This document shows positions 1 through 64,000 of a DNA stretch of 64,000 nucleotides, in pieces. Under the pieces are notes generated by a model that was given only the letters and a program-made list of their open reading frames with translations, had not been told where the DNA came from and did not search any database. Source of the stretch: Epidermidibacterium keratini (GTDB lineage: Bacteria; Actinomycetota; Actinomycetes; Mycobacteriales; Antricoccaceae); contig NZ_CP047156.1 in NCBI RefSeq assembly GCF_009834025.1, positions 1,612,001 to 1,676,000 on the forward strand. The letters are read 5' to 3'. Both the position numbers and the translations under genes were made by a program. Position 1 is the stretch's first letter, and every line of letters starts with the position of its first letter.

Positions 1-447
1 GTTTTCCTCGGTACCCATGCGGATCTCGCGGACGGCGGCTCCAGCAAACAGCGGGCCCCAGATGTGGATCGGGTACGACGGAGCCGGCACGAGCGCCGCG
101 TCACCGGCCTGCAGCAGCGTCCACATCAGGTGACTGAAGCCCTCTTTGGCGCCGATCGTCGAGATGACCTCACGCTCGGGGTCGAGGTCGACGTCAAACC
201 GGCGCTTGTAGAGGTCGGCGAATCCTTGACGCAGCTTGGGCAGTCCGCGCGAGGAGGAGTAGCGGTGGTTGCGGGTGTTGCGCGCCGCCTCGGCGAGCTT
301 GTCGACCGCGATCTTCGGCGAGGGCAGGTCGGGGTTGCCGAACCCTAGGTCGATGATGTCGATCCCGGCTCGGCGCGCGTCCACCTTCAGCGAGTCGATG
401 ATCGTGAAGACGTACGGCGGTATGCCGGCGATGCGACGAAATTCCAT
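1..447 (-). CDS. Class I/II PLP-dependent aminotransferase, N-terminal part (AlaC-like)
   Basis: The gene begins at the ATG at 445-447 and runs off the left edge, so only about 149 N-terminal residues are visible. The protein opens MEFRRIAGIPPYVF and then has DIIDLGFGNPDLPSP, the tyrosine/serine segment NHRYSSSRGLPKLR and the TIGAKEGFSHL stretch. These match fold-type I aminotransferases of the AlaC (glutamate-pyruvate) and DapC/DapL-like group, which transfer an amino group from glutamate to a 2-oxo acid. The PLP lysine lies in the missing part, so substrate specificity cannot be judged. Confidence 0.85.
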   Translation of the reverse strand, partial: MEFRRIAGIPPYVFTIIDSLKVDARRAGIDIIDLGFGNPDLPSPKIAVDKLAEAARNTRNHRYSSSRGLPKLRQGFADLYKRRFDVDLDPEREVISTIGAKEGFSHLMWTLLQAGDAALVPAPSYPIHIWGPLFAGAAVREIRMGTEEN

Positions 448-515
448 TGCTCAATCCTAAACGGCGGGTCATGCGGTACGGCGTGGAGTGCGCCATACCT
501 GCAGCCCCGCGAAGG

Positions 516-2069
516 CTACCGGCCGCAGCGGGCCGGGTGATGGTGGTGCACTCGCTCCCCGTGCGCGAGCTCGTCGGCGATCTCCTCCCGCTCGGCACTG
601 ACCTCGGGGGTGTCGAACTCCGCGCCCGGGTCGACCTGCTCGGTGAAGGCCTCCTCGTCGCTGAGCTCGGCGCGGTGCTTCGGCAGGGCGGTCGCGATCG
701 CCGTACCGACCAGCGCTCCGGCACCGGACAGCACAAACACCATCATGAACGCGTGCTGACTTGGCACGTCGGCGCCGCCGAAGTCGATCACGTCGCTGGT
801 CAGCACCATCGCGACGACCGCGCTCGAGGTCGACGTGCCGATGCTGCGCAGCAGCGCGTTCAGCCCGTTGGCCGAGGCCGTCTCGGTGATCGGCACGGCC
901 CGCATGATCAGCGTCGGCATCGCGGCGTACGCCAGGGCCACGCCGGCGTTGGTGATGCAGCTGCCGACCATCAGCGTGGGCAGGGTGTGCACCCCGGAGG
1001 CGAGTACGACGTACCCCGACATGATGAGCAGCCCGCCGCAGACGAGCGAAGTCTTAGCGCCGTACCGGTTGGAGATTCCCGCGGTGACGGGAGCGAGCGC
1101 GACCATGATAAGGCCGCCGGGCAGCAGGAAGAGTCCTGCTGCCATGGGGCTGAAGCCGAAGCCGACGCCGGTCTCCGCAGGCAGCGTCAGCACCTGGGTG
1201 ACGCCGAGAAGCTGTCCGAACATGCTGAAGCCGATCAGCACGGTGGCGATGTTGGTCAGCAGCACCGGCTTGCGGGCGCTCGTGCGCAGGTCCACCAGCG
1301 GGGAGGTCACCCGCAGCTCGAAGGGCACCCAGATGGCAAACAACACGGCGGAGCCGGCAAACAGCCCGAGGGTCAGCGGGCTGGTCCAGCCCCAGGTCGC
1401 GCCCTTGGAGATCGGCAGCAGCAGGCAGAGCAGCGCGCCGGACAGCAGCACCGAGCCGACGTAGTCGATGCGCCCCGGCGTACGGATCGTCGACTCGCTC
1501 AGCACGAGCGCCATCACGACCAGCATGATCAGACCGGCCAGTGCGCTGACCACGAAGACCATGTTGATGCCGAAGTGCGAGTAGATAAACCCGCCGAACG
1601 GCAGCCCGACCGACCCGCCGATGCCCAGCGTGGCACTCATCAGCGCGACGGCCGCCCCGATGCGTTCCTTCGGCAGCAGGTCGCGCATCACGCTGATGCC
1701 GATCGGCACGAGCGAGAAGCTCATGCCCTGCAGCGCGCGAGCGACGAGGATGACCGGCAGCGAGTCCCCCAGCGCACCGATGATCGAGCCGATGGTCACG
1801 AGCACGAGCGACAGCAACAGCAGTCGTCGTTTGCCAAACATATCTGCCAACCGCGACAGGATCGGCATCGCAACAGCGCTGGTTAGCAAGGTGACGGTGA
1901 CGATCCACGACACATCGTCTGGCGAGACCCCGAGCACGTCGTGCAGCTCGCTGAGCGCGGGAATCAGCATCGTCTGCTGCAGCGAGACCATCATCCCGCA
2001 GAGGCTGAGCATCGCAACGACGGTGCGCACCCGAGGAGTACGCCGGCTGGCGAGCGCAGGGAAAGACAC
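516..2069 (-). CDS. MFS drug/metabolite exporter (DHA2-like)
   Basis: A 517-residue integral membrane protein with a major facilitator core. The first hydrophobic span follows MLSLCGMMVSLQQTM, the loop motif RLADMFGKRRLL (motif A) lies near residue 75, and many further hydrophobic helices are seen, as in the 12-14 helix DHA families. The last 50 residues are hydrophilic and acidic and end in a short HHHH run. The start is a GTG with no clear Shine-Dalgarno sequence. It probably exports small lipophilic compounds using proton-motive force. The substrate is unknown, and an inverted repeat lies just upstream at 2102-2118. Confidence 0.85.
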   Translation of the reverse strand: MSFPALASRRTPRVRTVVAMLSLCGMMVSLQQTMLIPALSELHDVLGVSPDDVSWIVTVTLLTSAVAMPILSRLADMFGKRRLLLLSLVLVTIGSIIGALGDSLPVILVARALQGMSFSLVPIGISVMRDLLPKERIGAAVALMSATLGIGGSVGLPFGGFIYSHFGINMVFVVSALAGLIMLVVMALVLSESTIRTPGRIDYVGSVLLSGALLCLLLPISKGATWGWTSPLTLGLFAGSAVLFAIWVPFELRVTSPLVDLRTSARKPVLLTNIATVLIGFSMFGQLLGVTQVLTLPAETGVGFGFSPMAAGLFLLPGGLIMVALAPVTAGISNRYGAKTSLVCGGLLIMSGYVVLASGVHTLPTLMVGSCITNAGVALAYAAMPTLIMRAVPITETASANGLNALLRSIGTSTSSAVVAMVLTSDVIDFGGADVPSQHAFMMVFVLSGAGALVGTAIATALPKHRAELSDEEAFTEQVDPGAEFDTPEVSAEREEIADELAHGERVHHHHPARCGR

Positions 2070-2101
2070 GGACGGACCGATCTGGACGAATGACTAGAGG
2101 A

Positions 2102-2118
2102 CGTTACTTACGATAACG
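2102..2118. promoter_or_regulatory. Inverted repeat upstream of the MFS exporter, possible operator
   Basis: CGTTA and TAACG arms flank a 7-base centre (CTTACGA), 33 bases upstream of the exporter start codon. The spacing and the GTTA-TAAC arms resemble TetR or MarR-type operators, but no such regulator lies next to it. It may be chance. Confidence 0.25.
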
Positions 2119-2143
2119 AACGATTCCGACACCGAAGAGCCAC

Positions 2144-2198
2144 CTGCGGTGGAATCGGACACCCTAGCGGCGCTCTAGGGTGTCAGGTTCCACCGCAG
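2144..2198. terminator. Two-part hairpin downstream of the GntR gene (CTGCGGT family)
   Basis: An outer stem CTGCGGTGGAA (2144-2154) pairs perfectly with TTCCACCGCAG (2188-2198). An inner stem GACACCCTAG (2158-2167) pairs with CTAGGGTGTC (2175-2184) around a 7-base loop. It lies just past the stop codon of the GntR regulator and upstream of the exporter. No long T-run follows. Its outer stem resembles hairpins at 20352, 23056 and 58024. Confidence 0.6.
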
Positions 2199-2208
2199 AA
2201 CGGCGTAC

Positions 2209-2907
2209 TCAGCGGGGCACCGTCTCCGTGGGCGCGGTCGCGGCGAGCGCGGCTTCGAGGATGTCGGCGGTGCGCTGGTAGTGCTCGCGAAGTCGCTGCA
2301 CGGCACTGTCGGGTTCACGATCGAGCGCGGCCTGCAGTAGCCCGCGGTGCTCGGCTGCGACGTTGCGTCCAGGCTCCTGCGTCTGCGACCAGCGCCGGTA
2401 GAACTCCGCGGCATCGCGCAGGGTGCAGGCAAACGCCAGCAGCCACGCGTTGCCGCAGGCGGCAAGTAGCGTGGAGTGAAACGTCGCGTGCGCCCGCTCC
2501 CACTCGTCGCTGACGCGCGGCGGCTCGCCGGTGAGCAACGGCGTGCGCTCCAGGCGGTGATGCGCTGCCACCAGGTCGGACTCCCAGTCCATCTCGCCGC
2601 GCTCGATCGCCGCGCGCAGCGCCAGTGACTCGACGTCGATCCGGGCGGAGGTCAGCTCGCGGAGGTCGGCGATCGAGACCGACCGCACCCGGAATCCGAC
2701 GCGCGGCTCGGAGGTGACGAGCCCCTGCTCGGCCAGCCGCGATAACACCTCGCGCACCACACTCACGCTGGCGCCGTACCGCTGGCACAGCGCCGCGAAC
2801 TTCAGCTTCGATCCAGGCTCGTGGACGCCGGCGAGTACGTCGGCGCGCAGCAGGGCATGCACGTCCTCGGTGCTGGCGCGAGGCCTGGTCGGCGGCATGG
2901 CAGTCAC
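2209..2907 (-). CDS. GntR-family transcriptional regulator (FCD/FadR subfamily)
   Basis: A 232-residue regulator. Residues 10-80 form the winged helix-turn-helix (ALCQRYGASVSVVREVLSRLAEQGLV), followed by GFRVRSVSIADLRELTSARIDVE, the start of the all-helical FCD ligand domain, which runs to about residue 220. FCD domains usually bind carboxylic acids through metal-held histidines. It is transcribed divergently from the SDR/flavin hydroxylase pair, with a TTGTTCGACAA site in the shared intergenic region, so it most likely represses that pair until its aromatic or acid inducer is present. An alternative ATG lies 9 bases downstream of the chosen start. Confidence 0.9.
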   Translation of the reverse strand: MTAMPPTRPRASTEDVHALLRADVLAGVHEPGSKLKFAALCQRYGASVSVVREVLSRLAEQGLVTSEPRVGFRVRSVSIADLRELTSARIDVESLALRAAIERGEMDWESDLVAAHHRLERTPLLTGEPPRVSDEWERAHATFHSTLLAACGNAWLLAFACTLRDAAEFYRRWSQTQEPGRNVAAEHRGLLQAALDREPDSAVQRLREHYQRTADILEAALAATAPTETVPR

Positions 2908-2956
2908 CCTAGCGATCCTTCGTTCGTTAATCCAGTGATGTTCGAATATCTATTGC

Positions 2957-2967
2957 TTGTTCGACAA
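2957..2967. promoter_or_regulatory. Probable GntR/FadR-type operator
   Basis: TTGTTCGACAA matches the TNGTNNNACNA pattern described for FadR/LldR-type GntR regulators. It lies in the 116-base divergent intergenic region between an FCD-type GntR gene and the SDR/hydroxylase genes, about 50 bases from the GntR start and 57 from the SDR start. Confidence 0.55.
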
Positions 2968-3023
2968 CGGCGTGTCATCGTGGTGCTCTAGGCCACACTT
3001 CAGCATCGAGGAGAAGCACTCCG

Positions 3024-3752
3024 ATGAGCACCTCCGAAGACAGCACCCCGCAGCACGTCGTCATTGTCGGCGGCACCAAGGGCCTCGGGCTGGAGATCGC
3101 CCGCGCGTGCGTCGCCCGCGGCGATCGCGTCACGATTGCGGGGCGCACCGCTGAGGTGGCGCAGCGCCAGGCTGCCGCACTCGGCGGAGCCACGGCCGCC
3201 GGCATCTGCGACCTCACCAACTGGGCGTCGCTGGAGGAGTTCTTCTCCGGCCTCGAGACCATCGACCACCTGATCCTCGCCGCGCTCGACCGCGACAACA
3301 ACGACATTGCCGACTTCCGGCCTGACGACAGCGCAAAGACGTCGCTGATGAAAAACGTCGGGTACGCCGCCAGCGTCAGCTATGCGCTGCCCAAGCTCTC
3401 CCCCACCGGCTCGGTGCTGATGTTCAGCGGCCTGTCGATGTGGCGCCCCATGCCCGGCTCGACGACCATCTCCATGGCCAACGCCGGCGTCGTGGGGTTG
3501 GCCAACTCCCTCGCGCTGCAGATCGCGCCCGTGCGAGTCAACGTCATCACGCCCGGAGTGGTGATGGGCACCGACGCCGTTGACGACGCCGACCCGGTGC
3601 GCGCCGAGGCCTACGAACGGCTGCGCCAGCGCACTCCCGGCAAGCGGCTGCCGCGGACCGAGGACATCGTGAGCGCCTCCTTCGCGTTGCTGGACAACCC
3701 CGGCATCAACGCCACCAACCTCGTCGTCGACGCCGGCATGCACCTGGTCTGA
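3024..3752 (+). CDS. SDR-family protein with an atypical active site
   Basis: A 242-residue short-chain dehydrogenase/reductase fold. The NAD(P)-binding motif GGTKGLGLE is at residues 16-24, LILAALD sits where the NNAG motif is expected, and VNVITPGVV is at 172-180. The active-site serine S135 is visible. However, the usual YxxxK that follows reads I149-S-M-A-N153, so both catalytic Tyr and Lys appear to be replaced. The protein may be a non-catalytic partner or use another mechanism. It is followed after 11 bases by the flavin hydroxylase, so the two are an operon facing the GntR gene. The fold is clear, the activity is not. Confidence 0.8.
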   Translation: MSTSEDSTPQHVVIVGGTKGLGLEIARACVARGDRVTIAGRTAEVAQRQAAALGGATAAGICDLTNWASLEEFFSGLETIDHLILAALDRDNNDIADFRPDDSAKTSLMKNVGYAASVSYALPKLSPTGSVLMFSGLSMWRPMPGSTTISMANAGVVGLANSLALQIAPVRVNVITPGVVMGTDAVDDADPVRAEAYERLRQRTPGKRLPRTEDIVSASFALLDNPGINATNLVVDAGMHLV

Positions 3753-3763
3753 GGAGAACGATC

Positions 3764-5518
3764 ATGGACACCATCGAGCAGACCGACGTACTCGTCGTCG
3801 GTGCCGGCCCCGCGGGCCTGACCATGGCCGCCGCGCTGGCGAAGTACGGCGTCAACGCGGTCACCGTGACCAAGTACGCCGGCACAGCTCACTCGCCGCG
3901 TGCGCACATCACCAACCAGCGCACGATGGAGGTCTTTCGCGACCTGGGGCTGGAGGACGCCGTCCGCGAGGCCGCGACGCCCAACGAGCTGATGGGCAAC
4001 AACGTCTGGGCCACGAGTTTCGCGGCCCCCGAGATCGCGCGGCTGCTGACGTGGGGCTCCGGGCCGGAGCGACACAGCGACTATGAGCTCGCCAGCCCGA
4101 GCAGCATGTGCAACATCCCGCAGCACGTGCTTGAGCCCGTGCTGCACCACGGCGCCGTCGAGCTCGGTGCCGACCTGCGCTTCTCGACCGAGCTGGTGTC
4201 GGTGCAGCAGGACGACGACGCGGTGACAGCCGTCGTGCGCCACCGGGACACCGGCAACGAGCAGACCATCCGGGCCCGCTACCTGATCGGCGCCGACGGC
4301 GGCCGCTCCACGGTCGCCGAACAGCTCGACTTCCCGATGCTCGGCGAGACCGACCTCGGCGCGTCGGCAAACATCTGGCTCGAAGCGGACCTGACGAAAT
4401 ACACGGCGTACCGCCCGGGGACCCTCTACTGGATGACCCAGCCCGGCAACGACTACTGGGTCGGCTCGGGCACCTGGATCTGCGTGAAGCCGTGGACCGA
4501 GTGGGTGCTGCTGTTTATGTACGACCCGTCCGAAGGCGAGCCTGACCTCTCCGAGGAGGCCTGCATCGCGCGGGCCCGCACCACGATCGGCGACCCGGAC
4601 GTCGACATCACAATCAAGTCGACCAGTCTCTGGCAGATCAACCACGTAGTGGCCGAGCAGTACCGGATGGGCCGGGTGTTTCTGGTCGGCGACGCCGCGC
4701 ATCGGCACCCGCCGGCCAACGGCCTCGGCACCAACACCTCGGTGCAGGACTCGTTCAACCTGGCGTGGAAGCTGGCGGCGGTGTTGCGCGGAGATGCCAG
4801 TGAGGCGCTGCTTGCGACGTACCACGACGAGCGCCAGCCGGTCGGGCGCCAGGTCGTCGACCGCGCGATGAAGAGCGTCGCCGACATGCTGCCGATCTCG
4901 CAGGCGCTCGGGTTCGCACCCGGGCAGTCACACGAGGAGGGCCAGCAGGCCCTCGACGGCCTGTTTGCGCCGGGCCCGGAGTCCGAACAGCGCCGGGCCG
5001 CGCTGGCGGAGGCAATCGAGCTGCAGAACTACCAGTTCAACGCGCACGGCGTGGAGCTCGGCCAGCAATACGAGTCGGCGGCGGTGGCCGGCGACGGTAC
5101 ACCGTGGCCCGCGCCCGAACGCGACGCCGAGCTCTACTACGAGGCGACCACCCACCCTGGTGCCCGACTGCCGCATGCCTGGCTGCAGCGCGGGACCGAA
5201 GCGGTCTCGACGATCGATCTGACCGGTCACGGCGGGTTCACCCTGCTGACCGGGATCGGCGGCGAGGCATGGGTGCAGGCCGCGGCCGCGGTCGCCGAAG
5301 ATCTCGGGATCACGCTCACCGCCCACACCATCGGCCACGGATGCGAGCTCACCGACCCGCTCGGACGGTGGGCGGAGCTGCGCGAGATCGGCGATGCCGG
5401 CGCTCTACTGGTGCGCCCGGATCACCACATCGCCTGGCGCAGCACGGATCTCGCCGACGACCCGGCCGGTGATCTTGAGGCCGCCGTACGCCGGGTGCTC
5501 GCCCGAGAGGCTAGTTAG
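3764..5518 (+). CDS. FAD-dependent aromatic hydroxylase (PheA/TfdB/MhpA family)
   Basis: A 584-residue class A flavoprotein monooxygenase. It shows the FAD-binding GAGPAG motif at residues 13-18, the DG motif GADGGRS near 187, and the GD motif FLVGDAAHRHPPANGLG near 308. A C-terminal thioredoxin-like domain (about 430-584) is typical of phenol and 3-(3-hydroxyphenyl)propionate hydroxylases. It should add one oxygen from O2 to a phenolic ring using NAD(P)H. GAGGAG lies 7 bases before the ATG. It forms an operon with the preceding SDR gene, probably controlled by the divergent GntR protein. The last 4 bases overlap the convergent glutaminase gene. The exact substrate is unknown. Confidence 0.88.
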   Translation: MDTIEQTDVLVVGAGPAGLTMAAALAKYGVNAVTVTKYAGTAHSPRAHITNQRTMEVFRDLGLEDAVREAATPNELMGNNVWATSFAAPEIARLLTWGSGPERHSDYELASPSSMCNIPQHVLEPVLHHGAVELGADLRFSTELVSVQQDDDAVTAVVRHRDTGNEQTIRARYLIGADGGRSTVAEQLDFPMLGETDLGASANIWLEADLTKYTAYRPGTLYWMTQPGNDYWVGSGTWICVKPWTEWVLLFMYDPSEGEPDLSEEACIARARTTIGDPDVDITIKSTSLWQINHVVAEQYRMGRVFLVGDAAHRHPPANGLGTNTSVQDSFNLAWKLAAVLRGDASEALLATYHDERQPVGRQVVDRAMKSVADMLPISQALGFAPGQSHEEGQQALDGLFAPGPESEQRRAALAEAIELQNYQFNAHGVELGQQYESAAVAGDGTPWPAPERDAELYYEATTHPGARLPHAWLQRGTEAVSTIDLTGHGGFTLLTGIGGEAWVQAAAAVAEDLGITLTAHTIGHGCELTDPLGRWAELREIGDAGALLVRPDHHIAWRSTDLADDPAGDLEAAVRRVLAREAS

Positions 5519-7359
5519 AGCGCGCTCGCACTCTGCAGATCGGAGGTCCGGGTGCCGGCGATGACGGCCAGCATCCGGCCCTGCTCCTCGCGGATGGCAT
5601 GCATGAAGACGCCAAGCAGCGTGGCGTAGAGCTCGACGTCCTCGGCGCGCACCTCGTCGAACTTCTCCCGCGTGAGGGTCAGCAGGCGCACGTCGCCCTC
5701 GGCGCGCACCGTCATCGGGTGCGGGGTGCCGGTGGCCAAGTAGACGTCGCCGAAGCAGGTGCCCGGGGTCAGCGTGGCGATCGCCCGCTCCGAGCCGCCG
5801 GCCCGCTTCAGCGACTGCCGCACCCGGCCCGAGAGGATGATGAACACGCCCGCGTCTTCGTCGCCCTGCTGCACGATGGTCTCGCCGTCGGCGAACTCCA
5901 GCGTCTGCATCCGCGACTCGAGCGCGTCCACGAACGACGCATCGACATCCGAGAACAGCGGGTGTGAACGGAAGTCGATGTCGGCCTCCGGTGCCCGCTC
6001 CTCGCCGTACCGCGCCAGAAGCTGCTCCTCGATCCACTCCAGGGCCGCGGCGCGCGTGGTGAAGACCTGCGCCCGCTCCTCCGCGGCAGCCTCGGGCGGT
6101 TCGGGCAGCGACCGGTCGGCGTGGTCGATCAGCACCGGCTCGCAGCCCCACTCGCGCAGCATCGTGCGCACCCCGACCAGCAGTCGCGCCGCCACGTCAG
6201 CCACATCGTCAATCGAGCGCACGTCGATCACGGCGTACTCGAGATCTCGTCCATCGGCGCACATCTGTCGCGTCACCGACTCGGCGCCGGAGAAGAGCAG
6301 GTCGCCCTGCAGCTCGTAGATGCGGGCCCGGTGACCGTGTTCTTCCAGCACCAGGCGGTCGGCCTCCGGACGCTGCAGCGCCGAGGGTGCTTCGAGCAGG
6401 TCGTAGGAGGTGCGGACGGCGCCGCGAGCGCCGCGGGTGACGTGCAGCGCGTGCAGCTCGAGGTCCTTCGACAGCCGGCGGCAAGCCGCGACCCCGCGGA
6501 CGCTGTTGCCGTGCTCGTCGAGGCGCGGGGAGAAGACGGCGATCGCGAGCTGGCCCGGCAGGACCGCGAGGATGCCGCCGCCGACACCGCTCTTGGCGGC
6601 CATTCCGACCTCGGCGACCCACTCGCCAGCGGCGTCGTACATGCCGCAGGTCGACATCACGCTGAGCACCCGCTCGGCCAGCCCGACGTCGATCGCCCGC
6701 TTCTCGGTGACCGGGTTGATGCCGTTGTTGGCCAGCGTGGCGCCCATCATCGCCAGGTCACGGCAGGTGACCAACACCGAGCACTGCCGCAGGTAGACCT
6801 CGACGGCGTCGTCGGGCTCGGTGCGCAGCTTGTCGTTCTCGGCGAGCATGTAGGAGATCGCGCGGTTGCGGTTGCCGTCGCGCATCTCGTCGGCAAATAC
6901 GTCGGCGGCGAACCCGAGCTCGCGGCCGGCGTAAGTCTCGTAGAGGGAGTGGATGCGCTCAGTCTGCTCGGCGGTGCTCTGACCGGCGACCAGGCTGCTG
7001 GCCGCGATCGCGCCGGCGTTAATCATCGGGTTGCGCGGGCGCCCAGTGACCGGATGCAGGCTGATCTCGTTGAACGCATCGCCCGAGGGCTCCATGTCGA
7101 TGGTGGCATCGACCCGCTCCTTGCCCTGGTCGCAGAGCGCGAGCCCGTAGGTGAACGCCTTTGAGATCGACTGGATGCAGAACTCCACGTCGGTGTCGCC
7201 GGACTCGTATATCTGACCGTCGGCCATGGCGATGCAGATGCCGAAGGCGTCCTCGTCGATGCCCTCCAGCGACGGCACTCCCTGCAACGGCGTCCCGCTT
7301 CGGTTCTCGACGTACTCCTTGTGGAGGCGGTCCAGCAGATCCGAGATCAACGAAGCCAT
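5515..7359 (-). CDS. glsA: Glutaminase fused to STAS and cyclic-nucleotide-binding domains
   Basis: A 614-residue multidomain protein. Residues 1-300 are a serine-type glutaminase (L-glutamine to L-glutamate and ammonia) with the SxxK motif in QSISKAFTY, NPMINAGA and GVGGGILAVLPG. Residues about 340-450 form a STAS-like domain (LEYAVIDVRSIDDVADVAARLL). Residues about 480-610 form a cNMP-binding domain (ADGETIVQQGDEDAGVFIILSGRVR, then PGTCFGDVYLATGTPHPMTVRAE). The ATG at 7359 was preferred to the upstream GTG at 7383 because the family begins here. The fusion suggests that glutamine hydrolysis responds to a nucleotide or a partner protein, which is inference. Confidence 0.9.
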   Translation of the reverse strand: MASLISDLLDRLHKEYVENRSGTPLQGVPSLEGIDEDAFGICIAMADGQIYESGDTDVEFCIQSISKAFTYGLALCDQGKERVDATIDMEPSGDAFNEISLHPVTGRPRNPMINAGAIAASSLVAGQSTAEQTERIHSLYETYAGRELGFAADVFADEMRDGNRNRAISYMLAENDKLRTEPDDAVEVYLRQCSVLVTCRDLAMMGATLANNGINPVTEKRAIDVGLAERVLSVMSTCGMYDAAGEWVAEVGMAAKSGVGGGILAVLPGQLAIAVFSPRLDEHGNSVRGVAACRRLSKDLELHALHVTRGARGAVRTSYDLLEAPSALQRPEADRLVLEEHGHRARIYELQGDLLFSGAESVTRQMCADGRDLEYAVIDVRSIDDVADVAARLLVGVRTMLREWGCEPVLIDHADRSLPEPPEAAAEERAQVFTTRAAALEWIEEQLLARYGEERAPEADIDFRSHPLFSDVDASFVDALESRMQTLEFADGETIVQQGDEDAGVFIILSGRVRQSLKRAGGSERAIATLTPGTCFGDVYLATGTPHPMTVRAEGDVRLLTLTREKFDEVRAEDVELYATLLGVFMHAIREEQGRMLAVIAGTRTSDLQSASAL

Positions 7360-7440
7360 GCTCGCAGGGTACAACCGCCACACCCACCGTGTAGGCGAGC
7401 GAATCGGGCCCTGCGAGCGGCTCGGTTACCACCTCGGAAC

Positions 7441-7938
7441 CTAGACCTCGCCGGCGCCCAGCAGGTCGTCGAGCTTGGCGTAGCCCTCGTTGACGCCGAC
7501 CTCCATGCCGCTGGACAGCATGGCGTCACGCTCCTCGATGGACTGCACCACCGAGACGCCGTGTAGCCGGGTGCGCCCGCCCCCGAGATCCTCAAACGTC
7601 AGGGTCTCCAGCGAGACACCGTCCGGGAAGCCGTCGAAGGTGAAGGTCTGCACGATCCGGCCGGGGCGTACGTCGTGGAAGCTTCCGTGGAAAGCAAACT
7701 CCTCGCCGTCGCGGCGGGCGACGTAGGCCCAGTTGCCGCCGGTGGTCGCGTTCCACCGCAGGATCTCGGTCTGCAGGCTGTCCGGGCCCACCCACTTCGC
7801 AAACAGCTCGGGATCGGTGTGGGCGCGCTGCAGCTGCTCAGGCGTTGCCTGGAAGTCGCGGGTAAGCCGGATGACCGGAAGGTCTGGCGCCGCCTCGATG
7901 CTGGTCTGCGCATGGCTAGTGTTGGTGGCTGCGTTCAT
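7441..7938 (-). CDS. SRPBCC/AHSA1-family protein
   Basis: A 165-residue protein of the START-like AHSA1 group: LTRDFQATPEQLQRAHTDPELFAKWVGP, then WNATTGGNWAYVARRDGEEFAFHGSFHDVRPGRI and a C-terminal helix EVGVNEGYAKLDDLL. The fold makes a hydrophobic cavity, but the ligand is unknown in most bacterial members. The start overlaps the stop of the preceding ArsR gene (ATGA at 7935-7938). ArsR plus AHSA1 is a common gene pair, and the regulator very probably controls both. Confidence 0.85.
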   Translation of the reverse strand: MNAATNTSHAQTSIEAAPDLPVIRLTRDFQATPEQLQRAHTDPELFAKWVGPDSLQTEILRWNATTGGNWAYVARRDGEEFAFHGSFHDVRPGRIVQTFTFDGFPDGVSLETLTFEDLGGGRTRLHGVSVVQSIEERDAMLSSGMEVGVNEGYAKLDDLLGAGEV

Positions 7939-8309
7939 GACTCGTGTCCTTTCTTCGGTGACTTAGGTGCCCGGGTGCCGGGCTGCTCGTCGTGCAGGTC
8001 TGCGAGCACAGCGTCGAGTCGCTGGTAGCGCTCTTCGGCCTCGCGTCGGTAGCGTTCGATCCACTTCGTCATGAGGTCAAAGACGTTGGCCTCGAGGTGC
8101 ACCGGGCGCCGCTGCGCGTCCTTGGAGCGAGTGACAAGCCCAGCGTCTTCGAGCACCTTCAGGTGCTTGGAGACCGCCTGCAGACTTACGTCGTACGGCT
8201 CGGCGAGCTCACTGACGGTCGCGTCGCCGACAGCCAACCGCGCCACGATGTCGCGGCGGGTCGGATCGGCCAGCGCCGAGAACGCCTTGGAAAGCTCGTC
8301 CACCACCAC
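7935..8309 (-). CDS. ArsR-family transcriptional repressor
   Basis: A 124-residue winged helix protein: LSKAFSALADPTRRDIVARL, then VSELAEPYDVSLQAVSKHLKVLEDAGLV, the recognition helix. No cysteine metal-binding motif is present, so it belongs to the non-metal-sensing ArsR group that accompanies AHSA1 genes. Three consecutive GTG codons (8309, 8306, 8303) could start it. GAGGAG ends one base before the first, so the third has better spacing and the protein may be two residues shorter. Two CAACC-N4-GGTTG sites flank its promoter, suggesting autorepression. Confidence 0.88.
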   Translation of the reverse strand: MVVDELSKAFSALADPTRRDIVARLAVGDATVSELAEPYDVSLQAVSKHLKVLEDAGLVTRSKDAQRRPVHLEANVFDLMTKWIERYRREAEERYQRLDAVLADLHDEQPGTRAPKSPKKGHES

Positions 8310-8313
8310 TCCT

Positions 8314-8327
8314 CAACCATTAGGTTG
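8314..8327. promoter_or_regulatory. ArsR operator 1 (CAACC-N4-GGTTG)
   Basis: CAACCATTAGGTTG is a perfect 5+5 inverted repeat between the -10 box and the ribosome binding site of the ArsR gene. A second copy lies 46 bases upstream, and both are followed by GAATAC. A repressor here would block transcription and cover the leader. Confidence 0.7.
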
Positions 8328-8333
8328 AATACG

Positions 8334-8362
8334 AGGCTAGACCGACCTCAGCGGGTTGTCAA
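8334..8362 (-). promoter_or_regulatory. Promoter of the ArsR-AHSA1 operon
   Basis: Reading the minus strand, a -35 box TTGACA (8362-8357) is followed after 17 bases by TAGCCT (8339-8334). The -35 box overlaps operator 2, and operator 1 lies just downstream of the -10 box. This is the arrangement expected for autorepression. Confidence 0.6.
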
Positions 8363-8373
8363 CCAAACGGTTG
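8360..8373. promoter_or_regulatory. ArsR operator 2 (CAACC-N4-GGTTG)
   Basis: CAACCAAACGGTTG is the second copy of the inverted repeat, overlapping the -35 box TTGACA. It lies between the ArsR gene and the stop codon of the LtrA-like gene. Confidence 0.7.
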
Positions 8374-8380
8374 AATACGG

Positions 8381-9574
8381 TCAGGACTCGACCAGAGGCG
8401 TGTCGGTCCGGCGGTCGATGGGTTGGTAGATGACGAGTACGACGACCGCGAAGATCAAGATGATCGAGGTCAGCGTGACCGGGATCGGCAGGATCGGATC
8501 GAGCAGCACGAGTACGGCGGCCAGCGGGATGAGGATGTTGACCGGGCGCGGGGCGCAGTCGCGGATCGCCAGCCACCAGATGCCTAACACGAAGACGGCG
8601 ACCGGGATGGTGACGGCGTACGACGCGGCTATCGGGCCGAGCTTGCTCTCGCCGGTGACCGCGCCGATCTCCACTTCGATTCCCGACGACAGCGCGCCGG
8701 CGGCGGCGAAGATGAAGTAGTGCATGTAGCCGTAGCGAAACGAGCGGTGCATGCCCTCGATCTCGATATAGTGCGGCGGCCAGAAGTAGATCCACCACAG
8801 TGCCGCGGTGATGACGATCGCCAGGATCGCGATCCACAGCAGCTGGGCGCCGTGCTCACCCTCGCTGCGCGCCTCGATCAGCGCGTTTGTCGAGGCCAGC
8901 AGCGACTCGCCCATCAGTAGAAGGGTAAAGAGTCCGTAGCGCTCGGTGATGTGGTGCGGATGCCACGGCGTTCCCGCCCTGCGCTCAGCAACGATCGGGA
9001 CCGCAATCTCGGCTACGGCGAGCACCGCGAAGAGGATCAGCTTGAGCACCGGGCCCAGCGGCAAGAACAGCCACCCGACCCAGAGCGCCTGGACGGTTCC
9101 GTAGCCCAGCGCGTAGGCACGAGCGGTGGCCTGCGTCGGCCCCTCGGCTCGCGAGGCCCGCAGCCACTGCGCGACCATCGCCACACGCATCACGACGTAG
9201 CCCAGCACGACGACGGTGAAGTCGTACTCGGCAAACGCGGCCTCGACTCCCGCCGCCAGGATGAGTACGCCGGCTGCCTGCAATATCGTCAGGACTCGAT
9301 AGAGCCAGTCGTCGGTATCGAACGAGGTGGCGAACCAGGTGAAGTTCATCCAGGCCCACCAGATCCCGAAGAAGATGACGAGGTAGATCGCCACTCCGTT
9401 GAGCACGTGGCCTTCGGTCAGCGCATCGGCCAGCTGCACCGAGGCGTTGCTGACCGCGACCACGAACACCAGGTCAAAGAAGAGCTCAAGCGTGCTGGCT
9501 GAGCGCCCCGGCTCGTTGGGGTCGCGCGGGCGCATCGGGATGAGGCGAAAACGCGAGGATTGCGGAGCTGTCAC
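8381..9574 (-). CDS. LtrA-family (low temperature requirement A) membrane protein
   Basis: A 397-residue polytopic membrane protein. The family signature STLELFFDLVFVVAVSNAS is at residues 26-44, followed by about ten hydrophobic helices. Two charged histidine segments (WHPHHITERYGLFTLLLMGES and WPPHYIE) are characteristic of the family. LtrA was named from a Listeria cold-growth mutant, but its biochemical function is not established. The gene reads toward the ArsR gene in the same direction, and operator 2 begins upstream of its stop, so it probably has its own promoter in the 9575-9644 gap. Confidence 0.85.
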   Translation of the reverse strand: MTAPQSSRFRLIPMRPRDPNEPGRSASTLELFFDLVFVVAVSNASVQLADALTEGHVLNGVAIYLVIFFGIWWAWMNFTWFATSFDTDDWLYRVLTILQAAGVLILAAGVEAAFAEYDFTVVVLGYVVMRVAMVAQWLRASRAEGPTQATARAYALGYGTVQALWVGWLFLPLGPVLKLILFAVLAVAEIAVPIVAERRAGTPWHPHHITERYGLFTLLLMGESLLASTNALIEARSEGEHGAQLLWIAILAIVITAALWWIYFWPPHYIEIEGMHRSFRYGYMHYFIFAAAGALSSGIEVEIGAVTGESKLGPIAASYAVTIPVAVFVLGIWWLAIRDCAPRPVNILIPLAAVLVLLDPILPIPVTLTSIILIFAVVVLVIYQPIDRRTDTPLVES

Positions 9575-9644
9575 TAGCTCTCCCAGAGTGCTCAGTTACG
9601 CAGAACCACCGCGGACTGAGCGGACACCGGCGACTGACGCCGAG

Positions 9645-11726
9645 CTACTGCCTGTCGGCGGCCCGCTCCCGCGCGGCCTGGACGGGTGAGGTGAAACCGT
9701 CGGCCACGGCGGCCGCGAGTTCGAGGTATGCCCGGTTGGTTGCAGGCGAGATTGCGCCCATCTCGATCTGCCCGCCGACGACGAGGTGCGGGTCGTAGGG
9801 GATCTCGAGGACGGCGCGACAGCGTGCCCCAAAGTGGTTGCGGAGCACGTCCATGTCGACGTTGTCGGTCTTTTCGCGCACCGACGATATCACCGCGACG
9901 GACTGCGAGACTAGGTCACCGTAGCCGTGCGCGATCAGCCAATCGAGGGTCTTCGACGCTCGCGATGAGCCGTCTACGCTCGGGGCTCCGACGACGACTA
10001 GCGCGTTGGCGGCCTCCAGCGTGCCCTGCATCGCCGAGTGCAGCATGCCGGTACCGGAGTCGGTCAGAATCACGTTGTAGTAGCGCGCCAACAGGTCGGT
10101 GACCTTGGTGTATTGAGCAGCGTCGAAGGCTTCGGAGACCTCAGCGTCCTGGTCCGAGGCCAGCACCTGCAGCCGGTTGGCCAGCGACATGTAGCGCGAG
10201 ATGTCGGTAAAGCTGTTGATCTGATCCAGGTCATCGAGCAGGTTGCGCACCGATACATCCGTGACCCCGGTGAGCCGCTCGGCCAATGTGCCGGCGTCCG
10301 GGTTGGCATCGAGCGCGACCACGCGATCGCCTCGATAGTGAGCCAGGGTTAGGCCAAGGCACGAGGTCGTGGTCGTCTTGCCGATGCCCCCTTTCAGGCT
10401 CACAACGGCGATCTTGTGGCTGCCGCGGATCGGCGTACGGATGCGCGAGACAAGCGCGTCACGCTCCTGCTCTTCCTTGGACAGTCCCGGGTTGATTCCG
10501 CCGAAGCTGGCCTTGAAGACGGCTCGCCGCCAGCCCGACTGCGGCGCCGCCTTGCGCTCGCGCACTAACGAATGCTGGTTGATCGCAGGCGGTGCCGAGG
10601 GCTGCTGCGGCATACCACCGGCCTGGTACGGCGCGCCCGGCTGCTGATACTGCCCGCCACCAGGCGGGGCGTACTGACCGGCGCCCTGCTGGCCGTAGCC
10701 TTCGGGCGCGCCGGCCTGCGGCGTCGGGTACGCCGACTGCGACGGTGCCTGCTGGCCGAACTGCGCTGGCGAGTACGCCGCCGACTCGGTCTGAGCCGGC
10801 GCGGCTGACTCGGAGTGCGTGGGGGCATACGGCTGCGGGCTCGCACCCTGCTCCTGCCCCGCATAGGCAGATGCGCCCGTGAACTGGCCTGCGCTGCCGG
10901 ACGGCGCTGCCCAACCCGAAGCCGCCGGCTGCGAGCCCGTGTGCGGCTGTGCTGGCTGCGATCCGGTCTGACCAAAGGGCTGCTGCTCGTGCTGCGGCGG
11001 TGCCGCGTGTGCGCCGGTCGGCGGGAACGACTGCTGCTCACCCTGCTGGGGCGCCGCGTGCGCACCGCCCTGGCTAACGACGTCCTGAGGAGGCGGGCTC
11101 CACGGCGGCGGAGCCTGATCAACCGGACGAGCATCGTCGAATGCTGCCGGCTCAGGCTCGCTGACCGGCGGCTGCGCCTGATCGGATTCGGGCGCATCGC
11201 TGCCGGGAGTCTCCGCTGGCGGCGCACTCGCGGCAGTCTGAGTCGACGGCTGTCCGAAGGGATCCGGTGCTGCAGTGAACTCGTCGGGCTGCGGCTCATC
11301 GACCGCGCCGGCGTCCTCGGCTTGCGGGGCCTCCGGGCGCGGGCTGTCACCCGGCGAGGGCGGCGAGCTTGGCTGAGTTGGCTGGTACGTCGGCATGGGT
11401 GCCGGAGGGGTCTGCGGCTGGTACGTCGGCATGGGAGACGACGACGCGCCCGACAGGTCCGCCTGCGGCATTGGGGTCGGCGCGGCCGACGGCTTGGGCG
11501 CCCACGGGTCGTCCTGCGGCAACGCGCGATCCTGCGGCTCGTCGCGCGAGGTGACCGGCTCGTGGGGCGGAGAGCTGGGGTGGCCGGGGTTTGGCGCGTC
11601 CAGCCAGGGGTCAGGAGCGAGAGAGGCAGGCCGCGACGCGGCGCCGAAGTCGGTCTCGGCAGGCGTGTTGCGGATTTCGCTCAACCACTGCTCGTCCTCG
11701 GACTCTTGCTCGCGGTTACGCGCCAC
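9645..11726 (-). CDS. Proline/glutamine-rich MinD/ParA-like ATPase
   Basis: A 693-residue protein. Residues 1-390 are low-complexity Pro/Gln/Ala/Ser sequence. Residues about 435-690 form a MinD/ParA ATPase: SLKGGIGKTTTTS (deviant Walker A), VVALDANPDAGTLAERL, and VILTDSGTGMLHSAM (Walker B region). A disordered proline-rich head before a MinD domain resembles EspI-type proteins of type VII secretion, but no ESX genes are near. The GTG start has GGAGGAA 6 bases upstream. It is divergent from the Hsp70-like gene of the dynamin/GrpE set, with a 335-base shared regulatory region, so it may position that machinery on the membrane (inference). Confidence 0.85.
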   Translation of the reverse strand: MARNREQESEDEQWLSEIRNTPAETDFGAASRPASLAPDPWLDAPNPGHPSSPPHEPVTSRDEPQDRALPQDDPWAPKPSAAPTPMPQADLSGASSSPMPTYQPQTPPAPMPTYQPTQPSSPPSPGDSPRPEAPQAEDAGAVDEPQPDEFTAAPDPFGQPSTQTAASAPPAETPGSDAPESDQAQPPVSEPEPAAFDDARPVDQAPPPWSPPPQDVVSQGGAHAAPQQGEQQSFPPTGAHAAPPQHEQQPFGQTGSQPAQPHTGSQPAASGWAAPSGSAGQFTGASAYAGQEQGASPQPYAPTHSESAAPAQTESAAYSPAQFGQQAPSQSAYPTPQAGAPEGYGQQGAGQYAPPGGGQYQQPGAPYQAGGMPQQPSAPPAINQHSLVRERKAAPQSGWRRAVFKASFGGINPGLSKEEQERDALVSRIRTPIRGSHKIAVVSLKGGIGKTTTTSCLGLTLAHYRGDRVVALDANPDAGTLAERLTGVTDVSVRNLLDDLDQINSFTDISRYMSLANRLQVLASDQDAEVSEAFDAAQYTKVTDLLARYYNVILTDSGTGMLHSAMQGTLEAANALVVVGAPSVDGSSRASKTLDWLIAHGYGDLVSQSVAVISSVREKTDNVDMDVLRNHFGARCRAVLEIPYDPHLVVGGQIEMGAISPATNRAYLELAAAVADGFTSPVQAARERAADRQ

Positions 11727-12061
11727 TGATGCTTCCTCCAGCTAGCTGCCATCGGCACGAGGTGGGTGCACGTCGTACCCGCCACCTTAGCCGTGCTTCG
11801 CGGCCACAATAACGCCCGTCGGCTCCGGTGGCCTGCGGTTTGTCCACAGTCCTCACACCCGCCACGCGGCGTACGCCGGCGGCGGGCGCCGGCGACGATC
11901 TCCCGCGATCGGGCCCATGTGCTGGCGGAGCCGAGCGTCAAACCGCAATAATCGCTGGGTCCGGTGGATCTTGGTCGATAGTTCGTACGTCGCAAGACCC
12001 GCGGGAATCAGGCGGGCCGACGTGTGCCTGCGAACGTGCATGGGATGGACGAGGAATAGAT
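11727..12061. other. Divergent intergenic region between MinD-like and Hsp70-like genes
   Basis: This 335-base gap holds the leaders of both divergent genes. The minus-strand side carries GGAGGAA before the MinD-like GTG. The plus-strand side carries GAGGAA 6 bases before the Hsp70-like ATG. A GC-rich self-complementary patch near 11870-11895 and a single DnaA-box-like TTGTCCACA at 11840 are visible. I see no convincing -35/-10 pair, no CIRCE element, and no HspR (HAIR) inverted repeat. Confidence 0.5.
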
Positions 12062-13849
12062 ATGCGTGTCTTGGCGGTCGACTTCGGCACCTCCAACACC
12101 GTTGCGGCGGTGTCGGTCGATGGTGCACCGCCGCGACTGCTCACCATTGACGGCAGCCCACTCGTGCCGTCGTCTATCTACCTCAATGAAGACGGCACGA
12201 TCGCGGTCGGCCGCGACGCCGACCGGCAGGCCCGCATCGACCCAAGCCGCTACGAGCCCAACCCCAAGCGCCGCATTGATGACGGCGACATGCTGCTGGG
12301 CACCGACGTCATTCCCGTGCGCACCGCCATCGCCGCGGTGCTGGGCCGGGTTCTGCAGGAGTTTCAGCGCCAGTTCGGCGGCGAGCGCCCCGACGTCGTA
12401 CGCCTCACCCACCCAGCTCGCTGGCGCAAGTCGCGCCGCGAGGTGTTGATGGAGGCGGCGCGCGAGGCGGGGGTCTCTGACGATCCCATCCTGGTGCCCG
12501 AGCCGGTCGGCGCGGCTACCCACTTCGCCACGCAGGGTGGTCACAACATGGCGCCAGGCTCGGCGCTTGCCGTCTACGACCTCGGCGGTGGCACCTTCGA
12601 CGTGGCGATCGTGCAGAAGACCGACGCCGGCTACGAGGTCATCGCCGAACAGGGTCTGCCCGATCTCGGGGGCCTGGATTTCGACCACGCGATCCTTGAG
12701 CACGTCGGCAAGGCGCAGGAGCAGACCAATCCCGACGAGTGGTCCAAGCTCAACCGCCCCACCGATACCGCCAGCCGCCGTGCTCAGCGCGCCCTGGCCG
12801 TCGACATCAAGGAGGGCAAGGAGGCGCTGTCGCGCAACCCGCACACCGACATCGCCTTCCCGGCCCCGTTCGACGACGTGCACCTCACCCGCAGCGAGTT
12901 CGAAGATCTGATCCGCCCCAATCTGGCCCGCTCGGTGGAGCTGCTACAGACCACGATCGACGAGGCAAACCTGACCCCCAAGCAGCTGGCCGGGGTCTAC
13001 CTCGTCGGCGGGTCGTCGCGCGTTCCGCTGGTCGCCCGGCTCATCCAGGAGGGCATGGGGATCACCCCGACGACGCTCGACCAGCCGGAGTCGACCGTTG
13101 CCAGCGGTGCGCTCTACCTCAACGTCGGCGGCAAGCAGGGTGGTGCCGCGCGGCCGAACCCGACGGCGAGTACGCCGCTGACCCAGCAGCCGCCCGGGCG
13201 ACCCCCGCAGGGCGGACCGATGGGCGGGCCGACCCGCCGCGTCGACGGCAGCATGCTTCCGCAGATTCGCACGGTGCGCCCGAGCGGCCCGCCGCAGGGC
13301 AACATCCGCCGCATCCCGCGTCCCGGCGAAGGTCCGGGCGGACCGATGCCCGGCGGGCCCAACCGGCCAGCGACCGGACCCAACCCACGCCCGGCCACTG
13401 GCATGACCCGGCCGGGGCAGAACCCGGCGACCGGTCCGAACCCGCGGCCGGCGACCGGGATGACCCGTCCGCCCACCGGTACGAATCCTGGGCCAGCTAC
13501 CGGCACGCAGCGTCCAGGTGGTCCAGCAGGCCCTGCGTCCGGACCGATGGCCGGACCCGCCCGCCCCAACACCGGTGGCGTGCCCGCGCAGCGTCCGACG
13601 ACCGCCGGCGGCCCGCAGCGACCGGCGACCGGTCCGAACCCGCGGCCGGCGACCGGCGCCAACCCGCGGCCGGCGACGGGCTCGATCGGGGGCCCGAATG
13701 CTGGCGCGCGACCGGCCGCGCAGCGTCCGGCAACGGCCGCCTCCTCAAGCGGCGAGAGCGGCATGGATCGTGCGCGGCCACTGATCTGGGGCGCCATCGT
13801 CGCAGTGGGCGCCATCCTGATCGTCGTACTCATCCTGCTGCTGCAGTAG
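12062..13849 (+). CDS. Tail-anchored Hsp70-like protein
   Basis: A 595-residue protein. Residues 1-365 are an actin-fold Hsp70 ATPase domain: VLAVDFGTSNTVAAV (phosphate 1), LAVYDLGGGTFDVAIV (phosphate 2) and VYLVGGSSRVPLVARL (adenosine motif). There is no recognisable DnaK substrate-binding domain. Instead residues 370-570 are Pro/Gly/Thr-rich with repeated RPATG and PNPRPATG units, and the last 22 residues (LIWGAIVAVGAILIVVLILLLQ) form a single membrane helix. The chaperone would therefore be anchored in the membrane with its ATPase in the cytoplasm. The ATG at 12062 was chosen for its GAGGAA site and because the domain begins there. A GrpE-like gene lies two genes downstream. Confidence 0.88.
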   Translation: MRVLAVDFGTSNTVAAVSVDGAPPRLLTIDGSPLVPSSIYLNEDGTIAVGRDADRQARIDPSRYEPNPKRRIDDGDMLLGTDVIPVRTAIAAVLGRVLQEFQRQFGGERPDVVRLTHPARWRKSRREVLMEAAREAGVSDDPILVPEPVGAATHFATQGGHNMAPGSALAVYDLGGGTFDVAIVQKTDAGYEVIAEQGLPDLGGLDFDHAILEHVGKAQEQTNPDEWSKLNRPTDTASRRAQRALAVDIKEGKEALSRNPHTDIAFPAPFDDVHLTRSEFEDLIRPNLARSVELLQTTIDEANLTPKQLAGVYLVGGSSRVPLVARLIQEGMGITPTTLDQPESTVASGALYLNVGGKQGGAARPNPTASTPLTQQPPGRPPQGGPMGGPTRRVDGSMLPQIRTVRPSGPPQGNIRRIPRPGEGPGGPMPGGPNRPATGPNPRPATGMTRPGQNPATGPNPRPATGMTRPPTGTNPGPATGTQRPGGPAGPASGPMAGPARPNTGGVPAQRPTTAGGPQRPATGPNPRPATGANPRPATGSIGGPNAGARPAAQRPATAASSSGESGMDRARPLIWGAIVAVGAILIVVLILLLQ

Positions 13850-13891
13850 CAGCGCGCCCTTTACTGACCGACACCGAACGGAGCCCGACCT

Positions 13892-15415
13892 ATGCCGCCC
13901 ACAGCGCAGCGCATGTCACCTTTGGTGATCTCGCTCGCGCAGACGCTTCGCCCGCAGGTGCCGCCGCCGACCCAGGCCGAGATCGACCGCATCATCGCGC
14001 GGTTGCAAGGTCCGCTGCAGCTTGCGGTCGCCGGTCGAATCAAGTCCGGCAAGTCGACCGTCGTCAACGCGTTGATCGGCAGCCGAGTCTCGCCCACGGA
14101 CATCCGCGAATGCACCCGGATGGTGACCCGATTTCAGTACGGGACCGTCGACCGTGTGGAGATCCGCAAGAAGGACGGCACCACGATCACGCTGCCCTTT
14201 GACGACTCCGGGATGATTCCCAGCGACCTGCGCTGCGAGCCGGTCGAGGTCGCGGTCGTCGACGTCTACCTCACCTATGAGTCGCTGCGCGGCGTCACCA
14301 TCGTCGACACCCCCGGGCTTGCCTCGCTCGATACCGAGAGCGTCGGACGGACCCAGGAGATGCTTGGCGCGGACAACGAGCACACCGGCACCGAGGGTGC
14401 CACCGACGAGCAGTCCCAGCTGGCCGTCTCGTCGGCCGAGGCCGTGCTCTACGTCATCACCCAGTCGATCCGCGCCGATGACGCCGATGCGCTGCAGGCG
14501 TTTCGCCGCTCTTCTAGCGGTGAGACCAGCAGCCCGATCAACGCGCTCGCGATCCTCAACAAGGCCGACCAGGTGACCGCGGATGAGCCGATGGAAGCGG
14601 CCGCAGAGCTAGCTCAGGAGCATTCCTTCACGTTGCGCCACACCGTCTCGCAGGTGTTGCCGCTCATCGGTCTGGTCGCCGAGTCGAGCCTGACCGGAAA
14701 CTTCACCGAGGCCGACGCGCAGGCGCTCCGAGACATCGCTGCGCTGGACGAGCCGGTGCAGCAGATGATGTTCATGTCCACCGACTTCTTCCTGCGTGAT
14801 GAAGTCCCGGTCGACCTCGCGGCCCGCGAACGACTGCTCACTCGCCTCGACATCCTGGGCACCCGCAAAGCGGTGGAGATGATCCGCAACGACCCGCAGA
14901 TCTCCACTGGCACCTTGCGCGGGCGGCTGGAATCGCTCAGCGGCTTTCCGCAAATGCGCCACATCATCGACGGGGTCTTTAGCGTTCGGGCCGATGACAT
15001 CAAATCCTCGGTAGCTCTTGCCGCCCTCGACACCTTGGCGAGCAAGTCCCCGCCGTCCGTGCGTGATGCGATCTACGACGCGCTCGAAGAGCTCTACCAA
15101 CAGCCAGAGGCCCAGCAGCTACGGCTTCTTGAGGCGGCCTCGCTGGTGACCAGCGGCAAGGTCGAGCTGCCCGATGACATGTTTGACGAGGTCCGCGACC
15201 TGGTGACCGGCACCAGTCCGGGTGAGATGCTCGGCGACCCGGCGGCACCTGTCCCCACGCTCACCGAGCGTGCCCTGGAGGCCGCGGGGCGCTGGCGAAC
15301 GTTTGCCACGTTTGGCTCGACACCGGCGCAAAGCCGGATCGCGCACACGATCCACCGCTCGTATTTCTTGCTGTGGCAGGAGCTGCGAGCACACACCGCA
15401 GGAGGCGCCCAGTGA
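13892..15415 (+). CDS. Dynamin-like GTPase 1
   Basis: A 507-residue large GTPase. The G1 loop GRIKSGKST is at residues 48-56, G3 DTPG at 139-142 and G4 NKAD at 223-226. The long helical remainder fits the bacterial dynamin-like (IniC/DynA-type) group, which form pairs and act on membranes. No clear transmembrane helix is seen, so membrane contact may come from its partner, the second GTPase two genes downstream. It starts 42 bases after the Hsp70-like gene, in the same operon. Confidence 0.88.
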   Translation: MPPTAQRMSPLVISLAQTLRPQVPPPTQAEIDRIIARLQGPLQLAVAGRIKSGKSTVVNALIGSRVSPTDIRECTRMVTRFQYGTVDRVEIRKKDGTTITLPFDDSGMIPSDLRCEPVEVAVVDVYLTYESLRGVTIVDTPGLASLDTESVGRTQEMLGADNEHTGTEGATDEQSQLAVSSAEAVLYVITQSIRADDADALQAFRRSSSGETSSPINALAILNKADQVTADEPMEAAAELAQEHSFTLRHTVSQVLPLIGLVAESSLTGNFTEADAQALRDIAALDEPVQQMMFMSTDFFLRDEVPVDLAARERLLTRLDILGTRKAVEMIRNDPQISTGTLRGRLESLSGFPQMRHIIDGVFSVRADDIKSSVALAALDTLASKSPPSVRDAIYDALEELYQQPEAQQLRLLEAASLVTSGKVELPDDMFDEVRDLVTGTSPGEMLGDPAAPVPTLTERALEAAGRWRTFATFGSTPAQSRIAHTIHRSYFLLWQELRAHTAGGAQ

Positions 15416-15470
15416 TATGTCGAACCGCAACCTGCCCACCGCGTGCCGAGTCTGGAGATAGCGAGACGTC

Positions 15471-16064
15471 ATGACCGACCAGCAGCAGCCCAACGACACC
15501 GCAGCAGCCGACCCCGAGGCCGACGCGGCGCTAGATCATGCGTTGCGCGCCCGCCCGGTCGATGCCGAGGCTGAGGACGAGTACGACGACGCGTCGTACT
15601 CGCAGACCGACGAGCAGCCGGTCCTCACCGGCGAGGCGACGCAGCAGCCGAGCGATATCGCCGCGACCGACGGCACCGGCGAAGGCGAGGTCGTCTCCGA
15701 CGATGCCGAAGACTACGTCCTCTACTCGGAGGTGAGGCCCCACCTCGAGGAGCTCGTCGTACTGCAGGATCAACGCGGCAAGATGATCGACATCCTGCTG
15801 TACGCCCGCGACCGCGTGTCGTCTCCGGCGGTGGCCTCGCGGATGGACGACAACCTTGCCCAGCTCGGGATCCAGGTCATCGTGCCGAGCGTGGGTGAGC
15901 TGTTTGATCCAGCCCGTCACGAGGCGTCGGCGACCGTGCAGACCGACGATGCCGCCGCGCACGGCACGATCGCTGAGGTCGAGCTTGCCGGCTACACCGA
16001 CGGCGACCGGATGGTTCGGGTCCCGATCGTGACGGTCTATTCGGCCGAGCAGGAGACGGCATGA
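15471..16064 (+). CDS. GrpE-like nucleotide exchange factor
   Basis: A 197-residue acidic protein. Residues 1-85 are acidic and probably disordered, 88-120 are helical, and 122-190 resemble the GrpE beta domain: LGIQVIVPSVGELFDPARHEA, then GTIAEVELAGYTDGDRMVRVPIVTVY, comparable to the FDP-HEA and GY-RV-RPA-V signature of GrpE. The long GrpE dimer helix is shortened. GrpE releases ADP from Hsp70, so its natural partner here is the Hsp70-like protein two genes upstream. The gene sits between two dynamin genes and overlaps the second by ATGA at 16061-16064. Confidence 0.75.
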   Translation: MTDQQQPNDTAAADPEADAALDHALRARPVDAEAEDEYDDASYSQTDEQPVLTGEATQQPSDIAATDGTGEGEVVSDDAEDYVLYSEVRPHLEELVVLQDQRGKMIDILLYARDRVSSPAVASRMDDNLAQLGIQVIVPSVGELFDPARHEASATVQTDDAAAHGTIAEVELAGYTDGDRMVRVPIVTVYSAEQETA

Positions 16065-18784
16065 GCACCCCAGGCGGCAGCGCCCCACGCCAGCAGGGCG
16101 GACAGCCCCCGGCGAAGCGGATGACCCTGTCTGATCTCGCCCGCCAGACCGCCGACCGAGGCCTGTCGGTCATCGAGCAGCGTGACCCTGAGCTGGCTGG
16201 CCGGCTGAGCCGGATGCGGGCGACCCGACCAGACAAGCCGACCGTCGTGGTGGTCGGGGAGGCCAAGCGCGGCAAGTCCAGCCTGACCAACGCGCTGATC
16301 AACGTCCCCAAGCTCTCGCCAGTCGACTCACGCGTGGCAACGAGCACCTACATCATGTTTCGTCGCGGTCCTAAGACCGCCGCGCGCGCCCTGCTACCTG
16401 GCGAGCAGGACCCCATCGAGGTGCCACTGGACCGGCTGCGCGACTGGGCAACCGACCTCGGCAACCGCGGCGAGTCCGCGCCGCCGCGGCTGATCGAGAT
16501 CGAGTGCAACTCGCCGCTGCTGGGCAACCTGAACCTGGTCGATACGCCCGGCGTGGGCGGGCTTGATGCCTCGCACGCCGATATTGCGCTGCGCGCCGTG
16601 GGCCGCGCGACCGCGCTGCTGTTTGTCTGCGACGCTTCCGCGCCGTTTACCAAACCCGAGCTCGACTTCCTGGTGCGAGCATCGAAAAACATCGATCTTG
16701 TCATCTTCGCGGTCACTAAGATCGATGCCTACCGTGGCTGGCGGCAGATCGTCGAGGACAACCGCAAGCTGCTACGCGAGCACGCGCCACGATTTGCCGA
16801 CTCGGTCATGATGCCGGTGTCATCGAAGCTTTTCGAACAAGCCGGTCTGATGGGCACCTCCGAGCTCGCGGCCGCGCTGCGCAAGGAGTCGCACATCACC
16901 GACCTGCAGATCGCCTTGCAGGAGCAGGTTGCGGTCAAGGCGTCGGCCCTGCACGAAGCCAACGTGCTGCGCACGATGCGCAGCCAGCTCGACGGCGTCA
17001 TCGCCGAGCTCGAAGACAGCCGCCGCGCGTGCCAGCCCGACGAGGAGTACGCCAACCGGCTCAAGCAAAACCGCGACCGCCTGATGCAGGCCCGCCGCGC
17101 TGACTCACGCGCGTGGCAGCTGCGGCTTCGCTCGCTGCTCTCCCGCGCCCGACTAGACACCATGGCCGACATCCAGGCCGAGCAACGCAAGTTCACCACG
17201 CACTGGCGCCGCACCATCGAGGAAGCCGACAAGTCGCGGCTCAGCCAGATCGGTCCCGCTCTCGATGCCGCGCTGCGGTCGGCATCGATGCAGATCTTCG
17301 ACCGACAGCAAGGCCGCATGCAAAACGTCTCGACGTCGGTGTTGCAGTCGATGTTTGCCCGCAACGAGCTGGCCGAGGTGTACGCCGCGCTGCAGCGGCC
17401 GCGCCAGCTGGCACGCACGGCCGGACCGGCAAAACGGCAGGTATCGGCCGACGAGCGCGTGCTGACCAACGTCAGCATGATGTCCGGCATCTCGATCACC
17501 AGCATCACCGGCTCCTCGCTCGTGGGAGTCATCGGAGTCGTCGCCTGGCCGATCGCCGTCGCGGCGGGCCTGTCGGTCGCGGGCTGGATCGTGTGGGCAC
17601 GGCGTACCGCATCGGATCGCAATGCGCTCAAGGTCTGGCTCAACGAGACGATGGGCGAGTTTCGCGCCAAGCTTGAGGCCGATGCATCGGCGTACTTTAT
17701 CGAGGCCGAGCAAGAGCTGACCCTCGCTCTGGATCGCGCGCTGGTCCGACGCATCGAGACTCTCGATGGGCACATCAAGCAGATCGACCAGTCGCTGAAG
17801 GTCGACCGCGGCGAACGCGAGCGCCGCGCGGCCGCAATCACCAAGCAGATCCAGCAGGTGCGCGAGGTCGCGGGAACGATTGACCAGCTGCTGCCGCGGC
17901 TGCGCAATGCCGTGGTCGCCAGGCGCAAGCGGCCGGCCGAAGGCGGCGAAGCGCCCGCGAAGGCCGAAGCCACGAGCGCACCAGCGACCGTCGAGGGTGC
18001 GACGACCGAGGCCGGTGCCTCGGCGACTCCATCGCCCTCCACCGCGGCTCCCGCACAGCCGGCGGCCGCGGCAGCGCCCACCACGCAGCAAGCGGCTCCC
18101 TCGCCCGCCGAGCCGGCGGCGGCAGCGTCGATCTCTCCCGCGCCGCCCCAGCCTCAGGCGCCCGCTGATCCCCCGCCCACGGCGGCGCCCAGCCAGCCCG
18201 AGCGGCAGAGCCCGCCCCCGAGTGCCGAACCACACGAGCCGGCTGTGCCGCGCGCCCCCGCCTCGGTCGCCTCGATGGCCGCCTCGGCGGCCGCTCGTCT
18301 GGCCGAGCGCCGCGCAGCCAAACAAGGCGCCCCTGAACAGCCCGCGCCTGAGCAACGCGACTCATCGCAGCAGCCCGACTTGCCGCAGCAGGCCGACTCA
18401 GCTCAGCAGTCCCCGCCGGCCCAGTCCACGCAGGATCGCGGTGCGCTTCCGGCCGATCCGCAACAGACCCAGACCCGGCTGACTCGAGTTCCCCGGCCCT
18501 CCGATGCGCCGACCGCCCAGGGCACACCCCCGCCACCGCCAGCGCCTGAGCGGCCCGCGGCTGCGACACCACCCGCACCGCAAAACGCCGGCTCGCTCTA
18601 TCCGCCGACGACCGCGGCGCCTGAGCCCGCTGAGCGCGACTCGTCGGGCACGAACCCGGCAAACGTCAACCCCACGAAGGCGGCGCGCACCGGCGAGTGG
18701 GCCGTTCCCCCGCTTCCGCCCGTCCCGGGCGGTCAGTTCGGTGCGGCGCGCGACGCCGAGCGGCGCGGCACAGACACGCCATAA
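16061..18784 (+). CDS. Dynamin-like GTPase 2 with membrane hairpin and Pro/Ala-rich tail
   Basis: A 907-residue GTPase. G1 GEAKRGKSS is at residues 66-74, G3 DTPG at 161-164 and G4 TKID at 219-222. A hydrophobic segment at about 470-513 (SLVGVIGVVAWPIAVAAG and following residues) would insert in the membrane, as in bacterial dynamins. Long flanking helical regions follow, and residues about 626-907 are a Pro/Ala/Gln-rich low-complexity tail. It is translationally coupled to the GrpE-like gene. With GTPase 1 it probably makes a two-protein dynamin pair like IniA/IniC or DynA/DynB. The GTPase assignment is firm, the cellular role is inferred. Confidence 0.88.
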   Translation: MSTPGGSAPRQQGGQPPAKRMTLSDLARQTADRGLSVIEQRDPELAGRLSRMRATRPDKPTVVVVGEAKRGKSSLTNALINVPKLSPVDSRVATSTYIMFRRGPKTAARALLPGEQDPIEVPLDRLRDWATDLGNRGESAPPRLIEIECNSPLLGNLNLVDTPGVGGLDASHADIALRAVGRATALLFVCDASAPFTKPELDFLVRASKNIDLVIFAVTKIDAYRGWRQIVEDNRKLLREHAPRFADSVMMPVSSKLFEQAGLMGTSELAAALRKESHITDLQIALQEQVAVKASALHEANVLRTMRSQLDGVIAELEDSRRACQPDEEYANRLKQNRDRLMQARRADSRAWQLRLRSLLSRARLDTMADIQAEQRKFTTHWRRTIEEADKSRLSQIGPALDAALRSASMQIFDRQQGRMQNVSTSVLQSMFARNELAEVYAALQRPRQLARTAGPAKRQVSADERVLTNVSMMSGISITSITGSSLVGVIGVVAWPIAVAAGLSVAGWIVWARRTASDRNALKVWLNETMGEFRAKLEADASAYFIEAEQELTLALDRALVRRIETLDGHIKQIDQSLKVDRGERERRAAAITKQIQQVREVAGTIDQLLPRLRNAVVARRKRPAEGGEAPAKAEATSAPATVEGATTEAGASATPSPSTAAPAQPAAAAAPTTQQAAPSPAEPAAAASISPAPPQPQAPADPPPTAAPSQPERQSPPPSAEPHEPAVPRAPASVASMAASAAARLAERRAAKQGAPEQPAPEQRDSSQQPDLPQQADSAQQSPPAQSTQDRGALPADPQQTQTRLTRVPRPSDAPTAQGTPPPPPAPERPAAATPPAPQNAGSLYPPTTAAPEPAERDSSGTNPANVNPTKAARTGEWAVPPLPPVPGGQFGAARDAERRGTDTP

Positions 18785-18835
18785 ACCTCCCCTCAGCCTC
18801 CCCTTTCACGCCCGTCACCACTCCGCTAGCCTGAC

Positions 18836-18849
18836 GTGACCGCGGTCAC
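18836..18849. promoter_or_regulatory. Palindrome upstream of the sugar porter
   Basis: GTGACCGCGGTCAC is a perfect 14-base palindrome, 21 bases before the ATG of the sugar porter gene. It is a plausible repressor operator, but no regulator gene is adjacent. Confidence 0.4.
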
Positions 18850-18870
18850 TATGGGAATCGAGGCGGCGAG

Positions 18871-20295
18871 ATGAGTGAGACTGCAGCACCCCAAAACGGC
18901 CCGAAGGGCTCCGGCGTCGTCCGCATCGCGTCGGTCGCCGCGCTCGGCGGCTTGCTCTTTGGCTACGACAGCGCCGTCATCAACGGCGCGGTGTCGGCCA
19001 TCGAGAAAGAGTTCAACGTGGCCTCCGGCCCGCTGGGCTTCGCGGTTGCCTCGGCTTTGATCGGCGCCGCGCTCGGTGCGTTCTTCGGTGGGCGCATCGC
19101 CGATCGGATCGGCCGACTGAAAGTCATGAAGATCGCGGCACTGCTGTTCTTCCTGTCGGCAGTCGGCTGCGCCATCGCGATGAACCTGCCGTTCTTCATC
19201 ATCTTCAGGTTTGTCGGCGGCCTGGGTGTGGGCATCGCGTCGGTCATTGCGCCGGCGTACATCGCCGAGATCTCACCGCCGGCGATCCGTGGGCGGCTCG
19301 GGTCGCTGCAGCAGCTGGCGATTGTCACCGGCATCTTCGTCTCGCTGCTCGTCGACTTCCTGCTGGCCGAAGCCGCGGGCGGCTCCAGCGAGATTCTGTG
19401 GCTTGGGTGGGAAGCCTGGCGCTGGATGTTCCTGATGATGGTCGTCCCGGCGGTGCTGTACGGCGTACTGTCCTTCACGATCCCCGAGTCGCCGCGGTTC
19501 CTGGTCGCCCAAGGTCGCCCGGAGGCAGCGCAGCGCATCCTCGCCCGCGTGCTCGGCGTGGGCGCCGAGCAGACGGTCGAGCGGATCCAGCACTCGCTCA
19601 ACCGCGAGAAGAAGCCCTCGATGCGCGACCTGAAATCACCAAAGGGCAAGCTCTACCCGATCGTGTGGGTCGGGATCGGCCTGGCGATCTTCCAGCAGCT
19701 CGTCGGCATCAACGTGATCTTCTACTACTCCAACGTGCTGTGGGAGGCCGTCGGCTTCGACGAGTCCAGCTCGTTCATCATCACGGTGCTGACCTCGGTC
19801 ACCAACATCGCCACCACCCTCATCGCGATCCTCGCCGTCGACAAGGCCGGGCGTAAGCCGCTGCTGCTCATCGGCTCGATCGGGATGACGATCGCGCTCG
19901 CCATCATGGCGTTCATCTTCGGAACCGCGCCGGTCGTCGAGGGTCAGCCGGTCCTCGAAGGCGCCGCCGGGCCGATCGCACTGATCTCGGCCAACGTCTT
20001 CGTCATCGCCTTCGGCATGTCCTGGGGCCCGGTCATGTGGATCATGCTGGGCGAGATGTTCCCGAACGCGTTCCGCGGCGCGGCGCTGGCCGTGGCCGGC
20101 TTCGCTCAATGGGCCGCCAACTGGCTGGTGACGGTCAGCTTCCCGGCGCTGAAGGACATCAGCCTTGGCTTGGCCTATGGGCTCTATGCCCTCTTCGCGG
20201 CGCTCTCGTTTGCGTTCGTGTGGAAGTTCGTGCACGAGACCAAGGGCCTGGCGCTGGAGGACATGGAAGACGGCTTCGTCCCCGCCGGCCACTGA
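18871..20295 (+). CDS. Sugar porter family MFS transporter (glucose/xylose permease-like)
   Basis: A 474-residue protein with 12 hydrophobic helices and the sugar porter signatures: GGLLFGYDSAVINGA in helix 1, GRIADRIGR after helix 2, PESPRFL between the halves, QQLVGINVIFYYSNV in helix 7, DKAGRKPLL and a C-terminal ETKG motif. It resembles proton-coupled hexose permeases such as GlcP of streptomycetes. It stands alone, with a palindromic possible operator upstream and a terminator hairpin downstream. Confidence 0.9.
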   Translation: MSETAAPQNGPKGSGVVRIASVAALGGLLFGYDSAVINGAVSAIEKEFNVASGPLGFAVASALIGAALGAFFGGRIADRIGRLKVMKIAALLFFLSAVGCAIAMNLPFFIIFRFVGGLGVGIASVIAPAYIAEISPPAIRGRLGSLQQLAIVTGIFVSLLVDFLLAEAAGGSSEILWLGWEAWRWMFLMMVVPAVLYGVLSFTIPESPRFLVAQGRPEAAQRILARVLGVGAEQTVERIQHSLNREKKPSMRDLKSPKGKLYPIVWVGIGLAIFQQLVGINVIFYYSNVLWEAVGFDESSSFIITVLTSVTNIATTLIAILAVDKAGRKPLLLIGSIGMTIALAIMAFIFGTAPVVEGQPVLEGAAGPIALISANVFVIAFGMSWGPVMWIMLGEMFPNAFRGAALAVAGFAQWAANWLVTVSFPALKDISLGLAYGLYALFAALSFAFVWKFVHETKGLALEDMEDGFVPAGH

Positions 20296-20351
20296 CCCGC
20301 GTCGTACTCGCCCCTCACGTCTTGTGGGGCGGCACTTATCCACAGGACCCT

Positions 20352-20414
20352 CGACCTGCGGTGCCTTTCACCCCGCTATCGCGCGATTATCGGGGTGAAA
20401 CGCACCGCAGGTCG
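20352..20414. terminator. Long hairpin between convergent genes (CTGCGGT family)
   Basis: An outer 13-bp stem (20352-20364 with 20402-20414, CGACCTGCGGTGC) and an inner 10-bp stem TTTCACCCCG (20366-20375) with CGGGGTGAAA (20391-20400). It lies between the stop codons of the sugar porter and a minus-strand membrane protein, so it can end transcription from both sides. Confidence 0.65.
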
Positions 20415-20423
20415 GGCTTTGGG

Positions 20424-20909
20424 CTAGTCGAAGGCGCGGGCGCGGGCGCGGCGCTCGGAGTCAGTCAGCAGCCGCGCACACAGCCAGCCCGCAGGGACGA
20501 GCTGGAGCGCGACCAGCACGACCGAGGCGAAGGTGCCGTCGACGTACAACGCGGTGAGGGCAAGCGGCAGGCTCAGGACGGCTGCCATCCACGGCGCGGA
20601 GATGCTGCCGAGCAGCGAGATCACCACCATCGCCAGCCCCAGCAACGCGACGAGGGCCGGCACGGCAAACAGCACGTCGCTGGTGACCGGGATAAACGCA
20701 CCGGTGAACGCCGAGGCGACCAGCCCGATGTAGACGGCGGCCGTCGCCACCTGCGCCGCGCCTACCGCATACAGCGCGCGTGCGGTGGCGGTCGGGTGGG
20801 TCGGGCTGTGCGGCAGCCCGTCGATGCGGCGCATCAGGTGGGCGACCGGGGCAAAGACGTCGAGGGTACGCCGCCGCGGCAGCGGCGCGATCGGACGCGT
20901 CGAGAACAT
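20424..20909 (-). CDS. Small polytopic membrane protein of unknown function
   Basis: A 161-residue protein with about four hydrophobic helices (LYAVGAAQVATAAVYIGLVAS, VLFAVPALVALLGLAMVVISLLG, MAAVLSLPLALTALYV, SVVLVALQLVPAGWLCA) and short basic ends. I recognise no family. AGGAG lies 6-7 bases before the ATG. It is divergent from pckG and convergent with the sugar porter. Confidence 0.65.
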   Translation of the reverse strand: MFSTRPIAPLPRRRTLDVFAPVAHLMRRIDGLPHSPTHPTATARALYAVGAAQVATAAVYIGLVASAFTGAFIPVTSDVLFAVPALVALLGLAMVVISLLGSISAPWMAAVLSLPLALTALYVDGTFASVVLVALQLVPAGWLCARLLTDSERRARARAFD

Positions 20910-21186
20910 GGGTACTCCTAGGCAACTGTTGGGGAAGAACAGTCAGGGACCCAGACTACGACTCAAATCACTTTAGTAACACTGGCAACTTGAAACTCAG
21001 AAGTCACAATTGCAACACGCCGCGCAGGGCAGTGTGCCGCGGGCCTCGTGGCCCTTGCCACGTTTAGGCCTCACCTGTGAGCGGAGTCGCGATGTACACG
21101 CATATTCATAGAGACTTCACCGGCCTAGAGTAGTGACACCACGGTGGCCCATCGCCCCATCAGAGAGTTGACTTCGAGGAGTACAC

Positions 21187-23043
21187 GTGACTTCGCCTGC
21201 AGATTCGCCCGCTCAGTCGGCACCCACCAAACACCAAGAGCTGCTCTCGTGGGTAGACGAGATCGCCCAGCTCGCCAAGCCCGACAAAGTCCAGTGGGTT
21301 AACGGCTCGGACGAAGAGTGGAAAGAGATCACCGACGCTCTCGTCGAGGCAGGCACGTTCGTGCGGCTCAACGAGGAGAAGAAGCCGAACTCCTTCTGGG
21401 CCGCCTCCAACCCCAGCGACGTGGCGCGCGTGGAAGACCGCACCTACATCTGCTCGGAGCAGGAAGTCGACGCCGGACCGACCAACAACTGGGTCGCCCC
21501 GGCCGAGATGAAGGAAACCCTGCGGGGCCTGTTTGACGGCTCGATGACCGGCCGCACGATGTACGTCATCCCGTTCTGCATGGGCCCGGTCGAGTCCGAC
21601 GACCCGAAGTTCGGCGTGGAGATCACCGATTCGGCGTACGTCGTCGCCTCGATGCTGGTGATGGCCCGCTGCGGCCAGAAGATCCTCGATGCGATGGGCA
21701 CCGACGCCGGCTACGTCAAGTGTGTGCATTCGGTGGGCGCCCCGCTGGCCGACGGCGAGCAGGACGTCTCGTGGCCGTGCAACGACACCAAGTACATCAC
21801 CCACTTCCCCGAGACCCGCGAGATCTGGTCGTACGGCTCGGGCTACGGCGGCAACGCGTTGCTGGGCAAGAAATGCTACTCGCTACGCATCGGCTCGGTG
21901 ATCGGCCGCGACGAGGGCTGGATGGCCGAGCACATGCTCATCCTGAAGCTCACCTCGCCCGAAGGCGCCGTCCACTACGTCACCGGCGCCTTCCCGTCGG
22001 CGACCGGCAAGACCAACCTCGCGATGCTGGAGCCGACCGTCGAGGGCTGGAAGGTCGAGACGCTGGGCGATGACATCGCGTGGCTGCGCTTCGGCCCGGA
22101 CGGCCGCCTGTATGCCGTCAACCCCGAGTTCGGCTTCTTCGGTGTCGCCCCGGGTACGTCGTACACGACCAACCCCAACGCGATGCGCACCATCGACAAG
22201 GGCAACTCGGTCTTCACCAACGTCGCGCTCACCGACGACGGCGACATCTGGTGGGAGGGCATGACCGAGGAGAAGCCTGCTCACCTGATCGACTGGCACG
22301 GCAACGACTGGACTCCGGAGTCCGATCAGCTCTCCTCGCACCCCAACTCGCGTTTCTGCACCCCGATCACCCAGTGCCCGGTGCTGGCTCCGGAGTACGA
22401 GGGCGAGCCCAACGGCGTACCGATCTCGGCGATCCTGTTTGGTGGCCGCCGCAAGACCACCATCCCGCTGGTGACCGAGTCCCGTGACTGGCAGCACGGC
22501 GTCTTCATGGGCGCCACGGTCTCGTCGGAGACGACCGCCGCCGCGACCGGCGCGGTCGGCGTCGTACGCCGTGACCCGATGGCGATGCTGCCGTTCATGG
22601 GCTACAACGTCGGGGACTACTTCAACCACTGGCTGGAGATCGGCAAGCAGGCCGATGCCGAGAAGCTGCCGAAGATCTTCTACGTCAACTGGTTCCGCCG
22701 CGACGAGGATGGCTCGTTCCTGTGGCCGGGCTTCGGCGACAACAGCCGCGTGCTGAAGTGGATCATCGAGCGCCTCGAGGGCAACGCCGAAGCGGTCGAG
22801 AGCCCGATCGGTCGCGTGCCGGCCGACGGCGCGCTCGATGTCGAGGGCCTGAACATCAGCGAGGACCAGCTCGCCAAGGCCTCGGCCGTCAACGTCGACG
22901 AGTGGCTCGAGGAGCTGCCGCTGATCGACGAGTGGTTCGAGCAGGTCGGCGAGCGTCTGCCGTCGGCGATGCGCGACGAGCTTGAGACGCTGCGCACCAA
23001 CCTGGACGCCGCCAAGTCCGACTCGGCCGACGCCACCAAGTAA
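21187..23043 (+). CDS. pckG: Phosphoenolpyruvate carboxykinase (GTP)
   Basis: A 618-residue cytosolic enzyme converting oxaloacetate and GTP to phosphoenolpyruvate, GDP and CO2, the entry step of gluconeogenesis. Length and motifs match the GTP family: [16 protein letters not shown], the P-loop region [24 protein letters not shown] and [12 protein letters not shown]. At residue 273 the P-loop carries Thr where GTP-type enzymes usually have a reactive Cys (FPSACGKTN). The GTG start has GAGGAG 5 bases upstream. It is monocistronic, with a 28-bp-stem terminator 13 bases after the stop. Confidence 0.95.
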
Positions 23044-23055
23044 CACTTCGCTTGA

Positions 23056-23122
23056 CGCGACCTGCGGTGGCACCTGTAGCGCTCTGCACCAGCTAGCGCT
23101 ACAGGTGCCACCGCAGGTCGCG
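23056..23122. terminator. Bidirectional terminator with a perfect 28-bp stem (CTGCGGT family)
   Basis: Arms 23056-23083 and 23095-23122 are exact reverse complements around an 11-base loop, followed by TTTT. It lies between the convergent stop codons of pckG and the CPBP protease gene. The base of the stem (GACCTGCGGTG) is shared with the hairpin at 20352. Confidence 0.85.
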
Positions 23123-23124
23123 TT

Positions 23125-24030
23125 TTAGCGGGCGCGCACGCGCCGGTACCAGTAGAGCCCGAGTACGACGGCGCCAAGGGCGAACCACGGACCAGACGAC
23201 AGGTCGGGGGCGTTGAGGTTGGCCGAGTCGGCGGTATCGCGCAGCCCGAGGCCGCGCTCCGCGATCGCGAAGAACACGAAGTTGTAGCCGCCGTGTACGC
23301 CGATCACGCCCCACAGGCTGCCCTCGATGAGCGTGTAGAACGCGGCGAAGAGAGCAAAGACGAGCACGAACAGCCCGTACCAGACCGTCAGGTTTGGGTT
23401 GCCGAGGTGGATCGCGAGGAAGAAGACCGCCTGCCCGGCGATCGCGATCGGCAGCGTCGTCCACCAGCTCAGCCCCCGCAGCATCGCGCCGCGCAGCATG
23501 ATCTCTTCCTGCCCGCCCTGCGCGAGGTAGGTGATGAAGTACAAGATCGCGATGAGTACGACGAGCCCGATACCCGGCAGCTGAGCCGGCTCGTCGCGCC
23601 GTACCCAGCCAAAGCCCATCGCGGTCAGCGTCCCCGCGCCGCTGATCGCCGCTCCGATGAGCAACCCGCGCACAAACGGCACCCACCGCACCGGGCGAGA
23701 CAGACCGATCGCCCGCAGGCGTAGGCCCAGCCGCAGCCGCAGATAGAGACCAATCACCAGCACGACGGCGGCGATCGCGACGATGTAGCCACTGGCGCGC
23801 AGTAGAGCGTCCTGCCACGTCCACGGGTCCGGATCCTTGATGCCCATGGCCAGGAACGGCAACACGGCAAGCGCGTTGAAGGCGAAACCGAAGACCGCGA
23901 GTATCCCGACGATCACAACGAGCTCGAGTACGCCGAGCACCCGCCGCCCGGACGATGCATCGCGCGACTCCGCCGGTCGGTCCTCGCCCGTCGACTCGTG
24001 ATCGGTGGCCCCCGCCGAGTGGTTCTGCAC
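23125..24030 (-). CDS. CPBP-family intramembrane metalloprotease
   Basis: A 301-residue membrane protein with about seven helices and the Abi/CPBP motifs: QEEIMLRG (EExxxR), HLGN and HGGYNFVF (metal-ligand histidines). Such Rce1-like enzymes cleave within or near membranes, and bacterial substrates are mostly unknown. The GTG at 24030 was chosen because GGGGGAAG precedes it and it lies 8 bases after the cydC stop. A longer form would extend into cydC. The tight spacing puts it at the end of the cyd operon. Confidence 0.8.
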   Translation of the reverse strand: MQNHSAGATDHESTGEDRPAESRDASSGRRVLGVLELVVIVGILAVFGFAFNALAVLPFLAMGIKDPDPWTWQDALLRASGYIVAIAAVVLVIGLYLRLRLGLRLRAIGLSRPVRWVPFVRGLLIGAAISGAGTLTAMGFGWVRRDEPAQLPGIGLVVLIAILYFITYLAQGGQEEIMLRGAMLRGLSWWTTLPIAIAGQAVFFLAIHLGNPNLTVWYGLFVLVFALFAAFYTLIEGSLWGVIGVHGGYNFVFFAIAERGLGLRDTADSANLNAPDLSSGPWFALGAVVLGLYWYRRVRAR

Positions 24031-24038
24031 GCTTCCCC

Positions 24039-25598
24039 CTACGTCTGCGGCCCGCCTAGGACGAGCCGCTGCATGTCTGGCCACGGCACCTGCACCGGCG
24101 CCGAGTCGTGGATCGCCGCGATCACCGTAACCCCAGGTAGAGCCGCATGAATCCCGAGCAGCACAGTGTGCCCGGTCGCTGGATCGAGCCCGTCAGTGGG
24201 TTCGTCCAGCAGCAGTACGGCGGGCTTCGCGGCGAGCAGTCGGGCGATCACCAGCCGCCGCTCCTCTCCGCCCGACAGCGCCCGGCCGCCCGGCCCGACC
24301 TTCTCGTCCACGCGGACATCGAGCGCGACGGCGTGCAGGAGCTCCACGGCCTGATCGTCGGTGAGCTCGTCATCGCCCATCCGCAGGTTGTCGGCGACGG
24401 TGCCGGTGAAGATGACGTCGTCGGGTCCGGCGTACCCGATCTGTCCCGGGGCGTACGCCGACGGCTCTCGCCCGTCGATACGAACCTCAGCCGCTGTGCT
24501 GATCCCGGCGATGGCGTGCAGCATCGTCGTCTTGCCGGATCCCGATCTCCCGCTGACGACCAGGGCGCCGCCGGCCGGCACCCGAAGGTCACCGAACTCG
24601 ACCTCGGCACCCGCGGCCTCGATCACCGCCGTACCGTCCGGTCGGCCTGCGGGGAGCTCGAGGCGCTGCGCCGCGGTCCGCGCCTCGCGCCACGCCTCCG
24701 CCGCCGGGCCAAGTCGCACGGCCAGCTCAAGTGCGCCCATCGCGATGAGTACGACGAGCAGCGCAACTGGCTGCCCTACTGTCGCGATCGCCGGGACCAG
24801 GCTGGCGAGCACGCCGGTGACCGCGAGCGCGACGACAACGTCGGTCAGCGCGGCGGCGCCCGCCCTGCGGAAGTCTCGCTTCAGCTCCAGCTCGGACAAC
24901 TTGCGCAGGCGCGCATCGGCATCGGCGAGCAGCTGGTGCTGCGCGCCGAGCGAGATGAGCTCGGGGGCGGCCTCGATCGCCGCGACGAGCTGTGCGCGGG
25001 TGCGCCCGCGCTCGGTCGCAGTGGGGCGCACGCGCGTGTTACCGGCGATCGCGAAGGCCGCGGCCAGAATCAGGCCGACCGCCAGCACGAGCGCCGTACT
25101 CGGTGCGAAGGCGGCCACGGTCACGACCGAGCCCGCGCACACGAGCACGATCGCCGGGATCGGCTGCAGTGCGCTGAGCACGAGCCCGTCGAGCGTGTCG
25201 ACGTCAGCCATCGCCCGATCCAGCGCCTCGCCACTGCGCAACGCGCGCACGCTGCCTGCGTCCGTAGCCGCCACCGTGCCGAAGAGCCGCACGCGCAGCC
25301 GAGCGAGCCAGCGCAACGTCGCGGCGTGCGCCACGAGCCGCTGGGCGAACTGCCCCGCGATGCGGGTCAGCGCAAACGCGCGCACCCCGGCGCTCGGGAT
25401 GACGTAGGAAAACGTCCCGCCGGGCGTCGCGCCGGCGATCGCGCACTGGACGACAAACCAGCCAGACAGCCCGATCAGTCCGATCGCACTGGCCTCACCG
25501 AGGACGGCGAGCAGAATCGCGCCGACCAGCAGCCACGCTGGCCGGCCACGCAGCAGCCGCAGGCTCGGCGTCAGCCCGCCGCGATCGCGGGCGCTCAT
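24039..25598 (-). CDS. cydC: Heterodimeric ABC exporter subunit CydC
   Basis: A 519-residue ABC half-transporter. Six membrane helices come first (LVGAILLAVLGEASAIGLIGLSGWF and onward), then a nucleotide-binding domain with Walker A SGRSGSGKTT, signature LSGGEERR and Walker B VLLLDEPTDGLD. CydDC exports cysteine and glutathione to the periplasm and is needed for assembly of cytochrome bd. The start (ATG 25598) overlaps the cydD stop (ATGA). Confidence 0.9.
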   Translation of the reverse strand: MSARDRGGLTPSLRLLRGRPAWLLVGAILLAVLGEASAIGLIGLSGWFVVQCAIAGATPGGTFSYVIPSAGVRAFALTRIAGQFAQRLVAHAATLRWLARLRVRLFGTVAATDAGSVRALRSGEALDRAMADVDTLDGLVLSALQPIPAIVLVCAGSVVTVAAFAPSTALVLAVGLILAAAFAIAGNTRVRPTATERGRTRAQLVAAIEAAPELISLGAQHQLLADADARLRKLSELELKRDFRRAGAAALTDVVVALAVTGVLASLVPAIATVGQPVALLVVLIAMGALELAVRLGPAAEAWREARTAAQRLELPAGRPDGTAVIEAAGAEVEFGDLRVPAGGALVVSGRSGSGKTTMLHAIAGISTAAEVRIDGREPSAYAPGQIGYAGPDDVIFTGTVADNLRMGDDELTDDQAVELLHAVALDVRVDEKVGPGGRALSGGEERRLVIARLLAAKPAVLLLDEPTDGLDPATGHTVLLGIHAALPGVTVIAAIHDSAPVQVPWPDMQRLVLGGPQT

Positions 25599-27280
25599 GC
25601 TCCTGCCTCCGCGATGACCAGCCGGCCGCGCTCGATCCGCCAGATGACGTCGGCCCGCTCGATCAGCGCGGGCGAGTGGGTCGCGACCACGATGGTGCGA
25701 CCGCCGCGCGAGGCGAGGATCGTGTCGATGATGCCCGACTCGGTGTGCAGGTCCAGGTGAGCGGTCGGCTCGTCCAGCAGCCACAGCCGCGAGCCCCGCA
25801 GCAACGCGCGGGCGAGCGCGACCCGGCGTGCCTCGCCGGTCGACAGGCCGGCCCCGCCGTCACCGAGCGGGGCGTCGATCCCGGCGGGCAGCCGGCGTAC
25901 GACGTCATCGAGTCCCGCGTCGCTAAGAGCCCGGGCCACCTCAGCGTCGCTCGCGTGCGGTGCGCCGAGCCGGACGTTGCTGGCAAGCGTGCCCTCCAGC
26001 AGCACGGTGCGCTGCCCGATCCAGCTCGCGCGCCCTGGGCTCGGCTGCATAGTCTCGCCGGCGACGTCCCACTCAACGCCGTCGACACTGCTCAGGCCCG
26101 CGATGACGCCCAGCAGGGTGGACTTGCCGGCCCCCGAAGCCCCCACGACTGCTACCAGCTCACCCGGCTGCGCGACGGCAGAGATGTCTTGCAGCACAGG
26201 CGATCCGGCAAACTCGACATCGACGCTGTCGATCACCAGCCGGGGCGCCGCGTGCAATAGCTGCGAGGTCTCGTCGTCTGAACGCACAGAGCCATCGCGG
26301 GTCAGCTCACGCGCAGCGACCAGCGCGCGGTCGCGCTCGTGATAGGCGGCGGAGATCGCCCGCAGCGGCAAGAAGAACTCCGGCACAAGCAGGAGCGTGG
26401 CGACGCCGGCAACGAGCCCGAGCGTCGGCGTGCCGGGGATCGAGACGTAACCCAGCAGCACAAACCCGACGTACGACGCGACGACGGCGATCGCGAAGGT
26501 GACGATCACGTCGAAGACGGCGGTCGCGATGAACGCGACACGCAGCACCTTCCAGGTCGCCGCGCTCAGGCCGTTGGCGGCCCGCCGCACGACGGTCTCC
26601 TGCTGCGGCACGGCACCCAAGGTGCGCAACGTCGCCATCCCCCGGAAGCGGTCCAGCAAGATCGCCGACAGCCGCCGGATGCTCGCCAGCTCGTCCTCGC
26701 TCGCGTGCCGCGCTGCCGCGCCGGCGAGCCGGAGGTTGAGCGGCAGCACCAGCGACGCGAGCGCGAGCAGCACCGCGGCCGGCCAGTAGAGGACCGCGAT
26801 CACCACGAGCACGAGCAGGCAGCTTGGCGCGGCCGCGAGGTGCCGCGGCGTACTGAGCTGGTGATAACGGCCTACGTGCTCGGTCAGCTCAAGCACCGCG
26901 TGCGCGCCTGCCGACGGTGATCCCGCACGACCGGTGCTGTCGACGTCGAGTAGCCGACCCAGCTCGCGAGTGCGCAGCCGGCCGATGATCCGCTCGGCGC
27001 CACGAGCCGACAGGCGCGCAGCGAGCAAACCCACCGCCGCTCGAGCCACGAAGGCGACGAGTACGCCGATCGCCAGCCACCAGCGTGCTTGCGGCGTACT
27101 CGCGCCGACGAACCCGGCGATCAGCAGCCAGCCGGCAACGCTGCAGGCAGTCGCAGCGACGTGCGCCGCCGCGGCGCACCGCAACGGCACGTTGCCGGGC
27201 TCGGCCGTCTGCGCCAGCCATGCCCGGTCGGCGTCGGCCTGCGCGGTCTGCGAGCGCGGCGCCTGCGCGAGCAGGCTCAT
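25595..27280 (-). CDS. cydD: Heterodimeric ABC exporter subunit CydD
   Basis: A 561-residue ABC half-transporter with six helices and a nucleotide-binding domain: Walker A GASGAGKST, signature LSTGEARR (one residue off LSGGQ) and Walker B LWLLDEPTAHLD. It pairs with CydC to export thiols for cytochrome bd maturation. It is coupled to the small membrane protein gene upstream (27277-27280) and to cydC downstream. Confidence 0.9.
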   Translation of the reverse strand: MSLLAQAPRSQTAQADADRAWLAQTAEPGNVPLRCAAAAHVAATACSVAGWLLIAGFVGASTPQARWWLAIGVLVAFVARAAVGLLAARLSARGAERIIGRLRTRELGRLLDVDSTGRAGSPSAGAHAVLELTEHVGRYHQLSTPRHLAAAPSCLLVLVVIAVLYWPAAVLLALASLVLPLNLRLAGAAARHASEDELASIRRLSAILLDRFRGMATLRTLGAVPQQETVVRRAANGLSAATWKVLRVAFIATAVFDVIVTFAIAVVASYVGFVLLGYVSIPGTPTLGLVAGVATLLLVPEFFLPLRAISAAYHERDRALVAARELTRDGSVRSDDETSQLLHAAPRLVIDSVDVEFAGSPVLQDISAVAQPGELVAVVGASGAGKSTLLGVIAGLSSVDGVEWDVAGETMQPSPGRASWIGQRTVLLEGTLASNVRLGAPHASDAEVARALSDAGLDDVVRRLPAGIDAPLGDGGAGLSTGEARRVALARALLRGSRLWLLDEPTAHLDLHTESGIIDTILASRGGRTIVVATHSPALIERADVIWRIERGRLVIAEAGA

Positions 27281-27522
27281 CGAGCGCCGTCGTCGCTTTC
27301 GTCGACCCGCGGGCGATCGTTCGGGTCATCATCGGTCAGGCTCTCGCCGTGATGCTCGTGCCACCACCAGACGATCGCGCCGATGACGACCAGTGCCGCG
27401 ATCGCGAGCCGGTTCCAAAACTCGCTGTTCCACGACGGGTATCCGGAGAACATCTCGATGGAGACGAAGTAGAGGAAGACACCGAGGAGGATGAAACCAA
27501 GGTTGCGCAGTGCTGCCTTCAC
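27277..27522 (-). CDS. Small two-helix membrane protein in the cyd operon
   Basis: An 81-residue protein with two hydrophobic helices (LGFILLGVFLYFVSIEMF and LAIAALVVIGAIVWWWHE) and an acidic tail (DDDPNDRPRVDESDDGAR). Its start overlaps the cydB stop and its stop overlaps the cydD start, so it is made together with the oxidase. Cytochrome bd complexes often have a small subunit (CydX, CydS or CydH). This protein is longer and has two helices, so it may be a new small subunit or an assembly factor. No sequence family is recognised. Confidence 0.75.
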   Translation of the reverse strand: MKAALRNLGFILLGVFLYFVSIEMFSGYPSWNSEFWNRLAIAALVVIGAIVWWWHEHHGESLTDDDPNDRPRVDESDDGAR

Positions 27523-28571
27523 GACCGCACCTCCTGCTCGTCCGATGCCCGTTCGCCTCCGGCCCGCATCGCCCAGCCGGCCTGGGTCACGCCTGCGGGG
27601 CGTTCCTCGACCGGGCGATACTTGCCGCGGAACACGTGGTGGGCATACCAGTTATAGAAGAGAACCAGCGGCACGTTGAGCCCGATGCCGACGAGCAAGA
27701 AGGTCAGTGCGGAGTGCGGCGCGGCGGCCTCGCTGATCGTCATGTCGGGTGGTACGACGATCGGCACCATCCCGACGACCAGCGCGAGCATGCCGGAGAT
27801 CTCGGCGACCACGACGCCAACCATCGCGGCGGCGTCGGGCCCAGACCGGAACCCCCAGATCGTCGCCGCGGTAGCGATCACCGCGACGACGACCAGCGCC
27901 CAGAAGAGCACCACCCGGCCGCCGGTGAGCTGCTGCGGCAGCAGGTCCATCGACCAGATCGCCGTCACCGCAACGATCGGGATACCGACGAGCAGCGTGC
28001 TCAGGCCGAGGCGACGGGCGGCACGGGCCGACTCGCCCTCAGACTTCAGCTGCCCGAAGGCGGCCCCGGCGACGACGTACACCGCCACCGTCGCGACGGC
28101 GGTCAGCACCGAGTACCACGACAAGAAGTCCCACGTGCCGCCGTTGAAAACACCGTCGTCGTGCGAAATCCCCTGCAGCACACCGCCAATCGCGAATCCT
28201 TGCGCGATAGCGACGATCAGCGAGCCAATCCCGAAGACGGTGATCCAGGCGTCCGAGCGCAGCGACACCGACAGCTCGATTGCCGCGCCGCGAAGAATGA
28301 TGCCGAAGAGCATCACGATGATCGGCAGGTAGATCGCCGGCAGCAGGGCGCCGAACGCCTCCGGGAGCCCACCCCACAGCGCGACGGCCATGAGGATGAT
28401 CCACGACTCGTTGCCGTCCCAGGCAGTCGCGACGATCTCAACCTTCTCGGTGCGTCGCTCGCGGTTGCGCTCGAACAACGATGCAATGCCGATCCCGAGG
28501 TCGTAACCGTCGAGTACGACGTACATCATCAGCGAAAACGCGATGAGCCCGAACCAGATGTCCGCGATCAT
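27519..28571 (-). CDS. cydB: Cytochrome bd ubiquinol/menaquinol oxidase subunit II
   Basis: A 350-residue membrane protein with about nine helices. It opens MIADIWFGLIAFSLMMYVVLDGYDLGIG, the typical CydB N-terminus, and has WDGNESWIILMAVALWGGLPEAF, which is diagnostic. CydB supports the haem-bearing CydA and completes the quinol:O2 oxidoreductase. It overlaps cydA upstream (28568-28571) and the small membrane protein gene downstream. Confidence 0.95.
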   Translation of the reverse strand: MIADIWFGLIAFSLMMYVVLDGYDLGIGIASLFERNRERRTEKVEIVATAWDGNESWIILMAVALWGGLPEAFGALLPAIYLPIIVMLFGIILRGAAIELSVSLRSDAWITVFGIGSLIVAIAQGFAIGGVLQGISHDDGVFNGGTWDFLSWYSVLTAVATVAVYVVAGAAFGQLKSEGESARAARRLGLSTLLVGIPIVAVTAIWSMDLLPQQLTGGRVVLFWALVVVAVIATAATIWGFRSGPDAAAMVGVVVAEISGMLALVVGMVPIVVPPDMTISEAAAPHSALTFLLVGIGLNVPLVLFYNWYAHHVFRGKYRPVEERPAGVTQAGWAMRAGGERASDEQEVRS

Positions 28572-29977
28572 GGCGTCACCGGCGTGCTCGGCTCCGCCAC
28601 GGAACCCCTGACCGGATCGGGGTCCGGATCTATCTCATCGACCGACACGTCCTCGGGGCCGCGCTTGACCTGTCTGATGACATACCACAACCACACGGCG
28701 AAAAGTGTCAGATATATCAGCAAAAACCCGACGAACGACCCGATGACCGCACCCTCGGACAGCTGCGAGACACCGTCCTCGGTGCGCATCTGCCCGTAGA
28801 CCACCCATGGCTGACGGCCAGCCTCGGCAGTGACCCAGCCGCCGATGATCGCGATGACCCCGACCGGAGTCAGCCACATCACCAGCTTGTGAAACCAGGT
28901 CGCGCGATAAAGCCTGCGGCGTAAGCGAAGTACGACCGAACCGAAGGCCACGATAAAGATCAGCATCGACCCGTAGAACATCGCCCGGAAGCCGTAGAAC
29001 GACGCCGTCATGTTGGGCTGGTCTTCCGGAGGCGTCATCGCCAGGCCGGGCACCGGGGTGTTGCCGGAGAGGTCCTTCGCGCCGATCGCGCTGCCGAACC
29101 ACGGGACCGAGAGCTCCCACAGGTTCTGCTGGCCGTCTTGGTCCGGGATGACCAGCAGCTGGTAGCCGGTATTGGTCGAGTCCCAGTTGCCTTCCAGCGC
29201 CTCGAGCTTGGGCAGCTGATGCGGGACGATGTACTGCAGCGCGATGTTGTCACCGACGAAGAGCTGGATCGGCAGCAGCAGCGCGAGCACTCCGAGGGCG
29301 ACCGAGAACGTGCGCCGCGCGAACTCCCTGGCTCGCCCGCGCACCAGGTAGTACGCCGCAACCCCGGCGATCAGCAACGCCGCGGCGATCAGCACGGCAA
29401 GCAGCATGTGCGGGAAGCGCCAGGCGAAGGACGGGTTGAAGATGACCTGCCACCAGTTCTCAGGCACAAACTGGCCATCTTCGAAGCGGTAGCCGGCGGG
29501 CGTCTGCATCCAGGAGTTCGCGGACAGTATCCAGGTCGTGGACAGGATCGTGCCGAGCGCGACGAGCGAGCAGCAGATGAGCATCGTCCGCTCTTTGACC
29601 CGGCCGTCGCCGTACAACATGACGCCGACGAAGCCGGCCTCCAAGAAGAACGCGGTGACGACCTCCATGCCGATGATCGGGCCGAGGATGGGACCGGTCG
29701 CCGCGGCAAACGGCCCCCAGTTGAGGCCGAACTCGAACGTGATGACGGTGCCGGCGACCACGCCCAGCGCAAATCCGACGGCGAAGATCTTCTTCCAGAA
29801 GCGGAAGATTTGCAGGTAGATCGGCTTGTGAGTGCGCATGAACATCGCGTACGTCGCGGCGAGGAAGACCGAGAGGCCGACGGTGATGGCCGGGAAGGTC
29901 ATGTGGAAGGCGATCGTGAAGGCGAACTGCCATCGCGAGACATCCAGCATCAGGTCGCTCGGCGCCGCGAGACCCAT
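28568..29977 (-). CDS. cydA: Cytochrome bd quinol oxidase subunit I
   Basis: A 469-residue subunit that carries haems b558, b595 and d and reduces O2 with electrons from quinol. Visible features are the N-terminal haem histidine in FTIAFHMTFPAITVG, ITFEFGLNWGPF, and the hallmark GRQPWVVYGQMRT with the Met haem ligand region. The Q-loop is short, as in actinobacterial and Geobacillus enzymes. The ATG at 29977 gives a normal N-terminus; a GTG 15 bases upstream is possible. First gene of the cydAB-orf-DC-protease operon. Confidence 0.95.
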   Translation of the reverse strand: MGLAAPSDLMLDVSRWQFAFTIAFHMTFPAITVGLSVFLAATYAMFMRTHKPIYLQIFRFWKKIFAVGFALGVVAGTVITFEFGLNWGPFAAATGPILGPIIGMEVVTAFFLEAGFVGVMLYGDGRVKERTMLICCSLVALGTILSTTWILSANSWMQTPAGYRFEDGQFVPENWWQVIFNPSFAWRFPHMLLAVLIAAALLIAGVAAYYLVRGRAREFARRTFSVALGVLALLLPIQLFVGDNIALQYIVPHQLPKLEALEGNWDSTNTGYQLLVIPDQDGQQNLWELSVPWFGSAIGAKDLSGNTPVPGLAMTPPEDQPNMTASFYGFRAMFYGSMLIFIVAFGSVVLRLRRRLYRATWFHKLVMWLTPVGVIAIIGGWVTAEAGRQPWVVYGQMRTEDGVSQLSEGAVIGSFVGFLLIYLTLFAVWLWYVIRQVKRGPEDVSVDEIDPDPDPVRGSVAEPSTPVTP

Positions 29978-30018
29978 TCTTTTCCACCCCACACTCAGGC
30001 CATTGTCGGCTCGACGCT

Positions 30019-30032
30019 AGCCGACGTCGGCT
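30019..30032. promoter_or_regulatory. Palindrome between cydA and the EamA gene
   Basis: AGCCGACGTCGGCT is a perfect 14-base palindrome in the 141-base divergent gap, 42 bases upstream of the cydA start. It could be the operator of a redox or stress regulator. No regulator gene is adjacent. Confidence 0.4.
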
Positions 30033-30118
30033 CAGCCGGTCGACCCCGCCGCGAGGTCAATGCGCCTTTTGGCCAGCCGGCATCAGTCGGGCAACGTCCT
30101 CCAGGCAGACTGGAGCGG

Positions 30119-31012
30119 GTGAGCCCCGCCCAGACCCGCGCCCTGCCGGTCGCCGCCGTCGTCGGGTCAGTTTTCTCCCTGCAGTTCGGCTCGGGGTACG
30201 CCGCCACGCTGTTCTACGCGCTCGGCGCGGCCGGGGTCACCGCGCTGCGTCTGGGGCTGTCCGCCTTGGTGATGCTCGCGATCTTCCGGCCACGAATCTG
30301 GCGCTGGAGCGCCGACCAGCGCAAGGCGGTGCTCGGCTTCGGCGTCGCGTTTGCCTTCATGAACGGCTGCTTCTACGCGGCGATTTCGCATATCCCGTTC
30401 GGCATCGCGATCGCGATCGAGTTCCTCGGCCCGTTAACGCTGGCCGCCGTACTCTCCCGTCGGCTCACCGACTTTCTCTGGGTGATCTTCGCGCTCGCCG
30501 GAGTCGGGCTCATCGCACTGCGCAACGTCGGCACCGACCAGCTCAACTGGCCCGGCGTGCTCTTTGCCGCGGCTGCGGGGATCGGCTGGGCGGCGTACAT
30601 CGTGATGGGCGCGCGAGTCGGCGCGCTCGTGCCGGGGCACGGCGGGTTGGCCGCGAGTCTTGGCGTTGCGGCGATCTTGGTCATCCCGACCGGTTTTGCC
30701 TCGGCGGGTACGGCGCTGCTCGACCCGAAGTGGACCCTGGCCGGACTCGCCGTCGCCTTCTTCTCCTCGATGCTGCCCTACGGGTTGGAGATGTTTGCGC
30801 TCAAGGCGCTGCCGAAGAAGACGTTCGCGATCCTGCTGGCGATCGAGCCGGCGGCCGGCGTACTCGCCGGGTGGGTGATCCTGAACCAACGGCTTGACGC
30901 GGGCACGTTAGCCGGGATTGCGTGCGTGGCAATCGCGAGCGCCGGCGCGACCCTCACCCGCAGGGAGCCGCCTGCCGAACCAGAAAAGCCCGTCGACGCC
31001 GTACTGACCTAG
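30119..31012 (+). CDS. EamA/RhtA-family exporter
   Basis: A 297-residue protein with ten hydrophobic helices in two similar halves (LFYALGAAGVTALRLGLSALVML and later LPYGLEMFALKALPKKTFAILLAIEPAAGVLAG), the arrangement of the drug/metabolite transporter superfamily. The LEMFALKALP and EPAAG segments are close to the threonine/homoserine exporter RhtA. It probably exports amino acids or related metabolites. The GTG at 30119 has GGAG just upstream. The open frame continues far upstream but only as antisense of cydA. Confidence 0.85.
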   Translation: MSPAQTRALPVAAVVGSVFSLQFGSGYAATLFYALGAAGVTALRLGLSALVMLAIFRPRIWRWSADQRKAVLGFGVAFAFMNGCFYAAISHIPFGIAIAIEFLGPLTLAAVLSRRLTDFLWVIFALAGVGLIALRNVGTDQLNWPGVLFAAAAGIGWAAYIVMGARVGALVPGHGGLAASLGVAAILVIPTGFASAGTALLDPKWTLAGLAVAFFSSMLPYGLEMFALKALPKKTFAILLAIEPAAGVLAGWVILNQRLDAGTLAGIACVAIASAGATLTRREPPAEPEKPVDAVLT

Positions 31013-31016
31013 CGAC

Positions 31017-32435
31017 CTACGGGCACGGCGTTTCGGTCAGGCCAGTGGTCGCGCCGCCGGCGTACGCCCTGAACGGCGCGCCACCGAGCTCGCGGCCGGC
31101 GCTGCACGCCTCTTCGATCGAGGTAAACGGTCCCAGCGCCAACACAACCTCGTCGGTCGCGGTCGAGCCCGCGATGCAGCCGCCCGGGACGGTCGAGAGA
31201 GTGGCGTCGGGGTACTGCTCCTCCAGCGAAGCGGGGTCGGCCATCATCTGGTCACCGCTCTGGCCGGTGTCGATAAACGCGTAGGACGCACCGGTGCAGA
31301 TCACCGGCGCGAGGTCGGCAACGCTCAACGATGTCGGGCTCGCCGAGCTCGTCGCCGACGAGCTCGAGGCCGACGAGTTGTCGTCACCGCCGGTCGCCAG
31401 CCCGATGATCAGCCACGCCAACAGACCAACGACGACCAAGGCCGCGACGCCGATGGCCCATTTGGGAACTCGCAGCCCGCTGCTCTCGGCCGCATGTCGC
31501 GAACGGGTCCTCGGCGGTACGCCGCCGCCACCGCCACCGCCGCTGCCGCCGCCGGTCGCCGGGGCATCCTGCTCGGACGCACTCTGGGCCGGTTGGCCGG
31601 TGCCACTCGAGTAGGCACCCTGGGCGACGGCCGGCTGCTCGGCCGTCGGCGCCTCGTCGCCCTCGGTCTGCACCGGCTCGTCGCCGCGCGGGCGATACGG
31701 ACTCGCACCGGAGTACGCCGCATCCTGCCCGGCGTCGGCGGGCTCGCCTCGCCCGACGGGCACGTCCGGCGAGGTCGGCTGGTCGTCAGGGTCAGGTTCG
31801 CCAAACTCTGGACCGGTCAGCTCAGCCGGCCAGGGCGTCTGCGGTCGGCGCGGCTGGGTTTCGTCTGTCGTCTGCGCCGTCGCCGTTTCGCTCACCGCAC
31901 CGTCGCTTGCCGGGTAATCGGTGATCTCGGTGTCGGTCGTCGAGGTCTCGACTGTCTCGACTGTCTCGGAAGGCTGCGCCGCATCCTGCTGCCAGGCCGG
32001 GATCGACTCGCGAACCGTCGGCTGCTCGGACCGGTCCGTCGGGCCGGGCTCAGACGGCGGGGGCTCGGTGGGTCCGGGCTCCACCGGGCTCGGCTGCGGG
32101 GACGACGGTGACGGCGCGGGCTCGACCGGCGCCGGCTCCACCGGTTCTACCGGCCTGGGTTCAGACCGCGTCGGCTCGACGGGCTCAGCATCCGGCGCGG
32201 GATCGACCGGCGCGGGTTCGGCGGGCGCGGGTTCGGCGGGCGCGGAATCCTGAACATTGGGATCGGGGGTCGCCTCGGGCTCCCCGCGCCGGTCGGATTC
32301 TTCGGCCGCGCGCCGTCGCCGACGCGACGGTCGGTTGGGATCAGCGTCCAGCGCGGCATACATCTCACGCCAGTTCGACGACGTGCCGTCGTCACCGTCG
32401 CGGAATTCATGCCGTGGCCTGCGCGCGTCAGTCAT
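31017..32435 (-). CDS. Pro/Glu-rich single-pass membrane protein with extracytoplasmic domain
   Basis: A 472-residue protein. Residues 1-325 are low complexity, with PAEPAP, PVEPVEPAPVEP and a glycine run near 315. A basic segment and a single membrane helix (WAIGVAALVVVGLLAWLIIGLATG, near residues 340-363) follow, then a Ser-rich linker and about 80 C-terminal residues with four cysteines, likely outside the cell. A cytoplasmic disordered arm and a small disulfide domain suggest a cell-envelope scaffold or sensor, but I recognise no family. It is divergent from an MFS gene. Confidence 0.75.
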   Translation of the reverse strand: MTDARRPRHEFRDGDDGTSSNWREMYAALDADPNRPSRRRRRAAEESDRRGEPEATPDPNVQDSAPAEPAPAEPAPVDPAPDAEPVEPTRSEPRPVEPVEPAPVEPAPSPSSPQPSPVEPGPTEPPPSEPGPTDRSEQPTVRESIPAWQQDAAQPSETVETVETSTTDTEITDYPASDGAVSETATAQTTDETQPRRPQTPWPAELTGPEFGEPDPDDQPTSPDVPVGRGEPADAGQDAAYSGASPYRPRGDEPVQTEGDEAPTAEQPAVAQGAYSSGTGQPAQSASEQDAPATGGGSGGGGGGGVPPRTRSRHAAESSGLRVPKWAIGVAALVVVGLLAWLIIGLATGGDDNSSASSSSATSSASPTSLSVADLAPVICTGASYAFIDTGQSGDQMMADPASLEEQYPDATLSTVPGGCIAGSTATDEVVLALGPFTSIEEACSAGRELGGAPFRAYAGGATTGLTETPCP

Positions 32436-32584
32436 GGTTACCTTTCCCGTTCCCCTGACTGAGATTATGCCCGCTCAGCGGGTCTGCGTTGGTGCACCGA
32501 CGCACGACATGCCCGTGCTGGTGCCGCGATGCGGCTGCGGCGGTGCCCTCGGCGCATCGGCTAGCGTGACACCGTGGTGATCGA

Positions 32585-33826
32585 GTGTTAGGGCCGTACC
32601 GCGACGTACTGCGCACCCCGCGCACGGTGCCGATGGAACTGTTTGGGTTCATCGGCCGCTTACCGCTCTCTATGGTCGGGCTCGGCTCGGTCTTCCTCGT
32701 CGTCGGCAACTACCCCGGAAACTCCTACGGGCTCGGCGGGACGGTGGCCGCATTCGGTGCGATTGCCACCGCGATCATGGGTCCGATCCTGGGCCGACTG
32801 GCTGACCGCTACGGCCAACGCAAAGTGCTCATCCCCGTCGTCATCACGTTTGGCGCCGGCGCCGCCTTGTTCATCGTGGCCGTCCAAAACCACGCACCCG
32901 CCTGGGTTCTCTTCGCCGCGGCCGCGGTCGCCGGTGGATCAATCCCACCGGTGGGCTCGATGCTGCGCGCCCGCTGGTCCTACCTGTTGGAAGGATCGCA
33001 GCGGCTGCCGACCGCCCTGGCGATGGAATCGGTGCTCGACGAGCTCGTCTTCATCATCGGTCCGGTGCTGGTGACGTTCTTGTCGACCACCGGTCATGCC
33101 ACGTTGGGCATGGCGGTCGCCGCGACGCTCGCCGTCATCGGCAGCCTGCTCTTCTCGACCCAGACCGCTACCGAGCCGCCACCGGGGCGGGATGAGATCC
33201 CGCGCGGCACTCGTTCCGCGATCCGCATCCCCGGCCTGATGATCCTGTGCATCGTGGGGCTGTCGATGGGCGCCGTACTCGGCACCTTCGAGCTGGTCCT
33301 CGTCGCCTTCGCCAAGGAACAGGGCGAGTCGTCGATGGCCGGCGTACTCATCGCCGCCCTCGCCATCGGGTCGATGGCAGCGGGCCTGATCTGGGGCACG
33401 ATCGACTGGCTGGCACCGCTGAACCGCCGGCTGCTGCTGATCCTGTCGGCGCTGACTCTCGCGACGCTGCCGACCCTGGTGATTCCGGGCATCTGGATGA
33501 TGGCGATCTTCGTGGCGATCTGCGGCATGGCAGTCTCGCCGTCGCTGATCACGACCTTCACGATCTGCGAGCTCATCGTGCCGCGCGAGCAGACCAACGA
33601 AGGGTTCACCTGGATCGGTACGACGATCGCGTTGGGCGTGGCCCTCGGTACGTCGACCTCCGGGATTGTGGTCGACAAGTTTAGCCCGAACCTCGCCTTC
33701 GGTGTCGCGACCCTGGCCGCCGGACTCGCGGCGCTCGCGGTCTGGGCCGGGCAGCGGCTGCTGCAGCCGCGCGGCCGGCAGGTCGCCACCGACACCTCCT
33801 ACGGCTACCCCGAACTCGACGACTAA
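32585..33826 (+). CDS. MFS transporter of unknown substrate
   Basis: A 413-residue protein with 12 hydrophobic helices and a motif A-like loop GRLADRYGQRKVL near residue 70. It starts with GTG at 32585 without a strong ribosome binding site, so it may be leaderless or weakly translated. The stop codon TAA is directly followed by a 21-bp repeat array. Substrate cannot be inferred. Confidence 0.8.
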   Translation: MLGPYRDVLRTPRTVPMELFGFIGRLPLSMVGLGSVFLVVGNYPGNSYGLGGTVAAFGAIATAIMGPILGRLADRYGQRKVLIPVVITFGAGAALFIVAVQNHAPAWVLFAAAAVAGGSIPPVGSMLRARWSYLLEGSQRLPTALAMESVLDELVFIIGPVLVTFLSTTGHATLGMAVAATLAVIGSLLFSTQTATEPPPGRDEIPRGTRSAIRIPGLMILCIVGLSMGAVLGTFELVLVAFAKEQGESSMAGVLIAALAIGSMAAGLIWGTIDWLAPLNRRLLLILSALTLATLPTLVIPGIWMMAIFVAICGMAVSPSLITTFTICELIVPREQTNEGFTWIGTTIALGVALGTSTSGIVVDKFSPNLAFGVATLAAGLAALAVWAGQRLLQPRGRQVATDTSYGYPELDD

Positions 33827-33832
33827 TCCGCC

Positions 33833-33916
33833 GATCCGAACGTTAATCCCCGCGATCCGAACGTTAATCCCCGCGATCCGAGAGATATTGCGCGCGATCC
33901 GAGAGAAACCGCGGCG
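33833..33916 (+). repeat. 21-bp repeat array A (4 units)
   Basis: Four units start at 33833, 33854, 33875 and 33896, exactly 21 bases apart, each opening GATCCGA. Units 1-2 continue ACGTTAAT, unit 3 GAGATAT and unit 4 GAGAAAC, followed by GC-rich tails (CCCCGC, GCGCGC). The array begins 6 bases after the stop codon of the MFS gene, in the same orientation. Arrays B, C and D are the same family. Confidence 0.9.
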
Positions 33917-33949
33917 GCGCTCTCGAGCGACATGCACCAGAATGAACGC

Positions 33950-34249
33950 ATGATCGTCGCCTTCTCCATCTCCCCCATGACCTCATCCGACGATGGCTCG
34001 GTGACCGAGGCCGTTGCCGCAGCCGTCCGCGTCGTCCGCGAAAGCGGGCTGCCCAACGAGACCAACGCGATGTTCACCAACATCGAGGGTGAGTGGGACG
34101 AGGTGATGGCCGTGGTCAAGAAGGCCGTCGACGTCGTCGCCGAATCCTCACCGCGCGTCGGGCTCGTGCTCAAGGCCGACATTCGGCCGGGGTACGACGG
34201 CCAGCTCCAGGCCAAGGTCGAGCGGATCGACACCGCACTGGAGCAGTAG
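33950..34249 (+). CDS. Thiamine-binding protein, MTH1187/YkoF family (DUF77)
   Basis: A 99-residue protein beginning MIVAFSISPMTSSDDGSVTEAVAAAVRVV, the usual start of the DUF77 family, with PRVGLVLKADIRPG in the C-terminal half. Members form small ferredoxin-like tetramers, some of which bind thiamine. A start 18 bases upstream (33932) is possible; neither has a strong ribosome binding site. It lies alone between array A and a convergent MFS gene. Confidence 0.75.
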   Translation: MIVAFSISPMTSSDDGSVTEAVAAAVRVVRESGLPNETNAMFTNIEGEWDEVMAVVKKAVDVVAESSPRVGLVLKADIRPGYDGQLQAKVERIDTALEQ

Positions 34250-34254
34250 CGCGG

Positions 34255-35475
34255 CTAGTTCGCGCTCGTCTCGGCCTCGCGGCGGCGCAAGATCGCTTGA
34301 CCGGGTCCGGCCACGACCAGCAACACGATGAACGCGCCGGCGGCGTGCGCCAAGATAGTGCTGCCCTTCTCCAGCGTCTCCTTGCCAAAGAGCGTGGCAA
34401 AGATCGTCGGCACCATGAAGCCGAAGTACACGACGATGTAGAACATCGAGACCAGTCCGCCGCGGCGGTCGATCGGCGCCAGCAGGTCAGAGACCATCAG
34501 TCCGGCCGTCATCGCCAGTCCCCCGGAGAATCCGAGCATGGCCGATGCCGGCAGCAGCCAGCCGGCGCCGCCGGGCTGTACCGCGACGTACCCCAGCAGG
34601 CAGCCAGCGATGCAAATGACCGCACTGAGCCAGCCACTCACTCGCGCGCCCCACTTGCGCGCATAGATCGCGGCGAGCGCCGCCGCACCCTGCAGGCAGA
34701 AGATGCTCACGCCGGTCAGCGCATAGATCGAGCTGGCACCGGCACGCGCGGCCTGGATCGGAAAAATCGTCAGAGTCAGCATCGCCGGCGTGTAGACCAG
34801 CAGCCCGATCGGCAGCAAGAAGAGGAAAAACCCACGCCGGGCCGAGGAGGGCACGCCGATGCGGATGCGGCCCTCGTGCCGTCGCGTCATGGTCTCCGGA
34901 ATCGAGGCCAGCATCGCGATCGCGACCACGAGCAGTAGCAACGGCACGAGCATCGGCACGATCTTCGGGTACGGCGCCCACTCCACGAGCGCGCCGGTCA
35001 CCAGCGGTCCGAAGGCGAACCCGAAGGCCATCACGCCGCTGGCCACCATCGCCGCCCGGGTCGCGTGCGCCGTACCCGCGAGCTCGCGCAGCCACACCGT
35101 GCCGACGGTAAACACCGCCCCGGCAGTGATGCCTTGCAGGAAGCGCGCGATCAACAGCGCCGGCTCGCCAAACGCGGCGGCGGCCTCAAACGCGATGACC
35201 GACAACAGCACGAGTACGACGGCCGGAATGACCACGCGCTTACGGCCCACCCGGTCGGACTGCGGCCCGCCGAGCAGCAGCGCCGGAACCAACCCCAACG
35301 CGTAGATCGCGAAGAACACCGTGAGCATCGTGGGCGTCAACGCGAGGTCGTGCGTATAGAAAAGCAGCACCGGAGACGCCGCCTGCGACGAGAGTGCGAC
35401 GGCAAAAAGGGTGAACGCCAGACGCCAGAACTGCGACGTCGTACCGACCGCCTCGTCGGCCTGCGGGTGCGCCAT
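34255..35475 (-). CDS. MFS transporter (drug efflux-like)
   Basis: A 406-residue protein with 12 hydrophobic helices, a motif A-like loop GGPQSDRVGRKRVV near residue 64 and ARFLQGITAGAVFTVGTVWLRELAG in the first half. The ATG at 35475 (MAHPQADEAVG) was preferred to one 51 bases upstream because the membrane core begins soon after. The substrate is unknown. Confidence 0.8.
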   Translation of the reverse strand: MAHPQADEAVGTTSQFWRLAFTLFAVALSSQAASPVLLFYTHDLALTPTMLTVFFAIYALGLVPALLLGGPQSDRVGRKRVVIPAVVLVLLSVIAFEAAAAFGEPALLIARFLQGITAGAVFTVGTVWLRELAGTAHATRAAMVASGVMAFGFAFGPLVTGALVEWAPYPKIVPMLVPLLLLVVAIAMLASIPETMTRRHEGRIRIGVPSSARRGFFLFLLPIGLLVYTPAMLTLTIFPIQAARAGASSIYALTGVSIFCLQGAAALAAIYARKWGARVSGWLSAVICIAGCLLGYVAVQPGGAGWLLPASAMLGFSGGLAMTAGLMVSDLLAPIDRRGGLVSMFYIVVYFGFMVPTIFATLFGKETLEKGSTILAHAAGAFIVLLVVAGPGQAILRRREAETSAN

Positions 35476-35640
35476 TGCCTGACTGTAGACCACGGCGTGC
35501 CGCCACACGCGGCAGTCATGCATCACTACATCTGACGTGTTAGCGGCTCGTCAAACGGCTAGAAATGGCACTACCAGGCAACGTGTCGATGAGATCACCG
35601 GGCCGGACCGGACACGGAAATGAAAATTGTTCAGCCTGGC

Positions 35641-35669
35641 TGTAGAACGACGTTTTAGGTGGCTATCAT
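35641..35669 (+). promoter_or_regulatory. Possible promoter of the asparaginase gene
   Basis: TATCAT (35664-35669) is a good -10 box; TGTAGA 17 bases upstream is a weak -35 box. Transcription would begin near 35676, at the foot of the leader hairpin. Confidence 0.3.
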
Positions 35670-35676
35670 GTGAAGA

Positions 35677-35745
35677 GCCTCCCGGATACAAATCCCGGGT
35701 TAGTCGCCGCGGACCCCCCGCCGCAGGCGCTGGTATCCGGGAGGC
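35677..35745 (+). promoter_or_regulatory. Leader hairpin upstream of the asparaginase gene
   Basis: GCCTCCCGGATAC (35677-35689) pairs perfectly with GTATCCGGGAGGC (35733-35745), extended past a bulged A by AAG/CTT. Inside, a second stem is possible (CGCC with GGCG and GCGG with CCGC, 35705-35729). It ends 32 bases before the asparaginase ATG and is followed by TTTAAG. It may be an attenuator, a 5' stability element or an unrecognised riboswitch. Confidence 0.55.
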
Positions 35746-35777
35746 CTTTAAGCCACCGAACCTGCGAAGGTAGACAC

Positions 35778-36746
35778 ATGAGTCTTCCTCGCCTGCATCT
35801 CCTCTCGCTCGGCGGCACGATCGCCTCGACGGATGTCGGTTCGTCCCCCGGCGTCGGCCCTAAGTTGGGCGCAGCCGAGCTGGTCGCCGCCGCCCCGGGG
35901 CTCGAGACGGTCGCGCAGATCAGCACCGAGCAGCTCGCTCAAGTCGGCTCGTCCAGCCTCACCCCCGATCTTGCGGTCTCGGTCGCCCGCGCGGCTCGCG
36001 CCGCCATCGATGACGGTGCGCAGGGCATCATCGTCACCCAGGGCACCGACACGCTTGAGGAAACGGCGTACCTGCTGAGCCTGCTCGGCGACGCGCGAGC
36101 CCCCATCGCGGTCACCGGAGCGATGCGCAACCCGACCCTGCCCGGCGCCGACGGCCCGGCAAACCTGCTTGCAGCAGCGCAGGTCGCGGCAAGCGACCAG
36201 CTGCGCGACACCCGCGCGGTCGTGGTGTTCAACGACGAGATCCACGACCCACAGTGGGTGCGCAAGGGGCACACGACGAGTACGGCGGCGTTCACCTCCG
36301 GTCCACATGCCGGCCCGATCGGGTGGGTGCACGAGGGCGCGGTCGCTCTGCACGGTAGGCCGGTCACCCCGCCGCAAGTCGACCTTCCCTCCGGCGAGAT
36401 CCCGCCCGTTGCGCTCGTCGCTGCCGGGCTCGGCGAAGACCTGCGCGTTGTCGAGGCACTCGCTGACCTCGGGTACGCCGGCGCTGTCATCGACGGCGTG
36501 GGCGGCGGCCACGTGCACGCCGATGCCGTACCGCGACTCGAACGGCTCGCTGCGCAGATGCCCGTCGTACTCGCCTCCCGCACGGGGTCGGGGCTCATGC
36601 TGAGATCGACGTACGGCTATCCGGGTTCGGAGATCGACCTGATGGGTCGCGGTCTGCGCAACGCCGGGCCCCTTTCCGGGCGCAAAGCCCGGTTGCTGCT
36701 CGGCGTACTGCTGGCCAACGGCGCGGCTGATGAGTGGCCCTACTGA
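35778..36746 (+). CDS. L-asparaginase
   Basis: A 322-residue enzyme hydrolysing L-asparagine to aspartate and ammonia. The first catalytic threonine lies in LLSLGGTIAST and the second catalytic set in IVTQGTDTLEETAYLL, followed by PIAVTGAMR. No signal peptide is seen, so it is probably cytoplasmic. The ATG at 35778 begins the family's N-terminus. The long leader with a strong hairpin suggests control of transcription or mRNA stability. Its stop codon abuts array D, which belongs to the convergent gene. Confidence 0.92.
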   Translation: MSLPRLHLLSLGGTIASTDVGSSPGVGPKLGAAELVAAAPGLETVAQISTEQLAQVGSSSLTPDLAVSVARAARAAIDDGAQGIIVTQGTDTLEETAYLLSLLGDARAPIAVTGAMRNPTLPGADGPANLLAAAQVAASDQLRDTRAVVVFNDEIHDPQWVRKGHTTSTAAFTSGPHAGPIGWVHEGAVALHGRPVTPPQVDLPSGEIPPVALVAAGLGEDLRVVEALADLGYAGAVIDGVGGGHVHADAVPRLERLAAQMPVVLASRTGSGLMLRSTYGYPGSEIDLMGRGLRNAGPLSGRKARLLLGVLLANGAADEWPY

Positions 36747-36805
36747 GCAACAACGCTCGGATCTGCGGAATTAACGTTCGGATCTGCGTGATTAACGTTC
36801 GGATC
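36743..36805 (-). repeat. 21-bp repeat array D (3 units)
   Basis: On the minus strand, units start at 36805, 36784 and 36763, exactly 21 bases apart: GATCCGAACGTTAAT twice, then a decayed GATCCGAGCGTTGTT that runs into the asparaginase stop codon. It begins 20 bases downstream of the stop of the minus-strand CoA-transferase gene, in its sense orientation. Confidence 0.88.
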
Positions 36806-36825
36806 TGCGGTGAAGGTGAGACGGG

Positions 36826-38136
36826 TTAGAGGAGGGTGCGGGCGGCGCGTTCGAGATCCTCGCGATGGTCGGGGTGCGCGATCGCGATCATCGCCCGCGC
36901 CCGGTCGGCGATCGTCGCGCCGCGTAGGTCCGCGACGCCGTACTCGGTGACGAAGAGGTCGGCGCTGCCGCGCGGCGTGGTGACGATGCCATCGGCGAGC
37001 CGCGGCACGATCCGCGAGACGCTCCCGCGGGCGGCGGTCGACGGCAGCGCGATGACCGACCGGCCGGCCTCGGAGCCGATCGCCGCATCGACGAAGTCGA
37101 GCTGACCGCCGATCCCACCGGCGTACACCCCGCCCATAGTTTCGGCATTGACCTGGCCGGTCAGGTCGATCTCGATGGCACTGTTGATCGCCCAGAGGTC
37201 CGGCAAGGCGCTGAGCGGGCGTATGCCGTGGGTGTGGTCGATCGAGCGCAGCACGACCTCGGGATTGTCGTCGATCCAGCGCACCAGCCGCTCGGTGCCG
37301 AAGGCCAGCCCGGTGACGCTCACGCCGGTATCGATGGGCTTGCGCGCGTTGGTCACCGCACCGGACTCGACGAGCTCGATCACGGCGTCGCCGACCATGC
37401 CGCTGTGCAGACCGAGGTCGCGCTTGCCGGTCGCGGCCGCCGCAAATGCCTCGGGAATCGCGCCGATGCCCATCTGCAGGGTCGCACCGTCGGGCACCAG
37501 CTCGGCGATCTGCTCGGCGATCCGTTGCGCGTCGTCGCTGACCCGTGCGGCGGGCCACGGCGGTAGCGGCGCGTCCGAGCGCACGACGACATCGAGATCG
37601 CTCAGCGCGACCTGCGTGTCTCCGCGGCTGAACGGCACGTTGGGGTTGACCTCACCGATCACCACGCGCGCCGAGCGGATCGCGTCTTGCAGCATGTCGC
37701 CGACAAGCCCGGTCGAGCAGATGCCGTCGCGAGGATCGCTGAGCTGGACGAGCACGACGTCAAAGCGCAGCCGGCCCGAGCGGATCAGCCGCGTGACCGC
37801 GCCGAGGCGGGTCGGCATCACCTCGACGGCTCCGACCTTCGTCAGCCGCGAGGTCTGCCCGAGCCCGCCCAGCCCGAAGTAGCGGAAGTGATCGGCGTAC
37901 TCGGCCTTCATCGAGTCGCCGAGCGTGACGGCGAGGAAGATTCCGAGCCGCTCGCCGTCACCGACGATCGCGGCGCGCTGCTCGACCAGCGCGCTGGTCA
38001 GCGAGTGGGGTTCGGCCGGTCCCTGACCCCACACGAGCCGATCGCCGGGGCGGACGTACGCCGTCAAGTCGAGCTGGTCTGCGCTGAGCTCGACCGGTTC
38101 GCTGCGTCGAGCATCGGAGGTGGCGCGCAGCGACAT
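36826..38136 (-). CDS. Acetyl-CoA hydrolase/CoA-transferase (4-hydroxybutyrate CoA-transferase-like)
   Basis: A 436-residue class I CoA-transferase. It shows the glutamate region AINSAIEIDLTGQVNAE, in which the catalytic Glu forms the CoA thioester, then GGVYAGGIGGQLDFVDAA and VTEYGVADLRG at the C-terminus. It moves CoA between acetyl-CoA and a short-chain acid, or hydrolyses it. No pathway partners are adjacent; a role in acetate, succinate or hydroxybutyrate handling would fit the nearby carbon-storage genes but is not shown. Confidence 0.88.
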   Translation of the reverse strand: MSLRATSDARRSEPVELSADQLDLTAYVRPGDRLVWGQGPAEPHSLTSALVEQRAAIVGDGERLGIFLAVTLGDSMKAEYADHFRYFGLGGLGQTSRLTKVGAVEVMPTRLGAVTRLIRSGRLRFDVVLVQLSDPRDGICSTGLVGDMLQDAIRSARVVIGEVNPNVPFSRGDTQVALSDLDVVVRSDAPLPPWPAARVSDDAQRIAEQIAELVPDGATLQMGIGAIPEAFAAAATGKRDLGLHSGMVGDAVIELVESGAVTNARKPIDTGVSVTGLAFGTERLVRWIDDNPEVVLRSIDHTHGIRPLSALPDLWAINSAIEIDLTGQVNAETMGGVYAGGIGGQLDFVDAAIGSEAGRSVIALPSTAARGSVSRIVPRLADGIVTTPRGSADLFVTEYGVADLRGATIADRARAMIAIAHPDHREDLERAARTLL

Positions 38137-38237
38137 CGGAGGGCCTCTCAGGGTGCGACGGGACGAGTCTTCACACTACCGACGGCTTCACAGCCATTCG
38201 TATTGAAGGCTCCCTGCAAGTACGAAAGACTTGCCCC

Positions 38238-40559
38238 GTGAGCATTCTCGGCACGCGCGTGCTGCGCACTGAAGATCCCCGGTTCCTGACCGGTACCTCG
38301 ACGTACACCGCGGACCTCGAAGACGACCGACTCACCGGCGCGCTGCACGCACACTTCGTGCGCTCGAGCGTTCCCCACGGACGGATCGTCGGGATCGATG
38401 CCAAGGAAGCGCGCGACATGCCCGGGGTCGTGGCCGTCTACACCGCCGATGACATTCCGATGCTGCCCATCCCGCCGGCGATGCGCCCCCTGGAACGCAA
38501 CTTCAACCGCCAGCCGCTGGCGACCGACACGGTGCGCTTTGTCGGCGAGCCGGTCGCGATCGTGCTTGCCGAAACTCCCGCGCAGGCCGCTGACGCCGCC
38601 GAGCTCGTTGAGGTCGACATCGACTGGCTCGACCCGGTCATCGATCCACAAGAGGCACTGTCGGGTACGACGTTGCTCTTCCCAGACGCCGGGACCAACG
38701 TGACGGTCTCGCACGGGTCGGCCGACGACTTCGACGATGCCGTCTTCGACCAGTGCGAGGTCGTGGTCAGCCGAGAGATCCGCAATCCGAGGCTGGCTGT
38801 TGCCTCGATGGAAGGGCGCGCGGGCGCGTGCTTCTGGGGCGAGGACGGCCGGCTCACGATGTGGCTGAGCAACCAGGGCGCGCAGTCGGCGAAGGCCGAG
38901 CTGGCACTGCACCTGGGCCTGCGTCCGGAGATGGTCCGGGTCATCACCCCGGACGTGGGCGGCGCGTTTGGTGCGAAGTTCCGCGCCGACCCCGAGCACA
39001 GCATCGTCGCGGCCGCGTCGCGACGCGCGGGCTATCCGGTGCGCTGGGTCGAGGACCGCACCGAAAACATGCTCGGCATGACCCACGGCCGCGGCCAGAT
39101 CCAGCAGGTCACGATCGGCGGGAGTCGCGACGGCAAGATCACGGCGTACCGCCTTCAGGTGCTGCAGGATGCCGGCGCCTACCCGCGGATGGGCGCGATG
39201 CTGCCGTCGGGCACGCGGCTGATGGCCCCTGGGGTATATGACATCGCCGAGTTGCAGACCCGCTCGGAGTCCGTCGTCACCAACACCACGCCGGTCGGTG
39301 CCTACCGCGGTGCCGGGCGACCGGAAGCGGCGGCGGCGATCGAGCGCGCGGTCGACCTTTTCGCCTCGGAGATCGGAATGGACCCGGCCGAGGTACGCCG
39401 CCGCAACTTCATCCCGGCCGACGCCTTTCCGTTTACGACTAAAGGCGGAGCGACGTACGACTCCGGCAACTATGCCGGCGCGCTCGGCAAAGTTCTCGAA
39501 GTCGCCGGCTACGACAAGCTGCGTGCCGAGCAGCAGGCACGGCGCGCGGCCGGCGATCGCGTGCAGCTTGGGCTCGGTTTGTCGACGTACGTCGAGGTGA
39601 CCTTCGGCGGCGATAAGGAAAACGCGACCGTCGAGCTGCATCCCGACGGCTCGGTGACGGTGTTGACGGGTACGTCGCCGCACGGGCAGGGTCACGCGAC
39701 GGCGTGGGCGATGATCGTCAGCGACCAGCTCGGCGTGCCGGTCGAGCGGATCACCGTGATCCACGGCGACACCGACCTGATCCCGCACGGCGGCGGCACC
39801 GGAGGGTCACGGTCGCTGCAGCTTGGCGGTGTCGCGGTCCAGGCCGCCACCCGCGATCTTGTCGAAGAAGCGCTGAAGCGTGCGGCTTCTCGGCTGGAAG
39901 CCGACGTCTCGGACCTGCAGGTCGATGCCCGGCGTCAGGCGGTCGTGGTGCGCGGCGCCGAGCACGCCAGCGTCGCGCTCGCCGATCTCACCTCGGACGA
40001 CGACCCGCTGTCGGCGTACCACGTGTGGAACGGCGAAGGGCAGACCTATCCGTTTGGCGCGCACCTTGCCGTCGTGGAGGTAGACACCGAGACCGGCGAC
40101 TCGCGGCTGCGGGCCTTGTATGCGTGTGATGACGCTGGACGGGTGCTCAACCCGATGCTCTTTGACGGGCAGCGGCACGGCGGCATCGCGCAGGGTGCCT
40201 CGCAGGCGCTCTATGAGGAGTTCGTCTACGACGAGGACGGCAACCCGCTGACCGCGTCGTTCCTGGACTATCCGTTCCCGAGCGCTGCTGACCTTCCGTC
40301 GTTCGAGCTGATCGAGCAGCGCACCGAGACGCCGCTCAATCCCTTGGGTGCCAAGGGAATCGGCGAGGCTGGCACGATCGGCGCGACGCCCGCGGTGCAA
40401 AACGCGGTGATCGACGCGATTGCGCATCTCGGCGTACGGCACATCGACATGCCGCTCACCCCCGAGCGCGTGTGGCGCGCAATCTCATCGGCTTCCTCGG
40501 CATCGGCGCGGGCTCATCGACCGGCGTCAGCGATCACCGACCAGTACGACATGGACTGA
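38238..40559 (+). CDS. Xanthine dehydrogenase family molybdopterin-binding large subunit (CoxL form II-like)
   Basis: A 773-residue molybdenum hydroxylase large subunit: DVGGAFGAKFRADPE, VGAYRGAGRPEAAAAIE, the cofactor-binding GQGHATAWAM region, and the catalytic glutamate in GAKGIGEAGTIGATPA. The AYRGAGR motif is of form II; form I CO dehydrogenase has AYXCSFR there. It thus probably oxidises a purine, aldehyde or heteroaromatic substrate. The FAD and iron-sulfur subunits normally encoded beside it are absent here. Divergent from the CoA-transferase gene, and 22 bases before the next gene. Confidence 0.9.
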   Translation: MSILGTRVLRTEDPRFLTGTSTYTADLEDDRLTGALHAHFVRSSVPHGRIVGIDAKEARDMPGVVAVYTADDIPMLPIPPAMRPLERNFNRQPLATDTVRFVGEPVAIVLAETPAQAADAAELVEVDIDWLDPVIDPQEALSGTTLLFPDAGTNVTVSHGSADDFDDAVFDQCEVVVSREIRNPRLAVASMEGRAGACFWGEDGRLTMWLSNQGAQSAKAELALHLGLRPEMVRVITPDVGGAFGAKFRADPEHSIVAAASRRAGYPVRWVEDRTENMLGMTHGRGQIQQVTIGGSRDGKITAYRLQVLQDAGAYPRMGAMLPSGTRLMAPGVYDIAELQTRSESVVTNTTPVGAYRGAGRPEAAAAIERAVDLFASEIGMDPAEVRRRNFIPADAFPFTTKGGATYDSGNYAGALGKVLEVAGYDKLRAEQQARRAAGDRVQLGLGLSTYVEVTFGGDKENATVELHPDGSVTVLTGTSPHGQGHATAWAMIVSDQLGVPVERITVIHGDTDLIPHGGGTGGSRSLQLGGVAVQAATRDLVEEALKRAASRLEADVSDLQVDARRQAVVVRGAEHASVALADLTSDDDPLSAYHVWNGEGQTYPFGAHLAVVEVDTETGDSRLRALYACDDAGRVLNPMLFDGQRHGGIAQGASQALYEEFVYDEDGNPLTASFLDYPFPSAADLPSFELIEQRTETPLNPLGAKGIGEAGTIGATPAVQNAVIDAIAHLGVRHIDMPLTPERVWRAISSASSASARAHRPASAITDQYDMD

Positions 40560-40581
40560 GGACGCTCGGGACAATAGGCGG

Positions 40582-41337
40582 ATGGACCGCACCGCTTCGA
40601 CCTACCTTGCCGACGTCCGTAGTTCGGCTCTCCTCACCCCGCACCTGCGTCGCATCGTGCTGGAGGTCGAGGGCGACTACGAGTCCTCGGGAATCGCCGA
40701 CGAGTGGTTCCGGATCTTCCTGCCCTCGCCGGCTGGAGAATCCGCGGTTTTGCCTGTCTCCCAAGGAAAGGGCTGGAGCTTCCCGGACGGCGTACCCCGC
40801 GAAGGACGGTGGTACTCGATCCGCGAGTACGCCGCACCCCTGCTGACCGTCGACATCGTCGTACACGAAGGCGGCGCCGCTGCCGAATGGGCGCGCGCGA
40901 CTCAGCCAGGCGAGCGGATCGCCATCAGCGGACCGGACGGACGGTACGGCGCCGACCAGCCGACGGACTGGGAGCTGATCGCCGCCGATCTGACCGGATT
41001 GCCTGCAGCGCTGCGGATCTTGTCCGAACTGCCTGCTGGCAAACCCGCTGTCGCGTTGCTTGAGGTGCCCGGTCCGGAGGACGAGCAGACGCTTGAGGTG
41101 GGCGACGACGTCGAAGTGCGGTGGATCCACAACCCGCAGCACGGCCACGGTGCGAGCGTGCTTCCCGAGGCGGTGCGCTCAATGGAATGGCGCGACGGTA
41201 CGCCGTACGTGTGGATGAGCGCCGAAGCCGCTGCCACGCGTGATGTGCGTGGCTACGTGCGCCGCGAGAAGCGAGTGCCCAATGGCTGCGCGGATGTCGT
41301 CGGCTACTGGAGCCTGCGCCGCAACACCGCCCGCTGA
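40582..41337 (+). CDS. Siderophore-interacting protein (ferric-siderophore reductase-like)
   Basis: A 251-residue protein of the SIP/ViuB family. The FAD-binding barrel has GRWYSIREY (a variant of the R-x-Y-[ST] motif), HEGGAAAEWARATQPGERIAISGPDG, and the C-terminal half has YVWMSAEAAATRDVRGYVRRE. Members reduce iron-siderophore complexes to release iron, with NADPH or reduced ferredoxin. The start at 40582 lies just after the molybdenum hydroxylase gene, so the two may be co-transcribed. Confidence 0.88.
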   Translation: MDRTASTYLADVRSSALLTPHLRRIVLEVEGDYESSGIADEWFRIFLPSPAGESAVLPVSQGKGWSFPDGVPREGRWYSIREYAAPLLTVDIVVHEGGAAAEWARATQPGERIAISGPDGRYGADQPTDWELIAADLTGLPAALRILSELPAGKPAVALLEVPGPEDEQTLEVGDDVEVRWIHNPQHGHGASVLPEAVRSMEWRDGTPYVWMSAEAAATRDVRGYVRREKRVPNGCADVVGYWSLRRNTAR

Positions 41338-41447
41338 GCCGTCCCATAAAGTATTGACTACCTGCGGTAAAGCAGTCGGGCTTCGCTTGATCACGCAAGG
41401 GAGCCAGTGGAAACTTGCGAGCGGCATCCCGACGATCGACGGGAGTG

Positions 41448-41777
41448 ATGATGACCGGACAGACGGAGACCAGATTCGTCCGGCAGTTCACGCAGGGTTG
41501 GAAGATCGCACTCGGACTCGGTTTGCTTGCTGCTCCGGTCGGCTTCGGTCTATCGATCCTCGGCTTCGGCGGCTGGTGGCTCGGACCGCTGACCATCATC
41601 GCAGGGCTCATTGGCTGGCGGATACGCGCTGAGCGGGCTGCCTGGGTCGTCTGGGTCGGCGTAGCACTAACCCTTGGAGCATTGACGTACATCACCCTCG
41701 CCCTGCTCCGAGCTGACGGTCCTTCCTCCGGCGGTGGATCAGGAACCGGGATGCATGCCATGGACATATCCGTATAA
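41448..41777 (+). CDS. Small membrane protein of unknown function
   Basis: A 109-residue protein with three hydrophobic segments (IALGLGLLAAPVGFGLSIL, WWLGPLTIIAGLIGW, WVVWVGVALTLGALTYITLALL) and a Gly/Ser-rich end. Two ATG codons follow each other at 41448 and 41451, preceded by GGGAG. No family is recognised. Confidence 0.6.
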   Translation: MMTGQTETRFVRQFTQGWKIALGLGLLAAPVGFGLSILGFGGWWLGPLTIIAGLIGWRIRAERAAWVVWVGVALTLGALTYITLALLRADGPSSGGGSGTGMHAMDISV

Positions 41778-41922
41778 ACAGCCGGGATGCAGCGGTGCAC
41801 CCATCGCGGTTAATTGGGGCTCGCTGAGTAACTATTGCGGGTGGTGCGCCATTCTTCTCCGTTCTTGCGCGATACCCGTTTCGGGGTGTTGATCGGCGCC
41901 GCTGCGGACTTACGGTTGCGCC

Positions 41923-42486
41923 ATGCGGAAATTGGCCATCACGCAGAACATCACACTCGACGGCCGGATCGAGATGCTCGACGACTGGTTCGATCCGAAC
42001 GATCAGGACGCCGAGCTGCTCGCGGAGCTCATGCGACAGTCGGCCTCGGAGGAATACCTGCTACTGGGCAGGCAGACCTTCGAGGACTTTCGCGGCTACT
42101 GGCCCAAGCAGACCGACGACACAACCGGCATCACCGCTCACCTGAACCAGGTAACGAAGGTGGCGGTCAGCTCGAGCATGACCGATCCCGACTGGGAGAA
42201 CTCGACCGTCGCCGTAGGCGATCCGGTCGCCATCGCCCGGGACCTGAAGCAGGGCGAGGGCGGCGACATCGTCGTGACCGGCAGCATCACGCTCTGTCAC
42301 GCGCTGCTGTTCGGCGATGTGGTCGATGAGTTACGGCTGTTCTACTACCCGGTCGTCCAGGGCCGCGGACGGCGGCTCTTTCCCAAGGAGTACGCCGTAC
42401 CCCGACTTCGGCTGCTCGATGTCCAACAGTTCACCAGCGGCGTGACCTACGCGGCCTATTCGCTACTTATCGATAAGGAGAAGTGA
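41923..42486 (+). CDS. Dihydrofolate reductase-family (RibD C-terminal-like) protein
   Basis: A 187-residue protein: MRKLAITQNITLDGRIE, EEYLLLGRQTFEDFRGYWP, GDIVVTGSITLCHALL, VDELRLFYYPVVQGRGRRLF. This is the RibD C-terminal/DHFR-like reductase fold that binds NADPH. The true substrate of these stand-alone proteins is usually unknown. Its stop overlaps the start of the DUF899 gene by one base, so they are translationally coupled. Confidence 0.85.
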   Translation: MRKLAITQNITLDGRIEMLDDWFDPNDQDAELLAELMRQSASEEYLLLGRQTFEDFRGYWPKQTDDTTGITAHLNQVTKVAVSSSMTDPDWENSTVAVGDPVAIARDLKQGEGGDIVVTGSITLCHALLFGDVVDELRLFYYPVVQGRGRRLFPKEYAVPRLRLLDVQQFTSGVTYAAYSLLIDKEK

Positions 42487-43172
42487 TGAGTGAAACCGCT
42501 CTGCCGGAGATCGCCGATCAGCAGACGTGGCAGGCGCAGCTCGACGAGTTGCGCGTCCGCGAGAAGGCCGCGACCCGCGAGCTCGATGCGATCGCCGCGC
42601 AACGCCGCCGGCTTCCGATGGTCGAGATGCCTGACTATGTCTTGGAAGGAACCGAGGGGCCGGTGCGGCTGGCCGACATCTTCGGCGACAAGAACCAGCT
42701 GATCGTCTACAACCACATGTGGTTCGAGGGCGAGGAGTGGCAATGCCCCGGCTGCACGTTCTTCACATCGCAGTTTCGCCGGCTCGACGACATGCTTGAC
42801 GTGTACGACGCACGCTTTGTGGTCGTGACGCAGGGACCGATCGACGAGGCCCTTGCCTACAAGGCACGAGTCGGAAACTCGATGGATTGGTACTCGACCG
42901 CGCACAGCCCGTTCGGCGAGGACGTCGGCGCGCCGCGCGGCGGTGGTTTCGCGGTCAACGTGTTCCTGCGAGACGGCGACAAGGTCTACCGCACCTGGCA
43001 CACCAGCGGGCGAGGCACTGAGCAGCTCGGCCATCTTCCGGGGCTAGTCGACGTGCTCCCCTTCGGCCGCCAGGAAGAGTGGCAGGACGTCCCGGACGGC
43101 TGGCCGCAGTACCCGACCTACTCTCGCGGCATGGCCTCGCAGGAGTACGCCAAGTACGGCACCGAGGCCTAG
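42486..43172 (+). CDS. DUF899 thioredoxin-like protein
   Basis: A 228-residue protein with a thioredoxin-like core. It has a helical N-terminus, then LPMVEMPDYVLEGTEGPVRLADIFGDKNQLIVYNHMW, a C87-P-G-C90 redox motif in QCPGCTFFTSQF, and RGGGFAVNVFLRDGDKVYRTWHTSGRG. DUF899 proteins are common beside small regulators and oxidoreductases, and the reaction is unknown. AAGGAG lies 5 bases before the ATG, inside the end of the previous gene. Confidence 0.82.
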   Translation: MSETALPEIADQQTWQAQLDELRVREKAATRELDAIAAQRRRLPMVEMPDYVLEGTEGPVRLADIFGDKNQLIVYNHMWFEGEEWQCPGCTFFTSQFRRLDDMLDVYDARFVVVTQGPIDEALAYKARVGNSMDWYSTAHSPFGEDVGAPRGGGFAVNVFLRDGDKVYRTWHTSGRGTEQLGHLPGLVDVLPFGRQEEWQDVPDGWPQYPTYSRGMASQEYAKYGTEA

Positions 43173-43220
43173 ACCGGCGAACAGTGAGCCCCTTCCCGGT
43201 GGTCAAGAACGCTCCCGGCC

Positions 43221-43440
43221 GGCGGAGGTGGTTTCGACGGACACTCACTCGCTAACGCTCGCTCGTTGCTCAACCACCGATACAGGGCGGTGCCTCGTCC
43301 TCTCGGTGGTCGAGCGCGCCCTCGGTGGTCGAGCAGGCGCGAGCCGCTAGGCGAGCGCCGGTTGTCGAGACCCCGGCTGGCGGAGGTGATCTCGACAACC
43401 GCTCAGTCGCTAGCGCTCCCTCACTGCTCGATCACCGATA
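43221..43440. repeat. Complex inverted/direct repeat element
   Basis: Two direct copies of about 62 bases (43221-43282 and 43379-43440), both opening GGCGGAGGTG and ending CACCGATA, flank inverted pieces TCGGTGGTCGAGC at 43303 and 43322 and a self-complementary core. Similar GGTGGTCGAGC-type repeats occur in many actinobacterial genomes. It fills the gap between the convergent DUF899 and MarR-like genes, so several hairpins may form. Confidence 0.7.
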
Positions 43441-43446
43441 TGTTGG

Positions 43447-43926
43447 CTAGTCGCCGCGACCGGTGCGCCATTCTTCAAGCAGGTCGGGCATTCTGCGGCC
43501 GAGGAAGTCGAAGAAGTCGTGCGTGCGCGCCATCCGTTCCCCCGCCGGAGTGTCTGCACCGACCGCCGCGACGCCGCGTTCGAGGTGGGAGGTCATGCCG
43601 CCCATTAGCGGGTTGCGCGAGACAAGCGCTTCATACCAAGGCGTATCGCCCAGCGAGTAGCGATCGGCGCGCTCTCCCCGGACCCGAACCTTCGCGACCT
43701 GCCCGGTCGCGATCAAGTAGCGCACCGCACCGCTGACAGCCGCCGGACTGACGTGCAGCTCGGAGGCAATTTCCGCTGCAGTGATTGACGATTCGTCGCG
43801 AGTCAGCATCAGCGCGAAGACTCGTGACGGCATACGCGGCATGCCGGCATCGGTCAGCATGACGGCAAACGACTCGATGAACTCCGCAACGGCTCTTTCG
43901 TTGCGCCGCGACTTCGCCCGCGTCAT
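43447..43926 (-). CDS. MarR/GbsR-type transcriptional regulator of the ABC exporter
   Basis: A 159-residue winged-helix regulator: FIESFAVMLTDAGMPRMPSRVFALMLTRDESSITAAEIASELHVSPAAVSGAVRYLIATGQV, then VRGERADRYSLGD, the wing, and a C-terminal helical part. This is the GbsR-like MarR group that usually represses a neighbouring exporter. The ATG at 43926 has GGGAGGTGG upstream; a longer frame exists but it is antisense to the ABC gene. An AATTCATGAATT palindrome lies in the divergent gap. Confidence 0.85.
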   Translation of the reverse strand: MTRAKSRRNERAVAEFIESFAVMLTDAGMPRMPSRVFALMLTRDESSITAAEIASELHVSPAAVSGAVRYLIATGQVAKVRVRGERADRYSLGDTPWYEALVSRNPLMGGMTSHLERGVAAVGADTPAGERMARTHDFFDFLGRRMPDLLEEWRTGRGD

Positions 43927-43975
43927 ACCCACCTCCCGATCCCGCTGAACTCTAGCAATCTTCGGAACATTCACA

Positions 43976-43987
43976 AATTCATGAATT
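43976..43987. promoter_or_regulatory. Palindromic operator between regulator and ABC exporter
   Basis: AATTCATGAATT is a perfect 12-base AT-rich palindrome in the 78-base divergent gap, 18 bases before the ABC gene start. This is typical of MarR-type operators. Confidence 0.55.
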
Positions 43988-44004
43988 AACTGTACGCTCG
44001 ATAT

Positions 44005-44907
44005 ATGACCACCGCTACGCACACCGAGGTCGTCGAGATCGACGCCCTCACCAAGTCGTTCGGCAACTCCACAGCGCTGAACGAGCTCACCATGCAGGTG
44101 CATCAGGGAGAGGTCCACGGGTTCCTCGGCCCCAACGGCGCCGGCAAGTCGACCACGATCCGCGTCTTGCTCGGGCTGATGCGAGCCACCGGCGGGAGCG
44201 CTCGCGTCTTCGGGCTTGACCCGTGGACCGATACCGTGGCCGTGCACTCACGGATCGCTTACGTACCAGGCGATGTCAGCCTCTGGCCCAACCTCACCGG
44301 CGGTGAGGTCATCGACCTGCTTTGCCGGATGCGCGGTAAAGAACCGACACGCAAGGCCGAGCTGATCGAGCGGTTCGACTTCGACCCGACCAAGAAGGGG
44401 CGCACCTACTCCAAAGGAAACCGGCAGAAGGTCGCGATCATCGCTGCTTTTGCTGCCGACGCCGACTTCTACGTGCTCGATGAGCCCACCTCGGGTCTCG
44501 ACCCACTGATGGAACGCCAGTTCCAGGACGCCCTGCGCGAGGCGATGGACCGAGGCGCGACTGCCCTGCTGTCCAGCCATATCCTGTCCGAGGTCGAGAA
44601 GGTCTGCGACCGGATCAGCATCATCCGCGACGGCCAGATCGTCGACAGCGGCACCATGACGCAGCTACGGCACCTGACCCGCACCAGCATTCATGCCAGT
44701 GTCGACGGCAATCCGGCACCCATCACGCAGCTGACCGGGGTCCATGACCTGCAAGTCGACGGATCGCGTCTCAGCTTTGACGTGGACGACGTCGATCTGC
44801 CCGCCGTACTCCCGGCGCTCGCGAACCTCGGCGTCACGTCGCTGACAAGCCAGCCGCCGTCGCTTGAAGACATCTTCATGCGCCACTACGACCGGAGCGC
44901 GCGATGA
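44005..44907 (+). CDS. ABC exporter ATP-binding protein
   Basis: A 300-residue ATPase: Walker A GPNGAGKST at residues 42-50, signature YSKGNRQK near 137 (divergent from LSGGQ) and Walker B YVLDEPTSGLDPL. The C-terminal extension of about 85 residues (LTGVHDLQVDGSRLSFDVDDVDL) is typical of the DrrA-like antibiotic exporter group. It overlaps the permease gene by ATGA, and the MarR-like repressor is divergent. Substrate unknown. Confidence 0.9.
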   Translation: MTTATHTEVVEIDALTKSFGNSTALNELTMQVHQGEVHGFLGPNGAGKSTTIRVLLGLMRATGGSARVFGLDPWTDTVAVHSRIAYVPGDVSLWPNLTGGEVIDLLCRMRGKEPTRKAELIERFDFDPTKKGRTYSKGNRQKVAIIAAFAADADFYVLDEPTSGLDPLMERQFQDALREAMDRGATALLSSHILSEVEKVCDRISIIRDGQIVDSGTMTQLRHLTRTSIHASVDGNPAPITQLTGVHDLQVDGSRLSFDVDDVDLPAVLPALANLGVTSLTSQPPSLEDIFMRHYDRSAR

Positions 44908-46544
44908 GCGCTCCAACGACAGAGCGATCCGCGGCCACTAGCCACAGCCCGGGCGGCGGAGAGCTCACCCGCACCGGTCTGCTCGCGCGGTTCGTCGTAC
45001 GCCGAGACCGGATTCGGCTGCTTATCTGGATCGCCGTCCTCGTGATGCTGCCAGTCGCGACCGCGAGCGCCTACGAGTCGCTTTACCCAACCCCGGCTGA
45101 ACGCGCCGGTCTCGATGCTCAGTTTGGCGCGACGAAGGCGCTGGGAATGGTGACCGGACCCGCCGAGAACCTCGGCACCGCAGGGGGTTTCGTCGCGTGG
45201 CGGCTCTCAGCGACGCTCGCCGCGATCATCGGTCTGATGGCGATCTTCCACGTCGTCCGCCACACCCGCACCGAGGAGGAGACCGGTCACGCCGAGCTGA
45301 CCTACCCCACTGCGATCGGGCGCTACGCACCACTTGCGAGCGCCGTACTGACCTCGGCGATCGCCTCGCTCGTCATCGGCATCCTGATCGCCACGACCCT
45401 CATCGGGCCCACCGGTGACACAGCTGGGTCGATCGCCTTCGGCCTCACGACCGCCGCTGCTGGCATCTTCTTCGCCTGCCTCGCCGCACTCACCGCCCAG
45501 CTCGCGGCGAGCACCCGCGCCGCGCTCGGCCTGGCGTGCGCCGTACTCGGGGTGTCGTTCATCTTGCGCGGCATCTCCGACAGCTCCGATATCGCGTGGC
45601 CCAAGTGGCTGTCACCGATCGGGTGGGCGCAGCTCGTGGAGCCGTACGGCGATCGGCGCTGGTGGGTGATCGCGTTGCAGATCGTCGCGGCTCTCGCGCT
45701 GTTGGGCGCCGCGGTCGCAATGCGCAACCGCCGCGATGTCGGGTCCGGCCGGATCGAACCCTCTCCCGGTCCGGCGGATGCCGGACCGCGCTTGCGTTCG
45801 ATGTGGGCGCTCGCCGCCCGGCTACATCGCCCGTCGCTCATCGGCTGGGGCGTCGGCGTACTCATCGCCGGACTGCTCTTCGGATCGCTCGTCAACGCCG
45901 TGTCCAACATTGCCGGGACCAGCCCGGAGATTGTCGTGATCCTCGAGCAGCTCGGCGGCGCTAAGGGAATCACGGCCGCGTTTATCGGCATGACGACGCA
46001 GCTGGTCGCAATGATCGTCGGGCTGTACGTCGTCTCGACGATCCTCACGCTGCGCACCGATGAGACCAGCGGACGGGCCGAACTGCTGCTTGGTACGCCG
46101 GCGACCCGGATGAGCTGGTTTGCCTCACACCTCGGCTTCGCCGTGGCGGGATCGCTGATACTGCTGCTGATCTTCGGCGGTGGGCTTACCCTCTCGTCAC
46201 TGATCGCTGGCACAGAGCTGAGCGGCGGAGTCGTCCTCGGCTCGGCACTTGTGCAGCTGCCCGCCGTACTCATCCTCGCGGGGGTCGTGGCAGTCGTGGT
46301 CGGCTGGATACCCTCGGCCAGCGGCCTTGGCTGGGCGGCCGGTGGCCTCGCGCTGGCGATCGGACTCTTCGGGCCGGTGCTTGACCTGCCGACCGCCGTG
46401 CTGCGGCTCTCGCCCTACTACAGCGTGCCGAAGGTGACCGAGTCCGGGACCGACTGGGCACCGATCGTCATCCAGCTGGCGATCGCGGCCGCGTTACTGG
46501 TCATCGCCGCGGTAGGAATGCGCCGACGCAATATCCCCACGTAG
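44904..46544 (+). CDS. ABC exporter permease (polyketide-antibiotic exporter type)
   Basis: A 546-residue permease with about 12 hydrophobic helices in two halves of ABC-2 type, with a cytoplasmic segment of some 40 residues ([21 protein letters not shown]) in the middle. The sequence [18 protein letters not shown] after the first helices is typical of actinobacterial double-length permeases that pair with a DrrA-like ATPase. Coupled to the ATPase gene. Confidence 0.88.
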
Positions 46545-46626
46545 GCGGGCAAGTTCGGCACCTACGAGCCGATCGAGCGTCGGGGTGCCTCGACGTACGC
46601 CCCCATGGTCGGCCAGGATGGCAGGC

Positions 46627-48267
46627 ATGACCAATGACCCACGCGCGGGCCAACCGGCCACCGCCGACGACCTCGTCGACGTCGACGAGCTGATCTCGGC
46701 GTACTACGAGCTCCGGCCAAACATCGCCGAGTCCACCCAGAAAGTCGCATTTGGCACGTCCGGGCACCGCGGCTCGTCGCTGAAGACGTCGTTCAACGAC
46801 GATCACATTGCCGCGACGTCGCAGGCGATCTGTGAGTACCGCGAACGCGAGGGCATCACCGGACCGTTGTTCCTCGGTCGCGACACGCACGCGCTGAGCG
46901 GGCCGGCCCAGGACACCGCACTTGAGGTGTTTGCCGCTAACGGAGTGCGCGTCGTACTCGACTCTCGCGACGGCTACACGCCCACACCCGCGCTCTCGCA
47001 CGCGATCTTGACCTACAACCGCTCGGGACGCTCCGATGCCGCCGACGGTGTCGTCGTGACGCCATCACACAACCCGCCGCAGGATGGCGGCTTCAAGTAC
47101 AACCCGCCCGACGGAGGCCCGGCGGGCTCGGACATCACGACGCGCATCCAGGACCGCGCCAACGAGATCCTCGCGACCGGACTCGGCGAGGTGCGCCGCC
47201 TCTCTCTCGATGATGCGAAGTCCGCAGCGACGACAGGACGCTTCGACTTCCTCGACTCGTACGTCGGTGATCTCGGCTCGATCATCGATATGGACGCGAT
47301 CAAGCAGGCCGGCGTACACATCGGCGCTGACCCGCTCGGCGGAGCATCGGTCGCCTACTGGGCCGAGATCGGCGCGCGCTACGGGCTGAACCTCGACGTC
47401 GTCAACGAGACGGTCGACCCGCAGTGGGGTTTCATGACGCTCGACTGGGACGGGCAGATCCGGATGGACTCGTCATCGCAGTTCGCGATGGCCTCGCTCG
47501 TGGGCAACAAGGACATCTACGACATCGCGACCGGCAACGACGCGGACGCCGACCGGCACGGCATTGTCACCCCCGACGGCGGGCTGATGAACCCGAACCA
47601 CTACCTCGCCGTCGCGATCGACTATCTCTACACGCATCGCCTGCACTGGTCACCGGACTGCGCCATCGGCAAGACGCTCGTGTCGTCGTCGATGATCGAC
47701 CGGGTCGCGGTGGGCCTGGGTCGCCGGCTTGTCGAGGTGCCGGTCGGCTTCAAGTGGTTTGTGCCCGGCCTGCTCGATGGGTCGATCGGCTTCGGCGGCG
47801 AAGAGTCGGCGGGAGCGTCGTTCCTGCGCACCGACGGCACGGTGTGGACGACCGACAAGGACGGCATCATCATGTGCCTGTTGGCCTCGGAAATCCTTGC
47901 TGTCACTGGAAAAACGCCGTCGCAGCGGTACGCCGAGCTGACGGAGCAGTACGGCGCTCCGGCGTACGCCCGCATCGATGCCCCGGCTGACCCGGCGGCG
48001 AAGAAGAAGCTCGGCCGACTCGCCCCCGACTCGATCACCGTCGAGTCGATTGCCGGCGACCCGATCACCGCGAAGCTCTCCGAGGCCCCCGGCAATGGCG
48101 CCCCGATCGGCGGGGTGAAGGTCACAACCGATAACGGCTGGTTTGCCGCTCGCCCGTCCGGCACCGAGGATGTCTACAAGATCTACGCCGAGTCGTTCTC
48201 CGGTCCCGACCACCTGGCACAGATCCAGTCCGAGGCCAAGCAGATCGTCGACACCGCCATCTCCTAA
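46627..48267 (+). CDS. pgm: Phosphoglucomutase (alpha-D-glucose phosphate-specific)
   Basis: A 546-residue enzyme interconverting glucose 1-phosphate and glucose 6-phosphate. It has the family start [14 protein letters not shown], the phosphoserine loop [17 protein letters not shown], the metal loop NDADADRHG, the sugar-binding GGEESAGAS and the phosphate-binding [16 protein letters not shown]. Length matches the bacterial Pgm family. The ATG at 46627 has GGCAGG just before it. Its TAA stop is followed within 4 bases by 21-bp repeat array B. Glycogen, trehalose and cell-wall sugars need this enzyme. Confidence 0.95.
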
Positions 48268-48271
48268 CCGC

Positions 48272-48376
48272 GATCCGAACGTTAATCCCGCCGATCCGAA
48301 CATTAATCCCGCCGATCCGAGAGATATTTCGCGCGATCCGAGAGAAATCGCGCGCGATCCGAGAGAAATTGCGTGA
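48272..48376 (+). repeat. 21-bp repeat array B (5 units)
   Basis: Five units at 48272, 48293, 48314, 48335 and 48356, exactly 21 bases apart, all opening GATCCGA. Units 1-2 continue ACGTTAAT or ACATTAAT, unit 3 GAGATAT, units 4-5 GAGAAAT, with GC-rich tails between. It starts 4 bases after the pgm stop codon in sense orientation. The variant order is the same as in arrays A and C. Confidence 0.93.
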
Positions 48377-48404
48377 CGAGCGCCTCACGACGAGGCGTTA
48401 GCGT

Positions 48405-48423
48405 GTTAGCAAACCGTGCTAAC
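48405..48423. promoter_or_regulatory. Inverted repeat upstream of the phasin-like gene
   Basis: GTTAGCA-N5-TGCTAAC is a perfect 7+7 inverted repeat, 55 bases before the phasin-like ATG, preceded by another half-site GTTAGC at 48397. It looks like an operator of a TetR- or XRE-type regulator, and a nearby XRE gene could be its ligand. Confidence 0.5.
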
Positions 48424-48478
48424 GTGGTCGGCGTACGGCGAGAAGATCTCGCTTCACGACCATAGACGGGAGATCACC

Positions 48479-48763
48479 ATGGTCGCCAGCAAGAACGACA
48501 CGACTGTCCCCGGCGTCGACTTCGAAGCCGCCGCCGGCCGCATCCGCGACCTCAACGAGCAGGTCATCGAGCAGGCCAAGAAGTCCGGCAACGTCAGCCT
48601 GGACGCCTACGAGAAGGCCCTGACCAGTGTCCTCGACTTCGAGAAGAAGGCCGCCGGCGCGTCGCAGCTTGACTTCGTCAAGGCGCTCACCGATGCGCAC
48701 GTCAACTTCGTGTCGCAGACCTCGGAGGCCTACCTCAAGGCCGCGCGCGAGGTTCTGAAGTAA
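48479..48763 (+). CDS. Phasin-like PHA granule protein
   Basis: A 94-residue, mostly helical amphipathic protein: FEAAAGRIRDLNEQVIEQAKKSGNVSLDAYEKALTSVLDFEKKAAGASQLDFVKALTDAHVNFVSQTSEAYLKAAREVLK. Length, helicity and position facing phaC fit a phasin that coats polyhydroxyalkanoate granules, but the sequence alone is not diagnostic. The ATG at 48479 begins MVASKND, with GGGAG upstream. A strong terminator follows 15 bases after the stop, and array B lies upstream. Confidence 0.65.
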   Translation: MVASKNDTTVPGVDFEAAAGRIRDLNEQVIEQAKKSGNVSLDAYEKALTSVLDFEKKAAGASQLDFVKALTDAHVNFVSQTSEAYLKAAREVLK

Positions 48764-48777
48764 CCACGCACCAGAAC

Positions 48778-48820
48778 ACACGAAGCGCCCGGGCCGATCG
48801 GCTCGGGCGCTTCGTGTTTT
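48778..48820 (+). terminator. Rho-independent terminator of the phasin-like gene
   Basis: An 18-bp stem with one G-U pair (48778-48795 with 48800-48817) around the loop GATC, followed by TTT. It ends phasin transcription and borders array C. Confidence 0.9.
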
Positions 48821-48914
48821 CTGTCGGATCGCGCGTTACTTCTCTCGGATCGGCGGAAATATCTCTCGGATCGCGGGAAATAACGTTCGGATCGGCGGGA
48901 TTAACGTTCGGATC
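48810..48914 (-). repeat. 21-bp repeat array C (5 units)
   Basis: On the minus strand, units start at 48914, 48893, 48872, 48851 and 48830, exactly 21 bases apart, each opening GATCCGA. Units 1-2 continue ACGTTAAT and ACGTTATT, unit 3 GAGATAT, unit 4 GAGAAGT, unit 5 CAGAAAA. The first G of unit 1 is the last base of the phaC stop codon TAG. The last unit overlaps the T-run of the phasin terminator. Confidence 0.92.
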
Positions 48915-50725
48915 TAGGTGGGGTGCACCTGCTTGAGGACGTAGGTGCCCGGGGCGTCCTCGATCGGCGGGTACTTCTTCGAGCCCATCGCAGGCGGGTC
49001 GACGAGTTCACCGGCACGCGAGTTGGTCCACTCGACCCAGTCCTCCCACCAGGTCCCGGTGTGCTTCGTTGCTTCCTCACGCCACTGCGCGGCGGTCGGC
49101 GGGTGCTCGGCGCCTTCAGGCAGCGCCTCAAACCAGTTCTTCGGCCCCGGCGGGTTCACGATTCCAGCAATATGCCCGCCGGACGAGAGCACGTAGCGCG
49201 GCTGACCACCAAAGAGCTGGCTGGATTTGTACGACGTTGCCCACGGAACGATGTGGTCGTTGATCGCGCCCACGATGTAGACCTCGCTGTCGACACCAGC
49301 GGGATCGGCGAGTACGCCGGCCAGCTTGAACTCGCCCTCGGCGAGCTCGTTGTTGCGGAAGATCCGCTGCAAGAACTCGGTGAGGAACGCTTCAGTCAGG
49401 TGCGTGCCGTCTTCGTTCCACGCGAGGATGTCAAACGCCGGCGGCGCCTCACCCTTCAGCCAGCGCGAGACCACGTAGTTAAAGATCAGGTCGTTGGCGC
49501 GCATCATGTCGAACGTGAACGACAGGTCGTCACCGTGCAGATAGCCGTGCTTGCTGATCTTTTCCTCGAGCTGGTTGATCGACGCGGGATCGAGCATCGA
49601 GCCGAGCTCGCCGGGATCGGCCAGGTCGAGCGGGGTGTTTTGCAGCGACAACGTGTTGACGATGCCCGGACGCTCGGCTGCAAGGTACGACGAGATGACC
49701 GAGGCCGCGATGCCGCCAAGGCAGAGCCCTACGATGTCGAGCTTGTCCGATCCGGTGATCTCTGAGATGACGTCGACCGCGTTGAGTACGCCGTTCTCCA
49801 GGTAGTCATCGAACGACGTACTGCGCGTCTTCTCATCGGGGTTGACGTAGGAAAGCACGAACACGGTGCGTTCGTGCTGCACGGCCCACTCGATGAAGCT
49901 GCGCTGCGGCGCGAGGTCCATCACGTAGTACTTGTTGACCCACGGCGGGCTCATCAAGATCGGCACCTCGTGGACCTTCTCGGTCTGCGGTGAGTACTGG
50001 ATGAGCTCTGCGACCTCGTTGCGGAAGACGACCTTGCCCGGCGTCGCCGCGAGGTCCTTGCCCATCGTGAAGTTGGCGCGGTCGACCTTCATCGGACGTC
50101 CGCCGCGTTTGACCGCGTCGTCGGAGGCGAAGCGCAGTCCCTGGTACAGCGACTTTCCGCCGGTCTGCAGCGCCTTGGACAGCACCTCCGGGTTGGTAAA
50201 TGCCAGGTTGGTCGGAGAGGCGACGTTTTGGGCGAACTGCGCGAACTGCTTGGCTTTTGCGCCGGTCAGCGGGTCGACCCGCGATGCTCCGGAGTCGATC
50301 ACCTCGTCGACGAAGTTGCAGGTGGCGAGGTAGCCCTGGCGGATGCCGAAGAACAGCGGGTTCAGGTCCCAGGTCGGGTCGGCAAACCGCTTGTCGCGCG
50401 GCCCGGGATCGACCGGCGGGTCACCGGGGTTGCTGGTGAGCCGGCGCAGGCTCGCTCCGGGGATCTTCGCCATCTTCCCGGCGAGGCGCCCGGCCGCACC
50501 GGCGACCTCCTGCGGGTGCTTGACCGCCTCGCCGGCGACCTTCGCCGTCGCCGGCACCCACCCCATCGGGTCGAGGCGACGGATCGCCTTGGGCAGCCTC
50601 GAACGCTTAGCGCCCGGTATCGACGGTGCCGATGCCTGCTCGCGCGCGCCTCCGGGCTTCGACTGACGAACCCGCGTCGGCGTGACCGGCGGGCGTCCTG
50701 TGCGTGGCTGCTGCTTGTCGGTCAT
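48914..50725 (-). CDS. phaC: Poly(3-hydroxyalkanoate) synthase
   Basis: A 603-residue enzyme polymerising 3-hydroxyacyl-CoA into storage polyester on granules. The lipase-box-like GLCLGG carries the catalytic Cys; INDHIVPW and SSGGHIAG hold the catalytic Asp and His. Length and PPWVNKYYVMDL and YVNPDEKTRS motifs match class I synthases. The N-terminal 70 residues are basic and low complexity. The ATG at 50725 has GGGGAGGTAG upstream. It converges with the phasin-like gene, and its stop codon merges with array C. Confidence 0.92.
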   Translation of the reverse strand: MTDKQQPRTGRPPVTPTRVRQSKPGGAREQASAPSIPGAKRSRLPKAIRRLDPMGWVPATAKVAGEAVKHPQEVAGAAGRLAGKMAKIPGASLRRLTSNPGDPPVDPGPRDKRFADPTWDLNPLFFGIRQGYLATCNFVDEVIDSGASRVDPLTGAKAKQFAQFAQNVASPTNLAFTNPEVLSKALQTGGKSLYQGLRFASDDAVKRGGRPMKVDRANFTMGKDLAATPGKVVFRNEVAELIQYSPQTEKVHEVPILMSPPWVNKYYVMDLAPQRSFIEWAVQHERTVFVLSYVNPDEKTRSTSFDDYLENGVLNAVDVISEITGSDKLDIVGLCLGGIAASVISSYLAAERPGIVNTLSLQNTPLDLADPGELGSMLDPASINQLEEKISKHGYLHGDDLSFTFDMMRANDLIFNYVVSRWLKGEAPPAFDILAWNEDGTHLTEAFLTEFLQRIFRNNELAEGEFKLAGVLADPAGVDSEVYIVGAINDHIVPWATSYKSSQLFGGQPRYVLSSGGHIAGIVNPPGPKNWFEALPEGAEHPPTAAQWREEATKHTGTWWEDWVEWTNSRAGELVDPPAMGSKKYPPIEDAPGTYVLKQVHPT

Positions 50726-50883
50726 CGTTGCTACCTCCCCACGCCGCGGTGCGGCGCCCTCGCTGGATCGGCTCCTAGTTGTGAACCTACCTCGAATCAC
50801 ACCGGAGGGGAGACCCCGGTCACATTCCTAGTATGGAGGGCCGAGTCCGGCGAACCGACGCCGGCCGACCCGAGAGGACCCCC

Positions 50884-51231
50884 GTGGACGAAGACCCGCA
50901 GGCCAGCAGCCTGGGCGAGATGATTCGCAAGCAACGCGAGCTCGCGTCACTGACAATGCGGCAGCTGTCGAAGATGGCCGGGATCTCCAATCCATACCTC
51001 TCGCAGATCGAGCATGGACTGCGCGAGCCGTCGCAGGCGGTGCTGCGCGAGATCGCCACTTCACTGGGAATCGACCCGGACGAGCTGCAGCCGGAGGCAG
51101 AGGAGATCGGCGTACGCGATGCCATCGCCGCCGATCCGGGCCTGACCGCCGCGCAGCGACGCGCCCTCACCGAGGTCTATACGTCGATGATCGCCGCGAC
51201 AGCAGCCAGGCGCGCCGACCGCAACAGCTGA
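50884..51231 (+). CDS. XRE-family transcriptional regulator
   Basis: A 115-residue DNA-binding protein with an N-terminal Cro/C1-type HTH: LGEMIRKQRELASLTMRQLSKMAGISNPYLSQIEHGLREPSQAVLREIATSLGIDPDEL. The C-terminal third is helical. The GTG at 50884 was preferred to the upstream ATG at 50833, because GAGAGGA precedes it. It is divergent from phaC, which makes it a good candidate regulator of the PHA genes (inference). Confidence 0.85.
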   Translation: MDEDPQASSLGEMIRKQRELASLTMRQLSKMAGISNPYLSQIEHGLREPSQAVLREIATSLGIDPDELQPEAEEIGVRDAIAADPGLTAAQRRALTEVYTSMIAATAARRADRNS

Positions 51232-51306
51232 GACGGCCACAAGCTAGCCTCGCGTAACCGCTGACGTGTGAGGATCGGGCATGGCCACAGCGAGGAAGGG
51301 ACCGCA

Positions 51307-51690
51307 ATGAGCGACGAAGCGACAGTCAAGGAAATCGAGGAGCTGGAAAACCAGCGCTACGCAGCGATGCAGGCCGGGGACCTCGAGTCCCTCAAGCGGC
51401 TCTTCTCCGAGCGGCTGACCTACACGCACTCCAATGGCGCGCGCGACACCAAGGCGAGCATGCTCGAGAAGGTCGGCTCAGGACACTTCGACTACGGCCC
51501 GATCAACCACCCCAACCGCTCAGTCACCGTGGCCGGTGACGCAGTCATCGTCTCCGGCGACATGCAAGCCGATGTGAAGGTGCAGGGCGAACCGCGAACG
51601 CTGAACAACAGCGCGCTTGCGGTCTGGGTCCGTGAAGGCGACGAGTGGAAGCTGCTCGCCTACCAGCCCACGCCCTACCCGGCGGGCTGA
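51307..51690 (+). CDS. NTF2-like (SnoaL-type) protein
   Basis: A 127-residue protein of the nuclear transport factor 2-like fold: EIEELENQRYAAMQAGDLESLKRLFSERLTYTHSNGARDTKASML, then SVTVAGDAVIVSGDMQADV and ALAVWVREGDEWKLLAYQPTP. Such small cone-shaped domains bind or modify small ligands, but a specific role is not visible. The ATG at 51307 has GGAAGGGA upstream. Confidence 0.8.
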   Translation: MSDEATVKEIEELENQRYAAMQAGDLESLKRLFSERLTYTHSNGARDTKASMLEKVGSGHFDYGPINHPNRSVTVAGDAVIVSGDMQADVKVQGEPRTLNNSALAVWVREGDEWKLLAYQPTPYPAG

Positions 51691-51797
51691 ACGACTAGGA
51701 GTCAACCGAAAGTTCGATGCGCCGGATGCCTCCGGTGATGGATCCTCGATGAGTTCGATGGCCCAGGTGGGTCTCGACTCGTCTGAGAAGGGTCTTC

Positions 51798-53966
51798 ATG
51801 AAGCGCACCGGCGTCCGCCGCGGACTGCTCCTGCTCGCCATCATCCTCGCCTGGCTGGCGATCGCCGGTGTGGGCGGGCAGTCGCTCGGCAAGCTCTCGC
51901 AGGTCACCAGCAACGACCAGTCGACGTTCCTTCCTCGGTCGGCTGAGTCGGTCAAGGCCAACGAAGAGCTGGAGAAGTTCACCGACGCCGGTGTGCTGCC
52001 GCTGTTCCTGGTATTGCAGGGAGAGCAGGTGTACGCCGACGCCGGTTTTGCCGACACCGCAGGCAATCCTGGTCAAGGTGGCCCTCCCGGCGGAGAGTAC
52101 GCCGCACAGCTGGCCGCCGAGCTCAACGCCGATGGAGCGCCGCTGAGCTCCTGGCTCGCGCCGGGTCAGCCGCCGGTGGCGATCGGCGCTGAAGACGGCT
52201 CCGGCGTACTCGTCATCTATGGGCTCGACAACGACAAGGTGTCCGAGGTCGGCGACGACGGCGAGGAGCCGTTGGGCACGATCGTCGACGACCTACGCGC
52301 CGAGGCCGCCGACGTCACCGGCGCCAAGCAGGTGCATGTCAGTGGCCCGGCAGGGTTTGCCAGCGATATCGGCGAGGCATTCGCGGGCATTGACGGCGTA
52401 CTGCTGATCGTGACGCTCAGCGTCGTGCTGCTTATCCTGCTCATCGTCTATCGCTCGCTGGTTTTGCCGATATTCGTGCTCTTTTCGGCTGTCTGCGGGC
52501 TCTCGCTCGCCGGCTACGTCGTCTACCGGCTGGCTGACTCCGGCGTACTCGTCGTCAACGGGCAGTCCCAGGGCATCTTGTCGATTCTGGTGATCGGCGC
52601 TGCCACCGACTACAGCCTGCTACTCGTCGCGCGCTACCGCGAGGAGCTGGAACGGCACGAGTCGAAATGGGATGCGATGAAGCGTGCGTGGCGCACCTGC
52701 ATCGAGCCGATCGCCGCGTCGGCCGGCACGGTCATCGCGGGACTGCTGTGCCTGCTGCTGTCGGATCTGAACTCCAACCGCGGCCTCGGACCGGTCGGTG
52801 CGATCGGCATCGTCGCCGCCGTTATCGCCTCGACAACTCTGCTGCCGGCGCTACTTCTACTGGGGCGCTGGGTGTTTTGGCCACGTGTCCCGCATTACCG
52901 CCCGGCACCGGACCAGGCCTCGGAAGAGTCCGCCAGCAGCGGACTGTGGGCCCGCATCGCTGCCTTCGTGGAGCGCTGGCCGCGGCGGATCTGGATCGCG
53001 GTGAGCCTGGTGCTGCTGGCCCTGTGCATCGCAGTGCCGACCTTCAAGGCGGAGGGTACGTCGGATGCCGATGTCTTCCTTGCCGAGGTCGACTCGGTCA
53101 CCGGCCAACAGGTGATCGACGAACACTACGAGGCCGGCGCCGCCGATCCCATTCGGGTCGTGACCCCGACGGGTGACGCGGACGAGGTCGCCGAGGAGCT
53201 GGAGGGTGTTGACGGCGTACAGCAGGTCACCGTGGGCACCGACGAACGCGACGGACAGGTCATCGTTGACGTCGTCCCGGCCGACAATGCCGACGCCGCA
53301 ACGGTTGTCGGGGACGTGCGGACCGCCGCGCACGGAGTAACGCCGGACGCTCTGGTCGGTGGCGACGCCGCGGTCAAGATCGACACCCTCACCACCGCAG
53401 AGGTTGATCTGCAGGTCATCATCCCGGTCGTTCTCGGCGTCGTTCTGCTCGTGCTCATCGCGCTGTTGCGCTCGATCGTGGCGCCGGTGCTGCTCGTCGC
53501 GGCGACCGTCGTGTCGTTTGGCGCAGCGATCGGTGTCGCCGCTCTCGTCTTTAACCACGTGCTCGACTTCCCCGGAGCCGACCCAGCCGTGCCACTGCTC
53601 GGGTTTGTCTTCCTGGTCGCGCTCGGCGTCGACTACTCGATCTTCCTGATGACGCGCGCACGAGAGGAGGTCGGACGGCTGGGGCCCAAGGACGGCGTCA
53701 CTCATGCGCTGCAGGTGACCGGTGGGGTCATCACCAGCGCGGGCATCGTGCTTGCCGCGACCTTCGCCGCGCTTTCCGTGCTGCCGCTGCTGTTCATGGC
53801 GCAGATCGCGTTCATCGTGGCGTTCGGCGTACTGCTCGATACGCTGATCGTGCGCTCGCTGCTCGTGCCGGCCCTCGCGATCGACCTCGGCGCGCGGACC
53901 TGGTGGCCGTCGCGGCTCAGCCGCGAGCGCGCGGCGAAGAAGGAGCAGAGCCCATCGCTGACCTAG
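51798..53966 (+). CDS. MMPL/RND-family transporter
   Basis: A 722-residue transporter with about 12 helices and two periplasmic loops. The first helix is LLLLAIILAWLAIAGVGG, and the paired proton-relay regions VIGAATDYSLLLVARYREEL and VALGVDYSIFLMTRAREEV hold the Asp-Tyr pairs of MMPL proteins. It likely moves lipids or hydrophobic compounds to the outer layer. The two-component genes that follow start 2 bases after its stop, so they form an operon and may sense envelope stress. Confidence 0.9.
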   Translation: MKRTGVRRGLLLLAIILAWLAIAGVGGQSLGKLSQVTSNDQSTFLPRSAESVKANEELEKFTDAGVLPLFLVLQGEQVYADAGFADTAGNPGQGGPPGGEYAAQLAAELNADGAPLSSWLAPGQPPVAIGAEDGSGVLVIYGLDNDKVSEVGDDGEEPLGTIVDDLRAEAADVTGAKQVHVSGPAGFASDIGEAFAGIDGVLLIVTLSVVLLILLIVYRSLVLPIFVLFSAVCGLSLAGYVVYRLADSGVLVVNGQSQGILSILVIGAATDYSLLLVARYREELERHESKWDAMKRAWRTCIEPIAASAGTVIAGLLCLLLSDLNSNRGLGPVGAIGIVAAVIASTTLLPALLLLGRWVFWPRVPHYRPAPDQASEESASSGLWARIAAFVERWPRRIWIAVSLVLLALCIAVPTFKAEGTSDADVFLAEVDSVTGQQVIDEHYEAGAADPIRVVTPTGDADEVAEELEGVDGVQQVTVGTDERDGQVIVDVVPADNADAATVVGDVRTAAHGVTPDALVGGDAAVKIDTLTTAEVDLQVIIPVVLGVVLLVLIALLRSIVAPVLLVAATVVSFGAAIGVAALVFNHVLDFPGADPAVPLLGFVFLVALGVDYSIFLMTRAREEVGRLGPKDGVTHALQVTGGVITSAGIVLAATFAALSVLPLLFMAQIAFIVAFGVLLDTLIVRSLLVPALAIDLGARTWWPSRLSRERAAKKEQSPSLT

Positions 53967-53968
53967 AC

Positions 53969-55171
53969 GTGACCGAACGGCACTCCTCCGCGTCGGTCAT
54001 CCGGATGGTCGAGATCGGCCAGCACGTGCTGTTTGTCGCGCTGGTCGTGCTGTCGGTGCTGCGTTCGTACGACGAGGTGCCCGCACGTTGGCAGACCGTC
54101 GTGCTCGGCGGGGCCATCCTCGGCTGGTACCTGGCCGGAGCGTTGCGCCGCACCGCATTGTCCAGTGCGCGTCGTCGTTATCTGTGGCTCGGCGTTCTCG
54201 TCGCACTGTGGATGATCGCGATGCTGGTGAGCACGGAGTATGCGTGGACCGGCTTCGCCCTGGTGTTCCTGGTGATGCACCTGCTTCCGGTCGTGCCCGC
54301 TGTCGCCGTTGTCGTCGCGATCACCGCGGTGATCGTCGTGGTGCAAGTGATCGACCTTGGCTGGAAGGTCGCGACCGCAGGCATCCTTGGCCCGATCATC
54401 GGCGCGACGGTCGTGGTCGGTTTGGCGTTGGCCTACCGCGCCATCGAGGTCGAGTCAGCACACCGCCAGCGCCTTGTCCAAGAGCTGCTGCGGACCCAGG
54501 ACGATCTCGTGGCGACGAGCGATGCGTTGGCAGCCGCCCAGCGCGAGGCGGGTACGACGGCCGAGCGCGAGCGCCTCGCACGCGAGATCCATGACACGCT
54601 CGCCCAGGGGTTCTCCTCGATTCTGCTGCTGTCGCGGTCGGGTCTTGAGTCTGGCGTCGATCGCGCCGGCGTACTCGCCCAGATCGAGTCGACGGCCTCG
54701 GACAACCTCGCCGAGGCGCGCCGCGTCGTGCGCGCCCTGTCGCCGGCCGAGTTGCAGTCGTCGTCACTGGCAGATTCCCTGCGGCGCCTGGGATCGCGGA
54801 TCGCGCAGCAGACCGGCGTCGCGGTCGACGTGCGGGTCGAAGGGACCCCCACAGCGCTCGACGCACCGCGGGAGGTGGCCCTCCTGCGGATCGCTCAGTC
54901 GGCACTGTCCAACGTGCGCCAGCACGCGCAAGCCCAGCGAGCCGTCGTCACCCTGACCTACGACGAGCGCGACGTCGTCCTCGACGTCGTCGACGACGGC
55001 TGCGGGTTCACGGTGACGTCAGTCAACACCGGCGCGGGCGGCTCATTCGGGTTGGCGGCGATGCGGTCACGCCTTCGCATGGTCGGCGGCACCCTCGCGG
55101 TCGAGTCGGCACCGGGTGAGGGTACGGCGCTGTCGGCGCGGGTGCCGATCTCCGTGGGCAGCGCGCTGTGA
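53969..55171 (+). CDS. Sensor histidine kinase (HisKA_3/NarL type)
   Basis: A 400-residue sensor kinase. Four or five hydrophobic helices lie in residues 10-160, without a large extracellular domain, so it probably senses within the membrane. A coiled coil follows, then the HisKA_3 region ERERLAREIHDTLAQGFSSILLLS (phosphorylated His) and the ATP-binding DVVDDGCGF with GFGLAAMRSRL-like G-box. The GTG at 53969 lies 2 bases after the MMPL stop. It overlaps the regulator gene by GTGA. Confidence 0.88.
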   Translation: MTERHSSASVIRMVEIGQHVLFVALVVLSVLRSYDEVPARWQTVVLGGAILGWYLAGALRRTALSSARRRYLWLGVLVALWMIAMLVSTEYAWTGFALVFLVMHLLPVVPAVAVVVAITAVIVVVQVIDLGWKVATAGILGPIIGATVVVGLALAYRAIEVESAHRQRLVQELLRTQDDLVATSDALAAAQREAGTTAERERLAREIHDTLAQGFSSILLLSRSGLESGVDRAGVLAQIESTASDNLAEARRVVRALSPAELQSSSLADSLRRLGSRIAQQTGVAVDVRVEGTPTALDAPREVALLRIAQSALSNVRQHAQAQRAVVTLTYDERDVVLDVVDDGCGFTVTSVNTGAGGSFGLAAMRSRLRMVGGTLAVESAPGEGTALSARVPISVGSAL

Positions 55172-55779
55172 TCTCGGTGCTGCTGGTCGACGACCACCCG
55201 ATCGTCCGGGCCGGGCTACGCGCGCTGCTTGCCGGCTCCGGCGAGGTCGAGATCGCGGCGGAGGCCGCCAATGGGGAAGACGCCGTACGCCTGGTGACCG
55301 AGGGTGGGTTTGACGTCGTACTCATGGATCTGCAGCTCGGCGCGGGTATCGACGGTGCGGAGGCAACCCGCCGGATCGTGGAGCTGCCGCGGGCCCCGCG
55401 GGTGCTGATCCTCACGACCTACGACACCGACGCAGATATCGTGCGGGCCATCGAGGCGGGTGCGGCGGGCTACCTGCTCAAGGACACTGCGACCGACGTA
55501 CTCGTCGCCGCCGTGCGCGATGCCGCCGCCGGCGAAAACGTCCTCGACGCGCCGATCGCGGCCCGCCTGGAACGCCGTCATGAGTCTGGGCTCAGCCCGC
55601 GCGAGCTTGAGGTGCTCAGTGCCGTGGCCGGCGGGCTCACCAACCGCGAGATCGCCGCCGGACTGTTCTTGTCCGAAGCGACGGTGAAGTCGCACCTGGT
55701 GCATGCCTTCACCAAGCTGGACGTCGACAGCCGCACCGCCGCCGTCGCTCGGGCCCGGTCGTTGGGACTTATCCGCTGA
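55168..55779 (+). CDS. LuxR/NarL-family response regulator
   Basis: A 203-residue regulator. The receiver domain is MISVLLVDDHPIVRAGLRAL, the phosphoacceptor Asp is in DVVLMDLQLG, Thr in LILTTYDTD and Lys in GYLLKDTA. The C-terminal LuxR HTH reads LSPRELEVLSAVAGGLTNREIAAGLFLSEATVKSHLVHAFTKL. Cognate partner of the kinase just upstream; it probably regulates the MMPL operon. Confidence 0.92.
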   Translation: MISVLLVDDHPIVRAGLRALLAGSGEVEIAAEAANGEDAVRLVTEGGFDVVLMDLQLGAGIDGAEATRRIVELPRAPRVLILTTYDTDADIVRAIEAGAAGYLLKDTATDVLVAAVRDAAAGENVLDAPIAARLERRHESGLSPRELEVLSAVAGGLTNREIAAGLFLSEATVKSHLVHAFTKLDVDSRTAAVARARSLGLIR

Positions 55780-55873
55780 GCCGCCCGCGCTCAGCTTGAG
55801 GGCGGGGTTCCGCCACCGCGGACCCGGCACTAGGGTCAGAAGGTGACCGGCTCGTCAACTTATCGGAGGCGTC

Positions 55874-56845
55874 ATGCCTAACGAGGTACAGACCGTCCGC
55901 GGCCCGATCAACGTCGATGACCTGGGTACGACGCTGATGCACGAGCACGTCTTCATCGTCGACCCCGACGTGCTGCGCAACTGGGGCGAGCACTGGGACG
56001 AGGAGGTGCGCATCGCCGACGCCGTCAGCAAGCTGCAAGCGGCCAAGGACCTCGGCATCGACACCATCGTCGACCCCACGGTGATCGGGCTCGGCCGCTA
56101 CATCCCGTGGGTGCAGCGCGTCAACGAGCAGGTCGACATCAACATCGTCCCGGCCACCGGCGTCTACTCGTTTGGCGAGATCCGGCACTTCTTCGAGCAC
56201 CGCGGCCCCGGCTTGCTGCTCGACATGCCCGAGCCGATGACCGAGCTCTTCGTGCGCGACATCAAAGACGGCATCGGCGATACCGGGGTCAAAGCCGCCT
56301 TCCTCAAGCACGTCATCGAAGAAACCGGCCTCACCCCCGGCCAGACTCGGATCGCCACCGCGGTGTGCGAGGCGCATCAGGAGACCGGCGCACCGATCAC
56401 CGTGCACACCAACTCCGCACACGAGATGGGCCGCGTCGCCATCGACTTCTACGAGAAGCACAACGTCGACCTCACCAAGGTCGTGATCGGACACGCGGGC
56501 GACTCCAACGACCTGGACTACCTGCGGTTCATCGCCGACAAGGGCGCGATAATCGGCTGCGACCGATTTGGCCTGGACATCTACAACCCGACCGACCAGC
56601 GGGTCGCCACGATCGCCGCGCTGTGCAAGGAGGGGTACGCCGACCGCATCGTGCTCGCCCACGACGTGTCCTGCTACCTCGACTACTTCCCCGGCAAGCA
56701 GCAGGAGGCGATCGCGCAGATCGCCCCCAACTGGCACCTCGGACACATCACCAACGACGTCCTGCCCGCACTGCGCGAGTCAGGCGTCACCGACGACCAG
56801 ATCAACCAGATGATGGTTGAGACTCCCAAGCGATACTTCAGCTAG
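55874..56845 (+). CDS. Phosphotriesterase-family metal hydrolase
   Basis: A 323-residue TIM-barrel hydrolase of the phosphotriesterase/lactonase group. The first metal site is in TTLMHEHVFIVD, a carbamylated-lysine candidate lies in VKAAFLK, further ligands in HTNSAH, VIGHAGDSND and LAHDVSCYLDY. Physiological substrates are often lactones or phosphoesters; true phosphotriesters are rare. It is followed after 30 bases by an alcohol dehydrogenase gene, suggesting that the alcohol released, or its lactone, is handled in one path (inference). Confidence 0.88.
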   Translation: MPNEVQTVRGPINVDDLGTTLMHEHVFIVDPDVLRNWGEHWDEEVRIADAVSKLQAAKDLGIDTIVDPTVIGLGRYIPWVQRVNEQVDINIVPATGVYSFGEIRHFFEHRGPGLLLDMPEPMTELFVRDIKDGIGDTGVKAAFLKHVIEETGLTPGQTRIATAVCEAHQETGAPITVHTNSAHEMGRVAIDFYEKHNVDLTKVVIGHAGDSNDLDYLRFIADKGAIIGCDRFGLDIYNPTDQRVATIAALCKEGYADRIVLAHDVSCYLDYFPGKQQEAIAQIAPNWHLGHITNDVLPALRESGVTDDQINQMMVETPKRYFS

Positions 56846-56875
56846 AAACCCTGCTACGAAAGGAATCTGCAACAC

Positions 56876-58006
56876 ATGAAGACCAAGGGCGCCATCCTCA
56901 CCGACCCTGAGGCCAAAGAGTGGACCGTCACCGAGATCGAGGTCGGCGAGCCCGTCCAGGGCGAGGTCATGGTCAAGCTTGCCGCGTCGGGCATGTGCCA
57001 CTCCGACGAGCACCTGCTCACCGGTGACAGCCCCATCCCGACCTACCCGATGCTCGGTGGCCACGAAGGCGCCGGCGAGGTCATCAAGGTGGGTCCGGGC
57101 GTGACCGGCCTCAAGGAGGGCGACCACGTCGTACTCGCCTTCATCCCGGCATGCGGCAAGTGTCTGCCGTGTTCGCAGGGCCTGCAGAACCTGTGCGATC
57201 TCGGCGCGGGATTGCTGACCGGGCAGGCGATCTCGGACGGCACCTTCCGCGTGACCAAGGACGGCAACCCGGTCTCGACGATGTGCCTGCTCGGAACGTT
57301 TTCGCCGTACGTCACCGTGAACGAGGCGTCGGTCATCAAGATCGAAGACGACATCCCGCTGGACAAGGCGGCGCTGCTTGGGTGCGGTGTCTCCACCGGC
57401 TGGGGCTCGGCGACCGAGATCGGCGGCACCAAGGTCGGCGACACGGTCGTGGTCATCGGCTGCGGCGGCGTCGGCATGAACTCCGTGCAGGGTGCTGCGT
57501 CAGCTGGCGCGCGGTACGTCGTCGCGGTCGACCCGGTCGAGTTCAAGCGCGAGCAGGCGATGGAGCTCGGCGCGACCCACTCCTTCGCCACCATCGAGGA
57601 AGCGATGGGAGCCGTCAACGACATGACGTGGGGACGCGGCGCCAACGTCACCGTCATCACCGTCGGCGAGATCAAGGGCGACGACATCCAGCCGGCCGTC
57701 AAGATCACCGGCAAGGGCGGCACCATCGTCGTCACCGGCATGGGCAACTACGCCGACGAAGACGTCAAGCTCGGTCTCTTCGAACTGACCCTGCTGCAGA
57801 AGCGTCTGCAGGGTGCGATCTTCGGCGGCACCAGCCCGCGCACCCAGATCCCGCACCTGCTCAACATGTACCGCAGCGGGCAGCTCAAGCTCGACGAGCT
57901 CATCACCAAGACGTACTCGCTCGATGAGATCAACCAGGGCTACCAGGACATGCGCGACGGCAAGAACATCCGCGGCGTCATCGTCTACACCGACGCCGAC
58001 TACTAA
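56876..58006 (+). CDS. NDMA-dependent-type zinc alcohol dehydrogenase
   Basis: A 376-residue medium-chain dehydrogenase. The catalytic zinc ligands are in SGMCHSDEH and GGHEGAGEV, the structural zinc cysteines in CGKCLPCSQGLQNLC, and the nucleotide fold in VVVIGCGGVGMNS. Length and GTFSPYVTVNEASVIKI match the mycobacterial-type NDMA-dependent alcohol dehydrogenases, which keep NAD bound and use an artificial or unknown acceptor. AAAGGAA precedes the ATG. It forms an operon with the phosphotriesterase-like gene. Confidence 0.9.
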   Translation: MKTKGAILTDPEAKEWTVTEIEVGEPVQGEVMVKLAASGMCHSDEHLLTGDSPIPTYPMLGGHEGAGEVIKVGPGVTGLKEGDHVVLAFIPACGKCLPCSQGLQNLCDLGAGLLTGQAISDGTFRVTKDGNPVSTMCLLGTFSPYVTVNEASVIKIEDDIPLDKAALLGCGVSTGWGSATEIGGTKVGDTVVVIGCGGVGMNSVQGAASAGARYVVAVDPVEFKREQAMELGATHSFATIEEAMGAVNDMTWGRGANVTVITVGEIKGDDIQPAVKITGKGGTIVVTGMGNYADEDVKLGLFELTLLQKRLQGAIFGGTSPRTQIPHLLNMYRSGQLKLDELITKTYSLDEINQGYQDMRDGKNIRGVIVYTDADY

Positions 58007-58023
58007 ACCCGCGCTGCACCCGA

Positions 58024-58096
58024 CTGACGTTCTGCGGCAGGTTGCGGACCTTTATCAGGCTGATAGAGGTCCCTGACCTGCCGCAGTTCGCGTCAG
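58024..58096. terminator. Multi-part hairpin after the alcohol dehydrogenase (CTGCGG family)
   Basis: CTGACG/CGTCAG (58024-58029 and 58091-58096) enclose CTGCGGCAGGT/ACCTGCCGCAG and an inner GGACCT/AGGTCC stem. It lies 17 bases after the ADH stop, in the convergent gap before 58144. The stem base again is CTGCGG. Confidence 0.6.
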
Positions 58097-58123
58097 AGGA
58101 CTCTAACCTGCCGCACGATGGGC

Positions 58124-58144
58124 GCCCCCGGATGCTCCGGGGGC
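58124..58144. terminator. Short GC hairpin
   Basis: GCCCCCGGA/TCCGGGGGC with a 3-base loop, reaching the last base of the minus-strand gene's stop codon. Probably the terminator of that gene. No T-run is visible. Confidence 0.45.
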
Positions 58145-58473
58145 TACGCGGCCAGGCCGAGGTCGGAGATCGAGGCGACCGTGCGCCGGCGTACTCGCGG
58201 TGGTACGCCGCACTCGAGCTGCAGTGCCTCGAACATCTCGGCGACCCAGCGATAGTGGCGATGCCGGTCGCGGACATACCAGCGCACCATGGTGACCGCG
58301 TTGCCCTCGATCACCGTCGTGTGCGTGACAGCGCAGGCGCAGCCATCGGATTTCACTGAAAACGAGACCGCGCCCGGCAGATCGGCCGGGCGCGGTACGT
58401 CGAGGCGCTCGATCGCAGCGCGAGCGCGCGAAGCCAGCACCGGAAGGCGCCGGGTATGCGTATTGATCACCAT
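58144..58473 (-). CDS. Small basic protein of unknown function
   Basis: A 109-residue protein beginning MVINTHTRRLPVLASRARAAIERLDVPRPADL, followed by FSVKSDGCACAVTHTTVIEGNAVTMVRWYVRDRHRHYRWVAEMFEALQLECG. The two cysteines in DGCACAV could bind metal. The middle looks like a beta sheet, with helix near the end. No family is recognised. The ATG at 58473 has GAGG upstream. Confidence 0.55.
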   Translation of the reverse strand: MVINTHTRRLPVLASRARAAIERLDVPRPADLPGAVSFSVKSDGCACAVTHTTVIEGNAVTMVRWYVRDRHRHYRWVAEMFEALQLECGVPPRVRRRTVASISDLGLAA

Positions 58474-58603
58474 GTCGTCGTCCTCACCGTTGGTCGTCAG
58501 CACCGAGTCTTCCGCTGAGGGCGGGCGGGTGAATCCACCTACGGGATGGTGTTGACTACGACCTAGGGACGACATCGACTCCGGCGAGGTTCCGCCGGCG
58601 ACG

Positions 58604-59035
58604 CTATGCGCGAGTCAGCAGCACGACCGGGATCTGGCGGTCGGTCTTGGTCTGGTACTCGTCGTACGGCGGGTAGATGCTGGCCATCAGCTTCCACAGC
58701 TCCTCGCGCAGCGGACCCTCAACCGTCTGCGCCTTGGTGGTGAAGACCTCGTCACGGACCTGCACCTCAACGGTCGGGTCGGCCTGCATATTGCGGTACC
58801 ACAGCGGATCTTCCGGGGCGCCGCCCTTCGAGGCGACGATGACGTAGCCGCCGTCGTACTCGCCGTAAATCAGGGCCGAACGGCGCAGCTTGCCGGACTT
58901 GCGTCCTCGCGTCGTGATCAGCAGCGTCGGGTAGCCGTTCCACATGTGGCCTTCCTCGCCACCGCTTTCGACGTACTGGTGGATGTGGTCGGCGACCCAG
59001 CTCGTCGGGCTGTCGGTGACCTGCTCGTTGCTCAT
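58604..59035 (-). CDS. Deazaflavin (F420)-dependent nitroreductase-like oxidoreductase
   Basis: A 143-residue split beta-barrel protein of the Ddn family: WNGYPTLLITTRGRKSGKLRRSALIYGEYDGGYVIVASKGGAPEDPLWYRNMQADPTVEVQV. The GRKSG and ASKGG segments bind the F420 phosphate. Actinomycetes use many such reductases on quinones and nitro compounds. It stands alone downstream of a GAAGGAG site. The substrate is unknown. Confidence 0.9.
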   Translation of the reverse strand: MSNEQVTDSPTSWVADHIHQYVESGGEEGHMWNGYPTLLITTRGRKSGKLRRSALIYGEYDGGYVIVASKGGAPEDPLWYRNMQADPTVEVQVRDEVFTTKAQTVEGPLREELWKLMASIYPPYDEYQTKTDRQIPVVLLTRA

Positions 59036-59121
59036 CGGCTCTCCTTCGCCAGTTGGGGGGTGACACTGCCCAGCCTAGGCGCGTAGCCCGATCCGATCGA
59101 GACAACGAACGCGAGTCGAGT

Positions 59122-60159
59122 TCACCGCATCGCCTGGAGGGTCTGGTCAATTTCAGCAGCAGCGTGCTTTAACTGTCCGAACGTCAAGTTCGGCACCGAA
59201 ACGTACTGATAGACAAAATCCGGAGCATAGTGCTGGAACTCGCGACGACCCGCACGTACCTGGGGCAGGGCCGAGGGAATGACGAAAAGGTCTGGATGCT
59301 CTCGACTCGTGTCTTCGCGTAGCTGCCTTCGTCGGTTGCTGCCCCCAGACATCCGGGAACCTAGATAGACGACGGCGCGACGGAACTGGCTGCCTTGGAG
59401 CTGCCACCCGGCGCGAATCTTCAATCCATCCGTCTTCATAACGTCGAATACCTGCACCAGCGGCTGACCACGAGTGAACGCTGCGGAGACATGACCGTGT
59501 AACTGGACGCGTTCACTGATCGCGGCGGCGACGTACTGTGCACGGGCCTTCCCGAGAGCTGCCCGCAGGTGCTTACTCGAGATCGCTTCGAGCACGGACG
59601 GCTCGATCCACACCGTTTCATCATCGGACGTCACTACAGCGAGTTCGAGCAAGCTCTGCAAGTCAATCGCAAGGTCGGCGTACCGCCGCATTGTCTCGAC
59701 CTCATACGCACCATCCGTTGTCAGGGCATCGCGGATGCGTTGCCCTAGAGCTCGATAAGAAACATGCGTCCAATTGCCGAGCCCATCCACTGGAGTGGTT
59801 GGCGACAGCAGAACAAGGCTCGGCCGCACGGGCCAGCCCGACACTTTGTCCTCATATCTATCCAGTTGTGTGCGGTCAGGAACCGCAAACACTTTGTTCT
59901 CAATGACCAGCGGAGCGAGATCGGGCCAGCGAAGCACTAGATCGAGATTGGTGTGTTCTCGCTCGGCTAATCGCTCAGTGCCTTCCGCGGGGATGCTGAG
60001 CGGACGGAACGTCGCGTCGGCGGCGTCCGGCAGCGCATCGAAATACCACGAGAGCAGATTGCTGTGGAAGAGTTCCCGGCTGCCATGCATGATCCGGCCG
60101 AGCGGGTTGCTTTCAATCCGCTCGACGAGACCCTTTACCTCTTCGGTCGTGGGATGCAT
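59122..60159 (-). CDS. PD-(D/E)XK nuclease-like protein
   Basis: A 345-residue protein: HSNLLSWYFDALPDAADATF, then TNLDLVLRWPDLAPLVIENKVFAVPDRTQLDRYEDKVSG, in which D-x-ENK is the catalytic pattern of PD-(D/E)XK nucleases. The C-terminal half is unrecognised. The base composition is visibly lower in GC than the neighbours, with codons rare elsewhere in the window, which suggests recent transfer. It sits 15 bases after the next gene's stop and could be a defence-associated nuclease, but no partner methylase or helicase is seen. Confidence 0.7.
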   Translation of the reverse strand: MHPTTEEVKGLVERIESNPLGRIMHGSRELFHSNLLSWYFDALPDAADATFRPLSIPAEGTERLAEREHTNLDLVLRWPDLAPLVIENKVFAVPDRTQLDRYEDKVSGWPVRPSLVLLSPTTPVDGLGNWTHVSYRALGQRIRDALTTDGAYEVETMRRYADLAIDLQSLLELAVVTSDDETVWIEPSVLEAISSKHLRAALGKARAQYVAAAISERVQLHGHVSAAFTRGQPLVQVFDVMKTDGLKIRAGWQLQGSQFRRAVVYLGSRMSGGSNRRRQLREDTSREHPDLFVIPSALPQVRAGRREFQHYAPDFVYQYVSVPNLTFGQLKHAAAEIDQTLQAMR

Positions 60160-60174
60160 GTGGAGATCAGCGGG

Positions 60175-60828
60175 TCAGGCCTGCGCGACCTTGACGGCCG
60201 CGATCGCAAGCTCGGAGTCGTTGGCAGCGCTGAGGTCAACGTCCCCGATGCCGGCGATCCGCTGCGCGAACTGGGAGTGCTTCTTGTCGAGCCACTCGAC
60301 GAACCGCTCGGCGACATTGGACGTGCCCTTGCCGTGGCCGAGTACGACGATCCGCAGCGTCTGCGGCTCGGCGGCGAGGGCGTCGTACACATGGCCGAAG
60401 TACTCGTCGAGATCGTTGTCGAGGTCTTTGCCGGTCTTCTTCTCCACTGTGCGCAGCCGCCGCGCCCAGGGGTCGGAGTCCGTGACGTTCTTCTCCACCT
60501 CGGGTGCGCGGCCAACCAGATCCAGCACCTTCGCATGGTCGGCATCGAGCGCAACCACGAGCAGCTGGGCCTGGCGGGGGTCGTCCGCCGGCTTGGCGTT
60601 GATGAGCTTGCGGGCATTCTCGATGTCTTCGGCGCTCACCCGACCGTCGTGCGGGCGGCGGAAGACCTCGCGGTGACCGTTCATCGAGACCGACAGCCGG
60701 TCTCCGGACTCGTTTTGCACGTCTGTCGCGATGACCTCGAAGATGTGGGTGAAGTCCTTCCACTCCAGGTCGGTGGCGATCGGGTGGGCAAAGAGCTTGT
60801 CGTAGATCTTGCGGTCGTGTGAGTCCAT
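60175..60828 (-). CDS. Conserved-looking protein of unknown function (HicA-like N-terminus possible)
   Basis: A 217-residue protein beginning MDSHDRKIYDKLFAHPIATDLEWKDFTHIFEVIATDVQNESGDRLSVSMNGHREVFRRPHDGRVSAEDIENARKLI, which resembles a small double-stranded-RNA-binding-like fold such as HicA, followed by LLVVALDADHAKVLDLVGRAPEVEKNV and RIVVLGHGKGTSN. Starts at 60843 or 60867 are also possible. Function unknown. It is divergent from the GreA-like gene. Confidence 0.6.
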   Translation of the reverse strand: MDSHDRKIYDKLFAHPIATDLEWKDFTHIFEVIATDVQNESGDRLSVSMNGHREVFRRPHDGRVSAEDIENARKLINAKPADDPRQAQLLVVALDADHAKVLDLVGRAPEVEKNVTDSDPWARRLRTVEKKTGKDLDNDLDEYFGHVYDALAAEPQTLRIVVLGHGKGTSNVAERFVEWLDKKHSQFAQRIAGIGDVDLSAANDSELAIAAVKVAQA

Positions 60829-60935
60829 CTGCCCATCCAACATGCTGAGGTCGCGCGACGGAAGCACTCCCCTTATTGCGCGGTGCGGGTAGCCTTCCTA
60901 GTCGGCAGATCGCCGATTCCGACGAAGGAGACGCA

Positions 60936-61400
60936 GTGAGTACGACGATGGACCAGCAGCAGAAGAACCGCGTCCGGGACGCCCTGCTTGCCGACGCCCG
61001 GGCCGAGCTGCAGTCATCGGTCGAGAGCGTCGAGGGTGAGCACGCAGCCGCCGAGGTTGTCGAAGACACGTCGACCTCGGTCGACGACGTCTCGCACGCC
61101 GACGAGGCCGGCGACCTCGCGGGCCTGTTTGAGGACTCCGCCAGCCGCCAGACCGAGCGCGTCGCGCAGATCGAGGGCATCGACTTCACCGTGCGCGACA
61201 CCGTCGGCGTCGGCAGCGTCGTCGAGATCGACGGCCAGCGCTACGTGGTCGGCGTCGTTGCCACCCCGTTCGACGCAGACGGCGTCAGCTATGAAGGCAT
61301 CTCCGAAGATTCGCCGCTATATCAGGCAATCGAGGGCAAGAGCGCCGGTGACGAGTTCACCATCAACGACACCAAGCAGAAGCTCACCCTCGTCGCGTAG
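60936..61400 (+). CDS. GreA/GreB C-terminal-domain protein
   Basis: A 154-residue protein. Residues 85-154 match the GreA/GreB FKBP-like domain: TVGVGSVVEIDGQRYVVGVVATPFDADGVSYEGISEDSPLYQAIEGKSAGDEFTI, including the ISEDSPLYQAI signature. The N-terminal 80 residues are acidic and helical, and shorter than the GreA coiled coil. Such proteins may bind the secondary channel of RNA polymerase. The GTG at 60936 has GAAGGAG 5 bases upstream. Its end overlaps the convergent phosphatase gene by 17 bases. Confidence 0.85.
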   Translation: MSTTMDQQQKNRVRDALLADARAELQSSVESVEGEHAAAEVVEDTSTSVDDVSHADEAGDLAGLFEDSASRQTERVAQIEGIDFTVRDTVGVGSVVEIDGQRYVVGVVATPFDADGVSYEGISEDSPLYQAIEGKSAGDEFTINDTKQKLTLVA

Positions 61401-61884
61401 CGCCCTGTAGCTCTCGCACCCGCTCGAGTACGCCGGGCATCGCCCGCTCGATCATCTCGCGGGTCGTGGTGAACCCCTCGGGTCCGCCGTACCACGGATC
61501 GGGCACACCTTCGCCGGGCTCGGCGTCGGGGTCGAAATCGGACAGCAGCGCGACGTCGTCGCGGTCCGACATTGCCCGCATTTTGGCGATGTGGATGTCT
61601 TCCATCGCGATCACGAGGTCGGCGTCGTCGATTTCGGCGGCGTCGATCTGGTGAGCGCTGTGGTTGTCGGCGTCGTACCCGTGCTCGCGTAGCTCGCGGG
61701 CCGCGCGCCGGTCGATCGGGTTGCCGAGCTCCTCGGTGCTCGTCGCCGCGCTGGTGAACTCCACGCCGTCGACGCCGTCGCGCTGTGCCCAGGTTGCAGC
61801 GATGCGTTCGGCCATCGGCGAGCGGCAGATGTTGCCCCAGCAGACAAAGACGACCTTGACCGGCTCATTCGTCGAGTCAGCCAC
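61384..61884 (-). CDS. Low-molecular-weight protein-tyrosine phosphatase
   Basis: A 166-residue phosphatase with the P-loop C15-W-G-N-I-C-R21-S, the catalytic C(x)5R(S/T), and the general acid in DPWYGG near residue 133. It removes phosphate from tyrosine, either on proteins or on small molecules. Trp at the second P-loop position is unusual; Leu, Thr or Gly are more frequent there. The start overlaps the end of the next gene by 8 bases. Confidence 0.9.
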   Translation of the reverse strand: MADSTNEPVKVVFVCWGNICRSPMAERIAATWAQRDGVDGVEFTSAATSTEELGNPIDRRAARELREHGYDADNHSAHQIDAAEIDDADLVIAMEDIHIAKMRAMSDRDDVALLSDFDPDAEPGEGVPDPWYGGPEGFTTTREMIERAMPGVLERVRELQGATRRG

Positions 61885-62536
61885 GGATGGCCTCGGCGAT
61901 CGGGGTGGCGCCGTCGACGAACTCGATCATCTGGCCGTTGGTCGAGTCATCGGCGAGTACGGCGGCGATCACCTGCGCGACATTGGCCCGCGAGCTCACC
62001 TTGCCTTGCTCGGCGGCATCGTCGCGGCCCTTGACGGCGATCTTCCCCGTCGGCTCGTCGAGGGTCAGCCGGCTCGGCGCGACGATCGTCCAGTCGAGAT
62101 CGCTGGCCTTCAGGTACGCATCTGCCGCTGCCTTCGCATCGGCGTACGCAAAGAACGAATCGTCCTGCGCCACACCGTGTTCAGGCCCGGCGCCGAAATA
62201 GGAGACCATCACGTAGCGGCGTACGCCGGCCTGCGATGCGGCGTCCATGGATCGGATCGCCGCGTCGCGATCGACGGCATAGGTGCGCTTCGGATCACCG
62301 CCGCCAGCCCCGGCAGACCAGACCACCGCGTCGTACCCGCGCATCAGCTCAGCCAGCTCGTCGGTTGACATGGACTCGACGTCAGCGACCTCCGGCTGCG
62401 CCCCTGTCTCGGCGACATCGCTTGTCTGGTCGGGATTTCGGATCAACGATGTGACTTCGTCGCCGGCCTGGACGAGTAGTGGTGCGGTCAGTAGTGCGAC
62501 CTTGCCGTGGCCGCCGATCAGCAGGACCTTCGCCAT
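61877..62536 (-). CDS. NAD(P)-binding atypical SDR protein
   Basis: A 219-residue protein with an N-terminal Rossmann motif GGHGKVALLTAP, then VVWSAGAGGG, YVMVSYFGAG and YADAKAAADAYLKASDLDWTIVAPSRLT. This is the NAD(P)H-binding atypical SDR group (YwnB/NmrA-like). The ATG at 62536 has GAGGAG upstream. It reads into the phosphatase gene. Confidence 0.85.
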   Translation of the reverse strand: MAKVLLIGGHGKVALLTAPLLVQAGDEVTSLIRNPDQTSDVAETGAQPEVADVESMSTDELAELMRGYDAVVWSAGAGGGDPKRTYAVDRDAAIRSMDAASQAGVRRYVMVSYFGAGPEHGVAQDDSFFAYADAKAAADAYLKASDLDWTIVAPSRLTLDEPTGKIAVKGRDDAAEQGKVSSRANVAQVIAAVLADDSTNGQMIEFVDGATPIAEAIRG

Positions 62537-62681
62537 GGACTCCTCCTCGAAATTGAGTGCGTCCTCCAGGCTACGTGCGAGTCGGCATCGGCGTAGCGCC
62601 GCGACGCGGTGAGACCGGATGCGCTCCACGAGCCGCTTGTCGCACTCCGGCCGAAGACCGGAGATCGGGCCGCACGCCCGG

Positions 62682-64000
62682 TCAATCCCGAGGAGTCACA
62701 TCCTGCGATCGGCTTTGAACTTGTCGCAAGGGCTTGCGCTCGCTCTCGGGAATCGTGATCGACTCGGCCAAGATGCCTGCGAACGACTCCAACTGATCCA
62801 CATCAGTCGAGGACGGTAGATGCCACCGAATGTTCTCGTCACGGGTGATCAGGTCAACAACCGACGGCTTGCCCGATTTCTGTGATGGAGCAGAGCGAAC
62901 GTAACGCACGTGAGCGAGTGGAACTTCCCGGTGGATTTGTCCGCGCTCCAGGAACTCCTCGATATCGGCAGTAATGATTCTCCGGTCGGTGACTACCACA
63001 AGCGTTCGCGTCCCATATCTATCCAGCAGCAGCGATAGTTTGTCCATGGCGTCGCCCACCACGCTTGAAAGCGGGCCTTGCCCCTCATTGCGATCCGGCA
63101 TCGCGATCGCACGCAGCGTTTCATCGTCAGCAAGAATCCATCGCAGTATCCGCAGGTGGGCTGTAAGGTCGGTCGACGAGGGCGCACATACGATGCTCGG
63201 CGGTTCGAGTGGTGGCCGTGGCCGAAGCAACGATTCGGCGAGAGGCTCAAGCGCGGCAAGCAGTCGGGCAGCCTCCTCACGCGCCGACTTCGTGTCGCCG
63301 CGCTTGCGTGTTATTGAGTCCGTCCATCCGCCACGCCCCGGCAGCTCCGCGATCATCCGCAACACCAGCGTGAGCGAGCCGACGAGTTCTCTGGCCTCAT
63401 CGAGCGCTGCATTCAGTTCGATGCCCGTGTCCCGCGCGATGACTTCAACGAGTCTTTCCTCTTCCGGATTGTTCTCGCCAGAGGCCCGCGCCATTCCCGC
63501 GTGAAGCGCCTGGTAGCCGGTCCACGCCTTCGCCGACGACAGCAGAGCGTAAGTATCGAAGAGGATGGCCTCGGCATTGGTCTGCAGGTATTCGCGGCGA
63601 CGCCGAGCGTTGTCGGAGTCGATATGGGCAGTATGCCCCCGGACGTGCTGCCGATACAGATCGAGTTGTGCGCGTAGGTCAGGTTCCTTTCCCGCAACGC
63701 TGCCCCACAATGAACTGGGAACCGAGCCGATCTCCTGAGCGCGGAGCACGGCGCGGTCGATCGCTGAGACCAGCCCGGTCAGCTCCGCCCACTGACCGCG
63801 GCGAGCCACAGTAAGGACCTGAGTCGTCAACGCAATGTTCGTCTGGACCAATCTCCCGATCTCAGCCAACTGCAGTTGCATCGCGATCGCCGCTGCCGCT
63901 GAGCCGATCGCTGCTGCCACTGACGCCGTAGTGAGCGCTGACGCCGGCACGAAGCGGGCCTGAGCCAGACCCTTCGAGGTGATCACGGTCCCGAGGTTTG
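62682..64000 (-). CDS. Membrane-associated protein with C-terminal PH-like domain, cut off at the right edge
   Basis: At least 434 residues are read from the GTG at 63986, but no stop lies between it and the window edge, so the gene probably begins beyond 64000. An N-terminal hydrophobic Ala-rich segment (VPASALTTASVAAAIGSAAAAIA) is followed by a long helical region, then LVVVTDRRIITADIEEFLERGQIHREVPLAHVRYVR, which resembles a bacterial PH-like domain. Codon use is less GC-biased than in nearby genes. No family or function is recognised. Confidence 0.6.
   Translation of the reverse strand, partial: NLGTVITSKGLAQARFVPASALTTASVAAAIGSAAAAIAMQLQLAEIGRLVQTNIALTTQVLTVARRGQWAELTGLVSAIDRAVLRAQEIGSVPSSLWGSVAGKEPDLRAQLDLYRQHVRGHTAHIDSDNARRRREYLQTNAEAILFDTYALLSSAKAWTGYQALHAGMARASGENNPEEERLVEVIARDTGIELNAALDEARELVGSLTLVLRMIAELPGRGGWTDSITRKRGDTKSAREEAARLLAALEPLAESLLRPRPPLEPPSIVCAPSSTDLTAHLRILRWILADDETLRAIAMPDRNEGQGPLSSVVGDAMDKLSLLLDRYGTRTLVVVTDRRIITADIEEFLERGQIHREVPLAHVRYVRSAPSQKSGKPSVVDLITRDENIRWHLPSSTDVDQLESFAGILAESITIPESERKPLRQVQSRSQDVTPRD

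Follow-up and report, generated by a model that had tools for sequence, protein, structure and literature searches.

Ordered 21-bp repeat arrays with a C-rich leader at gene ends of Epidermidibacterium keratini: a candidate directional transcription-boundary element

How transcripts end in GC-rich actinobacteria is poorly understood, and intrinsic terminators built of a hairpin and a U-tract are scarce in them; a simple scan placed such terminators at 1-4% of the gene ends of Epidermidibacterium keratini, a skin bacterium on which little work exists. The repeat arrays of this genome may be placed among dispersed modular repeats and, as candidates, among factor-dependent terminators. An earlier note on this DNA knew of no described bacterial element of such form, and we likewise found none with this combination of features in the open-access full-text literature. 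Rho-dependent terminators (rut sites) are similar in having, for about 80-120 nt after stop codons, unstructured RNA with more C than G, which at the arrays just past stops would likewise be free of ribosomes, and a Rho gene is present here. However, rut sites are not alike in sequence, are not built of tandem units and show no order of variants, and six of the present arrays are translated. The tandem Sal-box terminators of rDNA, which act with TTF-I/Reb1, are directional tandem sites just past a gene and stop RNA polymerase. The arrays resemble them in this placement, but Sal-boxes are eukaryotic and found in rDNA only, and the binder is putative in our case. In the STRR/LTRR repeats of cyanobacteria one short tandem unit recurs at many intergenic sites of a genome, as it does here; we know of no variant order, leader or stop-codon register in those repeats. 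The modules of BOX elements are longer than the 21-bp units and are structured. The BOX elements of Streptococcus pneumoniae (boxA-boxB(n)-boxC; PMC3049150) are, like the arrays, dispersed, modular and polar, with a middle module that varies in copy number. In contrast, the arrays consist of 21-bp units with unstructured RNA, a C-rich leader and tight stop-codon placement. A BOX-type modular element was rejected, as the arrays are less structured than shuffles and the window has no Rfam match. Tandem direct repeats pervade Borgs too, within genes as well as between them, but their arrays reportedly arise independently of one another (PMC9879509), whereas here one unit family occupies 70 sites.

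The genome is a single contig of 4,018,808 bp, and the window (the whole stretch of DNA that was analysed, 64,000 nucleotides) covers its positions 1,612,001-1,676,000. Genes were called with a codon-phase Markov model and are not those of the official annotation. Four arrays and the genes ahead of them lie in the window as follows.

46627..48267, plus strand: phosphoglucomutase/phosphomannomutase gene (pgm), with its TAA end ahead of array B
48268..48376, plus strand: array B, leader CCGC and five 21-bp units (I, I, II, III, III), directly after the pgm stop
32585..33826, plus strand: MFS transporter gene, with its end ahead of array A
33827..33912, plus strand: array A, four units (I, I, II, III) behind a TCCGCC leader, with the first core (33833) 6 bp past the TAA
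48914..50725, minus strand: PhaC-like polyhydroxyalkanoate polymerase gene, with its 3' end in array C
48818..48914, minus strand: array C, five units (I, I, II, III, III), overlapping the stop of the PhaC-like gene by one base
36826..38136, minus strand: acetyl-CoA hydrolase/transferase gene, with its end ahead of array D
36751..36825, minus strand: array D, three units behind a C-rich leader of 20 nt, with the first core at 36805

The five units reported earlier behind pgm are present at 48272-48376 on the plus strand. Their cores begin at 48272, 48293, 48314, 48335 and 48356, exactly 21 bp apart, with the first 4 bp beyond the TAA at 48265-48267. The spelling given for these units was right overall, except for one letter in unit 2, which is GATCCGAACATTAAT and not ACGTTAAT. 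Arrays A (33833, plus) and C (48914, minus) are located and ordered as claimed. Array D (36805, minus) is also where it was placed, but instead of the first type only it has two first-type units and a terminal GATCCGAGCGTTGTT. The first base of array C is the last base of the TAG stop of the PhaC-like gene, and its tail enters a terminator-like hairpin of the convergent gene. The first core of array D lies 20 bp past the stop of its minus-strand gene, and the array ends 4 bp from the stop of a convergent plus-strand gene. Between pgm and the PhaC-like gene a 94-aa protein is encoded (48479-48763), which is phasin-like by position and composition and has no Pfam match; a strong hairpin lies 3' of its gene, and array C runs into that hairpin.

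Within the window there are 13 matches to the pattern GATCCGA-N14-GATC, where 0.09 would be expected. A search of the whole genome for GATCCGA at 21-bp spacing, the check proposed with the original observation, gave 99 forward and 93 reverse exact core pairs (192) and none for the reversed-pattern control. The catalogue was built from 1.72 Mb around or containing all core pairs and recovered every one of them, so it is complete. It holds 70 arrays of 2-6 units, mostly 3-5. Neighbouring units are 21 bp apart in 214 of about 225 cases, and a few arrays use 22 bp. In a profile scan of the 1.72 Mb solo units were nearly absent, the strong matches being mostly additional arrays in which the spacing was 22 bp or the core CATCCGA. 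Examples with such a spacing or with CATCCGA throughout stand at genome positions 482744 (plus), 483892 (minus) and 2072950 (plus); they point to homogenisation within arrays and show that an array can do without GATC and without a spacing of exactly 21 bp. Among the 218 units 110 are distinct, only three 3-unit words are common to different arrays, and similarity within arrays is only slightly above that between arrays. Recent block copying, one of the origins suggested earlier, is rejected on this scarcity of common multi-unit words. Several other identities were discarded: plasmid or origin iterons, as the 70 sites are dispersed beside unrelated genes; a CRISPR array, as the units are contiguous and have no spacers; Dam/SeqA-type GATC clusters, as CATCCGA and AATCCGA units exist, including the whole CATCCGA array at 2072950; and REP/BIME-type palindromic repeats, as the unit does not fold as a hairpin and the arrays fold no better than shuffles.

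The units follow a grammar. Variation falls mainly at positions 8, 9, 11, 12, 14-16 and 18-20, while TCCGA is near-invariant with a C-rich 5' side and an A/T-rich 3' side. At 125 of the 132 internal positions between exact cores GATCCGA is itself exact, and the other seven are each one base off, so core conservation is not a detection artefact. From 5' to 3' the variants run from C-rich (GATCCGAACGTTAATCCCGCC) to purine-rich (GATCCGAGAGAAATTGCGC), with C-type units (AACGTTAAT, GCGTTAAT) upstream of A-type units (GAGATATT, GAGAAATT), and C drops as G climbs. The order shows 47 forward transitions against 3 reverse, and none of 5000 within-array shuffles was equally ordered. Arrays mostly end at GATCCGAGAGAAA, beyond which the sequence diverges, and the flank at -9 to -1 already resembles the unit tail. 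This last feature would fit templated repeat addition (telomerase-like or slippage-type, with C-rich 3' ends as primers), of which the arrays would be a by-product not under selection for any function; polarity and tandem identity would also follow from it. Such an origin gives no account of stop-codon placement, missing relics or fixed variant order, and we consider it very improbable.

Regular spacing also suits an element read in the DNA, and protein binding to one face of the helix, raised in the earlier note, is possible. A nucleoid or roadblock protein would occupy tandem sites two helical turns apart in a cooperative manner and so halt RNA polymerase or insulate neighbouring units, much as at the tandem Sal-box terminators of eukaryotic rDNA. 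The 214 spacings of 21 bp, the near-invariant TCCGA between its C-rich and A/T-rich sides, the near lack of single units and the identical 9-bp gap shared by tail-to-tail array pairs would all agree with it, and the divergence of the unit between genera could reflect a co-evolving binder. However, some arrays are spaced at 22 bp, and a leader with more C than G on one strand, a preference for TAA and a transcript with little structure are properties of RNA and not of duplex DNA. We regard this DNA-level reading as quite unlikely.

The polarity, stop-codon association and fixed variant order seen in the window hold across the genome. In 62 arrays with clear context, 26 lie in tandem gaps in the sense orientation, 17 are convergent, 10 are in divergent gaps and 9 are antisense in tandem gaps, so that 19 are not behind a same-strand gene. 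Placement just after stops in the sense orientation, as the earlier note expected, is borne out by 42 of the 43 arrays with a same-strand upstream gene, whose first core is within 24 bp of the stop, but not by the 9 antisense and 10 divergent arrays and the six in frame. In tandem gaps 33 of 35 arrays are nearer the stop side, with 26 sense against 9 antisense (p=0.006). The stop is TAA in 37 of the 43 sense-array genes, compared to 287 of 1520 other genes (19%), and in nine of the 43 it lies inside the first unit (GATCCGAACGTTAA). The host genes are functionally unrelated (scpA, relA/spoT, acyl-CoA ligase, efflux pump, P-type ATPase, phosphoglucomutase, PhaC, ligD, NAD-glutamate dehydrogenase, moeA), and no regulon is evident. 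Association with tRNA genes was rejected as well, as a single array is near a tRNA and lies upstream of it.

Three features had not been noticed before: the C-rich leader, the preference for TAA and the counterpart in a sister genus described below. On the sense strand, C rises from.34 to.61 and G falls from.35 to.11 over the roughly 45 nt before the array, and the composition is at background level after it. The leader extends into synonymous positions, with C.715 and G.198 at four-fold sites of the last 15 upstream codons against.483 and.339 in other genes (p=1e-14). Other gene ends have no C-rich, G-poor leader, whichever stop codon they use. Avoidance of G would also explain the preference for TAA, as it is the sole stop codon without G. 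Leader and array together have a minimum free energy of -0.21 kcal/nt, compared to -0.41 for random windows, from which they differ by about three standard deviations towards less structure, and to -0.42 for other gene ends. The array alone folds no better than its shuffles (z=+0.37). A structured RNA is thus rejected, also because no Rfam match was found in the window or over the arrays. An intrinsic terminator is rejected too, as none of 41 array ends has a GC-rich hairpin with U-tract up to 80 nt from the stop, and 5% have one up to 160 nt from it. We re-implemented the RUT criterion of RhoTermPredict, which considers C/G and the spacing of C in 78 nt (PMC6407284). A RUT-type 78-nt window with C/G>1.5 was found for 96% of arrays in sense, 0% in antisense and 29% of other operon-like ends. 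The arrays thus have the C-rich, G-poor window with regularly spaced C and the unstructured transcript expected of a Rho-dependent terminator. The E. keratini genome has a Rho gene, and mycobacterial Rho retains the ability to bind C-rich RNA (PMC4167861).

Our preferred explanation, put forward tentatively and with slightly less than even confidence, is a lineage-specific directional transcription-boundary element in which a C-rich leader and ordered 21-nt repeats would bring about Rho-type factor-dependent termination with a specific reader. The composite element would mark the end of a transcription unit; it consists of a C-rich, G-poor leader, which can be about 45 nt long and extends into the synonymous positions of codons, and of 2-6 units of 21 nt behind it. 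When the ribosome departs at the TAA stop, the unstructured C-rich transcript could load Rho, and the conserved repeats might be read by a sequence-specific factor, either an RNA binder that works with Rho/NusG or a protein on the DNA at which RNA polymerase stalls. Termination would then shield the downstream or convergent unit. Anatomy, polarity, placement, composition, low structure, core conservation and the diverged form in a sister genus are observed, and from them we infer Rho loading, the trans-acting reader and termination itself. The boundary reading is supported by the proximity to stops, sense excess, leader, RUT windows, low structure, TAA, conserved core, few solo units, unrelated hosts, Rho and the counterpart in G001, a sister genus. 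Rho-type termination is preferred to a DNA roadblock because composition differs between the strands and the RNA has little structure. A specific factor has to be assumed, because generic Rho sites need no conserved sequence, and the near-invariant repeats imply such a reader, which may act on DNA. Against the terminator reading stand the 10 divergent and 9 antisense tandem-gap arrays, the six translated in frame and the comparable orthologous ends without arrays. The divergent-gap arrays, for example one near rnpB, could stop divergent transcripts.

Six arrays, at genome positions 318547, 457409, 497545, 1168446, 1610037 and 2008419, are translated in frame 0 as DPxxxxA heptapeptide repeats (DPNVNPA/DPREIAR heptads), and they have leaders, often as Pro-rich codons. 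At least two lie in interdomain linkers (RNase H-histidine phosphatase and AAA-VWA chelatase-like), others in C-terminal tails (Lgt, GDSL lipase, ABC ATPase), and one in an ORF without Pfam match whose gene call is possibly unreliable. The RNase H-phosphatase linkers of relatives have neither array nor C-rich leader. Therefore the leader travels or co-evolves with the array even where translation would mask termination, since in-frame arrays carry the leader and the relatives' linker lacks both. The in-frame, antisense and divergent copies are the main evidence for a mobile origin, that is, a self-propagating repeat without host function, inserting with its leader and in the orientation of transcription where harm is small (just past stop codons, in C-terminal tails or in linkers), its variant order coming from an ancestral element. 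The leaders of the in-frame arrays, the bare linker in relatives, the lack of common positions at the few comparable orthologs and the lineage-specific unit of each genus suit such a repeat. However, there are hardly any relics or solo units although the arrays have diverged (110 distinct of 218), core, order and 21-bp spacing are retained while other positions vary, and insertion alone would not be expected to give upstream genes a leader gradient at their synonymous sites. Unsystematic inspection brought up neither a target duplication nor a transposase. For these reasons, namely few degraded copies, the retained core, order and spacing and the synonymous-site leader, function is favoured over pure mobility, which we judge unlikely.

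Outside E. keratini the exact unit gave nothing beyond chance pairs in 120 genomes of the order and was absent from 393 genomes of the class and from the plasmids, phages and viral contigs searched; among the matches listed in a named-genome scan there were other repeats only. Tandem Repeats Finder detected nothing comparable in the relatives' stretches, the pgm ends of relatives are without arrays, and 300 kb of a further genus (g3) showed no enriched 21-bp word. A weak protein match led to another genus of the same family (G001), where about 504 kb contain nine arrays of a diverged 21-bp unit, GATCCGTCACGAAATTCCGGC (stretches L317, L318, L325, L333 and L305; reversed control 0). Five of the nine lie 4-19 bp behind long ORFs, with TAA in four, and one is in frame within a long ORF. 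Over the 15 nt ahead of these arrays C makes up 51% and G 21%, a bias that is missing behind them. The top 21-periodic words are of the ATCCGTC/CCGTCAC type in G001 and GATCCGA in E. keratini, and at three comparable orthologous gene ends the two have no arrays in common. So the architecture is conserved, and unit sequence and positions turn over between genera, as would be expected for a co-evolving signal and reader or for lineage-specific waves of a mobile repeat. It is possible, if doubtful, that these arrays represent a hitherto undescribed class of factor-dependent bacterial terminator or boundary element, in which a sequence-specific factor reads an ordered tandem array whose lineage-specific 'dialects' co-evolved with this reader across genera of one actinobacterial family.

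The arrays at about 70 mostly unrelated gene ends, together with their sister-genus counterpart, provide a testable set of candidate signals for termination or boundaries and a means of finding the protein that would read them. If mobile, they would be an unusual repeat, biased in orientation, which takes a composition leader along as it spreads. The RNase P RNA gene (rnpB, genome 494674-495069, minus strand) has its 5' end 25 bp from a plus-strand array at 495094, which its promoter probably abuts or overlaps. Three tail-to-tail array pairs, at genome 260803/260887, 1548292/1548376 and 3165138/3165243, have an identical 9-bp gap (3/3) and form long inverted repeats, and the arrays at 532829 and 2925252 end in an inverted half-unit similar to these pairs.

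Follow-up and report, generated by a model that had tools for sequence, protein, structure and literature searches.

Tandem arrays of a 21-bp repeat at stop codons of Epidermidibacterium keratini appear to form an undescribed, non-palindromic REP-like family

The phaC locus and the repeat unit

In the skin actinobacterium Epidermidibacterium keratini, the PHA synthase gene phaC ends in a stop codon whose last base is also the first base of a tandem repeat, which raises the question of what this repeat is and whether it belongs to the end of the gene. The window analyzed, i.e., the whole stretch of 64,000 nucleotides from contig NZ_CP047156.1 (positions 1,612,001 to 1,676,000), contains four arrays of this repeat, and the features on which our analysis is based are as follows.

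33833-33916, plus strand: array A, 4 units, beginning 6 nt past the TAA (33824-33826) of a transporter-like ORF
36743-36805, minus strand: remaining array of the window, with 3 units, beginning 20 nt past a TAA
46630-48267, plus strand: pgm (phosphoglucomutase), an ORF with Pfam PGM_PMM domains and its stop TAA at 48265-48267
48272-48376, plus strand: array B, 5 units, beginning 4 nt past the pgm TAA
48479-48763, plus strand: small phasin-like gene (phaP), an ORF of 94 codons between the facing arrays B and C
48774-48824, no strand assigned: hairpin and T-run 3′ of the phasin-like gene, seen in the sequence and overlapping the distal unit of array C
48810-48914, minus strand: array C, 5 units in 21-bp steps, the first GATCCGA beginning at G48914
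48914-50800, minus strand: phaC (PHA synthase), an ORF with a Pfam PhaC_N match (E 1.6e-53) and its stop TAG at 48916-48914

The initial annotation of this DNA had reported that the phaC TAG ends in the very G with which array C begins (G48914, minus strand) and that array A starts six bases after a TAA, and both statements are correct. Pfam gave no match for the phasin-like ORF, whose putative name rests on a similar ORF beside phaC in two relatives, G001 and G004. An Rfam search of positions 48200-49000 returned four matches, all of them below the gathering score and all over the end of phaP and the hairpin; a sub-threshold match to the ftsZ-DE RNA lies at 48747-48817 (34.6 bits, with a cut-off of 72.2). 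An array behind a stop codon would itself be the 3′ UTR. The arrays are not a general 3′-end signal, since phaP has its own hairpin and T-run, and since only 7 of 697 gene ends in a continuous 800-kb block of the genome (about 1%) carry an array.

Our scan of the genome, a single contig of 4,018,808 bp (4.02 Mb), found 192 occurrences of the pattern GATCCGA-N14-GATCCGA and none of its reversed control. We read 1.11 Mb of this sequence, consisting of stretches picked around array places together with the 800-kb block, which contain 189 of the 192 exact adjacent pairs. Scoring of units identified 75 places, and after four with a single unit were dropped we kept 71 arrays of at least two units; the shuffled control gave zero arrays at a score of 12. 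The genome thus carries at least 71 arrays, mostly three to six units long, whose 21-bp unit contains a GATCCGA core that hardly varies. Consecutive units are spaced by 21 bp in 212 of 222 steps, with eight steps of 22, one of 20 and one of 23. Across 143 internal units, positions 2-6 of the core are invariant and position 7 is conserved in 142, with variation found at positions 8, 9, 11, 12, 14, 16 and 18-20. Two types of unit occur in a defined order, type A (about GATCCGARCGTTAWTYCCGCC) followed by type B (about GATCCGAGAGAAATTGCGCKC), with 56 A-to-B steps vs. 4 B-to-A steps, and the final unit of an array is conserved only to about position 13. The unit is not palindromic (mean folding z of +0.27 over the 71 arrays), and the arrays show no polarity with respect to the replication strand (17 plus and 19 minus in one half, 19 plus and 16 minus in the other). 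As a separate observation, the 10-mer CGGCGTACTC occurs 270 times in 800 kb (G000:C1:2930001-3730000), where it is the commonest 10-mer.

Placement at stop codons, in facing pairs and within proteins

The initial annotation had proposed that the arrays are fixed to gene ends, and this is supported both genome-wide and in six other genomes. With gene ends called by our own ORF and codon scoring, without annotation, 44 of the 71 arrays have their start no more than 20 nt from a sense stop codon, where random intergenic points and orientations predict 5.45%. The offset of the first unit from the stop is +4 in 16 arrays, -14 in nine, +5 in four and -1 in two, with the rest between -2 and +20, so that the exact overlap seen at phaC (offset -1; 2 of 44) is a minority form. 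The stop codon is TAA at 39 of the 44 array-bearing ends, compared with 213 of 971 gene ends overall. Arrays at offset -14 supply the stop themselves, through the TAA of their unit; at offset +4 the TAA sits about where a preceding unit would carry its TAA. Beyond gene-end arrays, the median free spacer is 84.5 nt, calculated over the 30 cases in which 20 nt or more are free. Array-bearing ends (3 of 43) are not distinguished from other ends (31 of 548) by intrinsic terminators.

Comparison with relatives does not support a joint movement of array and gene end. For example, the pgm orthologues of all four relatives compared lack an array and have their stop at the same codon or directly beside it, and the same is true of the orthologues of genes 163930 and 2023080 in the partial samples of relatives available for these.

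The facing arrangement of arrays B and C in inverted orientation across the phasin-like gene, also noted previously, proved to be typical. Twenty gaps between neighboring arrays are shorter than 6 kb, and in 17 of these the arrays face each other, with two pairs pointing apart and one parallel; random placement gives a mean of 7 such gaps, with a maximum of 16 in 2000 trials. Six facing pairs abut, and the junctions of five fold strongly (z of -3.5 to -7.2; the sixth, -1.2), these junctions being the only places among the arrays that fold. In G001 and G004, phaP follows phaC in tandem, whereas here phaP and its TTAGCA-rich upstream stretch are inverted relative to phaC, and the turned segment (48272-48914) ends at arrays B and C. 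Judged from this arrangement of sequence, an inversion of the phaP segment through arrays B and C is possible. Elsewhere, about 1 kb lies between two facing arrays (L145:1900-2930) in which the gene finder calls no gene and which looks coding by eye.

Not all arrays lie behind genes. Seven are read in frame and in sense within ORFs, three of them mid-ORF and four as C-terminal tails, and encode DP-rich heptapeptides such as DPNVNSA and DPREIAR; two more in-frame N-terminal cases (one PurU-like) and one antisense tail were found by eye. In one protein (L146:4881-6308), Pfam matches and alignment to relatives show that the array forms a DP-rich linker of 42 residues between RNase H and histidine phosphatase domains, where the linkers of the relatives are shorter and unrelated. 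A further 20 arrays fall into neither the gene-end nor the in-frame class, and many of these are upstream of a divergent gene start.

Sister families in other Actinomycetes

A blastn search with array B found no match in 40 relatives. The species-specificity that this result implied was ruled out at the protein level, where an array-encoded peptide matched G001, a genome with a unit of about RTCCGTCACGAAWGTCCGSC. Sister arrays occupy 43 places in G001 and none in G002-G004, and 14 of 26 G001 arrays by one scoring, or 15 of 26 by another, lie at sense gene ends.

We then used a pattern in which RTCCG recurs four times, spaced by 21 bp. It matched 100 of 397 genomes of the order, mostly with few, apparently coding, repeats, and many matches on both strands were found in G000, G001, G143, G173, G226, G250, G254, G285 and G368. 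Among 394 genomes of the class, 77 matched, with one clear further case, G621. Sister families occur in a second genus of the family, in four more members of the order and in one genome from a different order. Analysis of stretches from G250, G254, G368, G173 and G621, containing 78 arrays, demonstrated that TCCG is nearly invariant in each of these genomes and that the 21-bp period is kept, with the remainder of the unit being lineage-specific. With the codon model trained on G000 and carried over to the other genomes, 35 arrays in these five have their head at a sense stop and no tail at an antisense stop, vs. 8 with the reverse arrangement; including G000 and G001, the count is 77 vs. 17 (p 3e-10). 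G068, with four arrays and a count of 0 vs. 1, was left out of this pool. In the sister stretches, 20 of 21 neighbor pairs face each other, at least nine of these stretches having been chosen in the knowledge that both strands matched.

Three GATCCGA at 21-bp spacing were also sought in other genomes, where the best foreign match among the matches listed is a coding repeat; the same pattern occurs in 18 stretches of viral contigs, and blastn with two arrays found no match in phages or plasmids. Two minor observations concern single genomes: G621 (L411-L417) contains two distinct 21-bp TCCG array families together, CGTCCGCTGA- and CGTCCGTGCG-, and most arrays of G254 (L367-L378) open with a common special first unit (cgagtccc...) instead of the plain unit.

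Relation to known repeats and possible roles

Several known repeats share features with these arrays. The MIRU of Mycobacterium tuberculosis, which probably belongs to the same order as the genome studied here, are direct tandem, sense-oriented repeats that overlap stop codons; however, their unit is 46-101 bp, unlike the 21-bp unit with a TCCG core found here. Tagged REPs occur within 20 bp of 3′ ends, can supply stop codons, form inverted dimers and have intragenic copies (PMC3733652), and both they (with a GTAG/CGTC tag) and REPIN doublets combine a fixed four-base tag with a lineage-specific remainder (PMC3733652, PMC3116915). The arrays resemble tagged REPs and REPINs in adjoining 3′ ends, in often providing the stop codon, in their inverted doublets and intragenic copies, and in having a fixed tag in a unit that otherwise differs between lineages. 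They differ from both in being ordered 21-bp direct repeats without a unit palindrome, where a tagged REP is a palindromic unit of 20-40 bp, in a tag that is TCCG and lies inside the unit, where that of a tagged REP is GTAG or CGTC at one end, and in their sense polarity. TAACTGA heptamer arrays of Beggiatoaceae and cyanobacteria are likewise described as many short direct-repeat arrays per genome that are tolerated at protein ends and between subunits, but their unit is 7 bp and they lie mostly just upstream of start codons (PMC4679880). Rickettsia palindromic elements and PARCELs are mobile repeats found in frame within proteins (PMC2996958, PMC3733652), whereas the arrays described here are non-palindromic and mostly behind stops. 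Among the literature matches listed, which covered few subscription papers, there is no description of the unit, of stop-codon tandem repeats or of equivalents in Pseudonocardiaceae.

The arrays therefore appear to be an undescribed, non-palindromic family that we call REP-like and not REP, because their positional habits match those of REPs and their build differs (direct repeats, no palindrome, sense polarity), with co-option at transcript ends a possibility. Our preferred reading, in which we have moderate confidence, is that they stem from a scattered element of the REP/REPIN type that diversifies by lineage and has a new build, its unit being a 21-bp direct repeat in which the tag TCCG is fixed, and that its copies persist where they do least harm. 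The arrays are often doubled as an inverted, i.e., facing, pair. Since the core is invariant while the rest of the unit varies, a sequence-specific factor may read the tag; it could be an enzyme by which the arrays spread, a protein that binds them, or both. Copies would then remain where they are least harmful, right behind stop codons (often replacing the stop) and in frame in disordered linkers and at protein ends. Pure tolerance does not explain why, between tandem genes, most arrays run in the direction of the gene and lie directly against its stop although free spacer is available. Given their strong sense polarity at stop codons, the arrays may also act at transcript ends, most simply by ending or insulating transcription. 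With an element of this kind, the REP-like elements would gain a class that is built of direct repeats and lacks a palindrome, and the same core, period and stop polarity written in other letters in each genus point to a factor still to be found. It also means that the old question of whether 3′-end repeats are parasites or tools becomes testable, by comparison of lineages and through the deletion or reversal of individual arrays.

A more far-reaching version, which we put forward only tentatively, is that TCCG-tagged 21-bp arrays are an unrecognized superfamily of the Actinomycetes, in which every lineage has a sequence of its own and a tag-reading factor that co-evolves with it; these arrays would place themselves on stops and may serve as polar, pairwise transcript insulators.

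Alternatively, the arrays may be functional transcript-end modules, in which untranslated, unstructured RNA with C over G past the stop lets Rho load and end transcription; facing arrays would then insulate a gene from both sides, and copies translated in frame would have no effect, being covered by ribosomes. We consider this doubtful. The genome does have a gene with the Rho RNA-binding domain, and its arrays have the expected composition: 60 nt of RNA at the array head have a folding energy of -7.5, vs. -20.8 for random 60-mers, and the region from 30 nt before to 60 nt after the stop one of -16.3 at 42 array ends, vs. -33.3 at 877 controls. The leader (-10 to -1) is 61% C and 11% G, third-position G in the last five codons before arrays is 9% vs. 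35% (p 3e-18), and the last 30 coding nucleotides contain less G than the relatives' orthologues in 10 of 10 genes (15 gene-relative pairs). However, the C-rich leader is equally present before arrays within proteins and arrays not behind a gene, and so is not specific to gene ends, and G is as scarce at 13% of control ends as at the median array, so that a preference at insertion could account for the G-poverty; leader G shows no trend with array divergence (rho 0.13). The G residues of the core are invariant, not avoided, and three arrays in mid-gene also count against a transcript-end module. This Rho-type signal is present in E. keratini and weaker in G001, and in the other genomes of the order neither the leader nor its folding departs much from background (mean MFE of -28 to -36 vs. 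-34 to -41), which makes Rho less likely as a general explanation.

It is less probable still that the arrays are bound in phase, as double-stranded DNA, by a protein that either blocks RNA polymerase in a polar manner or organizes the nucleoid. Twenty-one base pairs are two helical turns, and the fixed spacing with its small deviations, the invariant core and the polarity would all suit such a protein, but tandem duplication alone yields exact spacing, sense copies within genes would block their own gene, and so few gene ends have an array.

Finally, ordinary slippage minisatellites or coding repeats of no common origin are a very improbable source, since, common as tandem repeats are, and though many of the order- and class-wide pattern matches resemble coding repeats, the copy number already contradicts this: one unit recurs at about 70 sites, the shuffled control has none, and tag and placement are common to several genera.
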